From Phycisphaerae bacterium (GTDB lineage Bacteria > Planctomycetota > Phycisphaerae > UBA1845), in assembly GCA_029260075.1 (NCBI GenBank), contig JAJDDY010000065.1, forward strand, positions 34,255 to 98,254: 64,000 bases of DNA, in the 5' to 3' direction. Numbering within the stretch: the stretch's first letter is position 1; each line of letters begins with the position of its first letter. Shown piece after piece: positions 1-64,000 of this stretch. The notes beneath the pieces are model-generated. The model did not search any database. It was not told where the DNA came from and saw only the letters and a list, made by a program, of their open reading frames with translations. The position numbers and the translations under genes are program-made.

Positions 1-1183
1 CGTGTAATTCCTGCCGATCGCCACCGGAAGCCGACGCCGCCATGAGAATCTCTTCGGTGGCCATGAATGGCAACTCCGACGCCAATCGCGTGCTAATCAC
101 CTTCGGATAGACCACGAGGCCGCGAGAGACGTTGGCCACGATGCGCAACATAGCATCGGTGGCCAGAAAAGCTTCGGGAACGGTCATGCGTTTGTTGGAA
201 GAGTCGTCCAGCGTGCGCTCGAACCACTGCTCAGCCGAGGTTTGCAGGGGCGACTGCACAAGGGTGATCACAAATCGGGCCAGCCCGGTCGCCCGCTCGC
301 AACGCATGGGGTTGCGTTTGTAAGGCATGGCGCTCGAGCCGACCTGCCATTTCTCGAAAGGCTCTTCCATTTCCTTGAGGCTGGCCAGCAGGCGAATGTC
401 ATTGGAAAACTTGTGAACGCTCGCAGCAATCTGTCCCAAACTGCAAACAAGTTGGGCGTCGACTTTGCGTGAGTAGGTCTGACCGGTGATCGGTTCGACC
501 TCGGAAAAATCAAATGCGCGAGCGACGTCGGCTTCGAGACGTAGCACCTTCTTCTCATCGCCGTTCAGCAGAGTCATGAAACTCGCCTGCGTGCCGGTCG
601 TGCCCTTCACGCCACGGAATCGAAGCGTGCTCAGACGGTGCTCCACCTCTTCGAGATCGCGAACGAAATCGTAGCACCAAAGCGCCGCCCGTTTACCCAC
701 GGTGGTCACCTGCGCCGGTTGGAAATGCGTGAAGCCCAACGTCGGCAGCGCCCTGTGTTTTTTTGCAAACGTGGCTAAGGCGTCCACCACACTCGCCAGC
801 CAACCCGTTACCATTCGCACTGCGTCGCGTTGAATAATCAGATCGGCGTTGTCGACGATATACGCGCTCGTAGCACCCAAATGAAGCACGCCGCGGGCCG
901 CGGGGGCGATATCGCCCCATGCGTGCATATGGGCCATCACATCGTGTCGAAGACGTTTTTCGTGGCGCGCCGCCGATGCGAAATCGACCTTCTCGAGCGT
1001 TCGCTCTAGCTGCGCGACCTGTTTGGCTGTGATTTTGAGCCCCGCTTTACGCTGAGCCTTTACCAGCGCCAACCACAGTCGCCTCCACGTCACGATACGA
1101 TGGCGAGCGCCAAACAATTCACACATCTCGCGCGACGCATAGCGCGTGACCAATGGGGATTCGTAGACGTCGTGTTTCGCCAT
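1..1183 (-). CDS. purB: adenylosuccinate lyase, 3' end cut by window edge
   Basis: Reading the minus strand from the ATG at 1183 gives at least 394 residues without a stop; the C-terminus lies beyond base 1. Adenylosuccinate lyase splits SAICAR and adenylosuccinate to release fumarate in purine synthesis, in the cytoplasm. The fumarase/aspartase superfamily signature GSSAMPYKRNP is visible near residue 285, and the segments VMAHMHAWG and HLGATSAYI near residues 70-95 and GFTHFQPAQ near 140 are the other conserved active-site stretches. The start was chosen because MAKHDVYESPLVTRYAS is the usual N-terminus of the family; no strong ribosome binding site precedes it. It stands alone, with a repeat-filled spacer upstream. 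Confidence 0.95.
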   Translation of the reverse strand, partial: MAKHDVYESPLVTRYASREMCELFGARHRIVTWRRLWLALVKAQRKAGLKITAKQVAQLERTLEKVDFASAARHEKRLRHDVMAHMHAWGDIAPAARGVLHLGATSAYIVDNADLIIQRDAVRMVTGWLASVVDALATFAKKHRALPTLGFTHFQPAQVTTVGKRAALWCYDFVRDLEEVEHRLSTLRFRGVKGTTGTQASFMTLLNGDEKKVLRLEADVARAFDFSEVEPITGQTYSRKVDAQLVCSLGQIAASVHKFSNDIRLLASLKEMEEPFEKWQVGSSAMPYKRNPMRCERATGLARFVITLVQSPLQTSAEQWFERTLDDSSNKRMTVPEAFLATDAMLRIVANVSRGLVVYPKVISTRLASELPFMATEEILMAASASGGDRQELH

Positions 1184-1286
1184 GGACCCAATCGCAACGA
1201 CCAAACGCCTCACACAGCGTCTGGCGAACTTTATGGAAGTAACGAACGCAGCCTAGCGCTTTGTCGCGCCTCGAACGAGGGATTAA

Positions 1287-1367
1287 CCGAGCCGCGCCCG
1301 TAAGGAATCGGACGTTGGAAATCCGGTCGTGACAACTCGACAACGCTCCCTTACGGTCGCGGCTCGG
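1287..1367. repeat. family A palindromic repeat, copy 1 (subtype A2)
   Basis: The arms GAGCCGCGCCCGTAAGG and CCCTTACGGTCGCGGCTC are nearly perfect reverse complements around a central spacer. The flanks (CGAACGAGGGATTAACC on the left, GGATCGGACGAAACC on the right) match those of copies at 5577, 17855 and 34121, so the full unit is about 130-160 bp. The rest of the 1184-1585 spacer holds no gene I can recognise. Confidence 0.85.
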
Positions 1368-1585
1368 ATCGGACGAAACCGCAACTTAAAGCTTAACAGA
1401 ACACTAGAGCCCCATCATACACGGTGCGCCGCTTCTCGCCACTTATCCGGGCGAAACAGTTAGGTGTATGCGACGACGATGTGCGCTTGAAGCGTAACCG
1501 ATTCATAGCTAGAGTTGCCGCCGTGGACGCCGGAGCGACGGCACGCATGCAACGGGGCACAGCCGGCCCGGCCATGGAGCAACGA

Positions 1586-2455
1586 ATGCCTAGCCACATC
1601 TTCGCAGAAACGCGGCGAACATCCGCCTGGGTGATTGTTGCCTCCCTCGTCGTCCTAGTGGGCGGCGCCGTTCTGCTCTTCAATTCCGAAGTCTATCGAC
1701 AGGACATCATCACGCCGATCCACAAGGCCACACGCGGCCTGTGCAACGGGACGCTCATTCACGGCGTGATCGTGATCGCCCTGAGCGTTGGGGTGATCAT
1801 CGTCGGCCTTGGTCGGCTGCGTCTGCGAGACGTTGGACTTCGCCGTGAGCACATCTTTCCTGCTGTCGTCACCACGTCGATCTTGTGGCTCACGATTCAG
1901 GGGATTGCAGTCGTTACCGCCCTAGCCAAAGACGGCAACTTGGTTGCCCACAGCCTTTGGGACACCAAGGGCGTCGCGACCGTCCTCGGCCAACTTCTTG
2001 GGCAGCTCTTCGGCAACGCCTTGTGTGAAGAAATCATTTTCCGTGGCCTACTCATCGCCCAGTTGTACCTTGTGTTGGCCCGGCCCCTGCGCGATCGCCC
2101 CAAGTGGCGTCTGGCGGCCGCAGTCCTGCTCTCGCAACTGGTCTTTGCCGCAATTCACGTGCCGAACAGATTGGCCCTTGGGGCCTACGACGATGTGCTT
2201 GCCGTTCTTGCGGATCAGTCGATGCTCGTGTTCATGGGCATTCTGTTCTCGTGGCTGTACCTGCGGACTCACAATCTCCTTATCGCTGTAGGAATCCACG
2301 CGATCGTTAACAGTCCGACGATGCTTTTTGCATCGCCTCTCGACCGCGAAGGGTGGACTCAGGGGCTAGTGGTCGCGCTCGCCATAGCGATGGTGCTTGC
2401 TTGGTCACGCATAGAAAAAAATCACGTAAAGCACAAGGTGGAGGATATTGACTGA
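1586..2455 (+). CDS. CPBP family intramembrane metalloprotease
   Basis: This is a 289-residue polytopic membrane protein of the CPBP (CAAX protease and bacteriocin-processing, Abi) family. It has the three family motifs: CEEIIFRG (the EExxxR glutamate pair) near residue 150, a conserved histidine in FAAIHVPNR about 40 residues later, and a final HAIVN in the last helices. About eight hydrophobic segments are visible, starting with one near residues 13-35. Family members are membrane-embedded proteases, but the substrate cannot be told from sequence. The start at 1586 has GGAG six bases upstream; a longer reading from 1424 is open but looks non-coding. A second, broken CPBP gene lies at the right edge of the window. 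Confidence 0.85.
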   Translation: MPSHIFAETRRTSAWVIVASLVVLVGGAVLLFNSEVYRQDIITPIHKATRGLCNGTLIHGVIVIALSVGVIIVGLGRLRLRDVGLRREHIFPAVVTTSILWLTIQGIAVVTALAKDGNLVAHSLWDTKGVATVLGQLLGQLFGNALCEEIIFRGLLIAQLYLVLARPLRDRPKWRLAAAVLLSQLVFAAIHVPNRLALGAYDDVLAVLADQSMLVFMGILFSWLYLRTHNLLIAVGIHAIVNSPTMLFASPLDREGWTQGLVVALAIAMVLAWSRIEKNHVKHKVEDID

Positions 2456-2953
2456 TGTCTTGCCACGTCGAAGTTGTGGGCGCGCCGCTGCTCTCGATCA
2501 CTCCGGTGGCCCGCGAGGAGAGATTGACTCACGGACCTTGGACGACTGGAAGATAACAAGTTCGCACCGTGCTTGAACGCGACCTCCATATCGGATCAAC
2601 ACGCAATATTTTACGTTGGTCGAGGCCCGGTCGCTTTTTGTCGGTTCCTGTCTTCGCCGATCGCGTCACAGCACGTCTCTCGGACCGAACGCCAACTCCA
2701 TGTATCGGAATCGCTCCCGCGGCGTGCTGTCGAAAGCCGATCGGTCGGACCGCTGGCGCGTCGTTCGCTTGAACCGGTGCGCAAGTTTCGTTACGCTCAA
2801 TTTGCAGAGGACTCGGCAGAGCGCCATCGCTGTTACTGTTGGTTGGATGGATACCGCATCGGGCAGAGCCAACCAAAACGCGTGCGTTACGGTCTTCGAC
2901 AGTCGTACCTAGCCCCTAGCGTTGGCCCTGAATGCAAAGAAAAGGAAGCACAA
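2456..2953. other. non-coding spacer, nothing recognised
   Basis: The frame of the downstream gene stays open back to 2573, but that stretch has Arg/Ser-rich, low-quality composition and no homology I recognise. It lies before a clear ribosome binding site and signal peptide. No repeat of family A or B is seen here. Confidence 0.5.
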
Positions 2954-5368
2954 ATGTCTACACGTCGAACACAATTTACACTCGGGTTGTTAACGTTGCT
3001 GATCGTTGCACGCCCTGCTCTCGCGGATGATTCGCTTGATGCGTTTTGGGCGGCGGCGCGATCGGGGGACTTGGCCGCTATTCAAAAAATGGTCAGCGAC
3101 GGCGTCGATGTCAACGCGGCGACGAAGTACGGCGCAACGGCCCTCTCCTACGCCGCCGACAAGGGACATCTCCCCGTCGTGCGTTTCCTGCTCGAAAACG
3201 GCGCCAACCCGAATGTGACGGACACCTTCTACAAGGCCACGCCGATGACATGGGCCGTGCAAAACGGACACATGGACGTCGCGGTCGAACTGGTGCTCCA
3301 CGGAGCAGAGCTCACTGGCGACATCCTCGCCGGTGTTGCGGGTTCCGGCCAGACCGATCTGCTCGCCAAGCTGATCGAGTCGGGCAAGTGCCAATCCGGC
3401 GATCTCACCCGGGCGTTAATGGCGACCAAGAAGGACGACGCGAAGACGATCGCGATGCTCAAAAAAGCCGGCGCGAAACCGATCGCAACTGTTCCATCCA
3501 AACTGTTGGACGAATACGCCGGAAAATATCAACTGCAACCAGGGTTCGTAGTGGCCGTACGGCGCAAGGACGACGGCTTGGTCGCACAGCTAACCGGTCA
3601 GCCGGAGTTCCCGATCTACGCAGAATCGGAATCCGAGTTCTTCTGGACCGTGGTACCGGCCACGCTAACGTTCGAGCGAGACAATGAGGGCAAGATCGAC
3701 CGCGCCGTACTTCGCCAAATGGGACGTACCATGCCGGCTATGCGTATGGACACGACAACGACCAAGCCCGACACGGCGATTGACCCAGCTGTTGGTAAGC
3801 AATACGTCGGCCTCTATGAATCCAAAGAGGGCAGCGTCTATCGCGTCGCAATGGAAAACGAACGACTCGCGATCGGCGCGGACGAATCCAGCTTGAGGCC
3901 GCTTCGCATGACCGGACAGCATGTGTTCCAAGTGGCCAACACGCCCAGCATAAAGATCACGTTTCAGGTCGAGGGCGACATCGCCACCGGATACATCGTT
4001 GATCAAGGCAACGAAAAACTCGTGCGCACTCGTGTGGTCGTGCCCGGACACGGCGAAAGACAAGCGGCCAAGAACTATGCACGAACCAAGCCGGCCAACT
4101 GGACGTCCTTTCGCGGCAACAACGCGAGCGGAATCGGCGACGGACAAGCCCCCCCGACAACGTGGAATGCGGAGCAAAACGAGGGAATCAAGTGGAAGAC
4201 GGCCATCCCGGGACTTGGACATTCGTCGCCGGTCGTTTGGGGTGACCGCGTATTCGTCACGTCAGCCGACAGTGGCCAAGACGCCGAGTTCCGCGCTGGA
4301 CCATACGGCGACGTCAAGTCAGCCGACGACAGCGGCGAACATGAGTGGAAGGTCTATTGCCTGAGCGCCAAGACGGGAAAGATCATCTGGGAGAAAACGG
4401 CGTACAAGGGCGTCCCCCGCTCCGCGCGTCACACCAAGGGCAGCCAGGCAAGTTGCACTCCGGCTGTGAGCGCTACGCACGTCGTCGTGAACTTCGGTTC
4501 GGAAGGCCTATACACGTACGACCACGCGGGGAACCAGCTGTGGAAGAAAGATCTCGGCGTGCTCCCCTCGGGCTGGTTCTATGACCCGACGTACCAGTGG
4601 GGCTTCAGCAGCTCGCCGGTCATCCACGACAAACTCGTCATCATACAGGCCGATCTGGACAGCGGTGCGTTCATCGCAGCGTACGACATCTATGGCGGTA
4701 GCGAAGTATGGCGAACCGATCGTGACGAAGTGCCCTCGTGGGGGACACCAACAATCGTTGAGTCAGACGGGCGCGTGCAGGTAGTTACGAACTCCACCAA
4801 ACACATCTACGGGTACGACCTACGCAGCGGCAAAGAACTCTGGCGTCTGGCCGGCAACTCCGAGGTCACGGTCGGCACACCGGTGTACGGTCATGGCCTC
4901 ATGTTCTTCACCGGCGGATACACGCCATTCCAGCCTATCTACGCCGTCAAGATCGGCGCATCCGGCGACATCAGCCTGAAGGAAGGAGCCACAGAGAATG
5001 AGCACGTGGCCTGGTCGACGCGGCGCGGCGGAACCTACATGCCTACGCCGATCGTATACGAAGACTACCTCTACCTGTGCTCCAACCAGGGCGTGCTCAG
5101 TTGCTTCGACGCGAAGACGGGCAAGCGCATGTATCGCGCCCGCATCGCAAACGGCAAAGCGGGTAGCTACACGGCGTCGCCCGTCGCTGCCGACGGCAAG
5201 CTCTACTTCAGTAGCGAGGCGAGCGGCATCTTCGTCGTCAAAGCGGGTCCGACCTACGAACTACTTTCCGAGAATCCGATGGATGAAATCGTAATGGCGA
5301 CGCCGGCCATCACCGATGGACTCATGATCGTTCGAGCGCAACATCACGTGTTCGCGTTCGGCAAGTGA
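2954..5368 (+). CDS. secreted ankyrin / DUF3471-like / PQQ beta-propeller protein
   Basis: This 804-residue protein starts with a signal peptide (residues 1-24, ending in ARPALAD). Residues 27-150 are ankyrin repeats (ATALSYAADKGHLPVVRFLLENGA is typical). Two consecutive beta-rich units follow at about 173-245 and 260-343; the first (LDEYAGKYQLQPG, then LTGQPEFPIY) resembles DUF3471. From about 370 to the end is a PQQ-like beta-propeller of the PQQ_2 type, with blades such as AKTGKIIWEK and DLRSGKELWR. Such proteins are usually periplasmic or surface scaffolds; no enzymatic role can be assigned. The start is fixed by AAGGAAG just upstream and by the signal peptide. Confidence 0.85.
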   Translation: MSTRRTQFTLGLLTLLIVARPALADDSLDAFWAAARSGDLAAIQKMVSDGVDVNAATKYGATALSYAADKGHLPVVRFLLENGANPNVTDTFYKATPMTWAVQNGHMDVAVELVLHGAELTGDILAGVAGSGQTDLLAKLIESGKCQSGDLTRALMATKKDDAKTIAMLKKAGAKPIATVPSKLLDEYAGKYQLQPGFVVAVRRKDDGLVAQLTGQPEFPIYAESESEFFWTVVPATLTFERDNEGKIDRAVLRQMGRTMPAMRMDTTTTKPDTAIDPAVGKQYVGLYESKEGSVYRVAMENERLAIGADESSLRPLRMTGQHVFQVANTPSIKITFQVEGDIATGYIVDQGNEKLVRTRVVVPGHGERQAAKNYARTKPANWTSFRGNNASGIGDGQAPPTTWNAEQNEGIKWKTAIPGLGHSSPVVWGDRVFVTSADSGQDAEFRAGPYGDVKSADDSGEHEWKVYCLSAKTGKIIWEKTAYKGVPRSARHTKGSQASCTPAVSATHVVVNFGSEGLYTYDHAGNQLWKKDLGVLPSGWFYDPTYQWGFSSSPVIHDKLVIIQADLDSGAFIAAYDIYGGSEVWRTDRDEVPSWGTPTIVESDGRVQVVTNSTKHIYGYDLRSGKELWRLAGNSEVTVGTPVYGHGLMFFTGGYTPFQPIYAVKIGASGDISLKEGATENEHVAWSTRRGGTYMPTPIVYEDYLYLCSNQGVLSCFDAKTGKRMYRARIANGKAGSYTASPVAADGKLYFSSEASGIFVVKAGPTYELLSENPMDEIVMATPAITDGLMIVRAQHHVFAFGK

Positions 5369-5576
5369 CGGACCGCTACGATCGGCGCTTGGCTGCCCGT
5401 CTCCGACAGAGCAGCGGCCGGTCGACTTTGCACTCGCCCGTGAGGACAATTGTGGCACGCTTAGTCCGAACGTAGCTGCGAATCATCACGATGTACCGGG
5501 AGGGATAGGCGCGCAGACGCTATAGTCAGATACTGCTCGCGCTGGCGCTCTGTCACACATCGAATGACGGGCTTTA

Positions 5577-5660
5577 CCGAGCCGCGACCGTAATGAAGCG
5601 GACGTTTGAAAATCGGTCGTGACAGCTTGAAAACACTCCTTCACGGTCGCGGATCGGATC
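5577..5660. repeat. family A palindromic repeat, copy 2 (subtype A2)
   Basis: The arms are ACCGAGCCGCGACCGTAATG and TCACGGTCGCGGATCGG, with the A2 flanks CGAATGACGGGCTTT on the left and GAACAACCCGTCACTTGA on the right. It lies in the 5369-6070 spacer, in which I see no gene. Confidence 0.8.
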
Positions 5661-6061
5661 GGAACAACCCGTCACTTGAGTCGTGACGCGGCACCAGCGA
5701 TCTCTTGGAAGTCCGGAGGTCAGCGAACGTGTGCGCTCGAAACGATCCGGGCATCCGATACCCAGCAAACCCCAGAACACGCGAACCACAGCGCAATATG
5801 CTGACATGACAGCGGATCCGGAAACGGCGCGAACGTCAGCCCGTAGATGCGGCGGGAAGACTGAAGGTGAATAGGCATCCGCCGTATTGGTTCATGCACG
5901 GGCTGCATGCACCGGTGGGTTGCGAGCGTCAGCGATGATCCTCGGCGGTATCGCCCCACGTCGGACGCGAGCGTGCCGTCGTTGACGGACGCCGCACGTC
6001 CGCTGGCTTGGCACGACGATGGAACCGGTCCACCAGATCGCAACGAATACACCGGTGCGCA

Positions 6062-6092
6062 AGAAAAAACGCGGCGAGCTTTCGCTCGCCGC
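6062..6092 (-). terminator. rho-independent terminator of the prepilin gene
   Basis: GCGGCGAGC (6071-6079), loop TTTC, GCTCGCCGC (6084-6092) form a perfect 9-bp stem. Read on the minus strand it is followed by GTTTTTTCTT. It sits about 34 bases past the stop codon of the minus-strand prepilin gene. Confidence 0.9.
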
Positions 6093-6125
6093 GTCGCTTG
6101 ACTAAATATGCTACCTGACAGTTGC

Positions 6126-7082
6126 CTACGGGTAGAGCAGCGTGTCCGTCGAAGCAAACCCGTTCGGGCCCGCAAAGAAGGCATCCTGGCCAGGATATGG
6201 AGCGCCGGCAGTGCCGGATTCATGCGGCGTTGAGCCGTGAATCCGGTTACGACCGGTGACATCACCCCACGAACCAGACATCAGTGTGTAGATGTTGTCG
6301 TTGTCAATACCAACAGCAGGCATCCGCTGGAACGATGCGTGACCGTCAGCGTATAGGCAGTTTTGCCCTTCCGCTGTGTGGTTACGGGAATTGTACCGCT
6401 GCCATGCTTTGGGCGAGTCATCGGACGTGAGCAATCCGGCGACGCCACCCTGCCAGGTAGGACCAGGGGTGGATGCGACATAGAAAGGCCCTTTGTCCGC
6501 CGCGACAATCTGGCGGTTGTCCATGCCTTCTCGCGGCTGCGTCGACCGCGGTCCGAAGGGAACCTGGTATCCGTAACTGATGTTCTGGAATTCCTCGAAA
6601 TCGTAGTACAGGTCGATATTCTCGGTTTCATCCGGCGTATCGCCACTGCTCGGGCAAATGAACTGGTCCACGGTCACGTCACCTGAACGGACCAACATCC
6701 AAAAAGCTCGCGTCGTTTGCACAGCCTTACTGCCGTTCGGCGAATTGCGGGTTTCGGATGTGCTTTGGAACTGCCGATCGAAGCCGATTTGACCCGGTTC
6801 ATTCGGGATCCCGCTCGCCGTCGTACCACTAAACAGGTAGTCAATGCCGGGAGTGTAAACCGACTTGGCCTCGAACGGGGGGATCATCCAACGCTCATTG
6901 TTGTCGTTGGCGTAAATCTTCGCCGAGGTACCGATACCCTTGATGTTTGACGCGCAAACCAAACGCTTGCTCAACTCACGAGCCCTGGAAAGGCTCGGCA
7001 ACAAGATCGAGATTAAGAGAGCGATAATGGCGATTACAACCAGAAGCTCGATCAACGTAAAAGCCTTGAGTCTTCGTTTCAC
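6126..7082 (-). CDS. prepilin-type N-terminal cleavage/methylation domain protein (H-X9-DG type)
   Basis: This 318-residue type II secretion/type IV pilin-like protein starts [19 protein letters not shown], the class III prepilin signal with the conserved Glu at +5 and one hydrophobic helix. Near residue 250 it has the planctomycete H-X9-DG signature ([14 protein letters not shown]), as in DUF1559-like pilins, which are numerous in these bacteria. It would be inserted in the membrane, cleaved by prepilin peptidase, and exposed as a pseudopilin or surface protein. The start is the GTG at 7082, preceded by AAAGGAG eight bases upstream; the longer ATG-free extension to 7157 has no such site. It is monocistronic and ends in a strong terminator. 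Confidence 0.9.
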
Positions 7083-7753
7083 AGATACATCTCCTTTTGT
7101 TTGCGACTCCGCCGACGCATCATAAGACACACCGATCGAAGCCCGCGACTCCAACACACCGTGTTCTCCCCGTGCGATAGGACCGTCACCATTATGGGAC
7201 GCGCCGCACGGCCGATAACAGCCACGCCGAAATGCTGACCGACCATAGGCCCATCAGGCATATCTGCCCGCTGCAATCAGGTCCAGTTTTCCGATCTATC
7301 GATTGAACGAAGAGGCGCTCAGACGGGTGCGAGAAGTCCGGAAACGCGATTTGCGCACCAGACTGCAGCGAAACCACAAGAAAAACGGCATGCGCGCCGA
7401 GCTAGCTTCAGCGCAGCAAAAACGCTTGCGGGTGGAACCGCCACAACACATCGAGCTAGGCGAGGAATCCTGCGGACACGCAAGAAGGAAAATCTAAGAG
7501 CGGCGAAACAAATAGGACACTAATAATGGCGATAAAAAATATGTATCAAACGCCGTTCCGCTTAGGCACGGTCAAAACAACCACGCCACCAGATTCCACA
7601 ACACCACTTCCTTACAGGAGCATACTCGGACCTCGACCATCTGTCAACATATGTTAAGGAAAAAAACTCACTATTTCGGTCCGATAAGCAGAACGCGCGG
7701 CAGCGTCGACCGTTGTGCATGCCACATTGGTCCGCAGTGAGACGCGCAAACGA
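7083..7753. other. non-coding spacer, AT-richer than surroundings
   Basis: This is the promoter side of the prepilin gene and the region past the 3' end of the DUF4159 gene. AT-rich patches occur around 7515-7550 and 7640-7670. No gene, tRNA or dispersed repeat is recognised. Confidence 0.5.
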
Positions 7754-10084
7754 TCAATGGGAGCGACCTGACCGGCCCGAAGATAGCAAGAGGTTGCCCA
7801 TGATCGTAGCTGCGTCGGCCGGTTCGTACCCGACGCAGTGCAGGCAGGTATGGCCGGTAGCGCCGCACGTCAGATCGTACGGAGAGTGGATCATCACCCA
7901 CCGCCCCCCGGATCTCAGACCGAACAGAAGCGGCCGATCGAGCCACGCGGGAACGCCGCCGCCAAGCCGGCGCCGGTAGTTCAAATCGGAGAGCGATCCA
8001 ACCTGCGCCGGGGCAACCATTCCCGTCATGATCGGATCGTCGCGGGGAATGGCCTGCCATTCCCTACCACCAGCAAAATCGGCCGCGAACGCACGAAAAG
8101 CCTCGTCAAACGCTTGGCGTCCGCAACAGGCTGACGAAATCAACATGCCGCCGCGCCCGAAGTAGTCGCTGAGCGCCCTGCGCTCATCGTCCTTGAGCGG
8201 CTTGAACGTGTGCCCCGTGAGCCATAGCACGTCCGCGTCGCAGTGGGCCAAGTCAGACAGTGCTACCGAATTCATCTCACGAACACCGAGACCGATTCTA
8301 CGTGATAACTGTTCGTTCAGCCGCTTGATCGCATACGGGTCCGACCACCAGTCCCCACCGTGTCGAACCCGTGCGATCGACACGGTCCGAGTGACGTCCG
8401 TTGTGCCGCTCGGTGGCCCGTCGATTCGTGCCGGCGGAGTTCGCTCGAACGTCGCGAAGGCCAACACATTTCCGGCGATCCGAAACAATCGCTCGTAGCG
8501 CGCGGACAGGTCTTGCTGCCACGCACAGCACGCGCTGCCTGATAGCAGGATCATCGGCGTGCGACACCCGTCACGAAACACCAAGACATCCTTGCCAGCG
8601 CGGGCTTCGTCGTGCATTGACCAAACCGGATGATCCTTGGGCGGTACGTCCATTTCGAGGTGAGGAAAAACCGTGGCCACCATCCCTTTGAATCCGTCCA
8701 CAAAAATCTGACTAGAGCAACAGGCTGAGGCGATGATTGTGCCACCGCTGTACACGTAGCGTCGAAGCTCCTGCTGCTGCACCTCGCTGAGCGCTGGCCA
8801 CTCGTGCGCTGAAACCAAAAGAATTGGCGCGTTGCCGAGTTCGCGTTCGCCGTCCCCGAAACCAACAACGTCCCACGTATACCTTGCCGTCGTCTGACGA
8901 TTCCACCAGCGGACGAGATTGGCTGCATCGCGCGGGTCGCGATTCCAATCCACGTCTTCGCCGAATCGTAGTTTGCTTATGAGCACAGGCCTACGGGTTT
9001 CGAGTAAGGCGAGAATCGCAAAGCAGCTTTCGTGAACAGTTCCCCATGACCCCTCAGCCTGCTGCCTGTCGACCAACTGACGACTTACGGCGCGAGCCCA
9101 GTCGTGTTGGCCGAACGATCGCCGCCCCGACAATGTGCCCAAGCGAGATACCAAGTGCAGGTAGAAAGCAGGGAACGGGCGATGTGGATCGGTAGCGATC
9201 GCCGCCGGGGCGACGGGAATCGAGGTGCTGTCAAAGTTCTTATCCCACCACACCCACGCGCGATCAAGGGCTTGATCAATCGCGTGCGGTTCTTTCGGTG
9301 GCAAGCCGCATTTGGCCTTGAATCGACCGTTGAAGGCGCCGGCGTCTTTGAGATGCAACTGGTCGGCGATGACCATTAAGGACGCAAGCCCGGCGGCGGC
9401 CATGCTGCGATCAGATTCAACATCCGGCAAAGAGCCGCTGGCGTCGGCCCCAACGACATAGCCCCACCCACCGTCAGTGTTCTGATGGTTCAGCCAGCTA
9501 GCCTCCGCCCGCCTCCATACTCGAGGGCTGACGTCGAAACCGGCCTCCGCGGCGGTCGCAAGCGCAGCCAGCGCGAATTGTGAATTGGACTGATCGTACC
9601 AATCCTTGGTCGGGTTGGCCCTCGACTGCCGGCCATACCCCCATGCACCCTCGTCGCTCTGTTGCTTTTCAAGAAACCGAATGTCTTCGAGAATGAGTGG
9701 CCGGTACTGACGCGCGTCAAGCGCACACCAGAGCATGAGTGTGAGTGATCGCGCGTAGACCGTCGTGACGTTGGACCGATCCAACAACGGTTGAACGCCA
9801 CGCCGCAACCGCGGATCGGTCGGTACGACAGAAGCCCGGCGCAGCGTGTAGGCGACGAGCGCCGTTTGGCCGAGGCGGAACTTCGCCTCGAACGCCCGAC
9901 TCACCCACCGACCGGATCGTCTCTGCTTTGACCAGAGGTAATCGACGCCGCGGCGGATGGCGGCGTCGACTGACGCCGTGCTGACGGTCGACGCTTGAGC
10001 TGGCGGCGACGCCAGTACGCGGCCATACATCGCTGACAAGGCCACTACGCAACAGAGAACCGCCGACGGTCGCCCAGATAGCAC
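7754..10084 (-). CDS. DUF4159 domain protein with N-terminal alpha-toroid (prenyltransferase-like) repeats
   Basis: This 776-residue exported protein starts with a signal peptide (about residues 1-27). Residues 35-340 carry squalene-cyclase/prenyltransferase-like alpha-toroid repeats such as GAWGYGRQ, DGGWGYV and GSWGTVHES. The C-terminal half appears to hold two copies of a DUF4159-like flavodoxin fold. One runs from about 390 (NAPILLVSAHEW, then GGTIIASACC); the other from about 600 (DADVLWLTGHTF, then GGMLISSACC). Function is unknown; DUF4159 proteins in planctomycetes are probably periplasmic. The GTG start at 10084 has GGAGG six bases upstream. It lies 73 bp downstream of the DUF3179 selenoprotein on the same strand, suggesting co-transcription. 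Confidence 0.85.
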   Translation of the reverse strand: MLSGRPSAVLCCVVALSAMYGRVLASPPAQASTVSTASVDAAIRRGVDYLWSKQRRSGRWVSRAFEAKFRLGQTALVAYTLRRASVVPTDPRLRRGVQPLLDRSNVTTVYARSLTLMLWCALDARQYRPLILEDIRFLEKQQSDEGAWGYGRQSRANPTKDWYDQSNSQFALAALATAAEAGFDVSPRVWRRAEASWLNHQNTDGGWGYVVGADASGSLPDVESDRSMAAAGLASLMVIADQLHLKDAGAFNGRFKAKCGLPPKEPHAIDQALDRAWVWWDKNFDSTSIPVAPAAIATDPHRPFPAFYLHLVSRLGTLSGRRSFGQHDWARAVSRQLVDRQQAEGSWGTVHESCFAILALLETRRPVLISKLRFGEDVDWNRDPRDAANLVRWWNRQTTARYTWDVVGFGDGERELGNAPILLVSAHEWPALSEVQQQELRRYVYSGGTIIASACCSSQIFVDGFKGMVATVFPHLEMDVPPKDHPVWSMHDEARAGKDVLVFRDGCRTPMILLSGSACCAWQQDLSARYERLFRIAGNVLAFATFERTPPARIDGPPSGTTDVTRTVSIARVRHGGDWWSDPYAIKRLNEQLSRRIGLGVREMNSVALSDLAHCDADVLWLTGHTFKPLKDDERRALSDYFGRGGMLISSACCGRQAFDEAFRAFAADFAGGREWQAIPRDDPIMTGMVAPAQVGSLSDLNYRRRLGGGVPAWLDRPLLFGLRSGGRWVMIHSPYDLTCGATGHTCLHCVGYEPADAATIMGNLLLSSGRSGRSH

Positions 10085-10157
10085 GGTCGTCCTCCATGCG
10101 TGCGCCGGCGGCGGGAAGCGGTCGACACACCGAATTCAAGCGATCCCCGAAGAACGG

Positions 10158-10979
10158 CTACGGAGTGAGACCACGTTCTATGGTTTTCTTCGATCCCAGT
10201 AGTACTGTGGTGTTGGGATGCATTTTTCGCCATTCGCCGAGTTTGACGATGGGCACCTCTTCGATAATGGGAATCGATTCGCCCTTGCGCGGACCGGAAA
10301 TCGCGGTCCAGCCTTTGTCGTCGAACGGATACCAAAGGCTTTCCGTCCTGCGGTCGAAGAGGATGAAGACGTCCTTGTAGACGTAACCGCTAACGCCGAA
10401 CTCATCTACTTGCTTACCCTTGTTGTCACGGCCGTGAACCACGGCCAGTCGTGCGAGCGGTCACCAGCCGACTGTAACGGGTTTGCCCCTGAACTTGTCG
10501 TTCACGACCTCGTGGTGATCGAGCAGGCCGATGGGGTACGCGCGAGCCACGCCCTCGATGAAGAATCCCATAACGCTCAGTTCGTCGTTGGTCTTGGCGG
10601 CCTCGGTTTCGCGATAGACACTCTTGCCGAGTGCGAGCAGGCGTGGATCATCCGGCGAGACGAACAGCGGATCGTCGATCGCACGAATCGTGTCTTTGCC
10701 GATACCGAATTGGAGCTTTTCCGTCGGGATGACGGAATCCGTAAAGTCGTACCAAGGTGCCCCAGGCGTGCTGGGATCAGATCGCCGCGGGCCCGCATAG
10801 ATATACGTCTTGCCACCTTCGTGTTTGACTTTCTTACTATCGGGCCCGAGCAGCCCTCGGTACCTCTTTTCGCTATGCTGACTACCCTGTGCGTGGACGA
10901 TACACGGGATGCTGCCGAGCATGGCAAGCGAAAGTAACCAATTCGGGTTCGTTCTTCTGTTTCGTTTGTTTGCGTGCAT
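10158..10979 (-). CDS. DUF3179 family protein, probable selenoprotein (in-frame UGA read as Sec173)
   Basis: Two minus-strand segments in the same frame, 10464-10979 and 10158-10460, join across one TGA at 10461-10463 into a 273-residue protein. The N-terminus has a signal peptide ending near VHAQG. Upstream of the UGA are the DUF3179 features DDPLFVSPDD, GVARAYPIGLLDHHEVVND and GKPVTVGW. Downstream are PLARLAVVHGRD, FGVSGYVYKD and LFDRRTESLW. In this family the position of the UGA is the first Cys of the VTYCPLC-like motif, so UGA replaces a conserved Cys. A SECIS-like hairpin follows (10430-10446). Biochemical function of DUF3179 is unknown to me; an exported Cys/Sec motif suggests redox or metal chemistry. 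A simple nonsense mutation is the alternative, but conservation is intact on both sides. Confidence 0.85.
10430..10446 (-). promoter_or_regulatory. bacterial SECIS-like hairpin of the DUF3179 gene
   Basis: On the minus strand, GGCCGTG, loop GTT and CACGGCC form a perfect 7-bp stem. The loop starts 21 nt after the UGA and its first base is G. An outer CAC/GTG pairing across a bulged GACT extends it. This fits the bacterial consensus as I recall it (loop 3-14 nt with G in the first two bases, 16-37 nt after UGA). Confidence 0.75.
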
Positions 10980-11384
10980 TCGAACTCACTCTCCAACCGT
11001 TAGGATCAACAACATCCGGCGCCTGCCACCGCGGCCACGGTGAGCGCCGAGCTCCACTCTTTCGCGTGCGTTTCACGAGTGGTACAACTACGGGCGTAGC
11101 GAAGTTCGATCAAGCAAGACCCACGACTACCGCAGCGTAACCACGCGCCACCCAGTGTAACTCGATTCGAATACGGAACCAAGCCTCATACAACAAAAAG
11201 ACCGTGCGGGTCGACAACCGAGGCTTCCCTCGGTGCCCAACCCACGCGGCCCATATTGAACTCAGATCGAAACGACCGGGGACACCTGCCGTCCGCGCAA
11301 ATGCAGCCCTGCGCACATCAGTACGATAAGAAATCCGCACCGCCGACCGGCGCGACCCCCATGTCTTTGATCGTCCGCTATCGA
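10980..11384. other. non-coding spacer, nothing recognised
   Basis: It lies upstream of the DUF3179 gene and past the 3' end of the zinc-finger gene. I see no gene and no copy of the dispersed repeats. Confidence 0.45.
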
Positions 11385-12008
11385 CTACGTGCCGACGAGC
11401 GAGTACTTGCCGAACCCGATCCGCTTCACTTGCTTGAGCTGCGGAAGTGTGTTGCTGACCGCCTTGGTCAGGTCTTTCGCTTTGGTCTTGAAACCACCCT
11501 TGAGGATCCGCACGCCGATGTCGTTGGGGCTCATGGGCTTGGTGTGTTGGCTCAGCACGCGGACAATGTAATCCTTCAATGTTCCGGTGCGAAAACTCCC
11601 ACCCTTGGACTTCTTCGCGTTGGTTGAACCAGCCGGACGACCAGGACCACGTTTCCCAGGCGCCCGGACGACTGACTTGGTCGTGGTCATAGAACGACCG
11701 CCGAGCGAGCGCATGGCGTCTGCAATGGCGCCGATCTCACCATCGATACCGACGCGCTGGGCGAGCAAGTTATCGTGGTATGCTTGCATTTCACCGAGGA
11801 CGCGTGCCGCACCGTCACTGAACGACGCAGTGCTTCGGACCACCGTACGGCCGCTGCCGCGTGGACGTCCCGGACCGCGTTTGGCCGTCGCGGGACTCGC
11901 CGACACCTTCTTCTTACCGGTGCCGTGGATCGTGCTGTTGTGTCTTGCCAAATGCGCCGCCATGGAAAAATTGCGTTTGCATCTTGCACACCTGAACTTC
12001 TTGGCCAT
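11385..12008 (-). CDS. C2H2 zinc finger / AT-hook / HARE-HTH DNA-binding protein
   Basis: This is a basic 207-residue protein. Residues 3-30 contain a single C2H2 finger, CARC, then HLARH and H (CxxC with two or three candidate His). Two AT-hook-like motifs follow, RGPGRPRGSGR near 45 and KRGPGRPAGS near 120. The last 70 residues (GTLKDYIVRVLSQHTKPMSP, then DIGVRILKGG and KYSLV) look like a HARE-HTH/winged-helix domain. The parts point to a nucleoid-associated or DNA-structuring protein rather than a classical regulator. The start at 12008 has GGGAG seven bases upstream; an in-frame ATG two codons earlier is less well placed. Confidence 0.75.
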   Translation of the reverse strand: MAKKFRCARCKRNFSMAAHLARHNSTIHGTGKKKVSASPATAKRGPGRPRGSGRTVVRSTASFSDGAARVLGEMQAYHDNLLAQRVGIDGEIGAIADAMRSLGGRSMTTTKSVVRAPGKRGPGRPAGSTNAKKSKGGSFRTGTLKDYIVRVLSQHTKPMSPNDIGVRILKGGFKTKAKDLTKAVSNTLPQLKQVKRIGFGKYSLVGT

Positions 12009-12249
12009 TCTCATTCTCCCTTGTGTCAGCGGCCCGTGCGTTCCAAAAAAACTTCGCCAGTCCGACCATTGGACTGTTCACTACGGGGAACACACACGTT
12101 ACCGCACTCTAGTCAGCCGCATCCTAACGCTCGCGCCCGGTGTCGGCAATGCCCCGCAATGTTTTTTTTGGGAAACCAGTACCACACCGTCGAAGAGATA
12201 TTCCCGCCACTTCCAGGCCGGCCTTGGAGTGTGTTTGAGAAGGACTGCT

Positions 12250-12330
12250 TCGAACCAAGCCGCGACTGTCAGGCAGCGGATTGGGCACTTTAGCCGGACC
12301 GCTTCCTTACGGTCGCGGCCCCGGAAAAGA
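12250..12330. repeat. family A palindromic repeat, copy 3 (subtype A1)
   Basis: Arms TTCGAACCAAGCCGCGACTGTCAGG and CCGCTTCCTTACGGTCGCGGC. It has the A1 flanks GTTTGAGAAGGACTGC on the left and AAAAGACTTCCTAAGCA on the right. It sits in the 12009-12579 spacer, where no gene is recognised. Confidence 0.8.
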
Positions 12331-12579
12331 CTTCCTAAGCATATTCTCAGCTCGCTGACTTTCGGACTGGCGACGCGTTGTGCCGACTGTCCACAGTGGG
12401 GTAAGTGCCTCGGGTGGCGTCGGCGAAGTGTTCACCGTAGCTTGGTGGCAGGGGCGGAGGCACGGCCGGCAAATACCGGCAACATTAGTCCCATGCCGCC
12501 AGGTAGAATGATACAGGCGATGCGGGCCTCGATACGAGCCAGTTACCTGATGAATTCCCGATATGCGGAGAACGTGATC

Positions 12580-13515
12580 ATGCAACGATTATCGATAGTC
12601 CTTTGTTTGATGCTCGCAACACTCTGTTGCTCCCACGCGGACAACGATGAATCCATAGTGGCGGTAGCTCCCCGACCGGACTCGGATAGCTACATCGTGC
12701 TCCTGGGCACCGGTACCCCCAATGCCGACCCGGAACGATCCGGACCGGCCGTCGCGATAATAGTTTCTGGAACGCCGTATCTTGTGGATTGTGGTCCGGG
12801 AGTGGTTCGACGCGCCGCGGCGGCCAAGCGACGCGGTTGGAATGCCCTAGCCGTGACTAATCTCACCACGCTGTTCGTAACCCACCTTCACTCCGACCAC
12901 ACACTGGGATACCCAGACCTGATCTTCACACCATGGGTATTGGGTCGAGAGAGGCCGCTGAGCGTGTTCGGACCGCCTGGCATTAGCGCCATGACCGATC
13001 ACATCTTGGCGGCCTACCGGGAAGATATTCGCATCCGACTGGATGGGCTTGAACCGGCGAATAGTCTCGGGTACAAGGTCCAAGCGAACGAAATAGCACC
13101 TGGCACCGTCTACACGGACGACAATGTTACTGTAAGAGCATTCTCGGTACCCCACGGATCATGGAAACACAGTTTCGGCTACCGCTTTGAGACCGCAGAC
13201 CGGGTTATCGTCGTATCCGGAGACACGACCCCCAGTGATATCCTGGTGCGGAACGCTCAGGGTTGTGACGTGCTCATTCACGAGGTGTATTCACAGGTCG
13301 GATTCGAGCGGCGCCCGCCGGAATGGCAAGAGTATCACTCGCAATTCCACACATCGACGGTCGAATTGGCGGCCATCGCCAACCGCGTTCGGCCCAAGCT
13401 CTTAGTCCTTTACCATCAGCTACTGTGGGGCGAAACCCCTGAGGATCTCGTCAACGAGATTCGCGCGCACTACGACGGCGCCGTAGTGTTCGGGAACGAC
13501 TTGGATAGCTATTGA
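12580..13515 (+). CDS. secreted metallo-beta-lactamase-fold hydrolase (RNase Z / arylsulfatase-like)
   Basis: This 311-residue MBL-fold protein has an N-terminal signal peptide (about residues 1-20, ending near CCSHAD). The dinuclear zinc motif HxHxDH is present as THLHSDHTLGYPD near residue 105. Further ligands are the His of VPHGSW, the Asp of VSGDTTPSD and a late His in VLYHQLLW. The opening GTGTPNADPERSGPA resembles AtsA/ElaC-type enzymes, which cleave phosphodiester or sulfate-ester bonds. Export argues for a periplasmic small-molecule substrate rather than tRNA. The ATG at 12580 has GGAG nine bases upstream; the open frame back to 11587 is antisense to the zinc-finger gene and is not used. 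Confidence 0.88.
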   Translation: MQRLSIVLCLMLATLCCSHADNDESIVAVAPRPDSDSYIVLLGTGTPNADPERSGPAVAIIVSGTPYLVDCGPGVVRRAAAAKRRGWNALAVTNLTTLFVTHLHSDHTLGYPDLIFTPWVLGRERPLSVFGPPGISAMTDHILAAYREDIRIRLDGLEPANSLGYKVQANEIAPGTVYTDDNVTVRAFSVPHGSWKHSFGYRFETADRVIVVSGDTTPSDILVRNAQGCDVLIHEVYSQVGFERRPPEWQEYHSQFHTSTVELAAIANRVRPKLLVLYHQLLWGETPEDLVNEIRAHYDGAVVFGNDLDSY

Positions 13516-13660
13516 TGGCTCGGTCGCCGCGACATTCCGGTGGCCTGTCAGCGCTTCTTTGAGGAACTGAACTGGCCTGCGTGGCCCAGTTCTTCAAACG
13601 TGGAGGACTCGAATCCAGAACCCAGTCGAGTTTCCCAACGTGCTTAGAAAGTCTCTGTCA

Positions 13661-13740
13661 AAGCCGCGCCCGTAACGGAGCGGACGATTGAAAGACGGTC
13701 GTGACGGCTTGAAAACGCTCCCTCACGGTCGCGGCTCGCT
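13661..13740. repeat. family A palindromic repeat, copy 4 (hybrid flanks)
   Basis: Arms AAGCCGCGCCCGTAACGGAGCGGACG and CGCTCCCTCACGGTCGCGGCTCG. The left flank (TGCTTAGAAAGTCTCTG) is of type A1, while the right side, after the pentamer block, ends GGACGAACCCGTCACTTGA as in A2. It lies in the 13516-13907 spacer. Confidence 0.8.
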
Positions 13741-13791
13741 TCGGATCGGATCGGTTTGGCGGGGTTTGGATTGGATTGGATCGGATCGGAC
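13741..13791. repeat. GGATC/GGATT-type pentanucleotide run
   Basis: About ten consecutive five-base units, mostly GGATC, GGATT or GGTTT, occupy the right side of the neighbouring family A copy. Other A2 copies show only two or three such units (CGGATCGGA), so this copy looks expanded by slippage. Confidence 0.75.
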
Positions 13792-13907
13792 GAACCCGTC
13801 ACTTGATACGTGATACGCCAGTAGTGGCCCACGCATTGAGGTTCTGCGGGTAGCGCGGAATCGGGACGTTCGCCACGCAGATACCATGCTGACGACACGC
13901 GAGGCGA

Positions 13908-16547
13908 TTAGCCGCCGTCGCACCCGTTGGGTCTGAGCGTCTGGTCCCAACCCGGATCGGACGTGCCGCCTCCAGTGAGCAGGTCAATCACGCACAGCAT
14001 GTCAGCCGGCGTTACCTCACCGCTCCGATCGCAATCGACGCTGTAGATGCCCCACTCGGGGACAACCGTCCCGCGCAGAACCTGCACCAGCGCCACGACA
14101 TCGCCCACGTCGGCCACGGCGCCACCTGAAACATTGGCCGGGTGCGAGGTGAACGTGCCGGCGCTGACCACGCCGCCGTCGCTTGTGTAAATGATTTTCG
14201 TGACAGCACCCGGCGTAATTGGCCGTGCTAAGTCGACAGTCCACGTCGCCGACCCCGACTCGCCGGAGACGACACGCTCCACAAAGTTCGCCGAAAGACT
14301 TGCCGGCGATTCGCAAAGTGAGAAGCAGTCGGCAGGTATCTGCGTTACTGGAACGCCGCCAAGCCTGGCTTCGATCACGAACGAATCCAACACCCGACCG
14401 GAACCACCCGCTCCGGATGGCCTCCGAGCATCAACAACACCATCCGGCGGATCGAGCCAGGTGATGTCGACTTCGGGGCAGGGTTCGCGGCACGTCTCGC
14501 ACAACTCTAACGCCGCAGTAACGCACAATTCGTCCCAATGAGTTTCGCAACAGAAGAAGTCAACTTGCGTGCAGACTTTCGTGCAGCAGGATGCATCGGA
14601 ACAACCTCGGGACACCAGACAGTTGCCACCACCTTCCCGACACACAACGTCACAGGACACCGGATCGCAAATCACGTCGCCGGAGCAGGGCTGCCCGTCC
14701 GAAGTGCCTCCGACGCAAAGAACGATTTCTTCGGTGCAGCAGCTCCCCTCGCTTCCCAAGCAAATGCCGACACTACATCTTTGCCCGTTCAAGTTGCAGG
14801 ATTGCCCTCGCTCGAACTCGCGCGGGTCAGTTACGGGCTCGATAAAGAGACATTCGCGTTCCGTTATATCGAGGCAAGAATCGTCGTACGTACAGCACGC
14901 CGATGTGCCGCACGGCTTGCCGCCGTTGAAGGTGAACGGACCCGGACAATCGCCGCCGGGGCAGTCAACCTGCCTCGTGCAGGGTTGACCGTCTCGGTTG
15001 CCGCCGTCGCAGGTGCTCTCGCATACGGAATTCTCCTGCCACAGGTCGGGAAACGCGCAGTTCATTTGCGCCCTCTCACGACAGACCGAGTCGCCGACGC
15101 AGGTTCCCTCCTGACAATTCTTGAGGCCAAGCGGACATGCACAGTCCCCATCGCCCACGCAGGAAAGACCGTCGAACGGTCCACCGATGCACGTCCGGTT
15201 GTCCGTGTGGATCATGTCGCAACAGGCACCGGTCGGCGGTGGGCCTTGGCAATGGATTGTTATCTCAAATCCGCCGCCGCAACCCGTGACATTCGCCGGA
15301 AAGCTCCAACCACCCTCGCCAAATTCCGCGAGTACATCCTGTGTTCCACCAAGCGCAGGGCTGACGCAGGTGGCTATGGGTCCGACCTGTTTGCTCGATG
15401 TACGAATGACCATCCAATAGTTCTGCTGGGTTAGTAGAATCGGCGTATCGAACTCAGCGCGAACGAGTTGGACGTCATCACCAATGATGCTCGACTGGCG
15501 TACCGTGCCAGGGATCAAGCCGCTCACTTCCGGATCAACGTCGCTCAGGTTGGTATGCAGTTGGGTTCGAACCACACCAAGACTGCCTAGCGACTGGCCG
15601 CGAAACCCCACGGTGTATCCGACCATGTTGCACCGATTCGGGCTTACCGAAAGCGAAATTTGCTCGGCCACAAGGCGCGTCCCGTCGGGTGTGAATGGCC
15701 TACCTCCTTGGTTGCTGTTCACGTACGTCGGGTAGGTGTCGACGCAAGTTCCGCGTACGTACAACTCGACGTGGAAGCTGGAGTGCGGGGCGGCGGGGAA
15801 TCCACCGACCGTGGTGGTGCAGGACCCGCCTGGGAAATCAAAGCTGTCGGCGGAGAACCCGACAAGTGCGGGTCCGGCAAGAAACACGCCGGCGTTTTCG
15901 CGGCTGAAGGTCAGCGCGAGGTAGAGCGCGTTGGGAATGACAACGCTGGTGGATTTGGGGATGACGACCTCGACGTCGTAGACGCCGTTGTCGGGGGCCT
16001 CAAAAAAACCGGTGGTGCCGGGGATGGGTACGGGTGCGGTCGAACTTCCCGGGCAGGTTTCATACAGGGCATACTTGACGGCGTACGGCCCGGCGCCGCT
16101 GAGGTCGCCTTGATTATCGCCCGAGACGCGAAAGACATATCGATCGAGCATGCAAGTCGAAGCGCCGGTCGTGATGATGTCATCCGCAATCCGTGCCCCG
16201 GCCGCCGGGCTGAAAACGTGCTGCCCGAGTGTGTTGCTGTAGGCAAGCCGAGACGTCGACACCGGACCGAACTCACGGAGTTGCATGCCGCCAGACGTAG
16301 TGCCCGCGATGAGACGAACGCGGTGCGCGCTCGAACCGCCGGGCTGCGTCAACGCTTCCGGCGGAGCCATCTTAGCTGATTGAATTGCTCGGCGAACCGG
16401 AGTCTCACTCGCGGCGCTCGATGCGACCGGCTGAGCACACGCTTGAGAAAGTGAGATGAGAGCGAACACCACGGCAAGCTCGAAACCGAACGCGACGCCA
16501 AGCGATGACCTGCGACCCATGCGGTCTTTCCGACAATCGATGCGCAT
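13908..16547 (-). CDS. large secreted Cys-rich protein with dockerin-like C-terminus
   Basis: This 879-residue exported protein has a signal peptide near residues 10-40. The first 400 residues are beta-rich without recognisable motifs. A Cys-rich middle (about 415-690) repeats units such as GACCDM, CIGGPFDGLSC, CTRQVDCPG and FCCETHWDELC; the last type is common in secreted proteins of planctomycetes. Near the end is a dockerin-like segment, VDCDRSGEVTPADMLCVIDLL, preceded by a degenerate first loop. It is probably a surface or extracellular protein whose calcium-loop tail mediates attachment. The ATG at 16547 has AGGGGGA about six bases upstream; the 27 extra in-frame codons before it are not needed. 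Confidence 0.8.
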   Translation of the reverse strand: MRIDCRKDRMGRRSSLGVAFGFELAVVFALISLSQACAQPVASSAASETPVRRAIQSAKMAPPEALTQPGGSSAHRVRLIAGTTSGGMQLREFGPVSTSRLAYSNTLGQHVFSPAAGARIADDIITTGASTCMLDRYVFRVSGDNQGDLSGAGPYAVKYALYETCPGSSTAPVPIPGTTGFFEAPDNGVYDVEVVIPKSTSVVIPNALYLALTFSRENAGVFLAGPALVGFSADSFDFPGGSCTTTVGGFPAAPHSSFHVELYVRGTCVDTYPTYVNSNQGGRPFTPDGTRLVAEQISLSVSPNRCNMVGYTVGFRGQSLGSLGVVRTQLHTNLSDVDPEVSGLIPGTVRQSSIIGDDVQLVRAEFDTPILLTQQNYWMVIRTSSKQVGPIATCVSPALGGTQDVLAEFGEGGWSFPANVTGCGGGFEITIHCQGPPPTGACCDMIHTDNRTCIGGPFDGLSCVGDGDCACPLGLKNCQEGTCVGDSVCRERAQMNCAFPDLWQENSVCESTCDGGNRDGQPCTRQVDCPGGDCPGPFTFNGGKPCGTSACCTYDDSCLDITERECLFIEPVTDPREFERGQSCNLNGQRCSVGICLGSEGSCCTEEIVLCVGGTSDGQPCSGDVICDPVSCDVVCREGGGNCLVSRGCSDASCCTKVCTQVDFFCCETHWDELCVTAALELCETCREPCPEVDITWLDPPDGVVDARRPSGAGGSGRVLDSFVIEARLGGVPVTQIPADCFSLCESPASLSANFVERVVSGESGSATWTVDLARPITPGAVTKIIYTSDGGVVSAGTFTSHPANVSGGAVADVGDVVALVQVLRGTVVPEWGIYSVDCDRSGEVTPADMLCVIDLLTGGGTSDPGWDQTLRPNGCDGG

Positions 16548-17078
16548 TTCGTATCCCCCTACTCGTTCAAACAAGTCGGAAGTATCGCAATATCGCCGCT
16601 CGAAACACGCGCACGCGACTGAAGCCATACAGTTTCAAACTGGGCGATCGCAATGACATGATACCCGAATCTTGGCCGACTTGTGGCGGCTTGGCCGCCG
16701 GCCCCTTGGTTCCCCCGAACCTGTTCACGTTCAAACTGGATGCCAGCCACTCGCACCCGACGCCGTTGGTTCTTCCCCAGAGTCCAATAATCGTAGGCAA
16801 CATTTGCACGCACTTCCACACGATCAATCTATCCAACAGGGCTGCCGCCCATGAATGGCGGGCGTTCCCTGCCGGCGACAACAGGAATGGTTGAACGAAA
16901 ACGGTACGCTCTCTATCAGCCTGCGGCACTGGCGGGTATTCTGAACTGTCGTCGTCCGCTCGGGGGTGACAACGACCGATGTCTTCGTCGGCAGGGAAAA
17001 ATGTCGACGGTTCGGCGCGTGGAAGTGGGTTCCACGCTTGTTCAACAAGTGAACAATCATTCGATAATGCGAGGTGTG
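16548..17078. other. divergent intergenic region
   Basis: It separates the minus-strand Cys-rich protein from the plus-strand hydrolase and must hold promoters for both. The hydrolase frame is open back to 16851, but that part shows no homology. No dispersed repeat was found. Confidence 0.5.
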
Positions 17079-17786
17079 ATGATAGCGACACGAACGTTCA
17101 AGAAACCGTCTCGACTTCTGCCTCGAGCACTGGCGTGTTCGGTAGGCCTGTCGATGGCCTTCACCGCCCTCGCTCAAGCCGATGGCGATGGCATTGAGTC
17201 GAAGTGGACCAAGGTGGACGGTGGCAAGGTTCATTACCTACAGGCCGGACCGAAAACGGGCGTTCCGATTCTTCTGTTGCACGGTGGGCGATTTCAAGCC
17301 GAGACTTGGCGCAAGACCCGTACGTTGAAAGTGTTCTCCAACGCCGGGTACTACGTAGCGGCTGTCGACTTGCCCGGGTTCGGCAAGACACCCAGCGCGA
17401 AGACCGAGCCGGGTGTGTGGCTTGGCAAGTTGATCGTCGCGCTCGACCTTGATCGACCCGTTCTGGTGTCGCCGTCGATGAGCGGTCGATTCTCCATGCC
17501 GTTCGTCGTCGAACATTCGGATCGTCTTCGCGCGTTTGTAGCCGTCGCCCCGGTCAGCGTAGCGCGACATGAGCGTGCCCTGTCTCGCATCAGCGTGCCG
17601 CTGCTGGCGATTTGGGGCGAGCGTGACAAGGTGATACCGCTTGCGCATGCTGATCTATTGGTCAAACACGCACCGCATTGTCGCAAGGTCATCGTCCCCA
17701 AGGCCGGGCACGCGTTGTACATGGACGATGCCGCATCGTTCCATAAGGAGCTGCTGAAGTTCTTCGGGGAGCTCAAAACGCCGTAG
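17079..17786 (+). CDS. exported alpha/beta hydrolase, ABHD14-like
   Basis: This 235-residue serine hydrolase has an N-terminal signal segment (about 1-30, ending near ALAQAD). The oxyanion turn is LLLHGGRF. The nucleophile elbow is LVSPSMSGRFSMPF, the SPS-M-SG form typical of ABHD14/CIB proteins rather than GxSxG. The catalytic Asp is in GERDKVIP and the His in KAGHALYMDD. The substrate is unknown. The start is uncertain: ATG at 17079 follows GAGG at four bases, while ATG at 17067 lacks a ribosome binding site. It has no same-strand partner. Confidence 0.85.
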   Translation: MIATRTFKKPSRLLPRALACSVGLSMAFTALAQADGDGIESKWTKVDGGKVHYLQAGPKTGVPILLLHGGRFQAETWRKTRTLKVFSNAGYYVAAVDLPGFGKTPSAKTEPGVWLGKLIVALDLDRPVLVSPSMSGRFSMPFVVEHSDRLRAFVAVAPVSVARHERALSRISVPLLAIWGERDKVIPLAHADLLVKHAPHCRKVIVPKAGHALYMDDAASFHKELLKFFGELKTP

Positions 17787-17854
17787 GGCATCGTCAGCTA
17801 TCCGCTGACGGGTTGGGTGGCCATGGCCTTAGTGCTTGTATGAGAAGGACCGTT

Positions 17855-17945
17855 GCGATCTGCGAACGCGAGGGGGCGATTGCAAGCTGTCGCGACCGGC
17901 TTGCGAACGTCCGCTTCCTTACGGGCGCGGCTCGGTTAACCCGTC
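17855..17945. repeat. family A palindromic repeat, copy 5 (subtype A2, one arm decayed)
   Basis: The right arm CCGCTTCCTTACGGGCGCGGCTCGG and the A2 flank TTAACCCGTCGTTCGATGTGCGACA are clear. The left arm (GCGATCTGCGAACGCGAGGGGG) is degenerate. It fills the gap between two convergent genes. Just before it, at 17803-17818, is GACGGGTTGGGTGGCC, which recurs at 37549. Confidence 0.7.
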
Positions 17946-17964
17946 GTTCGATGTGCGACATTAT

Positions 17965-19182
17965 CTATTCGCCTGGCAGTTTCGCCTGCGTGACTGCGAA
18001 GATGTGCTCGTTGCCGGATCGTATGTTCGTCACCACCGCATCGTCCAGCGGTGCATCCACCTGGATTTGAGCACACGCGGATTCCGCGCCGGTACAGATT
18101 ATGTTGTCCATCTCTTCGACGTTGACACCGGCTTGCCTGATGGCAAGGAGTGTGTGGGCGAGCACGCCGGGTCGGTTCTTGTGACGAACAACGACCACAT
18201 ACTTAGCCCGAGTCTTGGCGTTGATGTTCACGCAGTTACGCACGTGGCCGGTGTGCATGTAGTGCATGACGATGTCTACGGCCTCGGCGCCGATGGCGGA
18301 TTGCGCCTGCTGCGTCGACGCGCCGCAATGATGCGTTCCATAGACCACGCCCCCACCGCTCACGATCGGATTCGTAAACGTCGCCTTGGCTGTCCCGGGT
18401 TCTTCCGGGTACACATCGAGGCCAACGCGTAGGTCGCGTTCCGTCATCAACTCGGCGAGGGCCTCATAGTCCAACACGTCAGCGCGGGCCGTGTTGATGA
18501 CGTAGCTTCCCGGCTTGAGTCGACGTAGCACATCGCGGTTGATCAGGTTCTTCGTTTCCGGTGCAGACGCGACGTGAATCGAAAGAATGTCGCATCGATC
18601 GGCGACTTCCGCCACACCGTCGACACCACGCACACCGAGGGATTCCGCCTGCTCGTCGGTTAGCGAACGACTCCAAGCCACCACGGGCATTTCGAACGCC
18701 AAGGCGCGGGCGATGACGGCCTGACCGATCGGTCCGGTTCCCACTACGCCGAGCGTGCGACCCTTCAGACCTCTTGCTTTGCCATACTCTTTCTTGTCCC
18801 AAACGCCCTTTCGCAGATCGTTTACACCTTCGACGATACGGCGGTCCAACGCCAGGATCAGTCCCATCGTCAACTCCGCAACGGCGATCGCGTTCTTACC
18901 GGGACAGTTGGCCACGAGCACACTTTGCCGCGATGCGGCCTCCAAGTCGATCGTGTTCACCCCGGCGCCGGCGCGCACCACCACGCCCAAGTCAGCACTG
19001 GCCTCCAACATTTCGGCGGAGACCTTCGTCCCGCGGACGATCAAAACGCGCGGAGTGTGCTGGATGATGGCGTCGCGAAGGGTGTCACCGGTGAGCGTCG
19101 GGTCGTGCGTGATGTCGCACCCGCCCTCCTTGAGTTGAGCAACACGGGGCAACTCGAAACTGTCAGCGATAAGTACATTCAT
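17965..19182 (-). CDS. serA: D-3-phosphoglycerate dehydrogenase-like D-2-hydroxyacid dehydrogenase with ACT domain
   Basis: This 405-residue protein matches SerA, which oxidises 3-phosphoglycerate as the first step of serine synthesis. The substrate-domain start has RAGAGVNTID near residue 85. The Rossmann loop is GVVGTGPIGQ near 145. The catalytic Arg, Glu and His are placed in NTARADVLD, DVYPEEPG and GTHHCGAST. A C-terminal ACT domain (about 335-405) contains NRPGVLAHTLLAIRQAG, suggesting serine feedback. Some other 2-hydroxyacid dehydrogenases share this layout, so substrate is inferred. ATG at 19182 is preferred to the TTG six codons earlier, although neither has a strong ribosome binding site. 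Confidence 0.85.
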   Translation of the reverse strand: MNVLIADSFELPRVAQLKEGGCDITHDPTLTGDTLRDAIIQHTPRVLIVRGTKVSAEMLEASADLGVVVRAGAGVNTIDLEAASRQSVLVANCPGKNAIAVAELTMGLILALDRRIVEGVNDLRKGVWDKKEYGKARGLKGRTLGVVGTGPIGQAVIARALAFEMPVVAWSRSLTDEQAESLGVRGVDGVAEVADRCDILSIHVASAPETKNLINRDVLRRLKPGSYVINTARADVLDYEALAELMTERDLRVGLDVYPEEPGTAKATFTNPIVSGGGVVYGTHHCGASTQQAQSAIGAEAVDIVMHYMHTGHVRNCVNINAKTRAKYVVVVRHKNRPGVLAHTLLAIRQAGVNVEEMDNIICTGAESACAQIQVDAPLDDAVVTNIRSGNEHIFAVTQAKLPGE

Positions 19183-19456
19183 GGCGATGATCTCGGTCAA
19201 AGTAGAGGCTGGTCTTCGCCCGACCTGCGTGATCGGGGTCTCGACCGCGCATCGTCGGCGAGTGCGGCGACGACGTCAACCGGGATTCCAGCTGCATCGC
19301 GTCGGGGGCTTTGTGGTTCGGGCGCACCCGCCCAACCTCTCGATGGGGCGAGCGCAAAAAAACGTTCCGCGCCGGAGTCATTTTTCCGACACGGAACGGT
19401 GATGAGTCACACAAACGGGCGTCGATTTCGCGCCGCCACGTTGATCAAGATCGCCT

Positions 19457-19591
19457 TGCGAACAATGCAGGTATTCAAGCGCGCCACCGCGCACCCGCAT
19501 GTGAAGACGGGACTTGCCCTCGTCAAGAGGCGGAAATCGCTAATGGATCACCGGCTGGAAGCCAGTGCCACACTTTCATGACAGGCTGCTA
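19457..19591. repeat. family B repeat, copy 1
   Basis: The unit holds CGTCAAGAGGCGGAAATCGC, TAATGGATCACCGGCTGGAA and GCCAGTGCCACACTTTCA, ending in CAGGCTGCT. The core CACCGGCT-TCC-AGCCGGTG hairpin of the family is slightly mismatched here. Its GTGTGGCAC end lies 33 bp from the stop codon of the PDZ gene. The remainder of the 19183-19623 spacer shows no gene. Confidence 0.85.
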
Positions 19592-19623
19592 AGCATTCGC
19601 CGGTCAACAGCGCGTCCACACTT

Positions 19624-21291
19624 CTACTCGTCTTCGTCGATGTCGAGCAGCTTTTCATACTTTTTGTAGAGGCTGGGACGGCGATCAGCCAGGTCGTCGG
19701 CATCTTCAAACACCTTGACCAATTCCGAATCGCCGCTTCGGATCGTCACTTCGATCGTTCCGTCGGGCAGGACCTTGAACGAATGGCTGGCTTTGGCGGT
19801 GCGTGACATCCTTACGACGTGTGGCGAAGACCCAACGCTACCGCCGTCTTTGGTTGAAAAATGGAAATCGTGCAAGGCCGATCCGGCGCCGGACTTGAGC
19901 TTCTCCATCAGTGCTTCGAGTTCCTCCACCGCAATTTCATGGGCATCGCCGGCGGCGCTAAGACTCTCCTCAAGCTTGGCCTTCCACTCGGCCATGTGCG
20001 ATTGGAAATCTTCGGAATCGAAGGCGAAGTCCGTGTCGCCGTCGAGTTTCAGCTCGAAGAGCCCGCCCGTGATGCCCTCCATGTCGATGTCGGGCAAGTG
20101 CAGCCCGTCGACGTTCACGTGGACACCGATCGAACTGTTGGAGTTTTCGAGCAACTCAAACGCGTCCGCGTCAGCATCCTTCAGTTCGTCGGCGCTTTCG
20201 TACGTCTCCTTCGTTTCGTTACCGTCTTGATCAACACGGGACACGGTGATTTCACCGTCACCATCCTGCTCGACGACGATGACCTCACCATCGCGCACGA
20301 CCTTGGTCATGATGCGGGTCTGACCGCCTTCAGTGAAGACCTTCATCGAACGGTTGCCTGTTTTCGGCAGGAACATTTGAACGTTGTGCGGAAGGTTCTT
20401 AAGCGCTTCGAGTTCGCCTAGATCCTGCATGACCCAGGCGCCGTCGTCGCCGCGATGCATCATGCGTCCACGCGTAAACACCCGATCCTCGATGTCCGCA
20501 TCGGGAGCACCTTCAAACTTCCAATCGAATTTGAAGTTGTTCTCGGCTCGTTCGCCGAGCACGACGTCGATCTCCCGCTCACGACCTTCTCGAAGAACCA
20601 CGATGGTCACCTCGTCACCGGGTTGGCGCGAGCTGATGGCCTTGACGAGTTCGCTTGAGTCGCCCGAGATCAACGTACCGTCGACCGAGAGCACGACGTC
20701 GTGTGCCTCCAGGCCGGCTTTGTCGGCCGGGCTGTCTTCCACGACGTTGGAAATCAACACGCCGCGGCCCTCGATGTCGAGCTGTACGGCCAGCGCTTCG
20801 GGCACGGACTCAATGGAAACGCCCAACCATCCGCGGTTCTTGTCGCTCTTATCGCTTTGCGCGAAGACAGCGTGGGCACCACTGCGCCCGTCATTGGCGC
20901 CCTCAGCACCAACCTGAACCGCATAGGCCGTGGCGGCTGCAGGGTCGCCATCGGCCTTCATCAGAACGCGAAACTTGGTGCCGTCGCCATCGCCCACGAC
21001 GAATGCGTTGCCATCATCGCCACTGAAGACAACATGCGGCCCGTCGGTGCCACCAACCTTGATGGTCTTGACATCCCCGTCTTCCGTGACCCATTTGATC
21101 ACGCCATCGTCGCCCACTTTGCCGCTCTTCTTAATGACAACGCGCTTCGTGACGTCACCGTCAGATTCGTCGCCACTCGTGACAACGACTACGCATTTCT
21201 TCGTCTTGTCCCCGTCGTCGGACTGTGCTGCGGCCGGCATAAGCCACTGAGACAATCCTGAAAGAACCCACCCCATGAGAAACAGCTTCAT
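19624..21291 (-). CDS. exported acidic PDZ-domain protein
   Basis: This 555-residue protein has a signal peptide (residues 1-22) and one PDZ domain at about 144-240 (RGWLGVSIESVPEALAVQL, then GLEAHDVVLSVDG, as in DegP-type PDZ). The rest is very acidic and Asp/Gly/Val-rich, without a trypsin-like catalytic domain, so it is probably a peptide-binding or sensory protein and not a protease. The start ATG has AAAAGGAG eight bases upstream. It lies 248 bp downstream of an ECF sigma and anti-sigma pair on the same strand, with a family A repeat between; it may belong to the same regulon. Confidence 0.8.
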   Translation of the reverse strand: MKLFLMGWVLSGLSQWLMPAAAQSDDGDKTKKCVVVVTSGDESDGDVTKRVVIKKSGKVGDDGVIKWVTEDGDVKTIKVGGTDGPHVVFSGDDGNAFVVGDGDGTKFRVLMKADGDPAAATAYAVQVGAEGANDGRSGAHAVFAQSDKSDKNRGWLGVSIESVPEALAVQLDIEGRGVLISNVVEDSPADKAGLEAHDVVLSVDGTLISGDSSELVKAISSRQPGDEVTIVVLREGREREIDVVLGERAENNFKFDWKFEGAPDADIEDRVFTRGRMMHRGDDGAWVMQDLGELEALKNLPHNVQMFLPKTGNRSMKVFTEGGQTRIMTKVVRDGEVIVVEQDGDGEITVSRVDQDGNETKETYESADELKDADADAFELLENSNSSIGVHVNVDGLHLPDIDMEGITGGLFELKLDGDTDFAFDSEDFQSHMAEWKAKLEESLSAAGDAHEIAVEELEALMEKLKSGAGSALHDFHFSTKDGGSVGSSPHVVRMSRTAKASHSFKVLPDGTIEVTIRSGDSELVKVFEDADDLADRRPSLYKKYEKLLDIDEDE

Positions 21292-21434
21292 CGCTAAACT
21301 CCTTTTCTTGATGGACGATGCTCAAACGACCCGCGTCGCCCTAGACCCCGAAAATGTTCGTTTCACACCGCCCGAATACGCATCAGACGGAACTAGGAAC
21401 GTTTGTGAGAAGATGTATTAGACGGTCTACGATG

Positions 21435-21517
21435 AACCGAGCCGCGACCGTAAGGGAGCGGTTTCAGGCTGTCGCAACCGGGTTTCAAACCTCCGCTTCC
21501 TAACAGGCGCGGCTCTG
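21435..21517. repeat. family A palindromic repeat, copy 6 (subtype A1)
   Basis: Arms ACCGAGCCGCGACCGTAAGG and CCGCTTCCTAACAGGCGCGGCTC. A1 flanks are GTGAGAAGATGTATT on the left and GAAAGTGACTTACTTGGCACG on the right. It separates the anti-sigma gene from the PDZ gene. Confidence 0.85.
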
Positions 21518-21539
21518 AAAGTGACTTACTTGGCACGTT

Positions 21540-22121
21540 CTAAAACGGACCCGATCGCGCCGGGCGCCGTACCGTTCGAACGCGATCGACCTCTATCCAA
21601 TAGATATTGCCGTCGTCTCCCATGACACCGAACACGTCCACGCCGGTGTTCCGGTTGACTTTCGGCCGGCCGGTGCCCACGTTGAGCATCGGAGGTCGCA
21701 CAGTGTCGATATGCCGGACACCCGGTTGAACACCCGCGATAGGCTGGGTTTGGCTGGAATTGCCAGCTACGCTTGGATGAAGTACCGGCGTTCCGAAAGG
21801 CAACTGCGCGAATGCGAAACCCAACAACGCAGCAGCCACCGCACCCGGCGCCAACCAACGACTCCAAGCGCTAACTCGACCACCAACCGCCCTCTCGCGC
21901 TCGGGCAAGGACGCGACGTCAAACGAGACACCAGCCTCGCCGAGTGTTTCCTTCATGGCCAACGCTGCGGCTTGGTCGTTGTCCCGAAGTTGGTCCATCA
22001 ACAGTCGAGCGTCGGGATTGCGAATGAGCTCGCGGTTCAACGTGAGTTCCTCGTCGTCGCTCAGCGCGCCGTCGAGGCTACGATTGATCAGCAACTCAAT
22101 ATTGTTGGGTAGTTCGTTCAT
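21540..22121 (-). CDS. membrane anti-sigma factor-like protein
   Basis: This 193-residue protein follows an ECF sigma gene by four bases, the usual place for its antagonist. The N-terminal 75 residues (NNIELLINRSLDGALSDDEE) resemble the helical anti-sigma domain of planctomycete proteins. One transmembrane segment lies near 88-105 (WLAPGAVAAALLGFAFAQL), followed by a short Pro/Thr-rich C-terminal part. It would hold the sigma factor at the membrane until a signal arrives. It lacks the HxxxCxxC zinc motif, so identity rests on context and topology. Confidence 0.7.
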   Translation of the reverse strand: MNELPNNIELLINRSLDGALSDDEELTLNRELIRNPDARLLMDQLRDNDQAAALAMKETLGEAGVSFDVASLPERERAVGGRVSAWSRWLAPGAVAAALLGFAFAQLPFGTPVLHPSVAGNSSQTQPIAGVQPGVRHIDTVRPPMLNVGTGRPKVNRNTGVDVFGVMGDDGNIYWIEVDRVRTVRRPARSGPF

Positions 22122-22125
22122 GATT

Positions 22126-22698
22126 TCACTCTGCTTTGGTCTTGAGTTCTTCGCGAAGAAGACGTCTCGCCCGCACCAGTCGCGTCTCGACGGTATCTAC
22201 CGGCATGCCCATGACGTCTCCGATTTCTCGGTACGACCACCCGCTGATGTGCCGGAGCACGAATGGCTCGCGATACAAAGCGGGTAGCGCCGTGATGGCT
22301 TCGAGCACCTCACCATGGTTGGGTGTTGATGTTGATGAAGTCGCCCGGAATGTCGACGTCTTGGGCTCGGACGTACCGGACTCCAGCGACTGAAAACGTT
22401 TGCGCCGGCGCGTGGCGTCGCGGCCAAAATCGATGGCGGCGTTGCGTGCCAAACGGTACAGCCAAGGTCGCCAGCGACGCGCGTCGCGAAGCTCGCCGAT
22501 GCGAAGCCACGCCGCCGTCCAAACCTGTTGTACCGCATCGTCGACATAGTCCCGATCACCAAGAACGCCATACACGACACCGCGCACCCATCCAGAGTTG
22601 CGAGCGAGGAATTCGGAAAAGGCGTACCGATCGCCCGCCCGTATCGCCTCAAGCACGGGCAGTTCCAAATCCTCTGAATCACATCGCGGCATCGCCAT
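22126..22698 (-). CDS. ECF RNA polymerase sigma factor
   Basis: This 190-residue sigma-70 family protein has region 2 at about 20-90 (FLARNSGWVRGVVYGVLGD, DDAVQQVWTAAW, WLYRLARNAAID) and region 4 at about 130-185 (LPALYREPFVLRHISGWSYR, then GMPVDTVETRLVRARRLLR). The linker is Ser/Thr-rich. No extra C-terminal domain is present. The start is uncertain among GTG 22704, ATG 22698 and ATG 22692; GGGGTGA is best spaced for the last. The anti-sigma gene follows after four bases, implying translational coupling. Confidence 0.9.
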   Translation of the reverse strand: MAMPRCDSEDLELPVLEAIRAGDRYAFSEFLARNSGWVRGVVYGVLGDRDYVDDAVQQVWTAAWLRIGELRDARRWRPWLYRLARNAAIDFGRDATRRRKRFQSLESGTSEPKTSTFRATSSTSTPNHGEVLEAITALPALYREPFVLRHISGWSYREIGDVMGMPVDTVETRLVRARRLLREELKTKAE

Positions 22699-22994
22699 AT
22701 TCACCCCAACAGACGGTCTGCACGAGTGCTTCCTGTCAATTCAGGACATAATCGGCAATTATTTGCCTGGCCCAGACCACAACCGCCGCTGAGACGCTCC
22801 AGTGACACCGGCGCCCGATAACCGGCATAGGTCGAAGCCGATCAGCCCCGTACGGAACGGACGGCGTCCGGCGCCGGACAGAGCCATCCCATCCCCACAC
22901 GCTGGAGCGTGAATCCTTTCTCGCTCCTTGCACATGCCCCAAGACAGGACTAGCGGAGCACGAGAGCGATATCCATTTTCGACCAGTCGTTTGC

Positions 22995-23128
22995 AGAATG
23001 TTGAACAATGCGAGCGTTCAAGAGCGCCACCGCGAACCTGCAGGTCACAACCACCTTCGTCCCCATCAAAAGGGAAGAATCGCCAATAGATCACCGGCTG
23101 GAAACCGGTGCCACACTTCTTCAATAGG
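22995..23128. repeat. family B repeat, copy 2, overlapping the dnaE stop codon
   Basis: The unit runs from AGAATGTTGAACAATGCGAG to CACCGGCTGGAAACCGGTGC and CACACTTCTTCAATAGGCG. The minus-strand edge TATTGAAGAAGTGTGGCACC supplies the last Tyr codon and the TGA stop of dnaE. The remainder of the spacer from 22699 holds no gene. Confidence 0.85.
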
Positions 23129-26100
23129 CGGCGCCGGCAGCGGCGGTCGACGGGATCGAGCGCGTCAGGGCGGAAAGTGGGATCATGTGTCGGGTCGGTC
23201 CGAGTACGCTGACCGCGTGGGCACCCAAGAGATCGACCAGCGATTGGATAATCTCGGGGCCGCACGTCACCCGCAGGCGCGGATGGCATTCGATTTGCGC
23301 GACCAAGTCGTCGGACGCCGGCACGTTCAGGTATACGGCACATGTACCGGGTGCCCGCCTGATTATATTAACGAGCTCGTCCACGGGAGTGTTCGAGTCA
23401 ACATCAAGCAGCAAAGCGGTCGCGAGTAACGGGACGGCTTGCGCCAGGGCGATGGCCCGCGTCGTGCGGACGGAAGGGTCTTCACGTTTGCGATCGACGG
23501 TACCCTCGAAAAACACAACGGCGTCAGGGACAAGCCAATCGCGATACTCCGCCAACTCCTTAGGGAAGACGACGACTTCGGTGCGACCCTGCAAATCCTC
23601 CAACGTCACGATGCCAAGCCGCTTGCCCGCGTTTCTACCTTGTCGGGCGGTGACCGTTCGCAAACTCGAAACCATTCCTCCCACAATCACGCTGTCGCCG
23701 TCTTGATATTTCACGAGCCCAACCGTCGACGTCGTCGTACACGATTCGATCAACTCCGCCTGACTGGCCAACGGATGTCGCGTGATGTAGAAGCCAAGCA
23801 CCGCCTTCTCGCGAGCGAGCATCTCCGCTTCGGTCCATTCGGTCGCCGGAAGAATGTTCTCTGGCGCCGCGGCGTCCGCATCCGAGCTGTCGTCACCGAA
23901 CAGACTGATTTGACCGCTACGCCGATCGCTCTGCGCCGTTTGTCCACCGGCGATAGCACGATCGAGCGCCTCGACCATGGCCCGACGCATAGCGCCGGTT
24001 GAGTCGAACGCACCCGCGCAGATCAGCGACTCGGTGGCTGCGCGGTTGACGGCGGTCAAATCAACACGCTCGTAAAACTCGAACAAGCTTCGAAACGGCT
24101 CATCCTTCTTGCGTGCGGCGACAATCGCAGCCACCGCTTTGCCCCCCACGCCCTTGATCGCACCCAACCCGAACCGAATGGAGCCCTTGCCGCCCTCTCC
24201 CGCAGCTTCGGCCATGAAATCGAACTCGGACGCATTGATGCACGGCGGCGCCAGGTCGATGCCCAATTCTTTGCACTCCTCTCGATACTCTGCGACTTTT
24301 TCCGTGCTGGACATTTCGAACGTCATCACCGCAGCCATAAACTCGACGGGGAAGTACGTCTTCATCCAGGCCGTGTTGAACGCGACCAACGCGTAGCCCG
24401 TAGAGTGGGCTTTGTTGAACGCATACCCACCGAACTTCAAAATGTCCTCGAACACTTCGTTGGCGACGCTCCGCTGGACGCCGTTCTTCTCGCAACCATC
24501 AAGGAACGGCTCGCGCATGGCCTCGATCATGTCCGTCTTTTTCTTACTGATCGCTTTGGCCAAGCGGAACGCCGTCTTGAGTTCGATGCCGCCGAGTTGA
24601 TGGACGATGCGCGAGACCTGCTCTTGATAGACCATAATACCGTACGTCTCGGAGAGGACGTCGGTCATGATCGGATGCGGAGTGGTCCACGGTTCGCCGT
24701 GCTTTCGCGCGATGTAGTCGGGGATATATTCCATCGGGCCCGGCCGGTAGAGCGCGTTGGCTGCGATGAGGTCTTCAATGCGGTTGGGTTTGATGCGCAT
24801 GATCACGTCGCGCATACCCCCCGACTCGAACTGAAAAATGCCCTTCGTTTCGCCCTTGGCAAACAACGCGTACACGTTCGGGTCGGCAAGGTCAACGTCG
24901 TCCAAATCGACCGTTCGACCGCTGCTATGCTCGGCCAACTGACGTGCGCGTTCCAACGTCGTCAGCGTACGCAAACCCAGGAAGTCCATCTTCAACAAGC
25001 CGACCCGCTCCACGGTCGGACCGTCGTACTGCGTCACGACGACGTTGGAATCAGAAGACTTGTACAGCGGAAGGAAGTTCACCAGCGGTTGATCAGCCAC
25101 AACGACACCGGCTGCGTGAACGCCGACGTTGCGCGCGCCGCCTTCGAGTCGGCGACCGATGTCGAGCACCTTGCGAACGCGTTCGTCCTCATTGTACCGC
25201 TTCTTGAGTTCCGGCTCGCGCTCAAGCGCCTTGTCCAGCGTCATCTTGAGCTCAGTGGGGATGAGCTTGCTCAAGCTGTTCGCTTCTTCAAACCCCCAAC
25301 CCATAACGCGCGACACATCTTTGATCACCGCTTTGGCTTTGAGCGTGCCGAACGTGATGATCTGCGCAACGTGGCCATACTTTTCCCGCACATACTCGAT
25401 CAACTCCGCCCGCCCGTTCTGGCAGATGTCGAGATCGATGTCGGGCATCTCGTCGCGGTCGGGGTCCATGAAGCGTTCGAAGTAGAGGCCGTAGCGCATC
25501 GGGTCCGGCGTGCTGATGTACAGGCAAAAGGAGACGACCGAGCTGCAACCGCTGCCCCGTGCCCCCACGGGAATGGCGTGCATGCGGGCGTAGTTGACGC
25601 AATCCCAAACGATCAAAAAGTAACTGGCGAACCCCTTGCTCGTGATCACTTCGAGTTCGTAATCGATACGCTCGCGAATCTCGTCCGTAATTTCGTCGTA
25701 GTGTTTCTCTGCCCCTTGATAGACCAGCCGGCGCAGATACTCAGCGTCGGTCAACCGCTTGCCGTCGTCCGACGTGATGTCGTCGGGCACGCGGTAAACC
25801 GGGGCGTGCCGTTCGCTCAGGTTCAGTTCGAGGTTGCACATGTCAGCCACGTGCAACGTGTTCGCGAGCAATTCGAGTCGATCGGGAAAGATCGCCGCCA
25901 TTTCTTCCGGGCTCTTGAAGTAGAATTGGTCCGTCTCGAAACGAAAGCGGTCTTCGTCAGAAACCAACTTGCCCGTGTTGATGCAACAAAGAACGTCGTG
26001 CGCTTCCACGTCGTCGTGCTCAAGGTAGTGGACGTCGTTCGAGGCGATAGCGGCGACGCCGAGGCGCTTGGCCATGTCCAGAAGCTCGGGGTTGATCGCC

Positions 26101-26657
26101 TGCTGTTCGGACAAGCTGTGGTCTTGTAGCTCGATGAAGAAACGATCGGGACCGAAGATTTCGAGGTACGTCTTGGCTAGCTCCTCCGCTTTGGTTTGGT
26201 CCTGATTGAGCAGGGCTTGCGGAATTTCGCCACCGAGGCACGTGCTGGTACAAATCAAACCGCCGGAATGCTCCCGCAACACTTCCTTATCAATCCGGGG
26301 TTTGCGATAGAACCCTTCCGTATAGCCGATGCTCGAAAGGCGCATGAGGTTTTGATATCCCTCAAGGTTCATGGCCAACAGGAGCAGATGATACGACCCC
26401 TTCTGCCCGCTACGTTCCTTACCTGTGCGGTGGCCGGAGGCGAGATAGGTCTCGCACCCGATGATCGGTTTGACCCCTGCCTTACGCGCGGCCAGATAAA
26501 ACTCCACCGCGCCAAACATGTTGCCATGGTCGGTGATGGCCACCGCCGGCATGTCGAACTGCTTGGCCCGTTCGACAAGTGCCTCAATGCGCGTCGCGCC
26601 ATCGAGCAAGCTGTAGTGCGTGTGAACGTGAAGATGAACAAAAGACGGTGCAGGCAC
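23121..26657 (-). CDS. dnaE: DNA polymerase III alpha subunit
   Basis: This 1178-residue replicative polymerase has the usual DnaE length. The PHP domain opens with HLHVHTHYSLLDG. The catalytic aspartates sit in PDIDLDI near residue 400 (PDFDVDF in E. coli), and a later conserved stretch is AFNKAHSTGYALVAF near 710. The helix-hairpin-helix region (IRFGLGAIKGVGGKAV) and an OB-fold near 980-1060 (VIVGGMVSSLRTVTARQG) follow. It synthesises DNA as the core of the replisome. The start is GTG at 26657 with GGAG eleven bases upstream. It stands alone. The last residues and the stop lie at the edge of a family B repeat. Confidence 0.96.
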   Translation of the reverse strand: MPAPSFVHLHVHTHYSLLDGATRIEALVERAKQFDMPAVAITDHGNMFGAVEFYLAARKAGVKPIIGCETYLASGHRTGKERSGQKGSYHLLLLAMNLEGYQNLMRLSSIGYTEGFYRKPRIDKEVLREHSGGLICTSTCLGGEIPQALLNQDQTKAEELAKTYLEIFGPDRFFIELQDHSLSEQQAINPELLDMAKRLGVAAIASNDVHYLEHDDVEAHDVLCCINTGKLVSDEDRFRFETDQFYFKSPEEMAAIFPDRLELLANTLHVADMCNLELNLSERHAPVYRVPDDITSDDGKRLTDAEYLRRLVYQGAEKHYDEITDEIRERIDYELEVITSKGFASYFLIVWDCVNYARMHAIPVGARGSGCSSVVSFCLYISTPDPMRYGLYFERFMDPDRDEMPDIDLDICQNGRAELIEYVREKYGHVAQIITFGTLKAKAVIKDVSRVMGWGFEEANSLSKLIPTELKMTLDKALEREPELKKRYNEDERVRKVLDIGRRLEGGARNVGVHAAGVVVADQPLVNFLPLYKSSDSNVVVTQYDGPTVERVGLLKMDFLGLRTLTTLERARQLAEHSSGRTVDLDDVDLADPNVYALFAKGETKGIFQFESGGMRDVIMRIKPNRIEDLIAANALYRPGPMEYIPDYIARKHGEPWTTPHPIMTDVLSETYGIMVYQEQVSRIVHQLGGIELKTAFRLAKAISKKKTDMIEAMREPFLDGCEKNGVQRSVANEVFEDILKFGGYAFNKAHSTGYALVAFNTAWMKTYFPVEFMAAVMTFEMSSTEKVAEYREECKELGIDLAPPCINASEFDFMAEAAGEGGKGSIRFGLGAIKGVGGKAVAAIVAARKKDEPFRSLFEFYERVDLTAVNRAATESLICAGAFDSTGAMRRAMVEALDRAIAGGQTAQSDRRSGQISLFGDDSSDADAAAPENILPATEWTEAEMLAREKAVLGFYITRHPLASQAELIESCTTTSTVGLVKYQDGDSVIVGGMVSSLRTVTARQGRNAGKRLGIVTLEDLQGRTEVVVFPKELAEYRDWLVPDAVVFFEGTVDRKREDPSVRTTRAIALAQAVPLLATALLLDVDSNTPVDELVNIIRRAPGTCAVYLNVPASDDLVAQIECHPRLRVTCGPEIIQSLVDLLGAHAVSVLGPTRHMIPLSALTRSIPSTAAAGAAY

Positions 26658-26894
26658 AGCGATGCAGACTCCGTTCCGAATAGTGCTGTCGGTCGACGCC
26701 TCGACATAAGAACGCCGATGCGCCGCCCCGTCAACGGGTCAAGTCTCGACAAGCTGTGACTTGATTGTGAATTGCGCTCGTCGATGGAGAATCGAAACAA
26801 CCCGCAGCGCCGAGAATGCGCCGAGCCGTTCAAGAGTGCATGTGCGACCAGCATCGATTGGGCGCGATCGACGACAGGTGTGTCCCCTCGGGTA

Positions 26895-29096
26895 CTACGG
26901 CGCGAGTCCGCACCGGCTATCGAGCAGTGGACCGGGCGTGGTTTCGGACCAAGTCGTCAGCGGCCGATTGGGGTCGACGCCAGACCGGTCCCTTTCGACG
27001 CAAATCACCGTCGCGTCTAGTTCGAGCCATGATTTCAGGGCGGCCCAGAGCGGCGCGCTTTGCCACGCACAAACGCCAGTACCATCGTCGTCGCAGATGC
27101 GATAGTCCATCTTCTCGGGCTTCTCCCAACTATCGTGCGTATCCCACTCGGGGGCGAACACCGCATGACCGACGGACGTTTGGACGTCGGCGGGGCCCTC
27201 TTCCGGCGCGCCGGCGGATCGATTGACCGCACCGCGAGCAATCGCACGAACACGTATGGCAAAGTCCAACGGGTTGTAGACTGCGCTTTCAGTGGCGCGC
27301 AAATCGCACGGCCCGACGCCATCGGGACAGTACGGCAAAGCAGTACACGGAAAGTTCTCGTCGTGCGAACCGCAAATGCTTCCGTCGTCGGCAACATAGC
27401 CACGGTCAAAAAAGGAGTCAGATATTCTGGTGAAGCTAAGTAGACCTGTGTCCCTCACAACATGGTCGTATAGCTGCGGCGAGAGGAACAGCGGCGTAGT
27501 GACGTGGTTCATCAGCACATGCATGCTGTCGAGGCAGGCTTCGGCATTGCCGCCGAGACCGCCGAAGAGACCGTGCTCCCGAAAGCAGCTCTCGTCGAGC
27601 GTGACCACACTCGCGATGTCGTCGGCAGTGGATCCGACTCCGTCGCCAAAGAGAATCGCGCCCCAGCTCCGGCTCCACTTGAATTCGATTCCATCAAAAT
27701 ACGTGAGCGTAGAATACCACAGTCCGTCGGCCGGGTTCGGCCCAGCCGTGCTTCGTGGGGCAACGATGTGGTCATCAAACGAAAGTGGATGATAGTCGCT
27801 CCACGCGAAGACGTTCATCAGTGGGTTGTTGATCAGATTCTCCGCTTCCACCGAGGCCCGAACATAACTCGCCGTAAGACCGCGCACGTCGGCGTTGGCG
27901 AGCCCAAGCCCGGGCTGACCGTCAGAGGGATCATGCCGGATGTACTCCGCAATACGATCGATGTACATGTACATGCCGTTGGACCCATTTGAATGGGCCG
28001 CAAGGGATATCTGACTATCCGATGTGAGTCGGTTGCCCCCGTCCCATACGGTTAGGTACTTGAGCAGCGCTTGCAGTTCGCGATAGCCGTGAAAGTATAC
28101 CTCCGCTTGGCCCATCGGAGTGCCTTGGTCGTCGAACTGATCGACCGAACTCCGTGTGCTCGACCCGCAATTACGATCGCCGACGCACTTATCAATGATG
28201 ATGCGGTTGTAGGACGAGAACGGAGAATCCTGAAACGGCTTGTACAAGCCCGTGAACGTCCTCGTCAGTCGATGCTCTCCCCAGGCACTCGTGAAACTCG
28301 CACGGTCCTCGTCCTCCCAACAATCACCCAAACAGGCGACCCCGCCGTTTTGAACCTTAATGATCCATCGATCGGTCGTTCCCGCATCGTAATAGAACAA
28401 CGGGCGCGTGCCGTCCGTGCATTGGATGATCGGTTGTCCATCTGGGCAAACGGTTGTGCCTTTCGCGGGCGTGCTCCCATCGGTACACATAGGCATGAAA
28501 TGCCGCTCGTAAGGCCTGTTGGTTGGTCCCGGCGGGTAGTGTTCTCGCGCAAGCTGGTTGCACGCATCGTCCGGCTCCCAGAAAAAATCGTTCCACTCTG
28601 CAAGCGTATCCAAACTGACATGCAGATCGCGTGCGCCGTCGGCGTTTCGGTCACACACCACGGTCCAGTAGTTCTTCGGCGCGTCGCACGCCAGCCCAGG
28701 CGGACCGGTCTGCGTTTGGCAACAAGGATCACCTACCTGACACACGCTGTCACCGCCGTCGGCTTGAGCACAACGTACGTGGTAGTCCGCAAGTTGCGAC
28801 ACAAAGATGTTGGTCGGCGGCGAACCGGAGGTGTCCTGAGCCGTATGGAACGTCCGCTGCAGGATGCTGAAATCGCGCAGGTCGACGCATCCGTCGGAGT
28901 TGAGGTCGTAGCATGCGCAGACGCTCGACCCACGGCAGCCGACGCCCTGAAAGACAAGCGCGAACTCCGCATAGTCCGCGATGTCCACGATGCCGTTGTT
29001 GTCGCAATCACCGGGGAGTGACGGCACTCCCGCTGTGCAGACCTGAAGGCTCGCGCAAACGAACAGGAACGACGCCCCTGTGAATGGCAACCGCAT
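26895..29096 (-). CDS. secreted pectinacetylesterase-like protein with N-terminal dockerin-like repeats
   Basis: This 733-residue exported protein has a signal peptide (about 1-23). Two EF-hand-type dockerin loops follow at about 29-95 (DCDNNGIVDIADYAEF and DLNSDGCVDLRDFSIL). The remainder resembles the pectinacetylesterase/Notum family of carboxylesterases. It has a Cys-rich start (GVACLGDCWEDED), the segment NRIIIDKCVGDRNCGSS, and YFHGYRELQALL. The nucleophile elbow region reads SLAAHSNGSNGMY where the family has GxSAGG, so the catalytic Ser is uncertain. The start ATG at 29096 has GGAG nine bases upstream. It is monocistronic. The closest alternative is an inactive relative acting as a binding protein. 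Confidence 0.75.
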   Translation of the reverse strand: MRLPFTGASFLFVCASLQVCTAGVPSLPGDCDNNGIVDIADYAEFALVFQGVGCRGSSVCACYDLNSDGCVDLRDFSILQRTFHTAQDTSGSPPTNIFVSQLADYHVRCAQADGGDSVCQVGDPCCQTQTGPPGLACDAPKNYWTVVCDRNADGARDLHVSLDTLAEWNDFFWEPDDACNQLAREHYPPGPTNRPYERHFMPMCTDGSTPAKGTTVCPDGQPIIQCTDGTRPLFYYDAGTTDRWIIKVQNGGVACLGDCWEDEDRASFTSAWGEHRLTRTFTGLYKPFQDSPFSSYNRIIIDKCVGDRNCGSSTRSSVDQFDDQGTPMGQAEVYFHGYRELQALLKYLTVWDGGNRLTSDSQISLAAHSNGSNGMYMYIDRIAEYIRHDPSDGQPGLGLANADVRGLTASYVRASVEAENLINNPLMNVFAWSDYHPLSFDDHIVAPRSTAGPNPADGLWYSTLTYFDGIEFKWSRSWGAILFGDGVGSTADDIASVVTLDESCFREHGLFGGLGGNAEACLDSMHVLMNHVTTPLFLSPQLYDHVVRDTGLLSFTRISDSFFDRGYVADDGSICGSHDENFPCTALPYCPDGVGPCDLRATESAVYNPLDFAIRVRAIARGAVNRSAGAPEEGPADVQTSVGHAVFAPEWDTHDSWEKPEKMDYRICDDDGTGVCAWQSAPLWAALKSWLELDATVICVERDRSGVDPNRPLTTWSETTPGPLLDSRCGLAP

Positions 29097-29373
29097 GATA
29101 CGCTGCTCCGCCAACGGCAACTCGACCATCCAAACACGTGTGCGAGATGGATGCTAAGTCGACGGGGTATTCTACCGCTTTGGGACCGAACAAAGCAAGG
29201 AGTGTTGTGTCTGTCCGATAAATCTGGAGCGTACACTGCGGTGGTCTCGCCTTGGATCCTATGTGCGCGACGATCTGTGAGAAGCCGACTTGCGGATTCG
29301 GGGCGACCGGATTCAAACCAGTAAGCTCGTGACCCGCGATGGACGCCCGTATGTCGTTGTCTACGTTAGGCGG

Positions 29374-29976
29374 CTACGAACTCGTCGTTCTGTCCTTCCT
29401 CCTGCCAAGTTCACTCGCGTAACGCACGCCGAGCGTGTCACGGTGGGCGCTTGCCCACTCGGTCAGGCTGGTTTCGCCTGTCGGCTTGGAGTTCGTGCAG
29501 AGAAGCCCGGCCATCAAGCCCGCAATCTCCGCGCGTGTGATGACCACATCGCCGACGATCTTGCCAACCGCCCAGCCGACGAGATGTCCCATCGCAGGTG
29601 GAACGGACGAGATTGGCCTCGGCTTTTGGATGATCCGCCCTATCTGTGCGACAAGTTCTCGGTAGGTGAAGGTCTCCGGCCCGATGGCATCAACAACACG
29701 GTTGTCGGTGCGCAGACCTTCCTCCACGGCGAGCTTGGCCATGTCGTCCACATACATGGGTTGCAAGCGGTACGAGCCGTCGCCGAAAACTCCGAAGAAC
29801 GGGAATCTCAGCAACAACCACGCGATGTTGTTGACGAGGACATCCTCGCGCCCAAACAGTACCGTTGGTCGCAGGATGGAGTACGACAAACCCGATTCCA
29901 TCAGTGCCTTTTCGAGTGTCGCCTTGCTGCGAAAATACTCCAGCGGCGAATCCTGCGAAGGGTTGGTGAACGAAGA
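29374..29976 (-). pseudogene. 5'-truncated NAD-dependent epimerase/NmrA-like gene
   Basis: Homology to atypical SDR epimerases starts abruptly at FTNPSQDSPLEYFRSKATLEKAL (about 29970) and continues through LSYSILRPTVLFG, LQPMYVDDMA and AIGPETFTYREL to the stop. The expected N-terminal 90-100 residues with the GATGFTG NAD-binding loop are missing. The open frame runs back to 30219 only through unrelated sequence that ends in the terminal repeat of a small mobile element. Without the Rossmann loop the product cannot bind NAD normally. Only about 55 bp lie between the mobile element and metF, so the 5' end was deleted and not merely displaced. Confidence 0.75.
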
Positions 29977-30193
29977 AACGGTGTCAGGAAAAGTTTTTTT
30001 GACGATGTGGTGTGGGTTGGTCTGATTGGAGAAAGAGACGGTCGCTACGGGCGACACGTCCTGGCGATTGTCAAGCGTACGCTCCTCAAGGGCACTCGAC
30101 GGAACGCAATCATCGCCAGCCGCCAGGAGGTCGAAAGCTCGCTCTGCCCACGCGGACGGCCAAGGAAGAACCCACAGTAATCTTCCTGACAAC

Positions 30194-30408
30194 TTTGTCT
30201 CGACAGGGCCAGCGCGCATAGATAGGGAAAATAGGAAAACTGGGCGATTGGGCGATCTGGCCAGATTGCGTTTTTCGCTGGGAAAACGCTATGAGACCAG
30301 TATGCAGCGTAATGGAAGAGTTACGATTCCTCGGTGGTAGCAGCCACTACCGACCGTAGGTCCCTGTAATACAAGGGGTTTCATGTGCGCTGGCCCTGTT
30401 TGTCTCGA
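30194..30408. mobile_element. 195-bp MITE with 15-bp terminal inverted repeats and 10-bp target duplication
   Basis: The ends CAGGGCCAGCGCGCA (30204-30218) and TGTGCGCTGGCCCTG (30384-30398) are inverted repeats matching at 14 of 15 positions. Directly outside them TTTGTCTCGA occurs twice in the same orientation (30194-30203 and 30399-30408), a perfect 10-bp duplication. The 195-bp interior has no coding capacity. The CAGGG terminus and a duplication of this length recall ISAs1-type elements, but this is inference from memory. It sits between the truncated epimerase and metF. Confidence 0.85.
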
Positions 30409-30463
30409 TCACTACTTTTCTTCACTCTTCGATTTCGAAAAAAATACAGCTTGCGGTAGCGTA

Positions 30464-31336
30464 CTACAGTTCGGTTCTGATCATTTGGTAGATCGCACGC
30501 GTCGCCGTCGATCGATTCAGAGTATAAAAATGAATACCAGCCACACCGTGTTCAAGTAGATCGAGACATTGCCGGGTCGTGTGGTACATACCGATGTGGC
30601 GCACGGCCTCCGGATCGTCCTCGACGGCTTCGATTCGGCGTAATAAGTCTTTGGGAATCTTCGCCCCGCACATCTGAGTGAACCGCTTAACCTGTTTGAC
30701 ACTTTGAATCGGCATGATCCCGGCGATAATCGGAAGTTTGATGCCACATCGGTCCACACGATCGCGGAAGGATAGAAAATCGTCGTTGTTGAAAAAGAGC
30801 TGCGTGATCAGGAAATCGACACCCGCATCGACCTTATACTTGAGGTTCGCAAGATCTTGATCGGCGTTCGACGCCTCGGGGTGGGACTCCGGATAGCACG
30901 CTCCACCCAGGCAGATGTCTTGGTGACGGTCGCGAATAAACGCCGCAAGCTCGCTGGCATAACGAAAGCCCTTAGCGGTCGGCACGAATTTCTTGGTGCC
31001 GTCCGGAGGATCGCCGCGAAGCGCAAGAATGTTCTTCACGCCTCGCTGCTTTAGATCGTCCACGACCGCGCCAATCTCTTCGCGCATCGCCCCAACGCAC
31101 GTGAGGTGGGCCATGCTCTCGATGCCGATGTCGCTCTTGATGCGCGCCACCAGGTCGCGCGTTTTGGCCCGACTGGAACCACCGGCACCGTACGTCACAG
31201 ATACATAGCTTGGTTCAAGCGGTTTGAGCGATTCAATCGTGCGATAGAGGTCCCAAAAACCGATGTCGTCCTTCGGAGGAAAGAACTCGAACGATAGCGT
31301 GGGCTTCTGAGAATCTAGAATGTCGCGTATGTGCAT
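30464..31336 (-). CDS. metF: 5,10-methylenetetrahydrofolate reductase
   Basis: This 290-residue flavoenzyme reduces methylene-THF to methyl-THF for methionine synthesis. Family landmarks are SFEFFPPK near residue 15, SVTYGAGGSSR near 45, HLTCVGA near 77, LALRGDPP near 103 and ITQLFFNNDDF near 175. The length equals that of E. coli MetF and there is no eukaryotic C-terminal domain. The ATG at 31336 gives the normal N-terminus. It is preceded on the same strand by tRNA-Tyr, with only 15 bp between the tRNA end and the start codon, so the two may share a transcript. Confidence 0.95.
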   Translation of the reverse strand: MHIRDILDSQKPTLSFEFFPPKDDIGFWDLYRTIESLKPLEPSYVSVTYGAGGSSRAKTRDLVARIKSDIGIESMAHLTCVGAMREEIGAVVDDLKQRGVKNILALRGDPPDGTKKFVPTAKGFRYASELAAFIRDRHQDICLGGACYPESHPEASNADQDLANLKYKVDAGVDFLITQLFFNNDDFLSFRDRVDRCGIKLPIIAGIMPIQSVKQVKRFTQMCGAKIPKDLLRRIEAVEDDPEAVRHIGMYHTTRQCLDLLEHGVAGIHFYTLNRSTATRAIYQMIRTEL

Positions 31337-31351
31337 GTTTGGGGCACCGAA

Positions 31352-31434
31352 TGGGCGCGGCAGGATTCGAACCTGCGAAGACGTACGTCAACGGGTTTAC
31401 AGCCCGTCCCCTTTGGCCACTTGGGTACACGCCC
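31352..31434 (-). tRNA. tRNA-Tyr (anticodon GUA)
   Basis: The 83-nt minus-strand sequence folds into a class II tRNA. The acceptor stem GGGCGTG pairs with CGCGCCC (one G-U), followed by discriminator A. The anticodon loop is CTGTAAA in the stem ACGGG/CCCGT, giving GUA. A long variable arm precedes GCAGGTTCGAATCCTGC, a perfect T arm. CCA is not encoded. Confidence 0.95.
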
Positions 31435-31819
31435 GGAGCTCACTGGCCCCAACACGCCAAGCGCGCATTAGGTCATCAAGCAAACGGAGCGGCTTTCTAC
31501 CGCACAAGCCGCCAGGTGACAAGCACCGACGAGTCCAAGCCATGCCGTGCGCCGCCCATCGCGACCGAACACCAACGACAGACCAACAGGTAACACCCGC
31601 TACTGTTGGCAACAATCGGCAATCCATCGCAGGGACGACATGTGAAAAAACTTGGGTCGATCCCGAACGACCTACGCGGTCAAGTCGTTCGCCAAAGCAC
31701 GCGACAAGGTCGCATGGAAATAGAGAATCGCTACGCATAAAATACAGCAACTACGGAAAAACTCCTCTGTCCGTGCAACTTAAGCATCCAGTGGAGCCAG
31801 ACTAAGACGCAAACACGGC
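31435..31819. other. non-coding region upstream of tRNA-Tyr
   Basis: I see no gene. It should contain the promoter for tRNA-Tyr and metF. Confidence 0.45.
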
Positions 31820-31922
31820 GCCGCGAACCCACCCGTGACAACGGGCTCTGCTTCCCCCCAAGACGGGAAGTTCGCCAATGGACCACCCGCTGGAAGCCGG
31901 TGCTACACTTTCTTAACAAGCG
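31820..31922. repeat. family B repeat, copy 3 (diverged)
   Basis: Recognisable parts are CGCGAACCCACCCGTGACAA, AGTTCGCCAATGGACCACC, GCTGGAAGCCGGTGCTACAC and TTTCTTAACAAGC. Unlike copies 1, 2 and 5 it is not beside a gene's 3' end. Between it and gcvT (31923-32105) I see no further element. Confidence 0.8.
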
Positions 31923-32105
31923 CACGGACCGTGCTACAGACTCGCCGAGCCCCGAACATGTGGCGTAGCCTTCTAGAACCCACCGCCGGTGCGGCCGACT
32001 GCGGAGCAAAGCGTACGCCGCGTTCGCGACGTTGACACCTTAACGAACCGATTTTAAGGTACCCGCCCGGCCTTGAAACTTGGCCCGATTCAGGCGGACT
32101 TTTGC

Positions 32106-33257
32106 ATGACCGAAACGCTTCACAAGACTCCGTTGTACAACACGCACGTCGCCTTCGACGGCCGCATGGTCGATTTCGCCGGGTGGTCGCTCCCCGTCTG
32201 CTTCGCCGGAATCATCGAGGAACACGTCCACACACGAACCGCGTGCAGCCTGTTCGACATATCGCACATGGGTCGCCTTCGCCTCAGCGGCCGCGACACC
32301 GCGGACTTGCTCGAATGGTTGTGTACAAGAAACCTGACTCAGGCTGAAGTCGGCCGCTCGTACTACACGCACATGTGCAACGAAGACGGCGGTATTCTCG
32401 ACGACATGATCGTCTCTCGCTTCGAGGATGACTGGGGTGTTGTATGCAACGGATCCAACCGCGAGAAAATCGTCGCGTGGATTCAGCAACACGGCACCGA
32501 CATGGACGTGACGCTACGCGACGAGACACTCACCACGTCCATGATTGCCGTGCAAGGCCCCAAGACAATCGACGTCATCGAAGACCTTGTCGCAGAAGAC
32601 ATCGCATCGATCAAACGCTATCGACACCACACGTTCAACGTCATGGGTCTCTCGCTAACGGTGTACCGGTGCGGATATACCGGCGAAGACGGCTTCGAGG
32701 TCGTGACGCCGGCCATGGCCGTGAGCATGTTTCTTCCCATGCTGATTGGTAAGAAGGAACGACCACACCCGATCATCCGGCCGGCCGGCCTTGGCGCACG
32801 CGATACATTGCGCATCGAAGCCGGCATGCCACTCTATGGACACGAGCTGTCCGAGTCCGTCGATCCACTCACCGCCGGGGCATCTTGGTGCGTAGACCTC
32901 GCGAAAGACTTCGTCGGCGTCGAAGCGATGCGTCGACTCAAGCAAGTGGGACTGCCACGTCGGCTCGTTGGACTCCAACTGGACGGACGGCGAATCGCGC
33001 GGCAAGATCACAAAGTTTTGTGCGGGGATGAAGAAGTCGGTGAGATCACCAGCGGCACGCTCAGCCCGACGTTGAACAAGAGCATCGCCATGGCCTACGT
33101 CCGCAGTGACGTTGCTGACACCGGCCAGGAACTCCAGGTCGACCTCGGTCGCGTGCGCATCCGCGGCGTCGTGGTCGCCTTGCCGTTTTACAAACGAGAT
33201 GGGAACGCCGGCGAATCAGGTCGGGCCAAGTGCGGCTCGACGACGCCGGCCCTGTGA
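32106..33257 (+). CDS. gcvT: glycine cleavage system T protein (aminomethyltransferase)
   Basis: This 383-residue protein transfers the methylene carbon of lipoyl-bound aminomethyl to tetrahydrofolate and releases ammonia. Family features are HVAFDGRMVDFAGWSLPV near residue 15, FDISHMGRLRL near 60, CGYTGEDGFEV near 190 (folate site) and GLGARDTLRIEAGMPLYGHE near 235. The ATG at 32106 follows AGGCGGA by seven bases; a TTG eleven codons earlier is not favoured. gcvH starts 19 bp downstream, forming a gcvT-gcvH operon. The P and L proteins are not in this window. Confidence 0.94.
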   Translation: MTETLHKTPLYNTHVAFDGRMVDFAGWSLPVCFAGIIEEHVHTRTACSLFDISHMGRLRLSGRDTADLLEWLCTRNLTQAEVGRSYYTHMCNEDGGILDDMIVSRFEDDWGVVCNGSNREKIVAWIQQHGTDMDVTLRDETLTTSMIAVQGPKTIDVIEDLVAEDIASIKRYRHHTFNVMGLSLTVYRCGYTGEDGFEVVTPAMAVSMFLPMLIGKKERPHPIIRPAGLGARDTLRIEAGMPLYGHELSESVDPLTAGASWCVDLAKDFVGVEAMRRLKQVGLPRRLVGLQLDGRRIARQDHKVLCGDEEVGEITSGTLSPTLNKSIAMAYVRSDVADTGQELQVDLGRVRIRGVVVALPFYKRDGNAGESGRAKCGSTTPAL

Positions 33258-33276
33258 AAGGACAGAAGACGGAACC

Positions 33277-33663
33277 ATGGCAGTCCCGAACGATCGCAAG
33301 TACACCGAAACGCATGAATGGTTCATGATCGACGGCGATACCGTCACCATGGGCATCACGCAATACGCCGCCGAGGAACTGACCGACATCACATATGTTG
33401 AACTTCCCGACCCGGGCACATCACTGGGTGTGGGTGATGCTATTGGCGAAGTCGAGTCCGTAAAAGCCACATCGGAACTGTTCAGTTCGGTGGCTGGCGA
33501 AGTGATTGAGATCAACACGGCGCTCGCGGACCAACCCGAGCTTGTCAACAGTGACGCCTTCGAAGAAGGCTGGATGGTCAGGATTCGTCCCGAGTCCACC
33601 GCCCCACTCGCAGCCCTGATGACAGGCAAAGACTACGACGTCTTCCTGGAAAACGGGATCTGA
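33277..33663 (+). CDS. gcvH: glycine cleavage system H protein
   Basis: This 128-residue lipoyl carrier shuttles the aminomethyl group between P and T proteins. The lipoylated Lys lies in VESVKATSELFSS near residue 64. The YTETHEWF opening and the VNSDAFEEGWMVRI segment are conserved. It starts at the ATG at 33277, directly after gcvT; the frame upstream of it overlaps gcvT and is not coding. Confidence 0.95.
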   Translation: MAVPNDRKYTETHEWFMIDGDTVTMGITQYAAEELTDITYVELPDPGTSLGVGDAIGEVESVKATSELFSSVAGEVIEINTALADQPELVNSDAFEEGWMVRIRPESTAPLAALMTGKDYDVFLENGI

Positions 33664-33812
33664 CGACTGTGTGGAGTTCATCCGCCTGAATTGCGACGCG
33701 TACGATTGTTCGGTGGCGCGCATCGCGTCGTAATCTTTGGGCCGCGTAGGATCACCCTTGGTTCGCGCGAAACATCTGACCTTCACAATTGTCCGCTAGC
33801 GAAAGTCTCTCA

Positions 33813-33980
33813 ATGAACGCGCGAACACTAATCACGATCATCGTCGGCGCCGGCTGGGCCGCCGTTATTGCCACCATCGTATCGAAGATGATCGGTTCCG
33901 AATCAAGCGCCGCCGTCGGTGGCGGCGTCGGCGGTGCCGTCGCTGCGATCATTGGCGCTTCGCAATCGTCCAAGAAGTAG
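33813..33980 (+). CDS. small glycine-zipper membrane protein
   Basis: A 55-residue product with one hydrophobic helix (TLITIIVGAGWAAVIATIV) and a Gly/Ala-rich second segment (AAVGGGVGGAVAAIIGA) that looks like a glycine zipper, ending in basic residues. No domain is recognised. It follows gcvH on the same strand after 149 bp. The ribosome binding site is weak, so this small gene is likely but not certain. Confidence 0.5.
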   Translation: MNARTLITIIVGAGWAAVIATIVSKMIGSESSAAVGGGVGGAVAAIIGASQSSKK

Positions 33981-34120
33981 TAGTGCTTTGTTACGACTCA
34001 ATCTTCGGGTTCTCGCCGCCCACATCACCGGAGCTAGGCGCGCCGGTCAGAGCCCGCCGCGCTAGCGGTGGGACCGGTCCGCAGGCTGGCGCCCACGACT
34101 CTGATGCCGAATTCGTCCGA

Positions 34121-34203
34121 GCCGAGCCGCGACCGTGAGGGAGCGTTTTGAAGCTGTCACAACAGACTTTCAGTCGTCCGCTTCCTCACGGGCGCGGCTC
34201 GGT
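34121..34203. repeat. family A palindromic repeat, copy 7 (subtype A2)
   Basis: Arms GAGCCGCGACCGTGAGGGAGCG and CCGCTTCCTCACGGGCGCGGCTC are nearly perfect. The A2 flank TTAGCCCATCGTTCGATGTATGACACAGC follows on the right. It fills the 33981-34359 spacer between convergent genes. Confidence 0.88.
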
Positions 34204-34359
34204 TAGCCCATCGTTCGATGTATGACACAGCACTAGCTGGCCGCTGCGGTACTTGCTTGAACTAGATCGCACGCTGAGTCACAACACAGAGATCCCGTGG
34301 GGCACCAGACAAACAACCGCACCACTTTTCCGTCCCTCCGGCATGAACGAAAGATCCGC

Positions 34360-34719
34360 TCACGGGGCATCGGTCTCCGAAGGCAGCACTTCAAACGACT
34401 TAGCCACAAACCGATCGCCGACCACTTCCCCCTCGACGATAGCCGTGCGCGCCGCCAAGCACATCCCGTCTGCTGCATGAGCGTCGCCGTGGTCGTCGAT
34501 GTCGCTACCCGAAACAAGGTAGGCATTGCCACCCACCCTTACGGCGAGCTTGCAACCAGAGACACCCTGCATGTCGAAGACACAAGTCGCACAGCCTGCC
34601 TCCACAGTTTGAAGGGAACTCGAAGCAACGTCACGACCGGACGCGGTGTACTCAGCGGACTTGCAGCCGCTTATGAACATCGTCGCCGCAATTGCAAGCG
34701 ACCATAATATCGAACGCAT
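34360..34719 (-). CDS. DUF6370-like small lipoprotein
   Basis: This 119-residue protein has a lipoprotein signal (MRSILWSLAIAATMFISGCK, lipobox ISGC). The mature part has VEAGCATCVFDMQGVSGCKL and a VGGNAYLVSG strand, matching small Cys-containing planctomycete lipoproteins (DUF6370) of unknown function. The CxxC and later Cys could bind a metal or form disulfides. The start at 34719 has AGGAG eight bases upstream. Confidence 0.7.
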   Translation of the reverse strand: MRSILWSLAIAATMFISGCKSAEYTASGRDVASSSLQTVEAGCATCVFDMQGVSGCKLAVRVGGNAYLVSGSDIDDHGDAHAADGMCLAARTAIVEGEVVGDRFVAKSFEVLPSETDAP

Positions 34720-34954
34720 GAGTAATTCTCCTGCCTCATCTTGACACGATTGAGTCGTTGACTCGGCCATTCGCCACACACCGCAGCGCCCTCTCTCCGA
34801 GCCCGGTGCATGCCTATTGTCCTGGAACGCGAACAACGTGCAAGCGTAGGCCGAGTCGCGCACGGGCAACCGGGTGCGTCACAAAATCGGCGGGAACGGG
34901 ATAGCGGCCCGCTAGACTTACGCGCGTCTGATCGGTCAATTCGTAACGCCGCTG

Positions 34955-35160
34955 CGATGCCCTGAAGGGGCAATCTACTTCGGCCCAGGGCAACGCGCTG
35001 GGACTGGTCCGAGGCGGTGCAGCGAAAGCTCTGAAGGAGCGACACACCGAGTTATTTTGCCCTTTCAGGGCTGGCACGATTTCGGATTGTCGAAGACCCA
35101 GGGCGTTGCCCTGAGCTGGAATAGGGCGCCCCGTTGGGGCTGCAAAGTGCGCGCGTAGTT
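34955..35160. repeat. cluster of short palindromes (CTGAAGGGGC / CCCAGGGCAACGC type)
   Basis: The stretch contains CCTGAAGGGGCA, CCCAGGGCAACGCGCTGGG, CTCTGAAGGAGCG, GCCCTTTCAGGGC, CCCAGGGCGTTGCCCTGAG and GGCGCCCCGTTGGGGC. These are small inverted repeats of a kind scattered in spacers of several environmental phyla. The rest of the 34720-35273 spacer shows no gene. Confidence 0.65.
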
Positions 35161-35273
35161 CCGACGTTGAGACGTTTCGTCGGCACGCCCAAACTGTCTT
35201 GAACCGCGGGCAACCCGATCGTAGAGGAGGCGAAGAACCCGCTGCGACGGTCAAACATCGTGGCGCCGCGCGA

Positions 35274-35738
35274 CTAAGGACGAACGAGTTGCAGGATCGA
35301 GAGGACCACGGGCGTTGCGGTCAGTACGAACGCGAACCTAGCGAGGTTATGGCCGACGCGGGGCTTGCGACGTCCGATGACCTCACACGACACCACAACG
35401 AAGACCACTAGGCAGAACTTGTACAAGATCATTCCGACAAGCCCCTGCGACGCGATCACCGCATCCGCGATGACGTTCACCTCCCGACCGCCGAGAAGGA
35501 TGATGAACCACGTCAGAACGATGTCCGCCGCCGACGCAAACACGAACCACTTGTAGGTCTTGGGGTACAGCATGGACGGAAGAGACAACCAACCGATCCG
35601 CCGTCGCGAACGACTGGCACGAACCGGCACGAAAGAAGAACCGCATCCCGGGCAAAACGCTACCGAGACCGAGGCCGCCTCATAGCCACAGCCAGCACAC
35701 ACCGCCGGACCCATCGATTGTTTGCGTTTGCGATTCAT
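35274..35738 (-). CDS. zinc-ribbon membrane protein (DUF5658-like)
   Basis: This 154-residue protein has an N-terminal zinc ribbon (CAGCGYEAASVSVAFCPGCG, two CxxC pairs near residues 14-33). About three transmembrane helices follow: WFVFASAADIVLTWFIILL, GMILYKFCLVVFVVVSCEV and FAFVLTATPVVLSILQLV. The membrane part resembles DUF5658. Function is unknown. The ATG at 35738 is chosen because the zinc ribbon follows at once; the frame extends to a GTG at 35789 without a better ribosome binding site. It is divergent from the DtxR-like regulator. Confidence 0.65.
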   Translation of the reverse strand: MNRKRKQSMGPAVCAGCGYEAASVSVAFCPGCGSSFVPVRASRSRRRIGWLSLPSMLYPKTYKWFVFASAADIVLTWFIILLGGREVNVIADAVIASQGLVGMILYKFCLVVFVVVSCEVIGRRKPRVGHNLARFAFVLTATPVVLSILQLVRP

Positions 35739-35861
35739 GCCCTCAGATTCGCCTCCTCGCACATGATATTTCAATCGACCGTTCGACACAGGCTACGTCA
35801 GTTCGAAGGGCGCACAAACAGCGCTCGCCATTACTTCCATTGTCACTTACAAATACGCAGC

Positions 35862-35883
35862 AAGAAAAATAAATGTTTTTCTT
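35862..35883. promoter_or_regulatory. AT-rich palindrome, candidate operator
   Basis: AAGAAAAA and TTTTTCTT are perfect inverted arms around TAAATG, inside the AT-richest patch of the region and about 30 bp before the DtxR-like start codon. Position and symmetry suggest an autoregulatory site; it could also be a promoter element. Confidence 0.45.
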
Positions 35884-35912
35884 ATCAAAGTATGTTTGAC
35901 GGACAGAACATT

Positions 35913-36476
35913 ATGGATATAGTGCCGCCCCGGTTGAGGTTGCTTGGCGCTGTCGTGAGAGGATACGTGTTGCATACCAAGAAAGACGTTTCCGAAACCT
36001 ACGAGATGTACCTGAAGGTTCTTGTCCAACTCCGACGGGATAAGGGAACGGTCCGCGTTCGCGACATGGCCGGCGACTTGCAGGTAACGCTCGGCACGGT
36101 GTCGTCGCTACTCAAGAAAATGGAACACGCGGGGCTTGTCGTTCACGAGCGATACGGCGCGGTGCAGCCGACCGCAGCAGGGATGCGGGTCGGCGAGTGC
36201 GTCATCCGTCGCTTCGAAACGATCATGGCGTTTCTTATTGAAGTGCTCGGCGTTCCCTCCGCGATCGCAGAGATTGACGCCTGCCGCATGGAGCACGCGG
36301 TTAGTCCGGCCACAATCAATCGGCTCAAACATTTTCTGCGATCCGTCCAATCGAATGAAATCGACCTGCGTAGCCGGGATGAATCGACGACACTTAGCAG
36401 CGACCGAACGTGCTCCGAATGTGAAACGACCGGCGTGTGCGGCGCCGAAGCGGCGCTTAAGCCCGCTAACGAATGA
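35913..36476 (+). CDS. DtxR/MntR-family metalloregulator-like protein
   Basis: This 187-residue protein has a winged helix at about 20-85 (SETYEMYLKVLVQLRRDKG, then VTLGTVSSLLKKMEHAGLV) and the DtxR dimerisation/metal domain at about 90-145. The DACRMEH stretch retains Cys, Glu and His of DtxR site 2. The ancillary site looks lost: RRHRLLE is RRFETIM and the His before DAC is Glu. There is no SH3-like third domain; the end is Cys-rich (CSECETTGVC). It may sense a different metal or act as a MarR-like repressor. The start could be ATG 35892 or 35913; the latter has a weak GGA upstream. Confidence 0.75.
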   Translation: MDIVPPRLRLLGAVVRGYVLHTKKDVSETYEMYLKVLVQLRRDKGTVRVRDMAGDLQVTLGTVSSLLKKMEHAGLVVHERYGAVQPTAAGMRVGECVIRRFETIMAFLIEVLGVPSAIAEIDACRMEHAVSPATINRLKHFLRSVQSNEIDLRSRDESTTLSSDRTCSECETTGVCGAEAALKPANE

Positions 36477-36563
36477 ACGATTTGTTGGAACTGTGTCGCC
36501 TGACATGACGTAACCCGTTGGCGCGGCAACCGTCATGGCAAGAGCAAGTGGGAGAAGAACTCG

Positions 36564-37337
36564 ATGAAGTCATCACGTACCGTATTGGCTGGCCTTGTTG
36601 GTGTAGGCGCGATCGTCACCGGTCGCGTCGACGCGGCCGAGCGCCGTTTTACATACACCTACGAAGCCACGACACACAAGAAAGGCGAATGGGAATTGGA
36701 GCAATGGACCACGTGGAAAACCGCGAAGGAAACGAACCGAGACTTCGATCGATTCGATTTTCGAACCGAGCTTGAGTACGGCGTCACCGACAAGTTCCAG
36801 CTTGGGTTCTACCTATCCGATTGGCGCTACGAGGAAAATAGCCCCGACAACATACGCGGGGGCGACTGGCGTAATGTTGGTGTCGAAGGCATCTTGAATC
36901 TCACGGACCCGACGACTGAACCGCTCGGGCTGGCGCTGTATGGCGAGGTCAAGCTCGGCGACGCACTGTTTGAGCTCGAAGGCAAATTCATAGCGCAAAA
37001 GAACTTCGGCAAGAGCGTCCTCGCGTACAACGCCATTATCGAAGCGGAGTGGGAGGGGGGACACTACCAGGATGACAACGGCGAGCTTCAACAGACGCTC
37101 GGATTCAGCTATCAGTTTTCGCCGCGTTTCCTCGCTGGAATGGAATTGCTCCATGAGGTCGGCATTCCCGATTGGCGAGGCGCGAGCGGCAAGGGCGTGC
37201 TCTACGTCGGTCCGAATTTCTCCTACCGCACGGAAACTTGGTGGGCTACACTTACGCCGCTCTTTCAGGTTAGCGACGTAGAAGACGAACCGGACTTTCA
37301 AATGCGGCTGATCGTAGGGTTTCCATTGGGTGGATGA
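36564..37337 (+). CDS. DUF6662-like outer-membrane beta-barrel protein
   Basis: This 257-residue exported protein has a signal peptide (1-24, ending VDAAE). Alternating aromatic and charged strands follow: TYTYEATTHKKGEWELEQW, FRTELEYGVTDKFQLGFYL and LQQTLGFSYQFSPRFLAGME. The C-terminus is a strand with aliphatic pattern, MRLIVGFPLGG. This matches small barrel proteins annotated DUF6662. A transport or structural role cannot be assigned. GGGAGAAG lies six bases before the ATG. It follows the DtxR-like gene by 87 bp on the same strand and could be its target. Confidence 0.7.
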   Translation: MKSSRTVLAGLVGVGAIVTGRVDAAERRFTYTYEATTHKKGEWELEQWTTWKTAKETNRDFDRFDFRTELEYGVTDKFQLGFYLSDWRYEENSPDNIRGGDWRNVGVEGILNLTDPTTEPLGLALYGEVKLGDALFELEGKFIAQKNFGKSVLAYNAIIEAEWEGGHYQDDNGELQQTLGFSYQFSPRFLAGMELLHEVGIPDWRGASGKGVLYVGPNFSYRTETWWATLTPLFQVSDVEDEPDFQMRLIVGFPLGG

Positions 37338-37474
37338 GGTGAACGACTACGCAGCTGGTGTCGCAAGACAAGATCATGCGGCCATGCCTGAAGGGAAGAT
37401 GTTCCGACAGGCTGGTGCCAGTGCGTCGTCACGCTTGCTTACGCGGGTATGCCCGAATTGACCACGGCCGCCCA

Positions 37475-37504
37475 ACCGAGCCGCGACCGTAAGGGAGCGG
37501 ACGA
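37475..37504. repeat. family A half-copy (copy 8)
   Basis: ACCGAGCCGCGACCGTAAGGGAGCGGACG is an intact left arm, but no complementary right arm follows; instead sequence resembling GACGGGTTGGGTGGCC (also at 17803) begins at 37549. It looks like a deletion derivative. Confidence 0.7.
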
Positions 37505-37591
37505 TGGGTCGAAACCAACCTGCATGTCTAAGGGTCAGCGGTTTGTTGACGGGTTGGGTGGCCCTTGGCTTGAGCCGTGGGCGACACGCAT

Positions 37592-37689
37592 CGACGCTGG
37601 ATTCGACTCCCCCACCTCTGAAGAGATGGGCCACCCGAGCCGACGCTGGATTCGAGTCCTCCGGCCCTGAAGAGATGGGGCACCCAAGC
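37592..37689. repeat. 49-bp tandem duplication
   Basis: Two adjacent 49-bp units (37592-37640 and 37641-37689) both start CGACGCTGGATTCGA and contain TGAAGAGATGGG and CACCC. They differ at about eight positions. It lies in the 37338-37748 spacer, which has no gene. Confidence 0.8.
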
Positions 37690-37748
37690 GAACGCAACCC
37701 CGCAACGCTGCTCTGACAAGGCACTTGCGAAAGAGATTGAGCATAAAC

Positions 37749-38117
37749 ATGAACACAACAAAGCAGTCAACACGTTCGACACGCGCGGTCGTCGTAGGTG
37801 GCGTCCTATCACTGAGCCTTACGGGTTGCCTGACCGTTGGGCAGATGGCTCCGCCGGTCGATCCGGATTTTACGCGACTCGCCACCGGGACCGGCGTGTC
37901 CCGCGCTACGCTCGACGTGGGCAGAGAAGTGTACATTTCAGACTGCGCACGCTGCCACACGATCGAACCCATCAGCCGGTACACCGCAGACCGATGGAAT
38001 GACATCATTTCGCGAATGGGTGCGCGATCGAAGTTGGATGAAACGCGTGCGGAAGCGCTCCGCGCGTACGTACTGACAGCGCACCAGGTTCTTGCCGACC
38101 GCGCCACCGCGAACTGA
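37749..38117 (+). CDS. monoheme cytochrome c-like lipoprotein
   Basis: This 122-residue protein has a lipoprotein signal (VLSLSLTGCL) and one heme-binding motif, CARCH, near residue 70. DRWNDIISRMGARSKLDETR and the AYVLTAHQVL helix follow; the usual distal Met is plausibly in ISRMGA. It would be a membrane-anchored periplasmic electron carrier. ATG at 37749 was chosen over the TTG eight codons upstream because the signal starts MNTTKQ. A strong terminator follows 13 bp after the stop. Confidence 0.82.
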   Translation: MNTTKQSTRSTRAVVVGGVLSLSLTGCLTVGQMAPPVDPDFTRLATGTGVSRATLDVGREVYISDCARCHTIEPISRYTADRWNDIISRMGARSKLDETRAEALRAYVLTAHQVLADRATAN

Positions 38118-38130
38118 CGGCGCATGGAAA

Positions 38131-38163
38131 AAGGCGCCGGAGTCGCGTGCCCCGGCGCCTTTC
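38131..38163. terminator. bidirectional rho-independent terminator
   Basis: AGGCGCCGG and CCGGCGCCT form a 9-bp stem. T tracts follow on both strands (TTTCGTATTCC on plus, TTTTTCC on minus). It separates the convergent cytochrome and deiodinase-like genes. Confidence 0.88.
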
Positions 38164-38263
38164 GTATTCCTATTCACAATTCAGACTGATCGACGCACCA
38201 GCCCGACAGCCGGAATGAACGCCCCACCGCAAGCACTGCGCACTCGCGACGTGTCCGTTGCGG

Positions 38264-39370
38264 TCAGCCTGTGCGTTTACCCTGGCATTTGAGATCGCCC
38301 ATAGGCCCCGAGTAGGAACCGTCAACCTTGTCACCGTCGACGGTGCCTTTGAAATCCAACGAAGGACCGCCGCCGATGGACCGCTGAAAGCTCAGCTTGT
38401 TGCCAGTAAGCTTCAGGTCGGTCATGGCCATGTCCATACCCTGACTGGTCCAAGTGCCCGTGAGCACACCATCCTTCGCACGGATCACCATGACAGCGGG
38501 TATGTCGTTTCCGCTAAACTTGGTCGTCATGTCCCAACTGCCGACGATCGCCTTGGTCGACGCGGCGTCGTGACGAATCTTCGGACGGCGAGCGTCCGTG
38601 GTCGAGTCATCTTTCTTGGTTTTCGGTATGACCAGCTCCGGCTCTACACCAGTCTCTTTGTACGACGCCAACCACGCCTTAGAGGCGTTGAGGGCCGGCT
38701 TGTAACCCCACGGTCCGCGCTTGCCGGCCACAGCAAGTCGGCCGTCCTTGCGAACAAGGTAAATTCGATCCGGATGTGCTTTGTATGCCTTGTTGACCGA
38801 ATTTTCCATATCGTCGACAAGCGTCGGTATGGTCAAACTCTTGTCCTTCATCAAACGTTCGGCGGTAGTGCAGCGCTGACCGTACGTTTTGTGCTTGGTG
38901 ATGTTCATTTCCTTTGCGTACCCGACCGGCCAACTGCTGTCTTTGGCGTGCGCCTCGGTAATGTAAACGAGACGGAAGTCAGCAATGTCATTATATGTCA
39001 GGTATATCTTTTCCATTTCAGCAACCTGCTGAAGAAAAGGCGGTCACGTGTAGCTTCCGAAGAACAGCATTACGGGCTTCTTACCTCGATAGTTTGCAAG
39101 ATCCATCTTGGACTTGCCGTCGAGTGACGCCAACTCGAACGTGGGTGCTTCATCTCCGACCTTCGGCGCCCCATCGTCCTTGCTCATCATTTCGCGCATG
39201 CGCTTGCGCCGCTCCGGCGTCATCTCCGGGCGACCGGAGCCGTGCCGAGACGGCTCCGCCTTCTTTTCATCCGCGACTTTCGCGCCGTCCGGCGGCGCCG
39301 CAGCGCACCCCGCAACCAATGCGGCTCCGACCCAAAGCCCCGCAAGGCCCATCCAATACTTTGTCATCAT
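38264..39370 (-). CDS. iodothyronine deiodinase-like selenoprotein (in-frame UGA read as Sec109), lipoprotein
   Basis: Same-frame segments join across TGA at 39044-39046 into 368 residues. A lipoprotein signal (VGAALVAGC) and charged linker precede a thioredoxin fold starting VGDEAPTFELASLDGKSK. The active site reads FFGSYT-U-PPF, against NFGSCT-U-PPF in animal deiodinases. Deiodinase landmarks continue: RLVYITEAHAKDSSW, YGQRCTTAERLM, DDMENSVNKAY, PDRIYLVRKDG and RGPWGYKPAL. About 95 C-terminal residues form a separate beta-rich domain (IVGSWDMTTKFSG to the end), absent from animal enzymes. AAGGGA precedes the ATG. Known bacterial homologues are redox selenoproteins; the natural substrate is unknown. 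A SECIS-like hairpin follows the UGA. Confidence 0.93.
39008..39039 (-). promoter_or_regulatory. bacterial SECIS-like hairpin of the deiodinase-like gene
   Basis: On the minus strand CTTTTC-TTCAGCA, loop GGT and TGCTGAA-(ATG)-GAAAAG pair fully except for the three-base bulge, 13 bp in all. The loop starts 17 nt after the UGA and opens with G. Spacing and loop fit the bacterial SECIS consensus. Confidence 0.88.
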
Positions 39371-39865
39371 ACAGTTCCCTTAACCTGAGATTCCGACCTG
39401 ACCCGGGTACGCCCAGCGACGCCGCCTCGTCCGGCTCGAAGCGTGGCGTACCGCCCCAGCCAAACGACACGGGGCGCCCGAGTATAACCTTACAGCGAAT
39501 CCCGCCAAGCAAGAGCGAAGTACGCGCGCCAAACTCGCTAGAAAACGGAATCGACACTCGTCCGGTAGCACGGGACAGCCCAAGAGTATGTATTTTTTTG
39601 TCGGGTTTGCATTTCGTTCGCGTATTCCGAAGAGGGGGACGGGGTGCAAGACTGGTGCGGCGGCGCCGAGACCGATGTGCGTGCCCCATTCTTCGCCGTA
39701 CGCGAAGGATGGGCGCGGATGGTTCGCGCGAACACCGGCAGTTCCCCACGGTTCGCGTACTGGGGAGAAGGGAGGCGCAAGCGCATGGATAGGCTGTGTC
39801 GCGACGTGTTGGGCTAGAGCGAGTGTGTCGCCACGCGCAAATCCTCGTGAGTACGAGAAACTATC
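39371..39865. other. non-coding region upstream of the deiodinase-like gene
   Basis: It contains the probable deiodinase promoter. No gene or structured RNA is recognised. Confidence 0.45.
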
Positions 39866-40009
39866 AGCAGTCTATTAAACAAGGCTGGTATTCAATCACG
39901 TCGCCGCGAAGCCGCCCGTGACACCGGGATTTATCCCGGTCAAGAGGCGGAAATCGCTAATGGATCACCGGCTGGAAGCCGGTACCACACTCTTTCAATC
40001 GGCTGCTGA
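39866..40009. repeat. family B repeat, copy 4 (full length)
   Basis: The ends AGCAGTCTATTAAACAAGG and CTTTCAATCGGCTGCT are inverted repeats. Inside are GCCCGTGACACCGGGATTT, GTCAAGAGGCGGAAATCGC, and the hairpin CACCGGCT-GGA-AGCCGGTA. It is the most complete copy and defines the termini AGCAGCCTGTTGAA. Confidence 0.88.
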
Positions 40010-40057
40010 GTCGAGACTGCGAGAAACGTTAGCGCATTAGTGTTTCGCCCACCATGC

Positions 40058-40083
40058 AAAAAAGGGCAAGCTCGCGCTTGCCC
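40058..40083 (-). terminator. rho-independent terminator of the HAMP protein gene
   Basis: GGGCAAGC (40064-40071), TCGC and GCTTGCCC (40076-40083) form an 8-bp stem, followed on the minus strand by TTTTTT. It lies 70 bp past the stop of the minus-strand gene. Confidence 0.88.
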
Positions 40084-40152
40084 TGGTTCGCTCGTCTGTG
40101 ACCGTCACACCATCGCGGACGATCTGCGGTTTGACTGTGGATCGCCCTTGTC

Positions 40153-40830
40153 TCAGCCAACGCCAACGAGGATCTGCTCTCGTGACGACGTCGACGTAGC
40201 CGACTCGGCGTCAAACGGACCGGGGTCTTGACCCACAGCCTCCGACGCGGCGGCGAGCATGTTCTCCAAGTGACTGGTCAGCTTGCACAGAGACTCGGTG
40301 CCATCCATTCCTTCCTCGCTGGCGACCGTTCTGGTCATGGCCAACGCTTGGGTCAGGGCCTCGTGATCCGCTCGCTTTTCCTCTCGGAGCGAGTCCATCG
40401 CTTTCATGAACGTGCCGAAGAACTCCTTGAATTCATCCTTCTTGCGCAGCGGACGCACTGTAGGAATCGTTCCACCGATCAAGCACTTGAGGTGTCGGTC
40501 CAAGACATATAGCGGTCCGCACATACGGTGCGTAATGGTCATAAACCAAAGGGCCACACCGCCGGCGGTCAGCACGGAGAAAGCCACTCCGAACACGAGC
40601 ATCGTCATCGAAGCGGACCCCGACGCAATCCCTGGATTGATCATTCGTTCGCGCGCCTGACTGTGCATGACGCCGAATTGCACGGAACTGATGATCGACG
40701 AAATGAGGAAGATCAAGATCGCGATGGTCAATGCGTACTTCCACTGAAGATTCGGGTTGATCACAAACTGACGTCTGCGGTTGCTGTTCTCTCCGCTGCG
40801 TGGTGCCATTACATTGTCAATGCCGGCCAT
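40153..40830 (-). CDS. membrane protein with HAMP-like domain
   Basis: This 225-residue protein has two transmembrane helices, at about 30-52 (YALTIAILIFLISSIISSV) and 75-98 (MTMLVFGVAFSVLTAGGVAL). A HAMP-like linker follows (ITHRMCGPLYVLDRHLKCL, then LRKKDEFKEFFGTFMKAMDS), then a short helical tail without kinase or methyl-accepting domain. It is probably a stand-alone membrane signalling or adaptor protein. AAGGAG lies eight bases before the ATG. It ends in a clear terminator and is monocistronic. Confidence 0.75.
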   Translation of the reverse strand: MAGIDNVMAPRSGENSNRRRQFVINPNLQWKYALTIAILIFLISSIISSVQFGVMHSQARERMINPGIASGSASMTMLVFGVAFSVLTAGGVALWFMTITHRMCGPLYVLDRHLKCLIGGTIPTVRPLRKKDEFKEFFGTFMKAMDSLREEKRADHEALTQALAMTRTVASEEGMDGTESLCKLTSHLENMLAAASEAVGQDPGPFDAESATSTSSREQILVGVG

Positions 40831-41081
40831 GGATCGGCTCCTTGTACCTATTGGAATTCAACTGCGGATCAAGTTCGACTACGCACATAGCCTACGTTAC
40901 AAGTCCGCGGCGGGTCGGCGCCGGACGCATCCAACCTGGTTATGGGGCGAGTTTCTTGCACCGAAAGCAGCGTAAACCACCGGCGCGTCTCGGTCCGGAC
41001 TACCGCGCGGCATTGAGAGGTATCTGATCGGGCCACGCGATCCGATAACGCGCCAAGAGGGTATTTAAGAAGGGGTGCCTC

Positions 41082-41154
41082 GAACCGAGCCGCGACGGTC
41101 AGGGAGCGGTTGTTCGCCTTGCACATGGATCGCTTCCTTACGGGCGCGGTTCGG
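41082..41154. repeat. family A palindromic repeat, copy 9 (subtype A1)
   Basis: Arms CGAACCGAGCCGCGACGGTCAGG and CGCTTCCTTACGGGCGCGGTTCG. A1 flanks are GGGTATTTAAGAAGGG on the left and GAAAGAGACTTCTTAGACACG on the right. The spacer 40831-41484 has no recognised gene. Confidence 0.85.
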
Positions 41155-41484
41155 AAAGAGACTTCTTAGACACGCTGTAAGACTCAACGCTCGTGGCTTG
41201 TGCCCAACAGTGCCACGCGTATGCGAGTGCGTTTGTTCTCGGACGGCGGACTCCGAGCGCCAAAGCGCATGGCGCCGGTCCGATTATATCACCGTTGCAC
41301 GACCGTTGACCATTAGAAAACGCGACCGGTTGAAGTTCGCATGCGGCGTGGCCTATGATTCGTAGCGTTGTCACAGGTCGAACGCAACGCCGCGTAGCAC
41401 TGGCCGTGAGGGACGGGATCGTTAGCCAAGTGCACGTTAATCCGCGTCACAATACAACAGGTAGAAAAAGGGGGAGTGGAAATC

Positions 41485-41928
41485 ATGGTGGATCATCTCA
41501 ACACACAAACTCTAGAGGCGCCGTCGACTGACGTCGAGCGTCGCAACGAGCAGCGCACGCACATGTGCAAACCGGCTGAATTGTGGATGTTCGACGTGGA
41601 CGGTGAGAAACGCCGCCTGAACGATGTCGTCGCGCACAACTCGTGCTTTGGCGGTTTGGCGATCATTGCGAGGTTGGACGGCGCCATTCGAATCGGACGA
41701 CCCGTGGAATTGGTCCTGCGTTCTATTGGTGATCAAGCCGCGCATATCGCGGGCACGATCACGTTCTGCCGCAGCGCTGGACCCCACTATTTTGACATCG
41801 GCATCTGCGTCAAAGCCACGGGTTCGCACTGGATTGTCGCCGACGATGTTTCACAGGCGACAGCCCGATACGACTGGTTCTCGCAGGCCATCCGGGGCAA
41901 TTCACAACTCTTTGGCCCCGGCGACTAA
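41485..41928 (+). CDS. PilZ-like domain protein
   Basis: This 147-residue protein resembles the PilZ fold that binds cyclic di-GMP. It has RRNEQR near residue 21 (RxxxR) and beta strands such as PVELVLRSI and IAGTITFCRS. The second motif, normally DxSxxG, is NSCFGG here, so nucleotide binding is not assured. GGGGGAGTGG lies just upstream of the ATG. No partner gene is adjacent. Confidence 0.65.
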   Translation: MVDHLNTQTLEAPSTDVERRNEQRTHMCKPAELWMFDVDGEKRRLNDVVAHNSCFGGLAIIARLDGAIRIGRPVELVLRSIGDQAAHIAGTITFCRSAGPHYFDIGICVKATGSHWIVADDVSQATARYDWFSQAIRGNSQLFGPGD

Positions 41929-42228
41929 CTTGACTTCCGGCGCTCTGCCTTGCGCGTACACACATCGCCCGGCTGCGTTCGGTTCATCTGTGTTCGACTT
42001 GGTACGACTCCTCGTACCGACTCCGCCGGCCAACAACATCCCCCTGTTGTTGGCGCGGCGGTCAGGCCCGGGTGAGGGCATGCATCAAGCGGCATTTACC
42101 TTCCGACGCTTCTGTGTCATCATGCCACCGCACCGCAGCGCACGACATGGCGCCTGCGAAAGTGAGAACGAGCGTTTCACATAACTGACCGAACAAACGA
42201 CACGGCTGGTTGGCCGCGGTGGAAATCA

Positions 42229-44664
42229 ATGCCAAGAAAACCGAAGAACGACGCACGTTCGACAACAGACGCACCATCACCCCTACCTGCCGACGCCCTT
42301 CGCTGGAGATGCGACGAATCCTGCTTGGATTTCGAATCCACCGCCGACGTCACACCGGTTACCGGCGTAGTGGGGCAGGATTCAGCCGTCGAGGCGCTGC
42401 GGTTCGGTCTCGAGACAGACGCTCCGGGCCAAAACATCTTCGTCCGTGGACTCACGGGCACGGGACGACTGACGCTGGTGCGGCGACAGCTGGAAGAACT
42501 ACGCCCGGTCTGCAAACTGACCAAGGATTGTTGCTACGTCCACAGTTTCGCCAACCCGGAGTGCCCACGGCTCATCACCCTGCCCGCCGGCAACGCCAAG
42601 ACGTTCCGGCGTCGAATCGACAAGCTCGCCGATTTCATTCGCGACGATCTTGCGACTGCGCTTTCGTCCGAAGGAATTACCGCACGGCGCAAGGTCGTCG
42701 AAGACCGCACACGCACGCGCCTCGCCGCTGTGGTGCAGCCGTTTGAAGAAGAAATCAAACAGGCGGGACTGACCCTGGTCACGGTGGAAGCTGGACCGGT
42801 CTTCCAGAGCGCGTTGTTTCCACTCGTCGATGGCAAAGCCGTAGCTCCCGAAGAATTCGATCAACTTCATACGCAAGGGGAGATCGAAGACGCGACGTAC
42901 AAGAGCGTTCGGGACAGCTTCCAGACGTTTGAACGAAAACTCGAAGAAGTCACTCGCCAAGCGGACGAAATCCGCCGGGAGCACGACGAATCCGTCAGCG
43001 CGATCACGGAAACCGCGACACGATCGAGCCTCGCAGGAATCATCGACGGCATCACCCGCCTCTTCGATCAAGACGCTGTGACCACTTTTCTCGCCGAAAT
43101 CGTCGACGACGTGGTTATGCAGCGACTCGGCATGCTCGGGGGCGATGTGGACTTCACGCGACTCTACCGAGTGAACGTCGTGTCCGAACACCATGGAGCG
43201 GACAGCTGCCCGATCATCGTCGAAAACACAGCCACGGTGCGCAACCTCCTCGGAACCGTCGAGATGGATTTCGACCACACCGACTCGATCAGACCGACCC
43301 ATATGGGTATTCGTGCGGGCTCGATCTTGCGGGCCGACGGCGGGTTCTTGATCATCGAAGATCGCGACATCCTCGACGAGACCGACGCCTGGAAATGCCT
43401 TAAGCGTGTGCTGCGATCACGGCGTCTCGACCCGGCGCCGCCGGGTGGAATGAATCAAGGCGGGGCACCGGCGGTCAAACCCGAATCGATTGAAATCAAC
43501 GTGAAGGTCGTCATGCTGGGCGATCCGGAAACCTATGCAATGCTCGACGGCGGCGACCCTGACTTCCCGCATTTGTTCAAGGTGCTCGCCGACTTCGACG
43601 AGGTCATTCCGCGCGACGCCGAAGGGGTGAAGCACTACGCGTGCGTGCTCGCACGAATCGCCACGGAAGAAAACCTTCGACATTTCCACCACTCGGCCGT
43701 AGCCGCGCTCACTGAACACGGTGCGCGTATCGCCGCCACCTCGGGCAAACTCACCGCCCGGTTCGGTCGGTTGGCGGACATCGCCCGCGAGGCAGCTTTT
43801 GTAGCCAACAAGTGCGATCACGAGTTGGTCCTAGCCGACGACGTCCATGCGGCCATTCGTCGAGGCCGCAATCGGGCCGACCTACCCTCGCGGCGTTTTC
43901 GCGAACTCGTTTCCAACGGAAGCATTCGCGTCGAAACCAGCGGCTCCGTGGAGGGCCAAGTCAATGGCATGGCTGTCATGCAAGCGGGGCCGCTCATCTA
44001 TGGTTTCCCCACGCGCATCACCGCGACCGTCGGTCCTGGTACAGCGGGTGTGATCAACATCGAACGCGAAGCGGCGCTCAGCGGCGCGATTCACACCAAG
44101 GGGTTCTACATTCTGCGCGGCCTACTTCGACAAATCTTGCGCACGGACCACCCGTTAGCGTTCGATGCGTCGATAGCATTCGAGCAGACCTACGGCGGCA
44201 TCGACGGCGACTCCGCCTCCGGTGCAGAAATCTGTTGCCTGTTGAGCGCCCTCACCCGCATACCCATCCGCCAAGACATCGCTATGACCGGCGCGATCGA
44301 CCAGATGGGACACATGCTTGCGGTCGGCGCGGTCGATCAGAAAATCGAAGGATTCTACGACGCCTGCCACGACCTCGGCGGACATTCGACGCAGGGCGTG
44401 GTCATACCTAAGTCCAACGCCCCGGACCTCATGCTGCGCGAAGACGTGGTCGAAGCGTGCGTTCGAGGCGAATTCCGCGTGTATGCCGTGGAGACGGTAC
44501 ACGAGGCTATCACACTCTTGACCGGGCGACCGGCCGGTGCGCGCGACGCCGACGGGAACTATGCATCGGATTCCGTGCTCGGCGTAGCCGTGCGTAGAGC
44601 CCGCGAGTATTGGGAAATAGTACGCCACGCGACGGTGGTCCAGCCCCAACGAAAAACCCGGTGA
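42229..44664 (+). CDS. ATP-dependent Lon-like protease (AAA_32 type)
   Basis: This 811-residue protein combines a degenerate AAA domain with a C-terminal Lon (S16) protease domain. The P-loop-like segment is GLTGTGRLT near residue 65, with Arg where Lys is usual, as in this subfamily. The middle includes a long coiled coil (about 200-270) and GGFLIIEDRDIL as the Walker B region. The protease dyad is Ser in GDSASGAE and Lys in VGAVDQKIEGF, in the last 160 residues. It degrades proteins in the cytoplasm. GGTGGA lies six bases before the ATG. The next gene starts at GTGA overlapping this stop. Confidence 0.9.
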   Translation: MPRKPKNDARSTTDAPSPLPADALRWRCDESCLDFESTADVTPVTGVVGQDSAVEALRFGLETDAPGQNIFVRGLTGTGRLTLVRRQLEELRPVCKLTKDCCYVHSFANPECPRLITLPAGNAKTFRRRIDKLADFIRDDLATALSSEGITARRKVVEDRTRTRLAAVVQPFEEEIKQAGLTLVTVEAGPVFQSALFPLVDGKAVAPEEFDQLHTQGEIEDATYKSVRDSFQTFERKLEEVTRQADEIRREHDESVSAITETATRSSLAGIIDGITRLFDQDAVTTFLAEIVDDVVMQRLGMLGGDVDFTRLYRVNVVSEHHGADSCPIIVENTATVRNLLGTVEMDFDHTDSIRPTHMGIRAGSILRADGGFLIIEDRDILDETDAWKCLKRVLRSRRLDPAPPGGMNQGGAPAVKPESIEINVKVVMLGDPETYAMLDGGDPDFPHLFKVLADFDEVIPRDAEGVKHYACVLARIATEENLRHFHHSAVAALTEHGARIAATSGKLTARFGRLADIAREAAFVANKCDHELVLADDVHAAIRRGRNRADLPSRRFRELVSNGSIRVETSGSVEGQVNGMAVMQAGPLIYGFPTRITATVGPGTAGVINIEREAALSGAIHTKGFYILRGLLRQILRTDHPLAFDASIAFEQTYGGIDGDSASGAEICCLLSALTRIPIRQDIAMTGAIDQMGHMLAVGAVDQKIEGFYDACHDLGGHSTQGVVIPKSNAPDLMLREDVVEACVRGEFRVYAVETVHEAITLLTGRPAGARDADGNYASDSVLGVAVRRAREYWEIVRHATVVQPQRKTR

Positions 44665-45227
44665 AAAAACCCACAAGCAATCGGTTCGTATCACGCGGCG
44701 GTGACAAGCTCGACGCGGCGATGAACGCTTTTGGTCTGACGACGTCGGGCTTGGTCTGCGCCGACCTGGGAAGTCACGTCGGCGGCTTCGTCGATTGCCT
44801 GCTGCAGCGCGGCGCGAAGCGAGTCTACTCCGTCGACACCTCCTACGGCACATTGGCATGGACGATGCGCCGCGACCCGCGCGTCGTTGTGCTTGAACGA
44901 ACCAACGCCATGCACGTCGACTTGCCCGAGCCCATCGACCTCTTCACCATCGATGTCGGCTGGACCCGCCAAAGCAAAATCCTCCCCGCCGCCGCCTGCA
45001 TCCTTGCACCGGCCGGCCACGTGGTGTCCCTGGTCAAACCCCACTACGAAGCCGACAAACCCATGCTCGTCGACGGCGTGCTGCCGGAAGAACACTTTGA
45101 CGCCGTCACATCACGCGTGCTTCAGGAAATAGAACAAAGCGGATGGAACGTCCTAGCGAAATCCGAAAGCCCCATCAAAGGCCATGGCGGAAACCGCGAA
45201 CTATTCGCCCTGCTGGCAAGACAGTAG
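44661..45227 (+). CDS. TlyA/FtsJ-like rRNA methyltransferase
   Basis: This 188-residue SAM-dependent methyltransferase resembles the catalytic part of TlyA. It has RFVSRGGDKLDAAMNAFGL, SAM loop DLGSHVGGFVDCLLQRGA, VYSVDTSYGTLAW and SLVKPHYEA, with GHGGNRELFAL at the end. TlyA normally has an S4 RNA-binding domain in front; here it is absent or reduced to the KKPTSNR leader. The start is the GTG at 44661, overlapping the lon stop by GTGA, which implies translational coupling. Other candidates are other 2'-O-methyltransferases. Confidence 0.8.
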   Translation: MKKPTSNRFVSRGGDKLDAAMNAFGLTTSGLVCADLGSHVGGFVDCLLQRGAKRVYSVDTSYGTLAWTMRRDPRVVVLERTNAMHVDLPEPIDLFTIDVGWTRQSKILPAAACILAPAGHVVSLVKPHYEADKPMLVDGVLPEEHFDAVTSRVLQEIEQSGWNVLAKSESPIKGHGGNRELFALLARQ

Positions 45228-45498
45228 GTGAATCGGCGTCACTTGTTTCGTCAGTGAACACTACAACGCTCGACATCCTAACCCGAAAGCAGCGAGCCTT
45301 CATCCCCATCGACCCAACTCCTCTGTCGAACAGAACTGCGGTGCGGATAGCATCCCAGCGCGACATGACCGGCAGCATTGTCATTCGATTTGTGTCGGGG
45401 CGGAGTTTCGCTAGAGTGACGACCTCGGGGCCGGCAGATGGGATAACCCGGCTAGTGACTGGGGAGCCGAAGGCATCGACCTAGACTTGGGGCATAGC

Positions 45499-46575
45499 AT
45501 GTGGAATTCCGATCGTCTGTGTTGTTTCGTGGCTTTGATTTGGCTTACAGGCTGTACTGCTGGGGGCGGAGGCGGCGACGATCAGGACGGTAACCCGGAC
45601 GGACCGTTGGCCCTATCGGAGATTCGATCCTGGGGATACCAAATCCAGGCGGTCTCGGGCGACAGGACGGCCGACGCCTTGGCCCAAAGCTCGTACGACA
45701 TGCTGGTCATCGAACCCACGCGGACCGACTTCTCCTCCGACGACCGCGAGTTTGATACGCCCGCGTTGGTGCAACGACTCAAGTCCACCATGGCCAGCGA
45801 CGGTGTGCATCGAAAGCTGGTCATTGCCTACATCGATATCGGCGAAGCCGAGGATTGGCGATGGTATTGGACCTGGTCCAAGGAATGGCCCGAAGACGAA
45901 CCGGTGCCTCCGGACGATTGGCCGGACTGGATCGTCACGCGCGACCCCGACGGGTTCGAGGGGAATTACCCGGTTGCTTACTGGGACCCCGAATGGCAGA
46001 ACATTATTATCGAAGGAGACGGACTTTCCACCGCGCCGATCGGCAACTACGTCAGCACCATCGACGAGACGCTGCGCAGCGGATTCGACGGCATCTATCT
46101 GGACTGGGTCGAAGCCTATGAAGACGAGGACGTGGCCGCCCGAGCGGCGGCCGACGGAATCGACCCGGCTGACGCGATGATTGCGTTCATCGGTCGCATG
46201 CGCGACTACGCTCGAGCGCGCAACCCTAACTTTCTGATCATCCAACAGAACGCCGTTTCCTTGATCGATGGCCACCCCGAACTGCTCGAAGTCATCGATG
46301 CCGTATCACAAGAACCGATCTGGTTCGACGGCGACGCCACCGATGATTGGGAAGACCCCAACGGTTTCGACAATCGCCGCGACCTGGAGGACGTCGACTT
46401 CTTTCTTCAGTTTCTCGATCAGTTTCAAGAGGCCGACGTGCCCATTCTCAATGTCGAATACGCCCTGGGCGATGCCCAAGAGGCCTATGAACTTTCGCTT
46501 GAGCAGGGGTACATCCCTTACGTTTCGCGAAGATCACTTAGTCAGCTCACGACCACGCCACCGGCTGGACAGTGA
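45499..46575 (+). CDS. GH114 / TM1410-like putative glycosidase lipoprotein
   Basis: This 358-residue protein has a lipoprotein signal (ALIWLTGCT) and a Gly/Asp linker. The TIM-barrel-like domain matches the MJ1477/TM1410 family related to GH114 polygalactosaminidases: SWGYQIQAV, YDMLVIEPTRTDF, VIAYIDIGEAEDWR, FDGIYLDWVEAYED and PNFLIIQQNA. The acidic residues in YIDIGEAED and YLDWVEAYED are candidate catalytic groups. It would act on a polysaccharide at the cell surface. ATG at 45499 is chosen because it begins the signal; GGGG lies seven bases before. Confidence 0.82.
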   Translation: MWNSDRLCCFVALIWLTGCTAGGGGGDDQDGNPDGPLALSEIRSWGYQIQAVSGDRTADALAQSSYDMLVIEPTRTDFSSDDREFDTPALVQRLKSTMASDGVHRKLVIAYIDIGEAEDWRWYWTWSKEWPEDEPVPPDDWPDWIVTRDPDGFEGNYPVAYWDPEWQNIIIEGDGLSTAPIGNYVSTIDETLRSGFDGIYLDWVEAYEDEDVAARAAADGIDPADAMIAFIGRMRDYARARNPNFLIIQQNAVSLIDGHPELLEVIDAVSQEPIWFDGDATDDWEDPNGFDNRRDLEDVDFFLQFLDQFQEADVPILNVEYALGDAQEAYELSLEQGYIPYVSRRSLSQLTTTPPAGQ

Positions 46576-46644
46576 CGATAGTACCGCGCCATCGATCAGT
46601 CGAGGAATTCTAAGGTGTGGTTCGTGGCATTCCTAAGCACGTGG

Positions 46645-46662
46645 GGCGGGCTATTGCCCGCC
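46645..46662. repeat. GGCGGGC-TATT-GCCCGCC hairpin
   Basis: A perfect 7-bp inverted repeat with a 4-base loop lies in the spacer between convergent genes. There is no T tract, so it is not a classical terminator; such GGCGGGC hairpins are common in spacers of related genomes. Confidence 0.55.
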
Positions 46663-46798
46663 GCTGGTGCGTTACAAGAGTTTTGTAGGCCGGGTGCGCG
46701 CCGCGTGGTGGCCGTGCAAGCGAGCCGGTACCCTCGCCCATTCTGAGCCCTTCAAGACACCCGGACACAGAACTTGGGCAGGGACATCTGACTCCTAT

Positions 46799-47284
46799 TC
46801 ATCGCCAGTAGTCCTCGTTCCGAACTCTGACCAGACGCCGGAGACGTTGCCGGTAAGGTCGTAGGAGGTAGCGCAGACGCAGCCACGCAGTTGTCGTCGC
46901 TACTGGCAAGAACACATGTCCGACGTGGAAAAGGCAATGGTACCACTCGCTATCTGCCATGCCAGAGTATGCCATGAGCAGTTCCATTCCGCCGTTTGCG
47001 ACGAACATGCTGATTCCAAAAATCCACGCCAAGCGAAGTGGTCGCCTCGCATTGACGATCCCAAATGCCAAACCAGCAATGGCACTAACCGCGAAGCACG
47101 GTAAGAAGAAGAACGGGTAAGCGAAGCCAATGCCGAGCCCACCGACATTTTTGACCCACTCCATCGAAATGTGTGCCCATATATAAACGAGATTCCAGAG
47201 TGGTGAGACGAGTACAAAAGGTGCTATCGCTGCAAGAGCCTCTCGCCAGTATCTTCGTAGTCCCATGCTGGCTTGGCGGATCAT
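46799..47284 (-). CDS. hypothetical polytopic membrane protein
   Basis: This 161-residue protein has about four hydrophobic helices: ALAAIAPFVLVSPLWNLVYI, FAYPFFFLPCFAVSAIAGLA, LAWIFGISMFVANGGMELL and a last one near HVFLPVATTTAWL. It has a basic C-terminus. No family is recognised. ATG at 47284 follows GGAGG by four bases; the next ATG is six codons downstream. Codon use looks less GC-biased than its neighbours, which may hint at recent acquisition. Confidence 0.6.
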   Translation of the reverse strand: MIRQASMGLRRYWREALAAIAPFVLVSPLWNLVYIWAHISMEWVKNVGGLGIGFAYPFFFLPCFAVSAIAGLAFGIVNARRPLRLAWIFGISMFVANGGMELLMAYSGMADSEWYHCLFHVGHVFLPVATTTAWLRLRYLLRPYRQRLRRLVRVRNEDYWR

Positions 47285-47704
47285 TCTTCCTCCGCTACCT
47301 ACGCAACGGGCCACAGATGAACGGTTTGTTGTTCAAGGAAGTTCCGTAGGGTGCGTCCCGGACGTACCATTACTGTCTGCACATTGTACGCGCGGGCCAC
47401 GATGGGACCGACGGCGGCGGGTGGCACGGGCAAGCTCGTTTCCCTATGCATGGCCACGCGCGCCGACGCGGATAAGCTGCGCTCACGCCACGGCACCCGA
47501 CTCAAGACCTCGCTCGGTCACGCGTCGGAAAGGAGTGCAAACGATCTATTGTGTCTCTAGGAGCGTTCCAATCATGCATTGACACCGAACGCCCTCCTCG
47601 CCGACTATTGCCTCCGGCGCACGGAAGAGGTGCGTCAGGGACGCACTCTACGCGACTGTCGTAGGTCTTGGACGACGTCGCCGCCTGTAACCACCACGTT
47701 CTGG
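47285..47704. other. non-coding spacer
   Basis: It contains GGGTGGCACGGGCAAGC near 47418, a motif that recurs in planctomycete spacers. No gene is recognised. Confidence 0.45.
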
Positions 47705-49123
47705 CTACAGGCAACGCAAGAATGCTACGACGTCTTTCTTTTCTTGCTCCGTCAGCTTCACTTCTGTAATCATGTTGAAGAACTCTACCGTGTCCTCCAA
47801 CGTCAAGAGACGTCTGTCGTGAAGATACGGTGGAGAATCTTTGATACCGCGCAGAGGGAACGTCTTGATCGGACCGTCACCGACAGCCATTCTGCCGTTG
47901 ACCATCTGCGGTCTGAAGAACCGTTCGGTCTGAAGGTTGTGCATCAGATTGTCGGTATAGTAGGGCGCAGGATGACATTCAGCACACCGCCCCTTACTGA
48001 AGAACACGTCTTGCCCCCTCAATTCAGATTCCGTGGCCGCGTCGCGCCTTAGCTTGCCGAAGATGTCAAGCTTCGGCGCCGGTGGAAAGTCGAACAGTTC
48101 CTCCATCTCGGCCATGAAGTGGACCTGACTTCCTCGGTCAAGGACGTTGACGCCCTTCTTCGCAGCGATGACATGATCGCCGTCGAAATACGCGGCCCGC
48201 TGCTCAAACTCCGTGAAGTCCTCGACCGTCTTCAATGCTCGTTGCGACCCGAACAGTCGTTGAATGTTCACTCCACGCAACGTGGGCGTGTCCAAGCCGT
48301 GACGAAACTCCTGCGGTCTAATGTCGCCAACCAGGTGCGTGGCGGCGTTGGTATGTCCGTTGACGTGACAATCGAGACAAGTAACACCTCGGTGTGGGCG
48401 TGCGGAACGGCGGTCTTCCGTCTGGTTGTACTGCTGTTGCGGGAAAGGAGTCACGAGCAAACGAAGCCCCTCAATTTGCTTTGGGTTCAGAATGCCGTTG
48501 AAGAGCTCGTAGAAGTTGTCGATCGTGACAACCTTGCCCTGCGAGACGTCACCAAGGTCAGGCCTTGTGGTGAGGTAGATTGCCGGCGGGTAGTCCGGTA
48601 GGAAATGCTTGGGCAGATCGTAGTCCAAGTCGAAGCGTGTCAGGTCGCGGGCTTCCTGCCGCTTGATCTCGTCGATGTGATGCTGTGGAAAAACCATACC
48701 GCCTTCCGCGTGATTCGGGTGCGGAAGCGGTAGGAATCCTCTCGGGAACAGATCCCTCTCGCGAATTTCTTGCGCCGTCATTGTGGCGAGTGCATCCCAT
48801 GTCACGCCCGACGGAAGCTTCACGCGGACGCCTGATTGCACAGGCTTTCCACGGGACATGGTGACTGCTTTCGCGGGACGGTCGGTGAGGTCGTAGCGCT
48901 CGTTCAGCAAATCCGTAGCGCGCTGCATCACCTGCTTCTTGGCCGCCGCCATCCGAACCATCGTGTCCTGGAAGGAATCTTTGATCGCGACGGGGGCGTA
49001 ACTCGTGGCGGTTTGGGCTACGGCGCTGGTCAGAAGCAATTCGAACGCGAAGACTACGATGGTTGCCCCAAGGACGCTCGCCGGCGCCCACGAACGCTGT
49101 CGTTCCTGGTCTCGTTTCATCAT
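47705..49123 (-). CDS. exported diheme cytochrome c (cytochrome B6 / peroxidase-like)
   Basis: This 472-residue protein has a signal peptide (about 1-37, ending SAVAQ). It carries two heme motifs: CLDCH near residue 250 and CAECH near 390, followed by YYTDNLMHNL and, near the end, LRGIKDSPPYLHDRR, typical of MauG/cytochrome c peroxidase relatives. It is likely a periplasmic electron-transfer or peroxidase-type protein; planctomycete versions are often named cytochrome B6. AAGGAAG lies five bases before the ATG at 49123. The frame is open to 49357 but that part is not coding. It is monocistronic. Confidence 0.82.
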   Translation of the reverse strand: MMKRDQERQRSWAPASVLGATIVVFAFELLLTSAVAQTATSYAPVAIKDSFQDTMVRMAAAKKQVMQRATDLLNERYDLTDRPAKAVTMSRGKPVQSGVRVKLPSGVTWDALATMTAQEIRERDLFPRGFLPLPHPNHAEGGMVFPQHHIDEIKRQEARDLTRFDLDYDLPKHFLPDYPPAIYLTTRPDLGDVSQGKVVTIDNFYELFNGILNPKQIEGLRLLVTPFPQQQYNQTEDRRSARPHRGVTCLDCHVNGHTNAATHLVGDIRPQEFRHGLDTPTLRGVNIQRLFGSQRALKTVEDFTEFEQRAAYFDGDHVIAAKKGVNVLDRGSQVHFMAEMEELFDFPPAPKLDIFGKLRRDAATESELRGQDVFFSKGRCAECHPAPYYTDNLMHNLQTERFFRPQMVNGRMAVGDGPIKTFPLRGIKDSPPYLHDRRLLTLEDTVEFFNMITEVKLTEQEKKDVVAFLRCL

Positions 49124-49865
49124 TTTTTCTTCCTTGTCTTGGTATGTGGAGGTTCGTTCTATTGACGCTTGGTACACGATGGCAAGTAGGTCAGGTTGAT
49201 ACCCCACTTTTCCTATGATCGACGATCTCTCCTCGATGTCAGGAAGATCGAATGCACTCGACCCGGGTCGATTCATGTCAAGGCAACCCGGACTGACGCG
49301 ACGATGCAAGTTCGACCACGGCCACAACCCGGGCCGATCGACGAATCCGAGTTTCACCGCGTTGAGGTGAGCATCGTCTTGACACCGACGGCATACGACC
49401 TCGTTTCGAATCCACTGTTCCCAACTTCGACGCTACCAGGTGCTTCAACGTGGCCGCGACCGGTGTTGGTCGGTCACGCCTCAATCGCGACCGCTTCGCG
49501 CAAGACAATCGTGCACGAAGCGCCCCGTGATCTGTTGTCGTCGTCCACATGTCGACGCACCGGTACAGTATCAACCGCCCCGACTTGCGCCAACCGCAAA
49601 GGCAGGTCATCGGCCTGTCCGCCCGACTGATCACACGCGTCCTACCGCCCGCGTGATGCCCGCGTCAACGGCGTACGACCGAGCAATTCACACGGTACAC
49701 AAAGAGCCAACAGCGTAGTGAAAACCGTATGAGTTGCTCCGGCGCGCGAGGGCGGATAACTTCTCCGGCGACGAGTCGCCACCTGACCTTCGGCGGGGTA
49801 TGGGGCGTGCTCGACCGCCGACCGGCCTCTGTTCGGCGGGCTCGCTTTGCGGATGCCGTTGCGTT
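49124..49865. other. long divergent intergenic region
   Basis: It lies between the minus-strand cytochrome and plus-strand carB. The carB frame is open back to 49734, but that part is Arg-rich and unlike any CarB N-terminus. I see no RNA or repeat; an attenuator for carB cannot be excluded. Confidence 0.45.
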
Positions 49866-52800
49866 ATGCCAAGAGACCCATCGATTCAGCGCGTGCTCAT
49901 CATCGGTAGTGGCCCGATTGTCATCGGGCAGGCGTGCGAGTTCGACTATTCCGGGACGCAGGCGTGCCGGGCGTTGGCGGAAGAAGGGATCGGGGTCGTG
50001 CTGGTCAACAGCAACCCGGCCACGATCATGACCGATCCGGAACTTGCGGACCGCACGTACATCGAGCCCATCACCCCAGAAGTCATCGACCTGATCCTCA
50101 AATGTGAGCACGATCGCGGTACGCCGGTGGACGCGCTGCTGCCTACGCTTGGCGGTCAGACGGGCTTGAACTGCGCGATGGAATCGGTCGAACAGGGGAT
50201 ACTTGAGCGGCATGGCGTGCGGCTGATCGGGGCTGATCGCGAAACGATCGCGCGTGCCGAAGATCGCGGGCTGTTCAAGAAAACCGTTCAAAGCGTGGGC
50301 GTTGATCTTCCTCGTTCGGGCATCGCCCACACGATGGAAGAGGCGCTAGCGGTCGTCGAGGATATCAAACTCCCCGTGTGCATTCGGCCAGCCTATACGA
50401 TGGGTGGATCGGGCGGCGGGATGGCCCGGACGCCCGAGCAATTCGACGCGTTGATCACGTCCGGGTTGTCGGAATCGCGCATTTCCGAAGTGCTGATCGA
50501 AGAGGATTTGACCGGTTGGAAGGAGTTCGAGCTGGAGCTGATGCGCGACCGCTTGGACAACGTCGTGGTCGTGTGTTCAATCGAAAACGTGGACCCCATG
50601 GGCGTTCACACGGGCGACTCGGTAACGGTGGCGCCCGCGCTGACGCTCACCGATCGTGAATATCAAAATATGCGCGACGCCGCGCTGCGCATCATTCGCG
50701 CGGTGGGCGTGGAGACGGGCGGCTCGAATATTCAATTCGCGGTCGACCCGAAGACCGGTCGTATGATCGTGATTGAGATGAACCCGCGCGTGTCGCGTTC
50801 GTCGGCGCTCGCGTCGAAAGCGACGGGGTTCCCGATCGCGAAGATCGCCACGAAGCTCGCTATCGGATACGCGATGAGCGAACTGCGTAACGACATCACG
50901 CGCGAGACGCCGGCCTGTTTCGAGCCTGCAATCGACTATTGCGTCGTGAAGATGCCCCGTTTCACCTTTGAGAAGTTTCCCGACGCCGATGAAACACTGA
51001 CCACCGCGATGAAGTCCGTCGGCGAAGCCATGGCTATCGGTCGGACGTTCAAGGAAGCGTTCCAGAAGTGCATCCGGTCGATGGAGATCAAACGTCCTGG
51101 ATATGGTCTTCATGCGGGTGATCGTCGGTTGAAGGCGCAGGCGTCGGACAGACTGGCTGTTGGGGAGGAAGCGGAGCTTTGGGTCGACGCCTTCGGTGAG
51201 CGCTCGGAAGTGCTCGCCGGTCGTGCCACGGGCACGTCACTATCGGAACCGCCGGCCGACGTTCGCGAGCACTCGTCGGATGAGTGGCCTATCCCCGACG
51301 CGATCCTTAAAGACAAGCTGTCCACGCCCTGCCAAGGTCGCCTTTATTACATACGATATGCGTTGATCCACGGCTGGTCGGTCGAGCGCATTCACGAACT
51401 ATCCGGTATCGATCCGTGGTTTCTCGATCAGATGGCCGAGCTGCACGAGTTCGAGGAGCGGCTGCTCGCGCTGCGCGTGACCAACGGCGCCGGTCTTCGC
51501 CTGACGAACGAAATTGTTGACACGTTTCAACTTGCGAAGCAGTTCGGGTACAGCGATGTTCAGCTCGCGTCCGCTTGGCGGATTGACACGACGACGCTGG
51601 GACACATCAAGGCGCGATTGGATCGAGCCAAGTACAAACTCGTCGACACGTGTGCGGCTGAGTTCGAATCGTGTACGCCCTACTACTATTCAACGCACGA
51701 ACGGCCGCTGGCGCAGGTGGTGCATAGCCCTGAGGCTGTGGCGGAGGTCCGGGCGCGCGGCGAGTCGGGCGGAACCATCGAGCTTGGGCAGGCCGTTAGA
51801 GGGCTTGGAATTGACTCTGCCTTTCGCTATCGGGCGTTGGATGAAGAGCATCTGCTCGTCGAGTCGCACGACGACGAGCTCGACGTGACCGACCGTCCCA
51901 AGGTGATCGTGCTCGGTGGCGGTCCGAATCGGATTGGGCAGGGGCTTGAGTTCGACTATTGCTGTGTCCATGCGGCGCAGTCCGCCAGCGAGCTCGGCTT
52001 CGAAACCGCCATGGTCAACTCGAATCCGGAAACGGTCAGCACCGACTACGACACGAGCGATCTGCTCTTTTTCGAACCACTCACGCACGAAGATGTGCTT
52101 AACATCTGCGAGCGACTCAACGGTCGCCCGTTCGACAACCACAGTAGCAACGGTCATGCGTCGCCGGGCTATCTGCGCGGCGTGGTCGTGCAATTCGGCG
52201 GGCAGACTCCGTTGAATCTTGCTCAAGGGTTAAGTGACGCCGGTGTGCCCATTCTCGGCACGTCGCCAGCCAGCATTCATCTCGCGGAGGACCGCGAACA
52301 GTTTGAGCAGATCGTTCGAGAGTTGGGTCTGCGTCAGCCGAGCAGTGGATTCGCTACATCGCGTGCGGAAGCCGTCGAGGTCGCGGAGCGACTTGGGTAT
52401 CCCGTGCTCGTTCGACCATCGTATGTGCTTGGCGGTCGCGGTATGCAGATTTGCAACCACGCCGGCGACCTGGTTCGATACATCGACGGCGCCTTGGTCG
52501 CGACGGATCGCGGCGCCCGTCTTGACGAGCGCAATCCCATCCTTGTGGACAAATTCCTCTTGGACGCGGTCGAAATTGATGTCGACGCGGTGAGCGACTA
52601 CGGCTATCCCGGTCGCGACGCCGCGGACGGCCGGTGCGATATATGTGGCATTATGGAACACATCGAGGAGGCTGGCGTGCACAGCGGCGATAGCTGCTGC
52701 GTGCTTCCGCCCTACTCGCTTTCGCCGGCGCTGGTCGACGAAATCAAATACCAAGTCAAGGTGTTGGCGCGACGACTCGGTGTGTGCGGCTTGATGAATG

Positions 52801-53621
52801 TGCAGTTCGCCATACAGGGGCGTGTGGTCTACGTGATTGAAGTCAACCCTCGGGCGTCGCGTACGATCCCGTTCGTTAGCAAAGCGACGGGTGTGCCGTG
52901 GGCGAAGATTGCCACACAGGTCATGCTCGGACGTTCGCTCGACGAAGCACTGGCCGACATGGGCATTACCGACGTTCGGATGCCGCGCCACGTGTCTGTT
53001 AAGGCGCCGGTGTTTCCGTTCAACCGATTCCCATCGGTGAACAGTAAGGGCTGCGTCGACTGTGTGCTTGGTCCGGAGATGCACAGCACGGGCGAGGTGA
53101 TGGGCATCGCGGAAACCTATCCCCTTGCGTTTGCCAAGGCCCTAGCCGGTGCCGGCACAGTTCTTCCTACGTCCGGTCGAGCGCTGGTGAGCGTGAACGA
53201 TCCGGACAAACCGAGAATCGTGCGGATTGTTCGCGAGTTGGTCGAACTGGGGTTCGAACTCGTATCGACAATCGGTACGCACAAACACCTGGCGGAGCAC
53301 GGCGTACCGAGTTTGGTCGTGTCGAAACACGCTGGCGAAACGAATCAATCTAGTCTGTTCGACGAAGCGGACGATTCGTGTCCGTTCCTGTTGGACTTGA
53401 TCGAGCGCCGCGAACTCGACCTGCTGATCAATACGCCGATCCATTCGGGAAGCGCCACCGAAGAGGGTCGCTGGCGGGCGGCGTCGATTCGCGTGGGTAT
53501 TCCTCTGATCACGACGCTGGCTGGGGCGCGGGCGGCGGTAGGCGCCATTCGGGCGATGAAGTCCAAAGAATTAACGGTGGCGGCTCTGCAAGATTATCTT
53601 GAAGTGGAGAGGTCCGCATGA
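49866..53621 (+). CDS. carB: carbamoyl phosphate synthase large subunit
   Basis: This 1251-residue enzyme makes carbamoyl phosphate from bicarbonate, ammonia and two ATP. The first ATP-grasp half starts [18 protein letters not shown] and has [12 protein letters not shown]; the second starts [17 protein letters not shown] and has [11 protein letters not shown]. The C-terminal MGS-like domain begins near [11 protein letters not shown]. It is about 170 residues longer than E. coli CarB. Extra segments lie at about 415-475, 611-676 and shorter ones near 755 and 920. ATG 49866 gives the canonical N-terminus. Its stop overlaps the carA start (ATGA). Confidence 0.95.
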
Positions 53622-54829
53622 TTGCGAAGCTTGCACTCGAGGACGGTTTCATCTTCACGGGTCGGTCCTTTGGAGCAGCCGGCACATCGACCGGCGAGAT
53701 CGTCTTCAACACGTCCATGACCGGATACCAAGAGGTCTTCACCGACCCTTCGTATTGTGGACAGATCGTCACCATGACCTTCCCGCTGATCGGTAACTAT
53801 GGCGTCAACGCGGAAGACTTCGAGTCTAAGGGCGCCGCCCTCTCCGGATTCGTCATCAAGGAATTACCTCGCCGTCCGAGCAACTATCGCTCGTCCGGGT
53901 CGCTGCCGGATTTTCTTCGTGAACATAACATCATCGGGCTTTGCGACATCGACACCCGCGCGCTTACGCGACGCCTGCGCATCCACGGCGCCGTTCGCGG
54001 CGTGATTTCCACCGAAGTGCTGGACGACGTTCGCCTCGTGACGATGGCGAGGGAAGCGCCGAACATGGCCGGGGCAAATCTTGTCCAGCGCGTCGCGGGC
54101 ACGGGGCTGCTGGTAGATATGAATACCGCAGACACTCAGGCTTCCGACTGGTCCGAACCGCTACCGTCGTTCAGCGCGTCTAATGGAGACGCAACCGAGA
54201 ACAGCGGGCACGTTGTGGTTCTCGACTGCGGAATCAAATACAACATTCTGCGCCACTTGCGGTCTGCAGGGTGTCGTGTCACCGTCGTGCCGGCCACAAC
54301 GCCAGCCGACGAGATTCGAGATTTGTCGCCTGATGGATTGCTCGTGGGCAATGGACCCGGAGACCCCGAAGCCGTACACGCGACCATCGCCACGATCGCG
54401 GAGTTGATCGGTAACGTTCCCATCTTCGGGATATGTCTGGGCCATCAAATGACGGCGCTCGCGCTGGGTGCGACGACATACAAACTCAAGTTCGGTCACC
54501 ACGGCGGGAATCAACCGGTGCTCAATCGATGTGCCGATCGCGTGGAGATCACGGCGCAAAACCACGGGTTCGCCGTCGACGCCGCCTCCGTCGAGAAGGT
54601 TGGCGGTACGGTCACCCATATCAATCTCAACGACGATAGCCTTGAGGGTTTCATCCACGAGGACAAGCAAGTCCTTGCGGTTCAGTTTCATCCGGAAGCA
54701 AGCCCCGGACCGCACGACTCCGCCTATGTCATTGAACGATTCGCACACGCCGTAGCACACGGACGCCGCATCGATACGGAGCTACTCAAGTTCGCCGCTC
54801 GAGCACCGGACGCTCAACACGTTGGATGA
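53618..54829 (+). CDS. carA: carbamoyl phosphate synthase small (glutaminase) subunit
   Basis: This 403-residue glutamine amidotransferase supplies ammonia to CarB. The N-terminal domain starts [16 protein letters not shown] with [16 protein letters not shown] near residue 30. The class I amidotransferase part has GPGDPEAV, the nucleophile Cys in [14 protein letters not shown], and the His/Glu pair in [11 protein letters not shown]. Its ATG overlaps the carB stop by four bases. The order carB-carA is the reverse of the usual carAB arrangement. Confidence 0.95.
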
Positions 54830-54949
54830 CTATCGATCGCGGCTCCACTCTGAGTGGCTTGACGGCGACGCGACGGCACGAGCAACGTCCGCACACATGG
54901 CGGCCGATAACGCTTCTGATCTCGAGGAACGTGCCTAAGAACTCTCTTT

Positions 54950-55022
54950 CGTAGCCGCGCCCGTATGGAACCGGTCCGGTTCCAAGTCCGACGACCGCTC
55001 CCTGACGGTCGCGGCTCGGTTC
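54950..55022. repeat. family A palindromic repeat, copy 10 (subtype A1)
   Basis: Arms GTAGCCGCGCCCGTATGG and CCGCTCCCTGACGGTCGCGGCTCGG. A1 flanks are CGTGCCTAAGAACTCTCTTTC on the left and TTCGAATCACGCCTTCCTAAACACG on the right; these outer ends are themselves inverted repeats. It lies in the 54830-55234 spacer, which has no gene. Confidence 0.88.
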
Positions 55023-55234
55023 GAATCACGCCTTCCTAAACACGACTGGCCCAGCGATGACGCCGTGAACCCGGCAACCAGCCCCCCCGTCACACACGAT
55101 ACGGCGTCCGAACAGACGCGATCGCGCTCGTTTCTCGACGCCAGCCATGATTTCCGTTATTTTTTGATCGGTCGGGATGATCTCGGAACATTCATACGTT
55201 CTATACCTCTAGTGGATAAGGGGACGGGTTGCGC

Positions 55235-55807
55235 ATGGAATCGGCAGTGGACGTTTTTCTGCGGCACATCAGACCGCAATGGACAGCCATGTACTCCGTT
55301 GCGCGGCGTTACACCGGCGACGAAGATGCTGCTCGCGATCTCGTACAAGAGACGCTGCTTCGGGCATGGCGCGGCTTCGCCCCGGACGACACACGAACCT
55401 ACAACCGATCATGGGTGTTTGTGATTATGCGAAGCGCCATGTTGGATTGGCAACGCAAGGTCGATCGGCGCATCACGATGGTCTCCACACCGTGCGGCGA
55501 GCTTACGGAACTCGCGCCGACGGATTCAACGGAACCGTTCGCACCGTTGCCGAACATGACCGAAGAGCGATTCCGGGAATTCCTGGACGACACGGTCGTG
55601 CAAGCGTTGGATGCGCTCGATCCGTCGTTCCGGGAAGTCATTGTGCTGTCGGTCGCCGGTGGATTGGGCTATCGCGATATCGCGGAAGTGATGGACTGTC
55701 CAGCGGGCACGGTCATGTCGCGTCTCTCGCGCGCGAGGCGTACGCTGCGCGAAAACCTTGCAAGCTATGCCCGACAGACTGGGTTTCTGAAGGAGTCGCG
55801 GTCGTGA
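55235..55807 (+). CDS. ECF RNA polymerase sigma factor
   Basis: This 190-residue sigma-70 protein has region 2 at about 10-80 (AMYSVARRYTGDEDAARDL, VQETLLRAWRGF, FVIMRSAMLDWQR) and region 4 at about 120-175 (LDALDPSFREVIVLSVAGG, then CPAGTVMSRLSRARRTLR), the SigE/RpoE-like form with an acidic linker. ATG 55235 is used; a TTG lies two codons before. The anti-sigma gene overlaps its stop (GTGA), so sigma and antagonist are made in a coupled way. Confidence 0.92.
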   Translation: MESAVDVFLRHIRPQWTAMYSVARRYTGDEDAARDLVQETLLRAWRGFAPDDTRTYNRSWVFVIMRSAMLDWQRKVDRRITMVSTPCGELTELAPTDSTEPFAPLPNMTEERFREFLDDTVVQALDALDPSFREVIVLSVAGGLGYRDIAEVMDCPAGTVMSRLSRARRTLRENLASYARQTGFLKESRS

Positions 55808-56634
55808 ACTGCGGAGACGTACGATCCTATTTGCACGCGTTCCTCGACAATGAGCTGGACGCACCGCTCAGCATCGACGTTCAGCGTCATCTGGACGGCT
55901 GCCACGAATGTGCGCGCGAAGCTGAAATCGAGCGATCTATAAGCAAACGGCTAGCCCAAGCCATTCGGTACGACCGTTCATCCTTGCCGGCGTTCTGCGG
56001 TTCGCTCGACGATAACATTACGTTTTCGACCGATGGTTGTCAGGAACAAGTTAGCGACACGAGCACTGAATACACCGCGCGCAACGGGGCGCGTATGGTT
56101 GCCGTGGCGGCGACTCTTGCGATCGTTGTCGGCGCAACCGGTTGGTTCATGTTCGGTGATCGCCACGAAGACCTGAGTCCCAGCCATTTTTCCGATCTCG
56201 TCGTAGCCGACTTCCAGCATTTTCTAGATGAAGGCAGCAAGCTTCAAATCGAGTCATCCGATCGGAGCGACGTGTCTCGTTGGCTTGAAAGTAAGACGCA
56301 ATTGGCCATGGCGCTTCCGGACTCATCCGATCCAAGATGTCGTTTGCTCGGCGGTCGCAAGTGTACGATCGCCGGCGCAGCAGCCGCCTTTGCGGTATAT
56401 GAGATGAACGGTGTCACGGCGTCGCTGGTGGCGTTGCCGTCACACTCAGCCGACCTTGAAAGCATGACCGCCGTGCAGTCACACGGTTCCACCCATTGGG
56501 TGGCGAAACGCGGAGCGTATACGGTGTTAGCCAAACGCCGAGGCGACCTGATCTACGCCGCCGCAGCGCAACTACCAATGGAAGAACTAACTTGTTTGTT
56601 GAAGAGCCGAAGAGACGAAAAGTCGAAAAACTGA
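55804..56634 (+). CDS. zinc-finger anti-sigma factor (ZAS type)
   Basis: This 276-residue protein opens with an anti-sigma zinc domain: HLDGCHECAREAE near residue 30 gives HxxxCxxC, the metal site of RsrA/ChrR-type ZAS proteins. One transmembrane helix lies near 100-118 (MVAVAATLAIVVGATGWFMF) and an extracytoplasmic sensor domain follows. It should sequester the upstream sigma factor. The GTG start overlaps the sigma stop, with AAGGAG eight bases upstream. The last residues (RRDEKSKN) are encoded by the start of a simple repeat. Confidence 0.88.
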   Translation: MNCGDVRSYLHAFLDNELDAPLSIDVQRHLDGCHECAREAEIERSISKRLAQAIRYDRSSLPAFCGSLDDNITFSTDGCQEQVSDTSTEYTARNGARMVAVAATLAIVVGATGWFMFGDRHEDLSPSHFSDLVVADFQHFLDEGSKLQIESSDRSDVSRWLESKTQLAMALPDSSDPRCRLLGGRKCTIAGAAAAFAVYEMNGVTASLVALPSHSADLESMTAVQSHGSTHWVAKRGAYTVLAKRRGDLIYAAAAQLPMEELTCLLKSRRDEKSKN

Positions 56635-56754
56635 AAAGTCGAAGAGTCGAAGAGACTCCCTATCCGGGTGTCTTAAGTTTGTGATTTTTCGACGTTTCGA
56701 TTCTTCGACGTTTCGACGTTTCGACTTCTTGATGTTTCAATATGTTGACGTTTC
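56601..56754. repeat. AAGTCGA / TTCGACGTT simple-repeat arrays in inverted orientation
   Basis: 56601-56656 repeats GAAGAG/GAAAAGTCGAA units. 56684-56754 repeats TTTCGACG units on the complementary pattern. The two arrays can fold on each other into a long imperfect hairpin. The left array encodes the end of the anti-sigma factor; the right array ends 21 bp before the RND gene. Confidence 0.8.
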
Positions 56755-56775
56755 CCAAAATGATGGGCCTATTGC

Positions 56776-59700
56776 ATGAGAGCGATTGAAGTAACCCTTA
56801 GGAACCCACACCTGGTCGTCGTACTCGTACTGGTGACCGCCGTGGTCGGTGTGCGTTCGATGATGGATATTCCGGCGGACCTTCTTCCGCAGTTCGACAC
56901 ACCTGCTGTGCAGATTGTCACGTTCTACCCGGGCATGCCGCCCGAGGTGATGGAGCGCGACATCATGAGTCGCCTCCAGCGCTGGACGGGACAATCCGTC
57001 GGCATCGAACACCAAGAAGCCAAGGCCATGCTCGGCGTGTGCATCGTCAAGGATTTCTTCCGCGAAGACATCAGCTTCGACACCGCCATGTCGCAGGTGA
57101 CGTCGTACGCCATGTCCGACATGTTCTATCTACCGCCCGGCACGGTCCCGCCGATGGTCATGCCGTTCGACCCCACGGCGTCCGTACCGCTCTGTCTGGT
57201 CAGTGTGTCAAGCCCAACGATGACGGAAAAGCAACTCTACGACGTCGCGTACTACGAACTTCGCAACCGGCTTCAATCGATCTCCGGCGTCATCGCGCCG
57301 GCCGTCTACGGCGGCGTGCTCCGTCGCATCTTGGCCTACGTAGACCCCATAAAGCTCGCGGCCCGCGGACTCTCACCCATGGACGTTGTCAACGCGATCA
57401 AGAAGCAGAGCGTGTTCATTCCAACGGGAAACGCCAAGTTCGGCGACATCGATTATCAAATCATCTCCAACGCGATGCCCGCCACCGTCGAAGAGCTGAA
57501 CGACATTCCGATCAAGGCGACCGAAGATGGCGTCGTGTTCATTCGCGATGTGGGCAGGGTCAAGGACAGCCATCAAATCCAGGGGAACAAGGTCCGCATC
57601 AACGGCAAGACGATGGCCTACATCCCGATCTACCGACAACCCGGCGCCAACACGCTGGAGATCGTCGATCGGATCAAGAGTCAACTGGCCCGCATCGGTG
57701 CCGACCTTCGCCAAACGAACAAGGACGCGGGCGACCTTGTTCTCGGCGTCGTTATGGATCAATCATCGACCGTACGTGCTTCCGTCAAGTGGCTACAGGT
57801 GTCCGCCGGACTCGGGGCACTATTGGCCGGGCTCGTCGTGCTTGTGTTCCTAAGAAGCATTCGTCTGACGTTCATCGTGTTCCTGGCCATCCCCATGTCG
57901 ATCTTGGCCGCATTGATTGGCCTGTTCATGACGGGGGACACGCTCAACAGCATGACACTTGGCGGGTTGGCATTGGCGATTGGAATTCTCGTCGACCAAT
58001 CGATCGTTGTGATCGACAACATCGTCCGCCACGTTCGGATGGGCAAGCCCACGACAATGGCCGCACTTGACGGCACGCGCGAAGTCGCCTTACCCGTGCT
58101 CGTCTCAACGGCTACGTTCATTATCGTGTTCTTCCCGATCATATTCCTCACCGGCATCCCGCGATTTCTGTTTCAACCGTTGGCCGTCACCGTCACGTTC
58201 GCCGTGGTCGCGAGCTTCTTGATCGCCATGTTGGTCATCCCGTCATTCACCGCCAAGCTGTTGAAGTCGCGGAATAACGGCTCGAACGCCAGCGACGGCG
58301 GACCGGAAGGACCACCCAACTGGTTCAATAGTTTGTTCGGGCAGATCATGACCATGCGGTACCTGATCGTCATGGGCGCTGTCGCACTCCTGGTCGGCGC
58401 CGGTTGGGTGGGTACCACGTTGGGCCGCGAGTTGTTTCCGGCTGTAGACTCCAACCAGTTTACGCTGTTCGTGCGCCTGCCGTCTGGAACGCGTCTGGAA
58501 AACACCGAAACCCAAATCACCAAAATCGAAAAGAGCATCATCGACGAAATGGGTACACCAGACCCGGACCCGGAGAACGAGCAGGATCCGGACTCCAATT
58601 TGCGTATCCTGATTTCCAACATCGGCGTGCTTATGGACTGGCCCGCCGCCTATACCCCGAACAATGGCCCCATGGATGCGTTCGTTCTAGTTCAAACGAA
58701 AGGTAAATCGAACAAGCCCAATACATTCGAAATCGTGAATGCACTTCGTGAGCGTCTGAACCGAGAGTTTCCGACCATCGATTTTGCGTTCGACACGGGC
58801 GGCATGATGACCGCAGCCATGAACTTCGGACTGCCATCGCCCATTCAGGTTCAAGTCAAGGGGTACGACCTTCACAAGGCCCAGCGGATTGCGAGGCACA
58901 TCAAAGAGATCATGCAGTCTGTTCCCGGAACGACGGATGTACGAATCGCCCAGCGGATTGACTATCCGCAGATCGCCATCAACGTGGATCGAGTCAAGGC
59001 GGCGATGCTCGGCTTGACACAGGACGACGTCATCAAGAACGTCGTGACCGCGTTCAACTCGAGCATCGGATTCGATCCGGCATTCTGGATCGCCGACAAC
59101 TTCAATCACTATTTCATCGGCGCTCAATACGCCGAGCACGCGATCGAGTCGATGGAGACTCTTCGCGACATACCCATCACGGGAACGAACAGCAAGCAAC
59201 CGGTTCCTCTGCGCAATATCGCCGACCTAAGTCGAAAAACCGGACCCGCCGTCGTCAATCACGATAACATCAAGAGAGTCACCGACGTCTTCGCCAACGT
59301 CGCGACGGGATTTGACAGCGGCAGCGTGGCCGACGAAATCGAGCGACGACTTCAAGATTCAAGCGTCCTGCAACCGAAAGCAGCGATGATTAAACGCGGG
59401 AAGATTTATGACATCGGCGGCGAATACGCTAAGAAGGGGTTCACGTTCAAGATCAAGGGCGAGACGGAAACAATGCGCAATGCGTTTAAGCAGTTCGCTA
59501 CCGGGCTGGCGATCGCGGGCATCTTGGTCTACCTCGTCATGGTCGCGCAGCTTCGATCGTTCTCCGTGCCCTTCGTCATCGTACTGAGCATTCCCCTGGC
59601 CATGATCGGCGTGGTCGCTGCGCTCAAGCTGACGGGCTCCAACTTCAACGTTCCGGTGTTCATGGGCGTCATCATGGTGACCGGCATTGTCGTGGAGTAC

Positions 59701-60000
59701 AGCATCATTCTGTTGGAGTTCGCCAACGCGCGTGTCCGCGACGGCATCTCCGTGCGCGACGCGATTCAGGAAGCCACGTGGGTGCGTCTTCGTCCCATCA
59801 TGATGACTTCCTTGACCACTTGGCTGGCGCTGATTCCCATGTCGATCGGCGCCGCCGGCGGCGAGGCCAACGCCCCGCTCGCCCGAACGATTATTGGTGG
59901 CGTATTGGCCGCGACGGTGCTGTCGATCGTCGTGATTCCCTGTTTGTATGTAATGATCAAGCGAGCCCCCGTAGCGACCACCGCTTCGGCGACGATGTGA
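56776..60000 (+). CDS. RND efflux transporter, inner-membrane pump
   Basis: This 1074-residue resistance-nodulation-division pump has the usual two-fold layout of 12 helices and two large periplasmic loops. The first helix is LVVVLVLVTAVVGV; the TM4 region reads GILVDQSIVVIDNI, where AcrB has two adjacent Asp and this protein has Asp-Gln. The second half repeats the pattern with VTGIVVEYSIILLEFA. It exports drugs, metals or lipids with energy from protons. Substrate is unknown. The ATG has only a weak ribosome binding site. Adaptor and outer-membrane genes follow. Confidence 0.93.
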   Translation: MRAIEVTLRNPHLVVVLVLVTAVVGVRSMMDIPADLLPQFDTPAVQIVTFYPGMPPEVMERDIMSRLQRWTGQSVGIEHQEAKAMLGVCIVKDFFREDISFDTAMSQVTSYAMSDMFYLPPGTVPPMVMPFDPTASVPLCLVSVSSPTMTEKQLYDVAYYELRNRLQSISGVIAPAVYGGVLRRILAYVDPIKLAARGLSPMDVVNAIKKQSVFIPTGNAKFGDIDYQIISNAMPATVEELNDIPIKATEDGVVFIRDVGRVKDSHQIQGNKVRINGKTMAYIPIYRQPGANTLEIVDRIKSQLARIGADLRQTNKDAGDLVLGVVMDQSSTVRASVKWLQVSAGLGALLAGLVVLVFLRSIRLTFIVFLAIPMSILAALIGLFMTGDTLNSMTLGGLALAIGILVDQSIVVIDNIVRHVRMGKPTTMAALDGTREVALPVLVSTATFIIVFFPIIFLTGIPRFLFQPLAVTVTFAVVASFLIAMLVIPSFTAKLLKSRNNGSNASDGGPEGPPNWFNSLFGQIMTMRYLIVMGAVALLVGAGWVGTTLGRELFPAVDSNQFTLFVRLPSGTRLENTETQITKIEKSIIDEMGTPDPDPENEQDPDSNLRILISNIGVLMDWPAAYTPNNGPMDAFVLVQTKGKSNKPNTFEIVNALRERLNREFPTIDFAFDTGGMMTAAMNFGLPSPIQVQVKGYDLHKAQRIARHIKEIMQSVPGTTDVRIAQRIDYPQIAINVDRVKAAMLGLTQDDVIKNVVTAFNSSIGFDPAFWIADNFNHYFIGAQYAEHAIESMETLRDIPITGTNSKQPVPLRNIADLSRKTGPAVVNHDNIKRVTDVFANVATGFDSGSVADEIERRLQDSSVLQPKAAMIKRGKIYDIGGEYAKKGFTFKIKGETETMRNAFKQFATGLAIAGILVYLVMVAQLRSFSVPFVIVLSIPLAMIGVVAALKLTGSNFNVPVFMGVIMVTGIVVEYSIILLEFANARVRDGISVRDAIQEATWVRLRPIMMTSLTTWLALIPMSIGAAGGEANAPLARTIIGGVLAATVLSIVVIPCLYVMIKRAPVATTASATM

Positions 60001-60055
60001 TGTGGCACAGATGGCATGCTTGATCGATAAACCTCGAAGATGAGCGGAGTTTGAT

Positions 60056-61375
60056 ATGGGTACGAGAAACAGCAATCACCGAACGGTGTGGTCTGACCGA
60101 GCAACGGGATGGCGCCAATACCAAATCATCGTCATCCTGGCCGCTGCATCGGCGGCGATGGTAGGTGGTCTGGCACGGGCGGAGGACAATGCAGGCAGAA
60201 AGAAGGTGTCGGTCGAGGCGGTGCAACCGGTCCGCCGCACGGTGACGCAGGGGTTAACATTGCCGGGTACGCTGATGGCCGACGAGCGCGTCGAGCTGTT
60301 CGCCAAGACAAGCGGTTACGTCGATACGATCGATCTCGACATCGGCGCGCGTGTGCGCAAGGGCGACGAGTTGGTCACAATCAGCGTACCGGAGATGGCC
60401 GACGAACTTCGCCAATCCGAGGCCGTCGTTCGCGCGAAACAATCGAAAGTCAAAGCCCTCAAGGCCAAGTCGGTTCAGGCCCAGCGCCTGATCGATACGG
60501 CCGTGGCACAGGTTCAACGTTTCTCCGCAGAGCACGACCTGGAAAAGATCAACCTCCGCCGCACGGAGACGTTGCGCGAAGGCAACGCCATCCCCGAGCA
60601 GGCACTCGACAAAGCGCGTAGCGACAACGCCATCACCGAAGCGCAGTTGCGCATTGCGGAAGCACAAGTGGCTGGCGCTCGCGCGGAGTTCCAAGCCGTA
60701 TCCGCTGATGTCGATGTGGCCAAGGCCGACGCCGCCGTCGCAGCCGCCAGCGTCGCACGCCTCAAGACGCTCATGAACTACGCCACGATTCGCGCTCCGT
60801 TCGACGGCGTGATTACACACCGCCACGTCGATCACGGCACGTTCGTTCGCTCCGCAGCCGAGGGCGTCGCGCAACCGCTGCTTCGCGTGGCGAAGACCGA
60901 TCGCATTCGCGTTGTGATTGAAATACCAGAGTCCGACACACCGTTTGTTCGGGCTGGGACGAATGTCAAGATCGAGCTGAAGACGTTGGGCGACGCCACC
61001 ATCAACGGAGTGATTTCTCGGACCGCTGCGTCCATCAAACCCGAAACGCGCACGATGCGCGCCGAGGTAGACTTGGACAACGCCGACGGGCGCCTTACGC
61101 CGGGCATGTATGCGTTGGTGACCGTCTTGCTTGATACAAGGGCGAACGCCACCGTCGTGCCTTCCAAGGCGATTCGTACTTCGGAAGATAGGACGGTGGT
61201 GTATCTCGTCGTTAACGGCAAGGCTGAGCCGCGTCCGGTCGAAATCGGCTACGACGACGGCATCTGGGCGGAGATTCTTTCGGGGCTGTCGTCGGGTGAT
61301 CAGGTCATTATCGCCGCGGACGCCACCGTGGCGTCGGGCGTTGCGGTGGAGATCGCCACGACAAACCCGTCGTGA
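60056..61375 (+). CDS. RND periplasmic adaptor (membrane fusion protein)
   Basis: This 439-residue HlyD/AcrA-like adaptor has a signal peptide ending near LARAED. A lipoyl-like half (ARVRKGDELVTISVPEM) is followed by a long coiled coil at about 115-225. The second half opens NYATIRAPFDGVITHRHVD, then comes a beta-barrel (VVIEIPESDTPFV) and a membrane-proximal domain. It bridges the RND pump and TolC. GGAG lies seven bases before the ATG. It starts 55 bp after the pump stop, in one operon with pump and TolC-like gene. Confidence 0.92.
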   Translation: MGTRNSNHRTVWSDRATGWRQYQIIVILAAASAAMVGGLARAEDNAGRKKVSVEAVQPVRRTVTQGLTLPGTLMADERVELFAKTSGYVDTIDLDIGARVRKGDELVTISVPEMADELRQSEAVVRAKQSKVKALKAKSVQAQRLIDTAVAQVQRFSAEHDLEKINLRRTETLREGNAIPEQALDKARSDNAITEAQLRIAEAQVAGARAEFQAVSADVDVAKADAAVAAASVARLKTLMNYATIRAPFDGVITHRHVDHGTFVRSAAEGVAQPLLRVAKTDRIRVVIEIPESDTPFVRAGTNVKIELKTLGDATINGVISRTAASIKPETRTMRAEVDLDNADGRLTPGMYALVTVLLDTRANATVVPSKAIRTSEDRTVVYLVVNGKAEPRPVEIGYDDGIWAEILSGLSSGDQVIIAADATVASGVAVEIATTNPS

Positions 61376-61571
61376 TAGAAGCTCAGCAGTGCAAGGTGTT
61401 GACGGTGTGCGATCATCCTTGTGGCCATTCAGTATGAAGATCGCGCGCTGTTCGGTGAGGACAATCGTCGGTACCGTGTGAATACGGCGACAGTGCAGCT
61501 TTTTCTTGAAACGTAGAGTTCGTAGTCGACGGTCCGTTTGGGTCGGACGATTGATTCCTGGGAGTTTGCGA

Positions 61572-63089
61572 ATGGTATGGTTCACACTACGTGACGGAGC
61601 ACGCGCGGGTGCGTCCTGTTGTCTCATGGTACTCGTGCTGACGTCCTGCTCCTCGCGCCCAGAGCACATCGCCGTCGAACGTCCCAACGTCGCCCCGATC
61701 GATACCGCCGGTGTGGGCGAGGCGTTGGAACTCGATACCGAAGACGTCGAACCGATGTTTACTGAGATGCTCGCGATCGACCTGCCGTCGGTCGTTCGTG
61801 TGGCCGCCGCACAAAACTTCGACATCCGCGCGGCCCAACAGGCGGTCATCGCGTCGCGCGGCTCCGTTGAAAGCGCCGTCGGCGCTGCCTTTCCCGCCTT
61901 GGTTCCCACGGCACTGTTCGAAAGCGCGCAAGGTACTGTCCGGGCCACCGAGGGCACGCTGGTCGGCGTCGGCTTCAACACGTTCCAGCCTTCCATTGCC
62001 ATCCAATGGCTGATCAATCCGGGTCGGGTCATCTACGACATCGTCGCCGCCAAGAAGCGTCTGTCGGCCTCGGAACACGAAGAAGAGGCCGTCGTTATCG
62101 AAACGTTGCGTGCCGCTGTGGTCCAGTTCTACGATATCGTTCTGGCCCAAGCCCGCATTTCAGCCGCGCATCAAGGCGTGGTAGAATCAGAAGAACTCCT
62201 CCGAATCAACCGCCTGCGCACACAGACCGGTACCGGTGTACTTGCCGACGAGCTTCGAGCCAAAGCTCGCTTGGCGCAGCGACGTCAAGACCTGATCACA
62301 GAAATGTCGGCGTTCTATGAAGCGTCCGTCACGCTCGCGGTCACGTTGCACTTGGATTCATCCGTAACGCTCGTGCCCAAGCTCGACCGCCTCCCGCCCA
62401 TCAAACTCGTGCGCGATGATATCGAAATTGAGGAGCTGCTCGCTATCGCCATGAATTTTCGACCGGACCTCGAAGGCGTCAAAGCACTTGTCGAAGCCGC
62501 CGCCGCCCGAACCGGTTCCACGTGGTGGGGTGCGTTCGGACCGCAGTTTTCGGCAAGTTATCAGTATGGCGGAATCACAGGTAATGCCCAAAATGCGGAG
62601 CCGATCGTCGGTGTGAATGGTCCGGAGCTCGTAGACCAGACGTATAGCCTTAGCCATCAGCAACTCGCCGACGCGTCGGTGGAATGGCGGTTGAGTTTGT
62701 CGGCCTTCGGCAATATGAAAACCGCCAAGGCCTACGAATCTCAAGCGGAAATCGAAGCACTTCGGCTTATGGATCGCGTAGCCGCACAGGTTGTTACCGC
62801 CGCGCAAGTCAGTCGGGCCAACGCGAAACTGATTGGACTTGCGAGACAACAAGTCGACGCAGCCGCTGAGGCGCTTCGACTCAGTCAAGCCAATCTCGAA
62901 GCCGGATCGATGACCACGCTCGACGTGCTTCAAGCACAAGACGCAGTGAATCAAGCTCGCGTTCGACACGCGGCGGCTGTCGTTCGATACAACCAAGCCC
63001 AGGTCAATCTTCTGGCCTCACTCGGATTGCTGGAACTTGAGACCCTGGCGCCGAGTGAAGTCGCAAGCACGGACAACGCGTCTGATTAG
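61572..63089 (+). CDS. TolC-like outer-membrane efflux protein
   Basis: This 505-residue OEP-family protein has a lipoprotein-type signal (MVLVLTSCSS). The two-fold TolC layout is visible in AAQNFDIRAAQQAVIASRGS and, in the second half, QVDAAAEALRLSQANLEAGS, then VLQAQDAVNQARVRHAAAVVRYN. It forms the outer-membrane duct of the efflux system. ATG 61572 follows GGGAG by about eight bases; the open frame back to a TTG at 61506 is not favoured. The TAG stop coincides with the first bases of a family B repeat. Confidence 0.9.
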   Translation: MVWFTLRDGARAGASCCLMVLVLTSCSSRPEHIAVERPNVAPIDTAGVGEALELDTEDVEPMFTEMLAIDLPSVVRVAAAQNFDIRAAQQAVIASRGSVESAVGAAFPALVPTALFESAQGTVRATEGTLVGVGFNTFQPSIAIQWLINPGRVIYDIVAAKKRLSASEHEEEAVVIETLRAAVVQFYDIVLAQARISAAHQGVVESEELLRINRLRTQTGTGVLADELRAKARLAQRRQDLITEMSAFYEASVTLAVTLHLDSSVTLVPKLDRLPPIKLVRDDIEIEELLAIAMNFRPDLEGVKALVEAAAARTGSTWWGAFGPQFSASYQYGGITGNAQNAEPIVGVNGPELVDQTYSLSHQQLADASVEWRLSLSAFGNMKTAKAYESQAEIEALRLMDRVAAQVVTAAQVSRANAKLIGLARQQVDAAAEALRLSQANLEAGSMTTLDVLQAQDAVNQARVRHAAAVVRYNQAQVNLLASLGLLELETLAPSEVASTDNASD

Positions 63090-63226
63090 CCGCCTGTTGA
63101 AAAAGTGTGGCACCGGCTTCCAGCCGGTAATCCATTAGCGCTTTCCGCCTCTTGACGGGGCAAGTCCCGTTGTCACGGGCGGGTTTTCGGCGACGTGATT
63201 GAATACCAGACTTGTTCAACAGACTG
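63088..63226. repeat. family B repeat, copy 5 (inverse orientation)
   Basis: It starts AGCCGCCTGTTGAAAAAGTG right at the tolC stop codon, followed by GCACCGGCTTCCAGCCGGTAA, CGCTTTCCGCCTCTTGACGG and CCCGTTGTCACGGGCGGG. It ends ATACCAGACTTGTTCAACAGACTG. The ends CTGTTGAA and TTCAACAG are inverted repeats. Confidence 0.9.
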
Positions 63227-63312
63227 TTCGCCGTGGCCACTCTCACAGGGCTCACGCCATCGACACTCAGAACGTGCTTGAGAAGTCTATTTCAGAGCTG
63301 CGTCGTAAGGAA

Positions 63313-63385
63313 CAGAGCCGCGCCTGTGAGGAAGCGATCCGGTCGCAAGTGCGAAAACCGCTCCCTGGCAGTCGCGGCTCGGTTC
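63313..63385. repeat. family A palindromic repeat, copy 11 (subtype A1)
   Basis: Arms CAGAGCCGCGCCTGTGAGG and CCGCTCCCTGGCAGTCGCGGCTCGG. The left A1 flank CGTGCTTGAGAAGTCTATTTC occurs at 63272. It lies between copy 5 of family B and the CPBP remnant; 63090-63463 has no gene. Confidence 0.82.
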
Positions 63386-63463
63386 GAAACTACCCCGCTT
63401 ACGCGCGATCTTGGAACGGGTCCGTGTTCGTCGCAAACTCGAACATACGCCTGCGCCGTCGGG

Positions 63464-63862
63464 CTATGTCGCTTGGACTGCGGGCCACAGGATGTGCCAC
63501 ACGACGTCGGCCCAGAAGTGAACTCCGACAGCCGCGATCAGGCCTTCCTTTATGTACCGCTCGCCCACGACGATTCCGACGATGCTGCTCAGCACAAGCA
63601 CTTCCGCTATCGCGATCGATGGTAGCTCAGCCGGTGTGGCGACGCCCAACGCCACCATCGTAGCCGGCAAGTGCGCGGGACCGAACGCAAGAGCGGCGAT
63701 CACGTTGCCCGCCCAGAGTGCGCCGCGTCTGGCGTTCCACCGCTTGAGTGCCAAACTCAGAAGGAACGCCCATAGCCCAAGGACGAACAACCGAAAGAGG
63801 ATTTCCTCGCCGACTGCTGCGGTAACAGAGCCGACAATCGAAAGTGGGAACTCAGGATGCGG
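63464..63862 (-). pseudogene. CPBP intramembrane protease gene, 3' part, interrupted by an IS
   Basis: The minus-strand frame reads PHPEFPLSIVGSVTAAVGEEILFRLFVL, then FGPAHLP and VHFWADVVWHI. These are the EExxxR, His and final motif regions of a CPBP protease. Homology runs up to about 63862, where the sequence changes to what looks like the end of an IS21-like element. The N-terminal helices are therefore on the far side of the element, outside the window. If the boundary is wrong the gene could be intact with an unusual start. Confidence 0.65.
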
Positions 63863-63930
63863 TGTCAGGGGGCGGGCAAAACCGGCCAGTAAGGGGCGGG
63901 TGAAAACCGGCCATTTTGAGGAGACGTGGG

Positions 63931-63974
63931 TTCGCCACGAGTCTGTTCCTCCGAAAGGAGGAAGCTGTGGCGAA
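63931..63974 (+). promoter_or_regulatory. hairpin sequestering the transposase ribosome binding site and start codon
   Basis: TTCCTCC-GAAA-GGAGGAA (63946-63963) is a perfect 7-bp stem with a GNRA tetraloop covering the GGAGG. Outside it TTCGCCAC (63931-63938) pairs with GTGGCGAA (63967-63974), covering the GTG start. Confidence 0.7.
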
Positions 63975-64000
63975 TCAACTCAAGATGGCCAAAGTACACA
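63967..64000 (+). CDS. istA: IS21-family transposase (IstA) N-terminus, cut by window edge
   Basis: GTG at 63967 begins VANQLKMAKVH, which resembles the N-terminus of planctomycete IstA-like transposases that continue with a helix-turn-helix. GGAGG lies five bases upstream. Only 11 codons are visible, so the call depends on the upstream end repeats. Confidence 0.55.
   Translation, partial: MANQLKMAKVH

Follow-up and report, generated by a model that had tools for sequence, protein, structure and literature searches.

Genes and features of the window

The window, i.e., the whole stretch of 64,000 nucleotides analyzed, harbors a DUF3179 gene and a deiodinase-like gene, both on the minus strand and both with an in-frame UGA. 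The relevant features are as follows.

10158..10979, minus strand: DUF3179 coding sequence of 273 aa with UGA at codon 173 (frame and PF11376 match)
10461..10463, minus strand: in-frame UGA, predicted selenocysteine (Sec) 173 in VGW-U-PLA (column U/C/S/N/H/D in relatives)
10890..10979, minus strand: N-terminal hydrophobic segment, predicted signal peptide, residues 1-30 (hydropathy)
10429..10447, minus strand: predicted bacterial SECIS hairpin UGGCCGUG-GUU-CACGGCCG (covariation in 100 relatives)
38264..39370, minus strand: deiodinase-like (PF00837) gene with in-frame UGA, possible redox partner (PF00837 match)
39044..39046, minus strand: in-frame UGA of the deiodinase-like gene, GSYT-U-PPF (frame)
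39017..39033, minus strand: SECIS-like hairpin UUCAGCA-GGU-UGCUGAA, loop 17 nt after the UGA (stem-only calculation)

The DUF3179 gene starts with an ATG at 10979-10977 and stops with a TAG at complement(10158-10160), on a strand that an earlier description of the locus, made from the sequence only, had omitted. The frame contains a single internal TGA at complement(10461-10463), codon 173, and the protein context around it is KPVTVGW-U-PLARLAVVHGR. Residues 96-263 match PF11376 (E 5e-33, 115.2 bits against a gathering cut-off of 27), and this match runs unbroken across the UGA. These results bear out the sequence-only reading, in which the frame crosses the TGA with DUF3179 conservation on both sides. 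The match spans profile positions 2-150 of 292, and the window protein is therefore a half-length form of DUF3179. No NCBIfam model matched it. As that reading had also proposed, the UGA replaces the first Cys of the family; in the alignment, it sits exactly at the first Cys of the DUF3179 CPLC motif. Residue 176, three after Sec, is Ala, such that the motif is UxxA without the second Cys. Residues conserved in both the Cys and the Sec forms are H156, E157, N160, and D161 before the site and G198, D209, W216, and G229 after it.

The N-terminus is hydrophobic (mean hydropathy of 1.95 over residues 17-28), and a segment of this kind is present in 116 of 121 proteins, namely the window protein and the 120 homologs listed. 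The window protein is therefore likely exported, with a putative cleavage site guessed from the AxA-like VHA-Q.

About 70 nt downstream, a gene at 7754-10084 (minus strand) encodes a protein with DUF4159 and squalene-cyclase-like repeats. Across 20 orthologous contexts, this gene was not among the frames found at least twice. When these contexts (5.5-19.9 kb) were compared with the first 24 kb of the window, the neighborhood of the DUF3179 gene was not conserved: apart from frames overlapping DUF3179, one window frame recurred, in two of the 20. Elsewhere in the window, the open frames at 13908-16628 (minus strand, 906 aa) and 47705-49357 (minus strand, 550 aa) have no Pfam match at E <= 0.001.

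Conservation of the UGA among DUF3179 homologs

The database contains 477 homologs of the DUF3179 protein. Among the 120 matches listed, 116 end exactly at GW, just before the UGA site, where the remaining four have S, S, C, and S. The 116 include the window's own shortened product (P0002), and it is the position of these protein ends that points to a UGA read as stop. The second half of these proteins is consequently missing from annotation; a query with the part after the UGA returned three proteins only, so this half is hardly annotated in the database. The close homologs P0066 and P0101 are named as Phycisphaerales and Planctomycetes bacteria.

Across the order (114 genomes), each of the 44 matches at E <= 1.3e-32, found in 35 genomes, carries one TGA, and two also carry a TAG. 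Among the genomes sampled from the phylum, 54 of 392 have a UGA-carrying DUF3179 match. A scan of named genomes found UGA in six of seven DUF3179 loci, and the named records with a UGA include Zixiibacteriota, candidate division GN15, and Neomarinimicrobiota. From these three sources, 164 distinct DUF3179 sequences were extracted. The Sec column contains U in 113, C in 29, S in nine, N in eight (one row being misaligned), H in three, and D in two; these shares are not frequencies because sampling was partly chosen for TGA (107 of the 108 TGA-bearing matches from the order and phylum were fetched, and non-TGA matches only partly). All 107 fetched TGAs fall on one alignment column. The alignment of homologs that the sequence-only reading had suggested thus has both Cys and UGA at this column, in addition to S, N, D, and H. 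In eight sequences, all from family f3 of the order (L176-L183), the motif is N/S/D-PLC, with the first Cys replaced by Asn, Ser, or Asp and the second Cys kept.

A quick tree of 170 sequences placed the window protein inside a supported set of 53 (46 with U, four with C, and three with other residues). Across this tree, 13 changes between U and not-U are needed, and at least eight are forced by well-supported branches. For 24 orthologs from the order compared with the window, the median pN/pS was 0.42 before the UGA and 0.31 after it. Three close pairs were added because synonymous sites were near saturation, and their dN/dS after the UGA was about 0.09, 0.04, and 0.03. The domain is under stronger constraint after the UGA than before.

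The second Cys of the motif is absent in 62 of 112 readable UGA sequences, which have A, V, D, S, T, L, or E there. This loss of the neighboring Cys argues against a simple Cys/Sec pair. Considering both positions, a Cys or Sec is retained at one or both of them in 157 of 163 sequences, and at neither in six.

A covarying hairpin downstream of the UGA

The hairpin that follows the UGA, GGCCGUG-GUU-CACGGCC, has 7 bp, extended to 8 bp by an outer U-G pair, and spans 14-32 nt after the UGA. The apical loop lies 21 nt past the UGA, and the stem begins after 13 nt (the 7-bp core after 14). A 7-bp hairpin with a G-first loop of 3 nt had been noticed earlier, and this part holds; the statement that it starts 21 nt after the UGA fits the loop rather than the stem. 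In the bSECIS model, according to the rules in section 5 of PMC13188914, the loop has 3-9 nt with a G in the first two positions, the stem has 4-16 bp, the loop is 16-37 nt from the UGA, and the energy is <= -7.5 kcal/mol. With the loop GUU, 8 bp, a distance of 21 nt, and -12.2 kcal/mol, the window hairpin qualifies as a bacterial SECIS by this rule-based check, which the earlier reading had proposed.

Taken alone, the window hairpin is not above chance in comparison with dinucleotide shuffles (z -0.01) or with synonymous recoding (p 0.09). Its significance comes from the relatives, in which it is conserved and covarying. The survey included 112 of the 113 UGA genes, one being dropped for N bases. 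A rule-based hairpin at <= -7.5 kcal/mol was found in 95 of 112 UGA genes, compared with two of 29 Cys genes and seven of 22 others, and 17 of the 112 UGA genes have none at this energy under the rule applied. Hairpins significant against synonymous recoding (p <= 0.05) were found in 65 of 112 UGA genes, two of 29 Cys genes, and none of the 22 others.

One common register was found in 95 of the 112 UGA genes, 83 of them at <= -7.5 kcal/mol. The covariation alignment comprised 100 of the 112 genes, i.e., the 95 in the shared register and five with the best rule-based hairpin elsewhere or absent; the remaining 12 genes differ in register or loop size, each with a hairpin at <= -7.5 kcal/mol. In these 100 genes, 97.0% of the cells of the 7-bp helix are paired (74.2 when shuffled and 24-44 when slid), double changes occur at seven of seven pairs with 142 doubly changed cells (39.5 when shuffled), and the covariation score is 0.628 (0.221 when shuffled). 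None of 500 shuffles, which ignore relatedness, equaled the helix on those four measures, whereas 11 did so on the number of pair types. RNAalifold recovered the same helix unaided. The window hairpin itself contains a compensated pair, with G-C where most close relatives have U-A.

Selenocysteine machinery and the use of UGA

The assembly (4.92 Mb, 93 contigs, 96.9% complete) contains one tRNA-Sec above the family cut-off (69.4 bits, gathering 47), selA (570 bits), selB adjoining selA (338 bits), and selD (370 bits). The complete set of Sec genes that the sequence-only reading had named for a search is therefore found in this genome. The selD gene (L018, G000:C36:12227-13150) is itself a predicted selenoprotein gene with an in-frame UGA in SCAG-U. 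UGA also serves as an ordinary stop, ending 12 of the 22 long frames picked in the window, and a change of the genetic code was rejected on this ground. A second DUF3179 gene in the same genome (L021, G000:C83:65236-65631) has an in-frame UGA in SW-U-PSE and is shorter and lipoprotein-like, with an LSGC that we take to be lipobox-like. Its hairpin is in the same register as those of the other UGA genes.

In the order, selA is above the cut-off in 93 of 114 genomes, including 28 of the 35 with Sec-DUF3179; the other seven are all less than 90% complete. Because selA is this common, its presence fails to separate the genomes with and without Sec-DUF3179 among these 114. In eleven genomes of family f3 (G005, G010-G012, G014, G018, G020-G022, G026, and G030), SelA matches the profile in at least two pieces, with an insertion-like break near position 260.

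Sec decoding, which had earlier been called plausible, is supported by the machinery, the U/C occupancy of the homologous column, and the covarying hairpin. Judged from these sequence data, the UGA of the window DUF3179 gene is almost certainly read as selenocysteine.

A deiodinase-like selenoprotein gene and its fusions to DUF3179

The second gene with an in-frame UGA, already noticed in the sequence-only reading as deiodinase-like, is located about 27 kb from the DUF3179 gene and matches PF00837 (E 2.7e-33, 115.7 bits against a cut-off of 27). The protein also matches the solved type III deiodinase 4tr3 (phmmer E 2.6e-21). We take the context GSYT-U-PPF to be the deiodinase one, which places the UGA at the catalytic position. 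The loop, G position, and distance of the hairpin that follows fit the bSECIS model; its energy of -6.6 kcal/mol, calculated for a bare 7-bp stem, misses the limit of -7.5.

Two relatives join both domains in one frame, with a UGA in each domain (L048, 686 aa; L201, 855 aa). Both have the layout of a deiodinase-like domain (GSYT-U-PPF), spacer and TPR-like stretches, and DUF3179. Their Pfam matches are to PF00837 (E 1.9e-30 and 7.8e-30, respectively) and PF11376 (E 2.9e-25 and 6.6e-30, respectively). SECIS-like hairpins follow all four UGAs (-11.2 and -7.8 kcal/mol, and -9.2 and -7.7 kcal/mol). The window deiodinase-like protein is 61% identical to the fused deiodinase-like domain. The double-UGA fusion, read in two genomes, suggests that both domains would work together in redox chemistry. 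A candidate third fusion, in G002, was read from frame and contig positions only, and a by-eye comparison at the phylum level found no pair of deiodinase and DUF3179 matches within 3 kb on one contig. Other fusions of Sec-DUF3179 have DUF547 in front (L049, in genome G103) or PDZ behind (L078, in genome G216). In five genomes of the order (G070, G071, G072, G080 with a selA piece, and G085), a deiodinase-like UGA gene is located about 2-2.5 kb from selA on the same contig.

The two genes also tend to co-occur in counts that are uncorrected for phylogeny. Of the 35 genomes of the order that have Sec-DUF3179, 23 carry a deiodinase-like gene above the cut-off, compared with 14 of the 79 that do not (Fisher p 9e-7); inside the window's family, the counts are 19 of 28 and eight of 23, respectively (p 0.026). 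In the phylum, where the figures cover selA-positive and selA-negative genomes alike, the corresponding counts are 39 of 54 and 69 of 338.

Comparison with described selenoproteins

The sequence-only reading regarded the gene as a probable new selenoprotein family. This claim was rejected, as tables in the reviews PMC9312934 (2022) and PMC13188914 (2026) already list "DUF3179 domain-containing protein, UxxC/T" as a selenoprotein, and PMC9312934 credits it to Zhang and Gladyshev 2007. A further paper, in the part available, has a DUF3179 protein in a table only. Selenoproteins have also been reported from planctomycete genomes. The window protein resembles the reviewed Sec-DUF3179 in belonging to the same Pfam family (pfam11376) and in having an in-frame UGA as Sec. 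In addition, UxxC/T fits a Sec at the first Cys of the family, as in the window, when the column is placed from the motif. However, the window protein has Ala 176 rather than Cys or Thr at +3, i.e., UxxA. PMC9312934 assigns proteins with another Sec motif to a separate subfamily, so the window protein is filed as a variant rather than as a member of the UxxC/T subfamily. The parts of PMC9312934 and PMC13188914 available give no third residue besides Cys and Thr for DUF3179 and describe neither a fusion nor SECIS covariation of this family.

The second UGA gene of the window belongs to another known kind, the bacterial deiodinase-like selenoprotein (PF00837), which the tables of the reviews list as UxxC. 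In contrast, the window and fusion forms are UPPF, without Cys at +3, and two relatives join the domain to Sec-DUF3179 in one frame. Double selenoproteins listed in PMC13188914 include MduS, MbdU, and methyltransferase/UXPK-star; L048 and L201 are alike in having two Sec per polypeptide, as counted there, whereas none of the double or fusion entries in the part available pairs deiodinase-like with DUF3179. In the same part, no mention of UxxA, Rieske, or a deiodinase-DUF3179 fusion was found, nor was this fusion found in the accessible text of PMC2398784. The records retrieved from the literature on Rieske and selenoprotein, deiodinase-like and fusion, and PF11376 contain nothing pointing to such a fusion. 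Three features were not found in print: the UxxA motif with no neighboring Cys (other sequences having V, D, E, S, or L in place of the A), its spread through the phylum, and the double-UGA fusions.

Fold comparison

In a structural look-up for DUF3179, Rieske domains ranked first, a weak hint of a Rieske-like fold. A Foldseek search against PDB gave no match at E <= 0.001, and no PDB relative was found by sequence, a profile search giving only matches to acetyl-xylan esterases at E 0.08. The ligand motif of the Rieske cluster is CxH...CxxH, and this pattern is absent from the window protein and from the conserved DUF3179 columns. A reading of D154-x-H156-x16-U173-x-x-176 as Rieske ligand spacing was dropped, as a low-confidence HHalign alignment placed CPLC on Rieske loop 1.

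Proposed mechanism and alternative explanations

The favored reading, which we consider probable, is that the window gene encodes a sole-selenol redox enzyme, with Sec inserted by the organism's own machinery through the downstream hairpin and with a deiodinase-like reductant. In this model, the Sec machinery of the genome would read the UGA at codon 173 through the hairpin just downstream, and the protein would be exported to the cell envelope, as its hydrophobic N-terminus suggests. Sec173, which is probably the redox nucleophile, would be the sole reactive group; its selenolate would attack an oxidized substrate in the envelope and thereby become oxidized. Candidate substrates include peroxide, sulfenic acid or disulfide, or a halogenated compound. 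Because no DUF3179 enzyme activity was found in the literature searched, both the substrate and the direction are guesses. Because a second Cys that could resolve the oxidized Sec is lacking from the loop, an external reductant would be needed to regenerate the selenol. The best candidate would be the thioredoxin-fold deiodinase-like selenoprotein, fused to DUF3179 in two relatives and about 27 kb away here; as the redox partner of Sec-DUF3179, it is put forward tentatively. The S, N, D, and H at the Sec column of some relatives, and the six of 163 sequences with neither Cys nor Sec at the two positions, are not what a strictly catalytic selenol would predict for every member.

Alternatively, Sec may be the redox nucleophile but the deiodinase-like protein not its partner, both being just part of a selenium-rich envelope proteome. 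This explanation has an appreciable chance, short of being the expected one. It accords with the distance between the genes in the window, the rarity of fusions, and the lack of a conserved DUF3179 neighborhood, and shared dependence on the Sec machinery inflates co-occurrence. Nevertheless, the association persists among the 93 selA-positive genomes of the order (18 of 28 with Sec-DUF3179 and 12 of 65 others, p 3e-5; uncorrected for phylogeny), and genomes with only non-Sec DUF3179 lack it in the phylum (15 of 62 compared with 93 of 330). Moreover, the C-terminal domain of the window deiodinase-like protein recurs in five DUF3179 proteins with 29-50% identity.

Another explanation, which seems unlikely, is that the UGA encodes a Sec that binds a metal or cofactor or has a structural role, rather than acting as a catalytic nucleophile. 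The column takes C, U, S, N, D, and H, several being metal ligands, and the second Cys is kept in 15 of the 21 sequences with neither Cys nor Sec at the first position. Furthermore, the conserved H156, E157, N160, D161, D209, and H254 could add ligands, and the top-ranked Rieske domains have [2Fe-2S] loops. On the other hand, no complete conserved ligand set is present, the Rieske pattern being absent as described above; P0003 and P0006, with Ser and Ala at the two positions, would have no strong ligand there; and the fusion of two UGA-containing domains, one of them with a thioredoxin fold, is suggestive of redox chemistry.

That the UGA is a genuine stop, with an N-terminal half of 172 aa as the functional product, is highly improbable: public gene callers end 116 of the 120 matches listed there, but constraint is stronger after the UGA than before, the conserved core of G198, D209, W216, and G229 lies past it, and the hairpin after it covaries. 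A sequencing error or decaying pseudogene, conceivable in a draft assembly of 93 contigs, has a negligible chance because 113 sequences, drawn from many genomes, share a TGA at this column. Both truncation and error were rejected based on column conservation, the covarying hairpin, and selection after the UGA.

Returning to the sole-selenol redox enzyme, a bolder version, which we regard as a long shot, is that DUF3179 has a fold related to that of Rieske proteins but no cluster, with Sec on the loop that holds the iron-sulfur cluster in true Rieske proteins, and forms with the deiodinase-like protein a two-selenol electron relay in the envelope. If true, such a relay would pass electrons in either direction without a partner Cys, would be widespread in one phylum, and would sometimes be a single double-Sec protein. 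Taken together, these findings describe a little-studied selenoprotein family that is widely used in one phylum, in which 54 of the 392 genomes sampled have UGA-carrying matches. For DUF3179 and the deiodinase-like family, both of unknown function, the double-UGA fusion provides each with a partner that can be tested.
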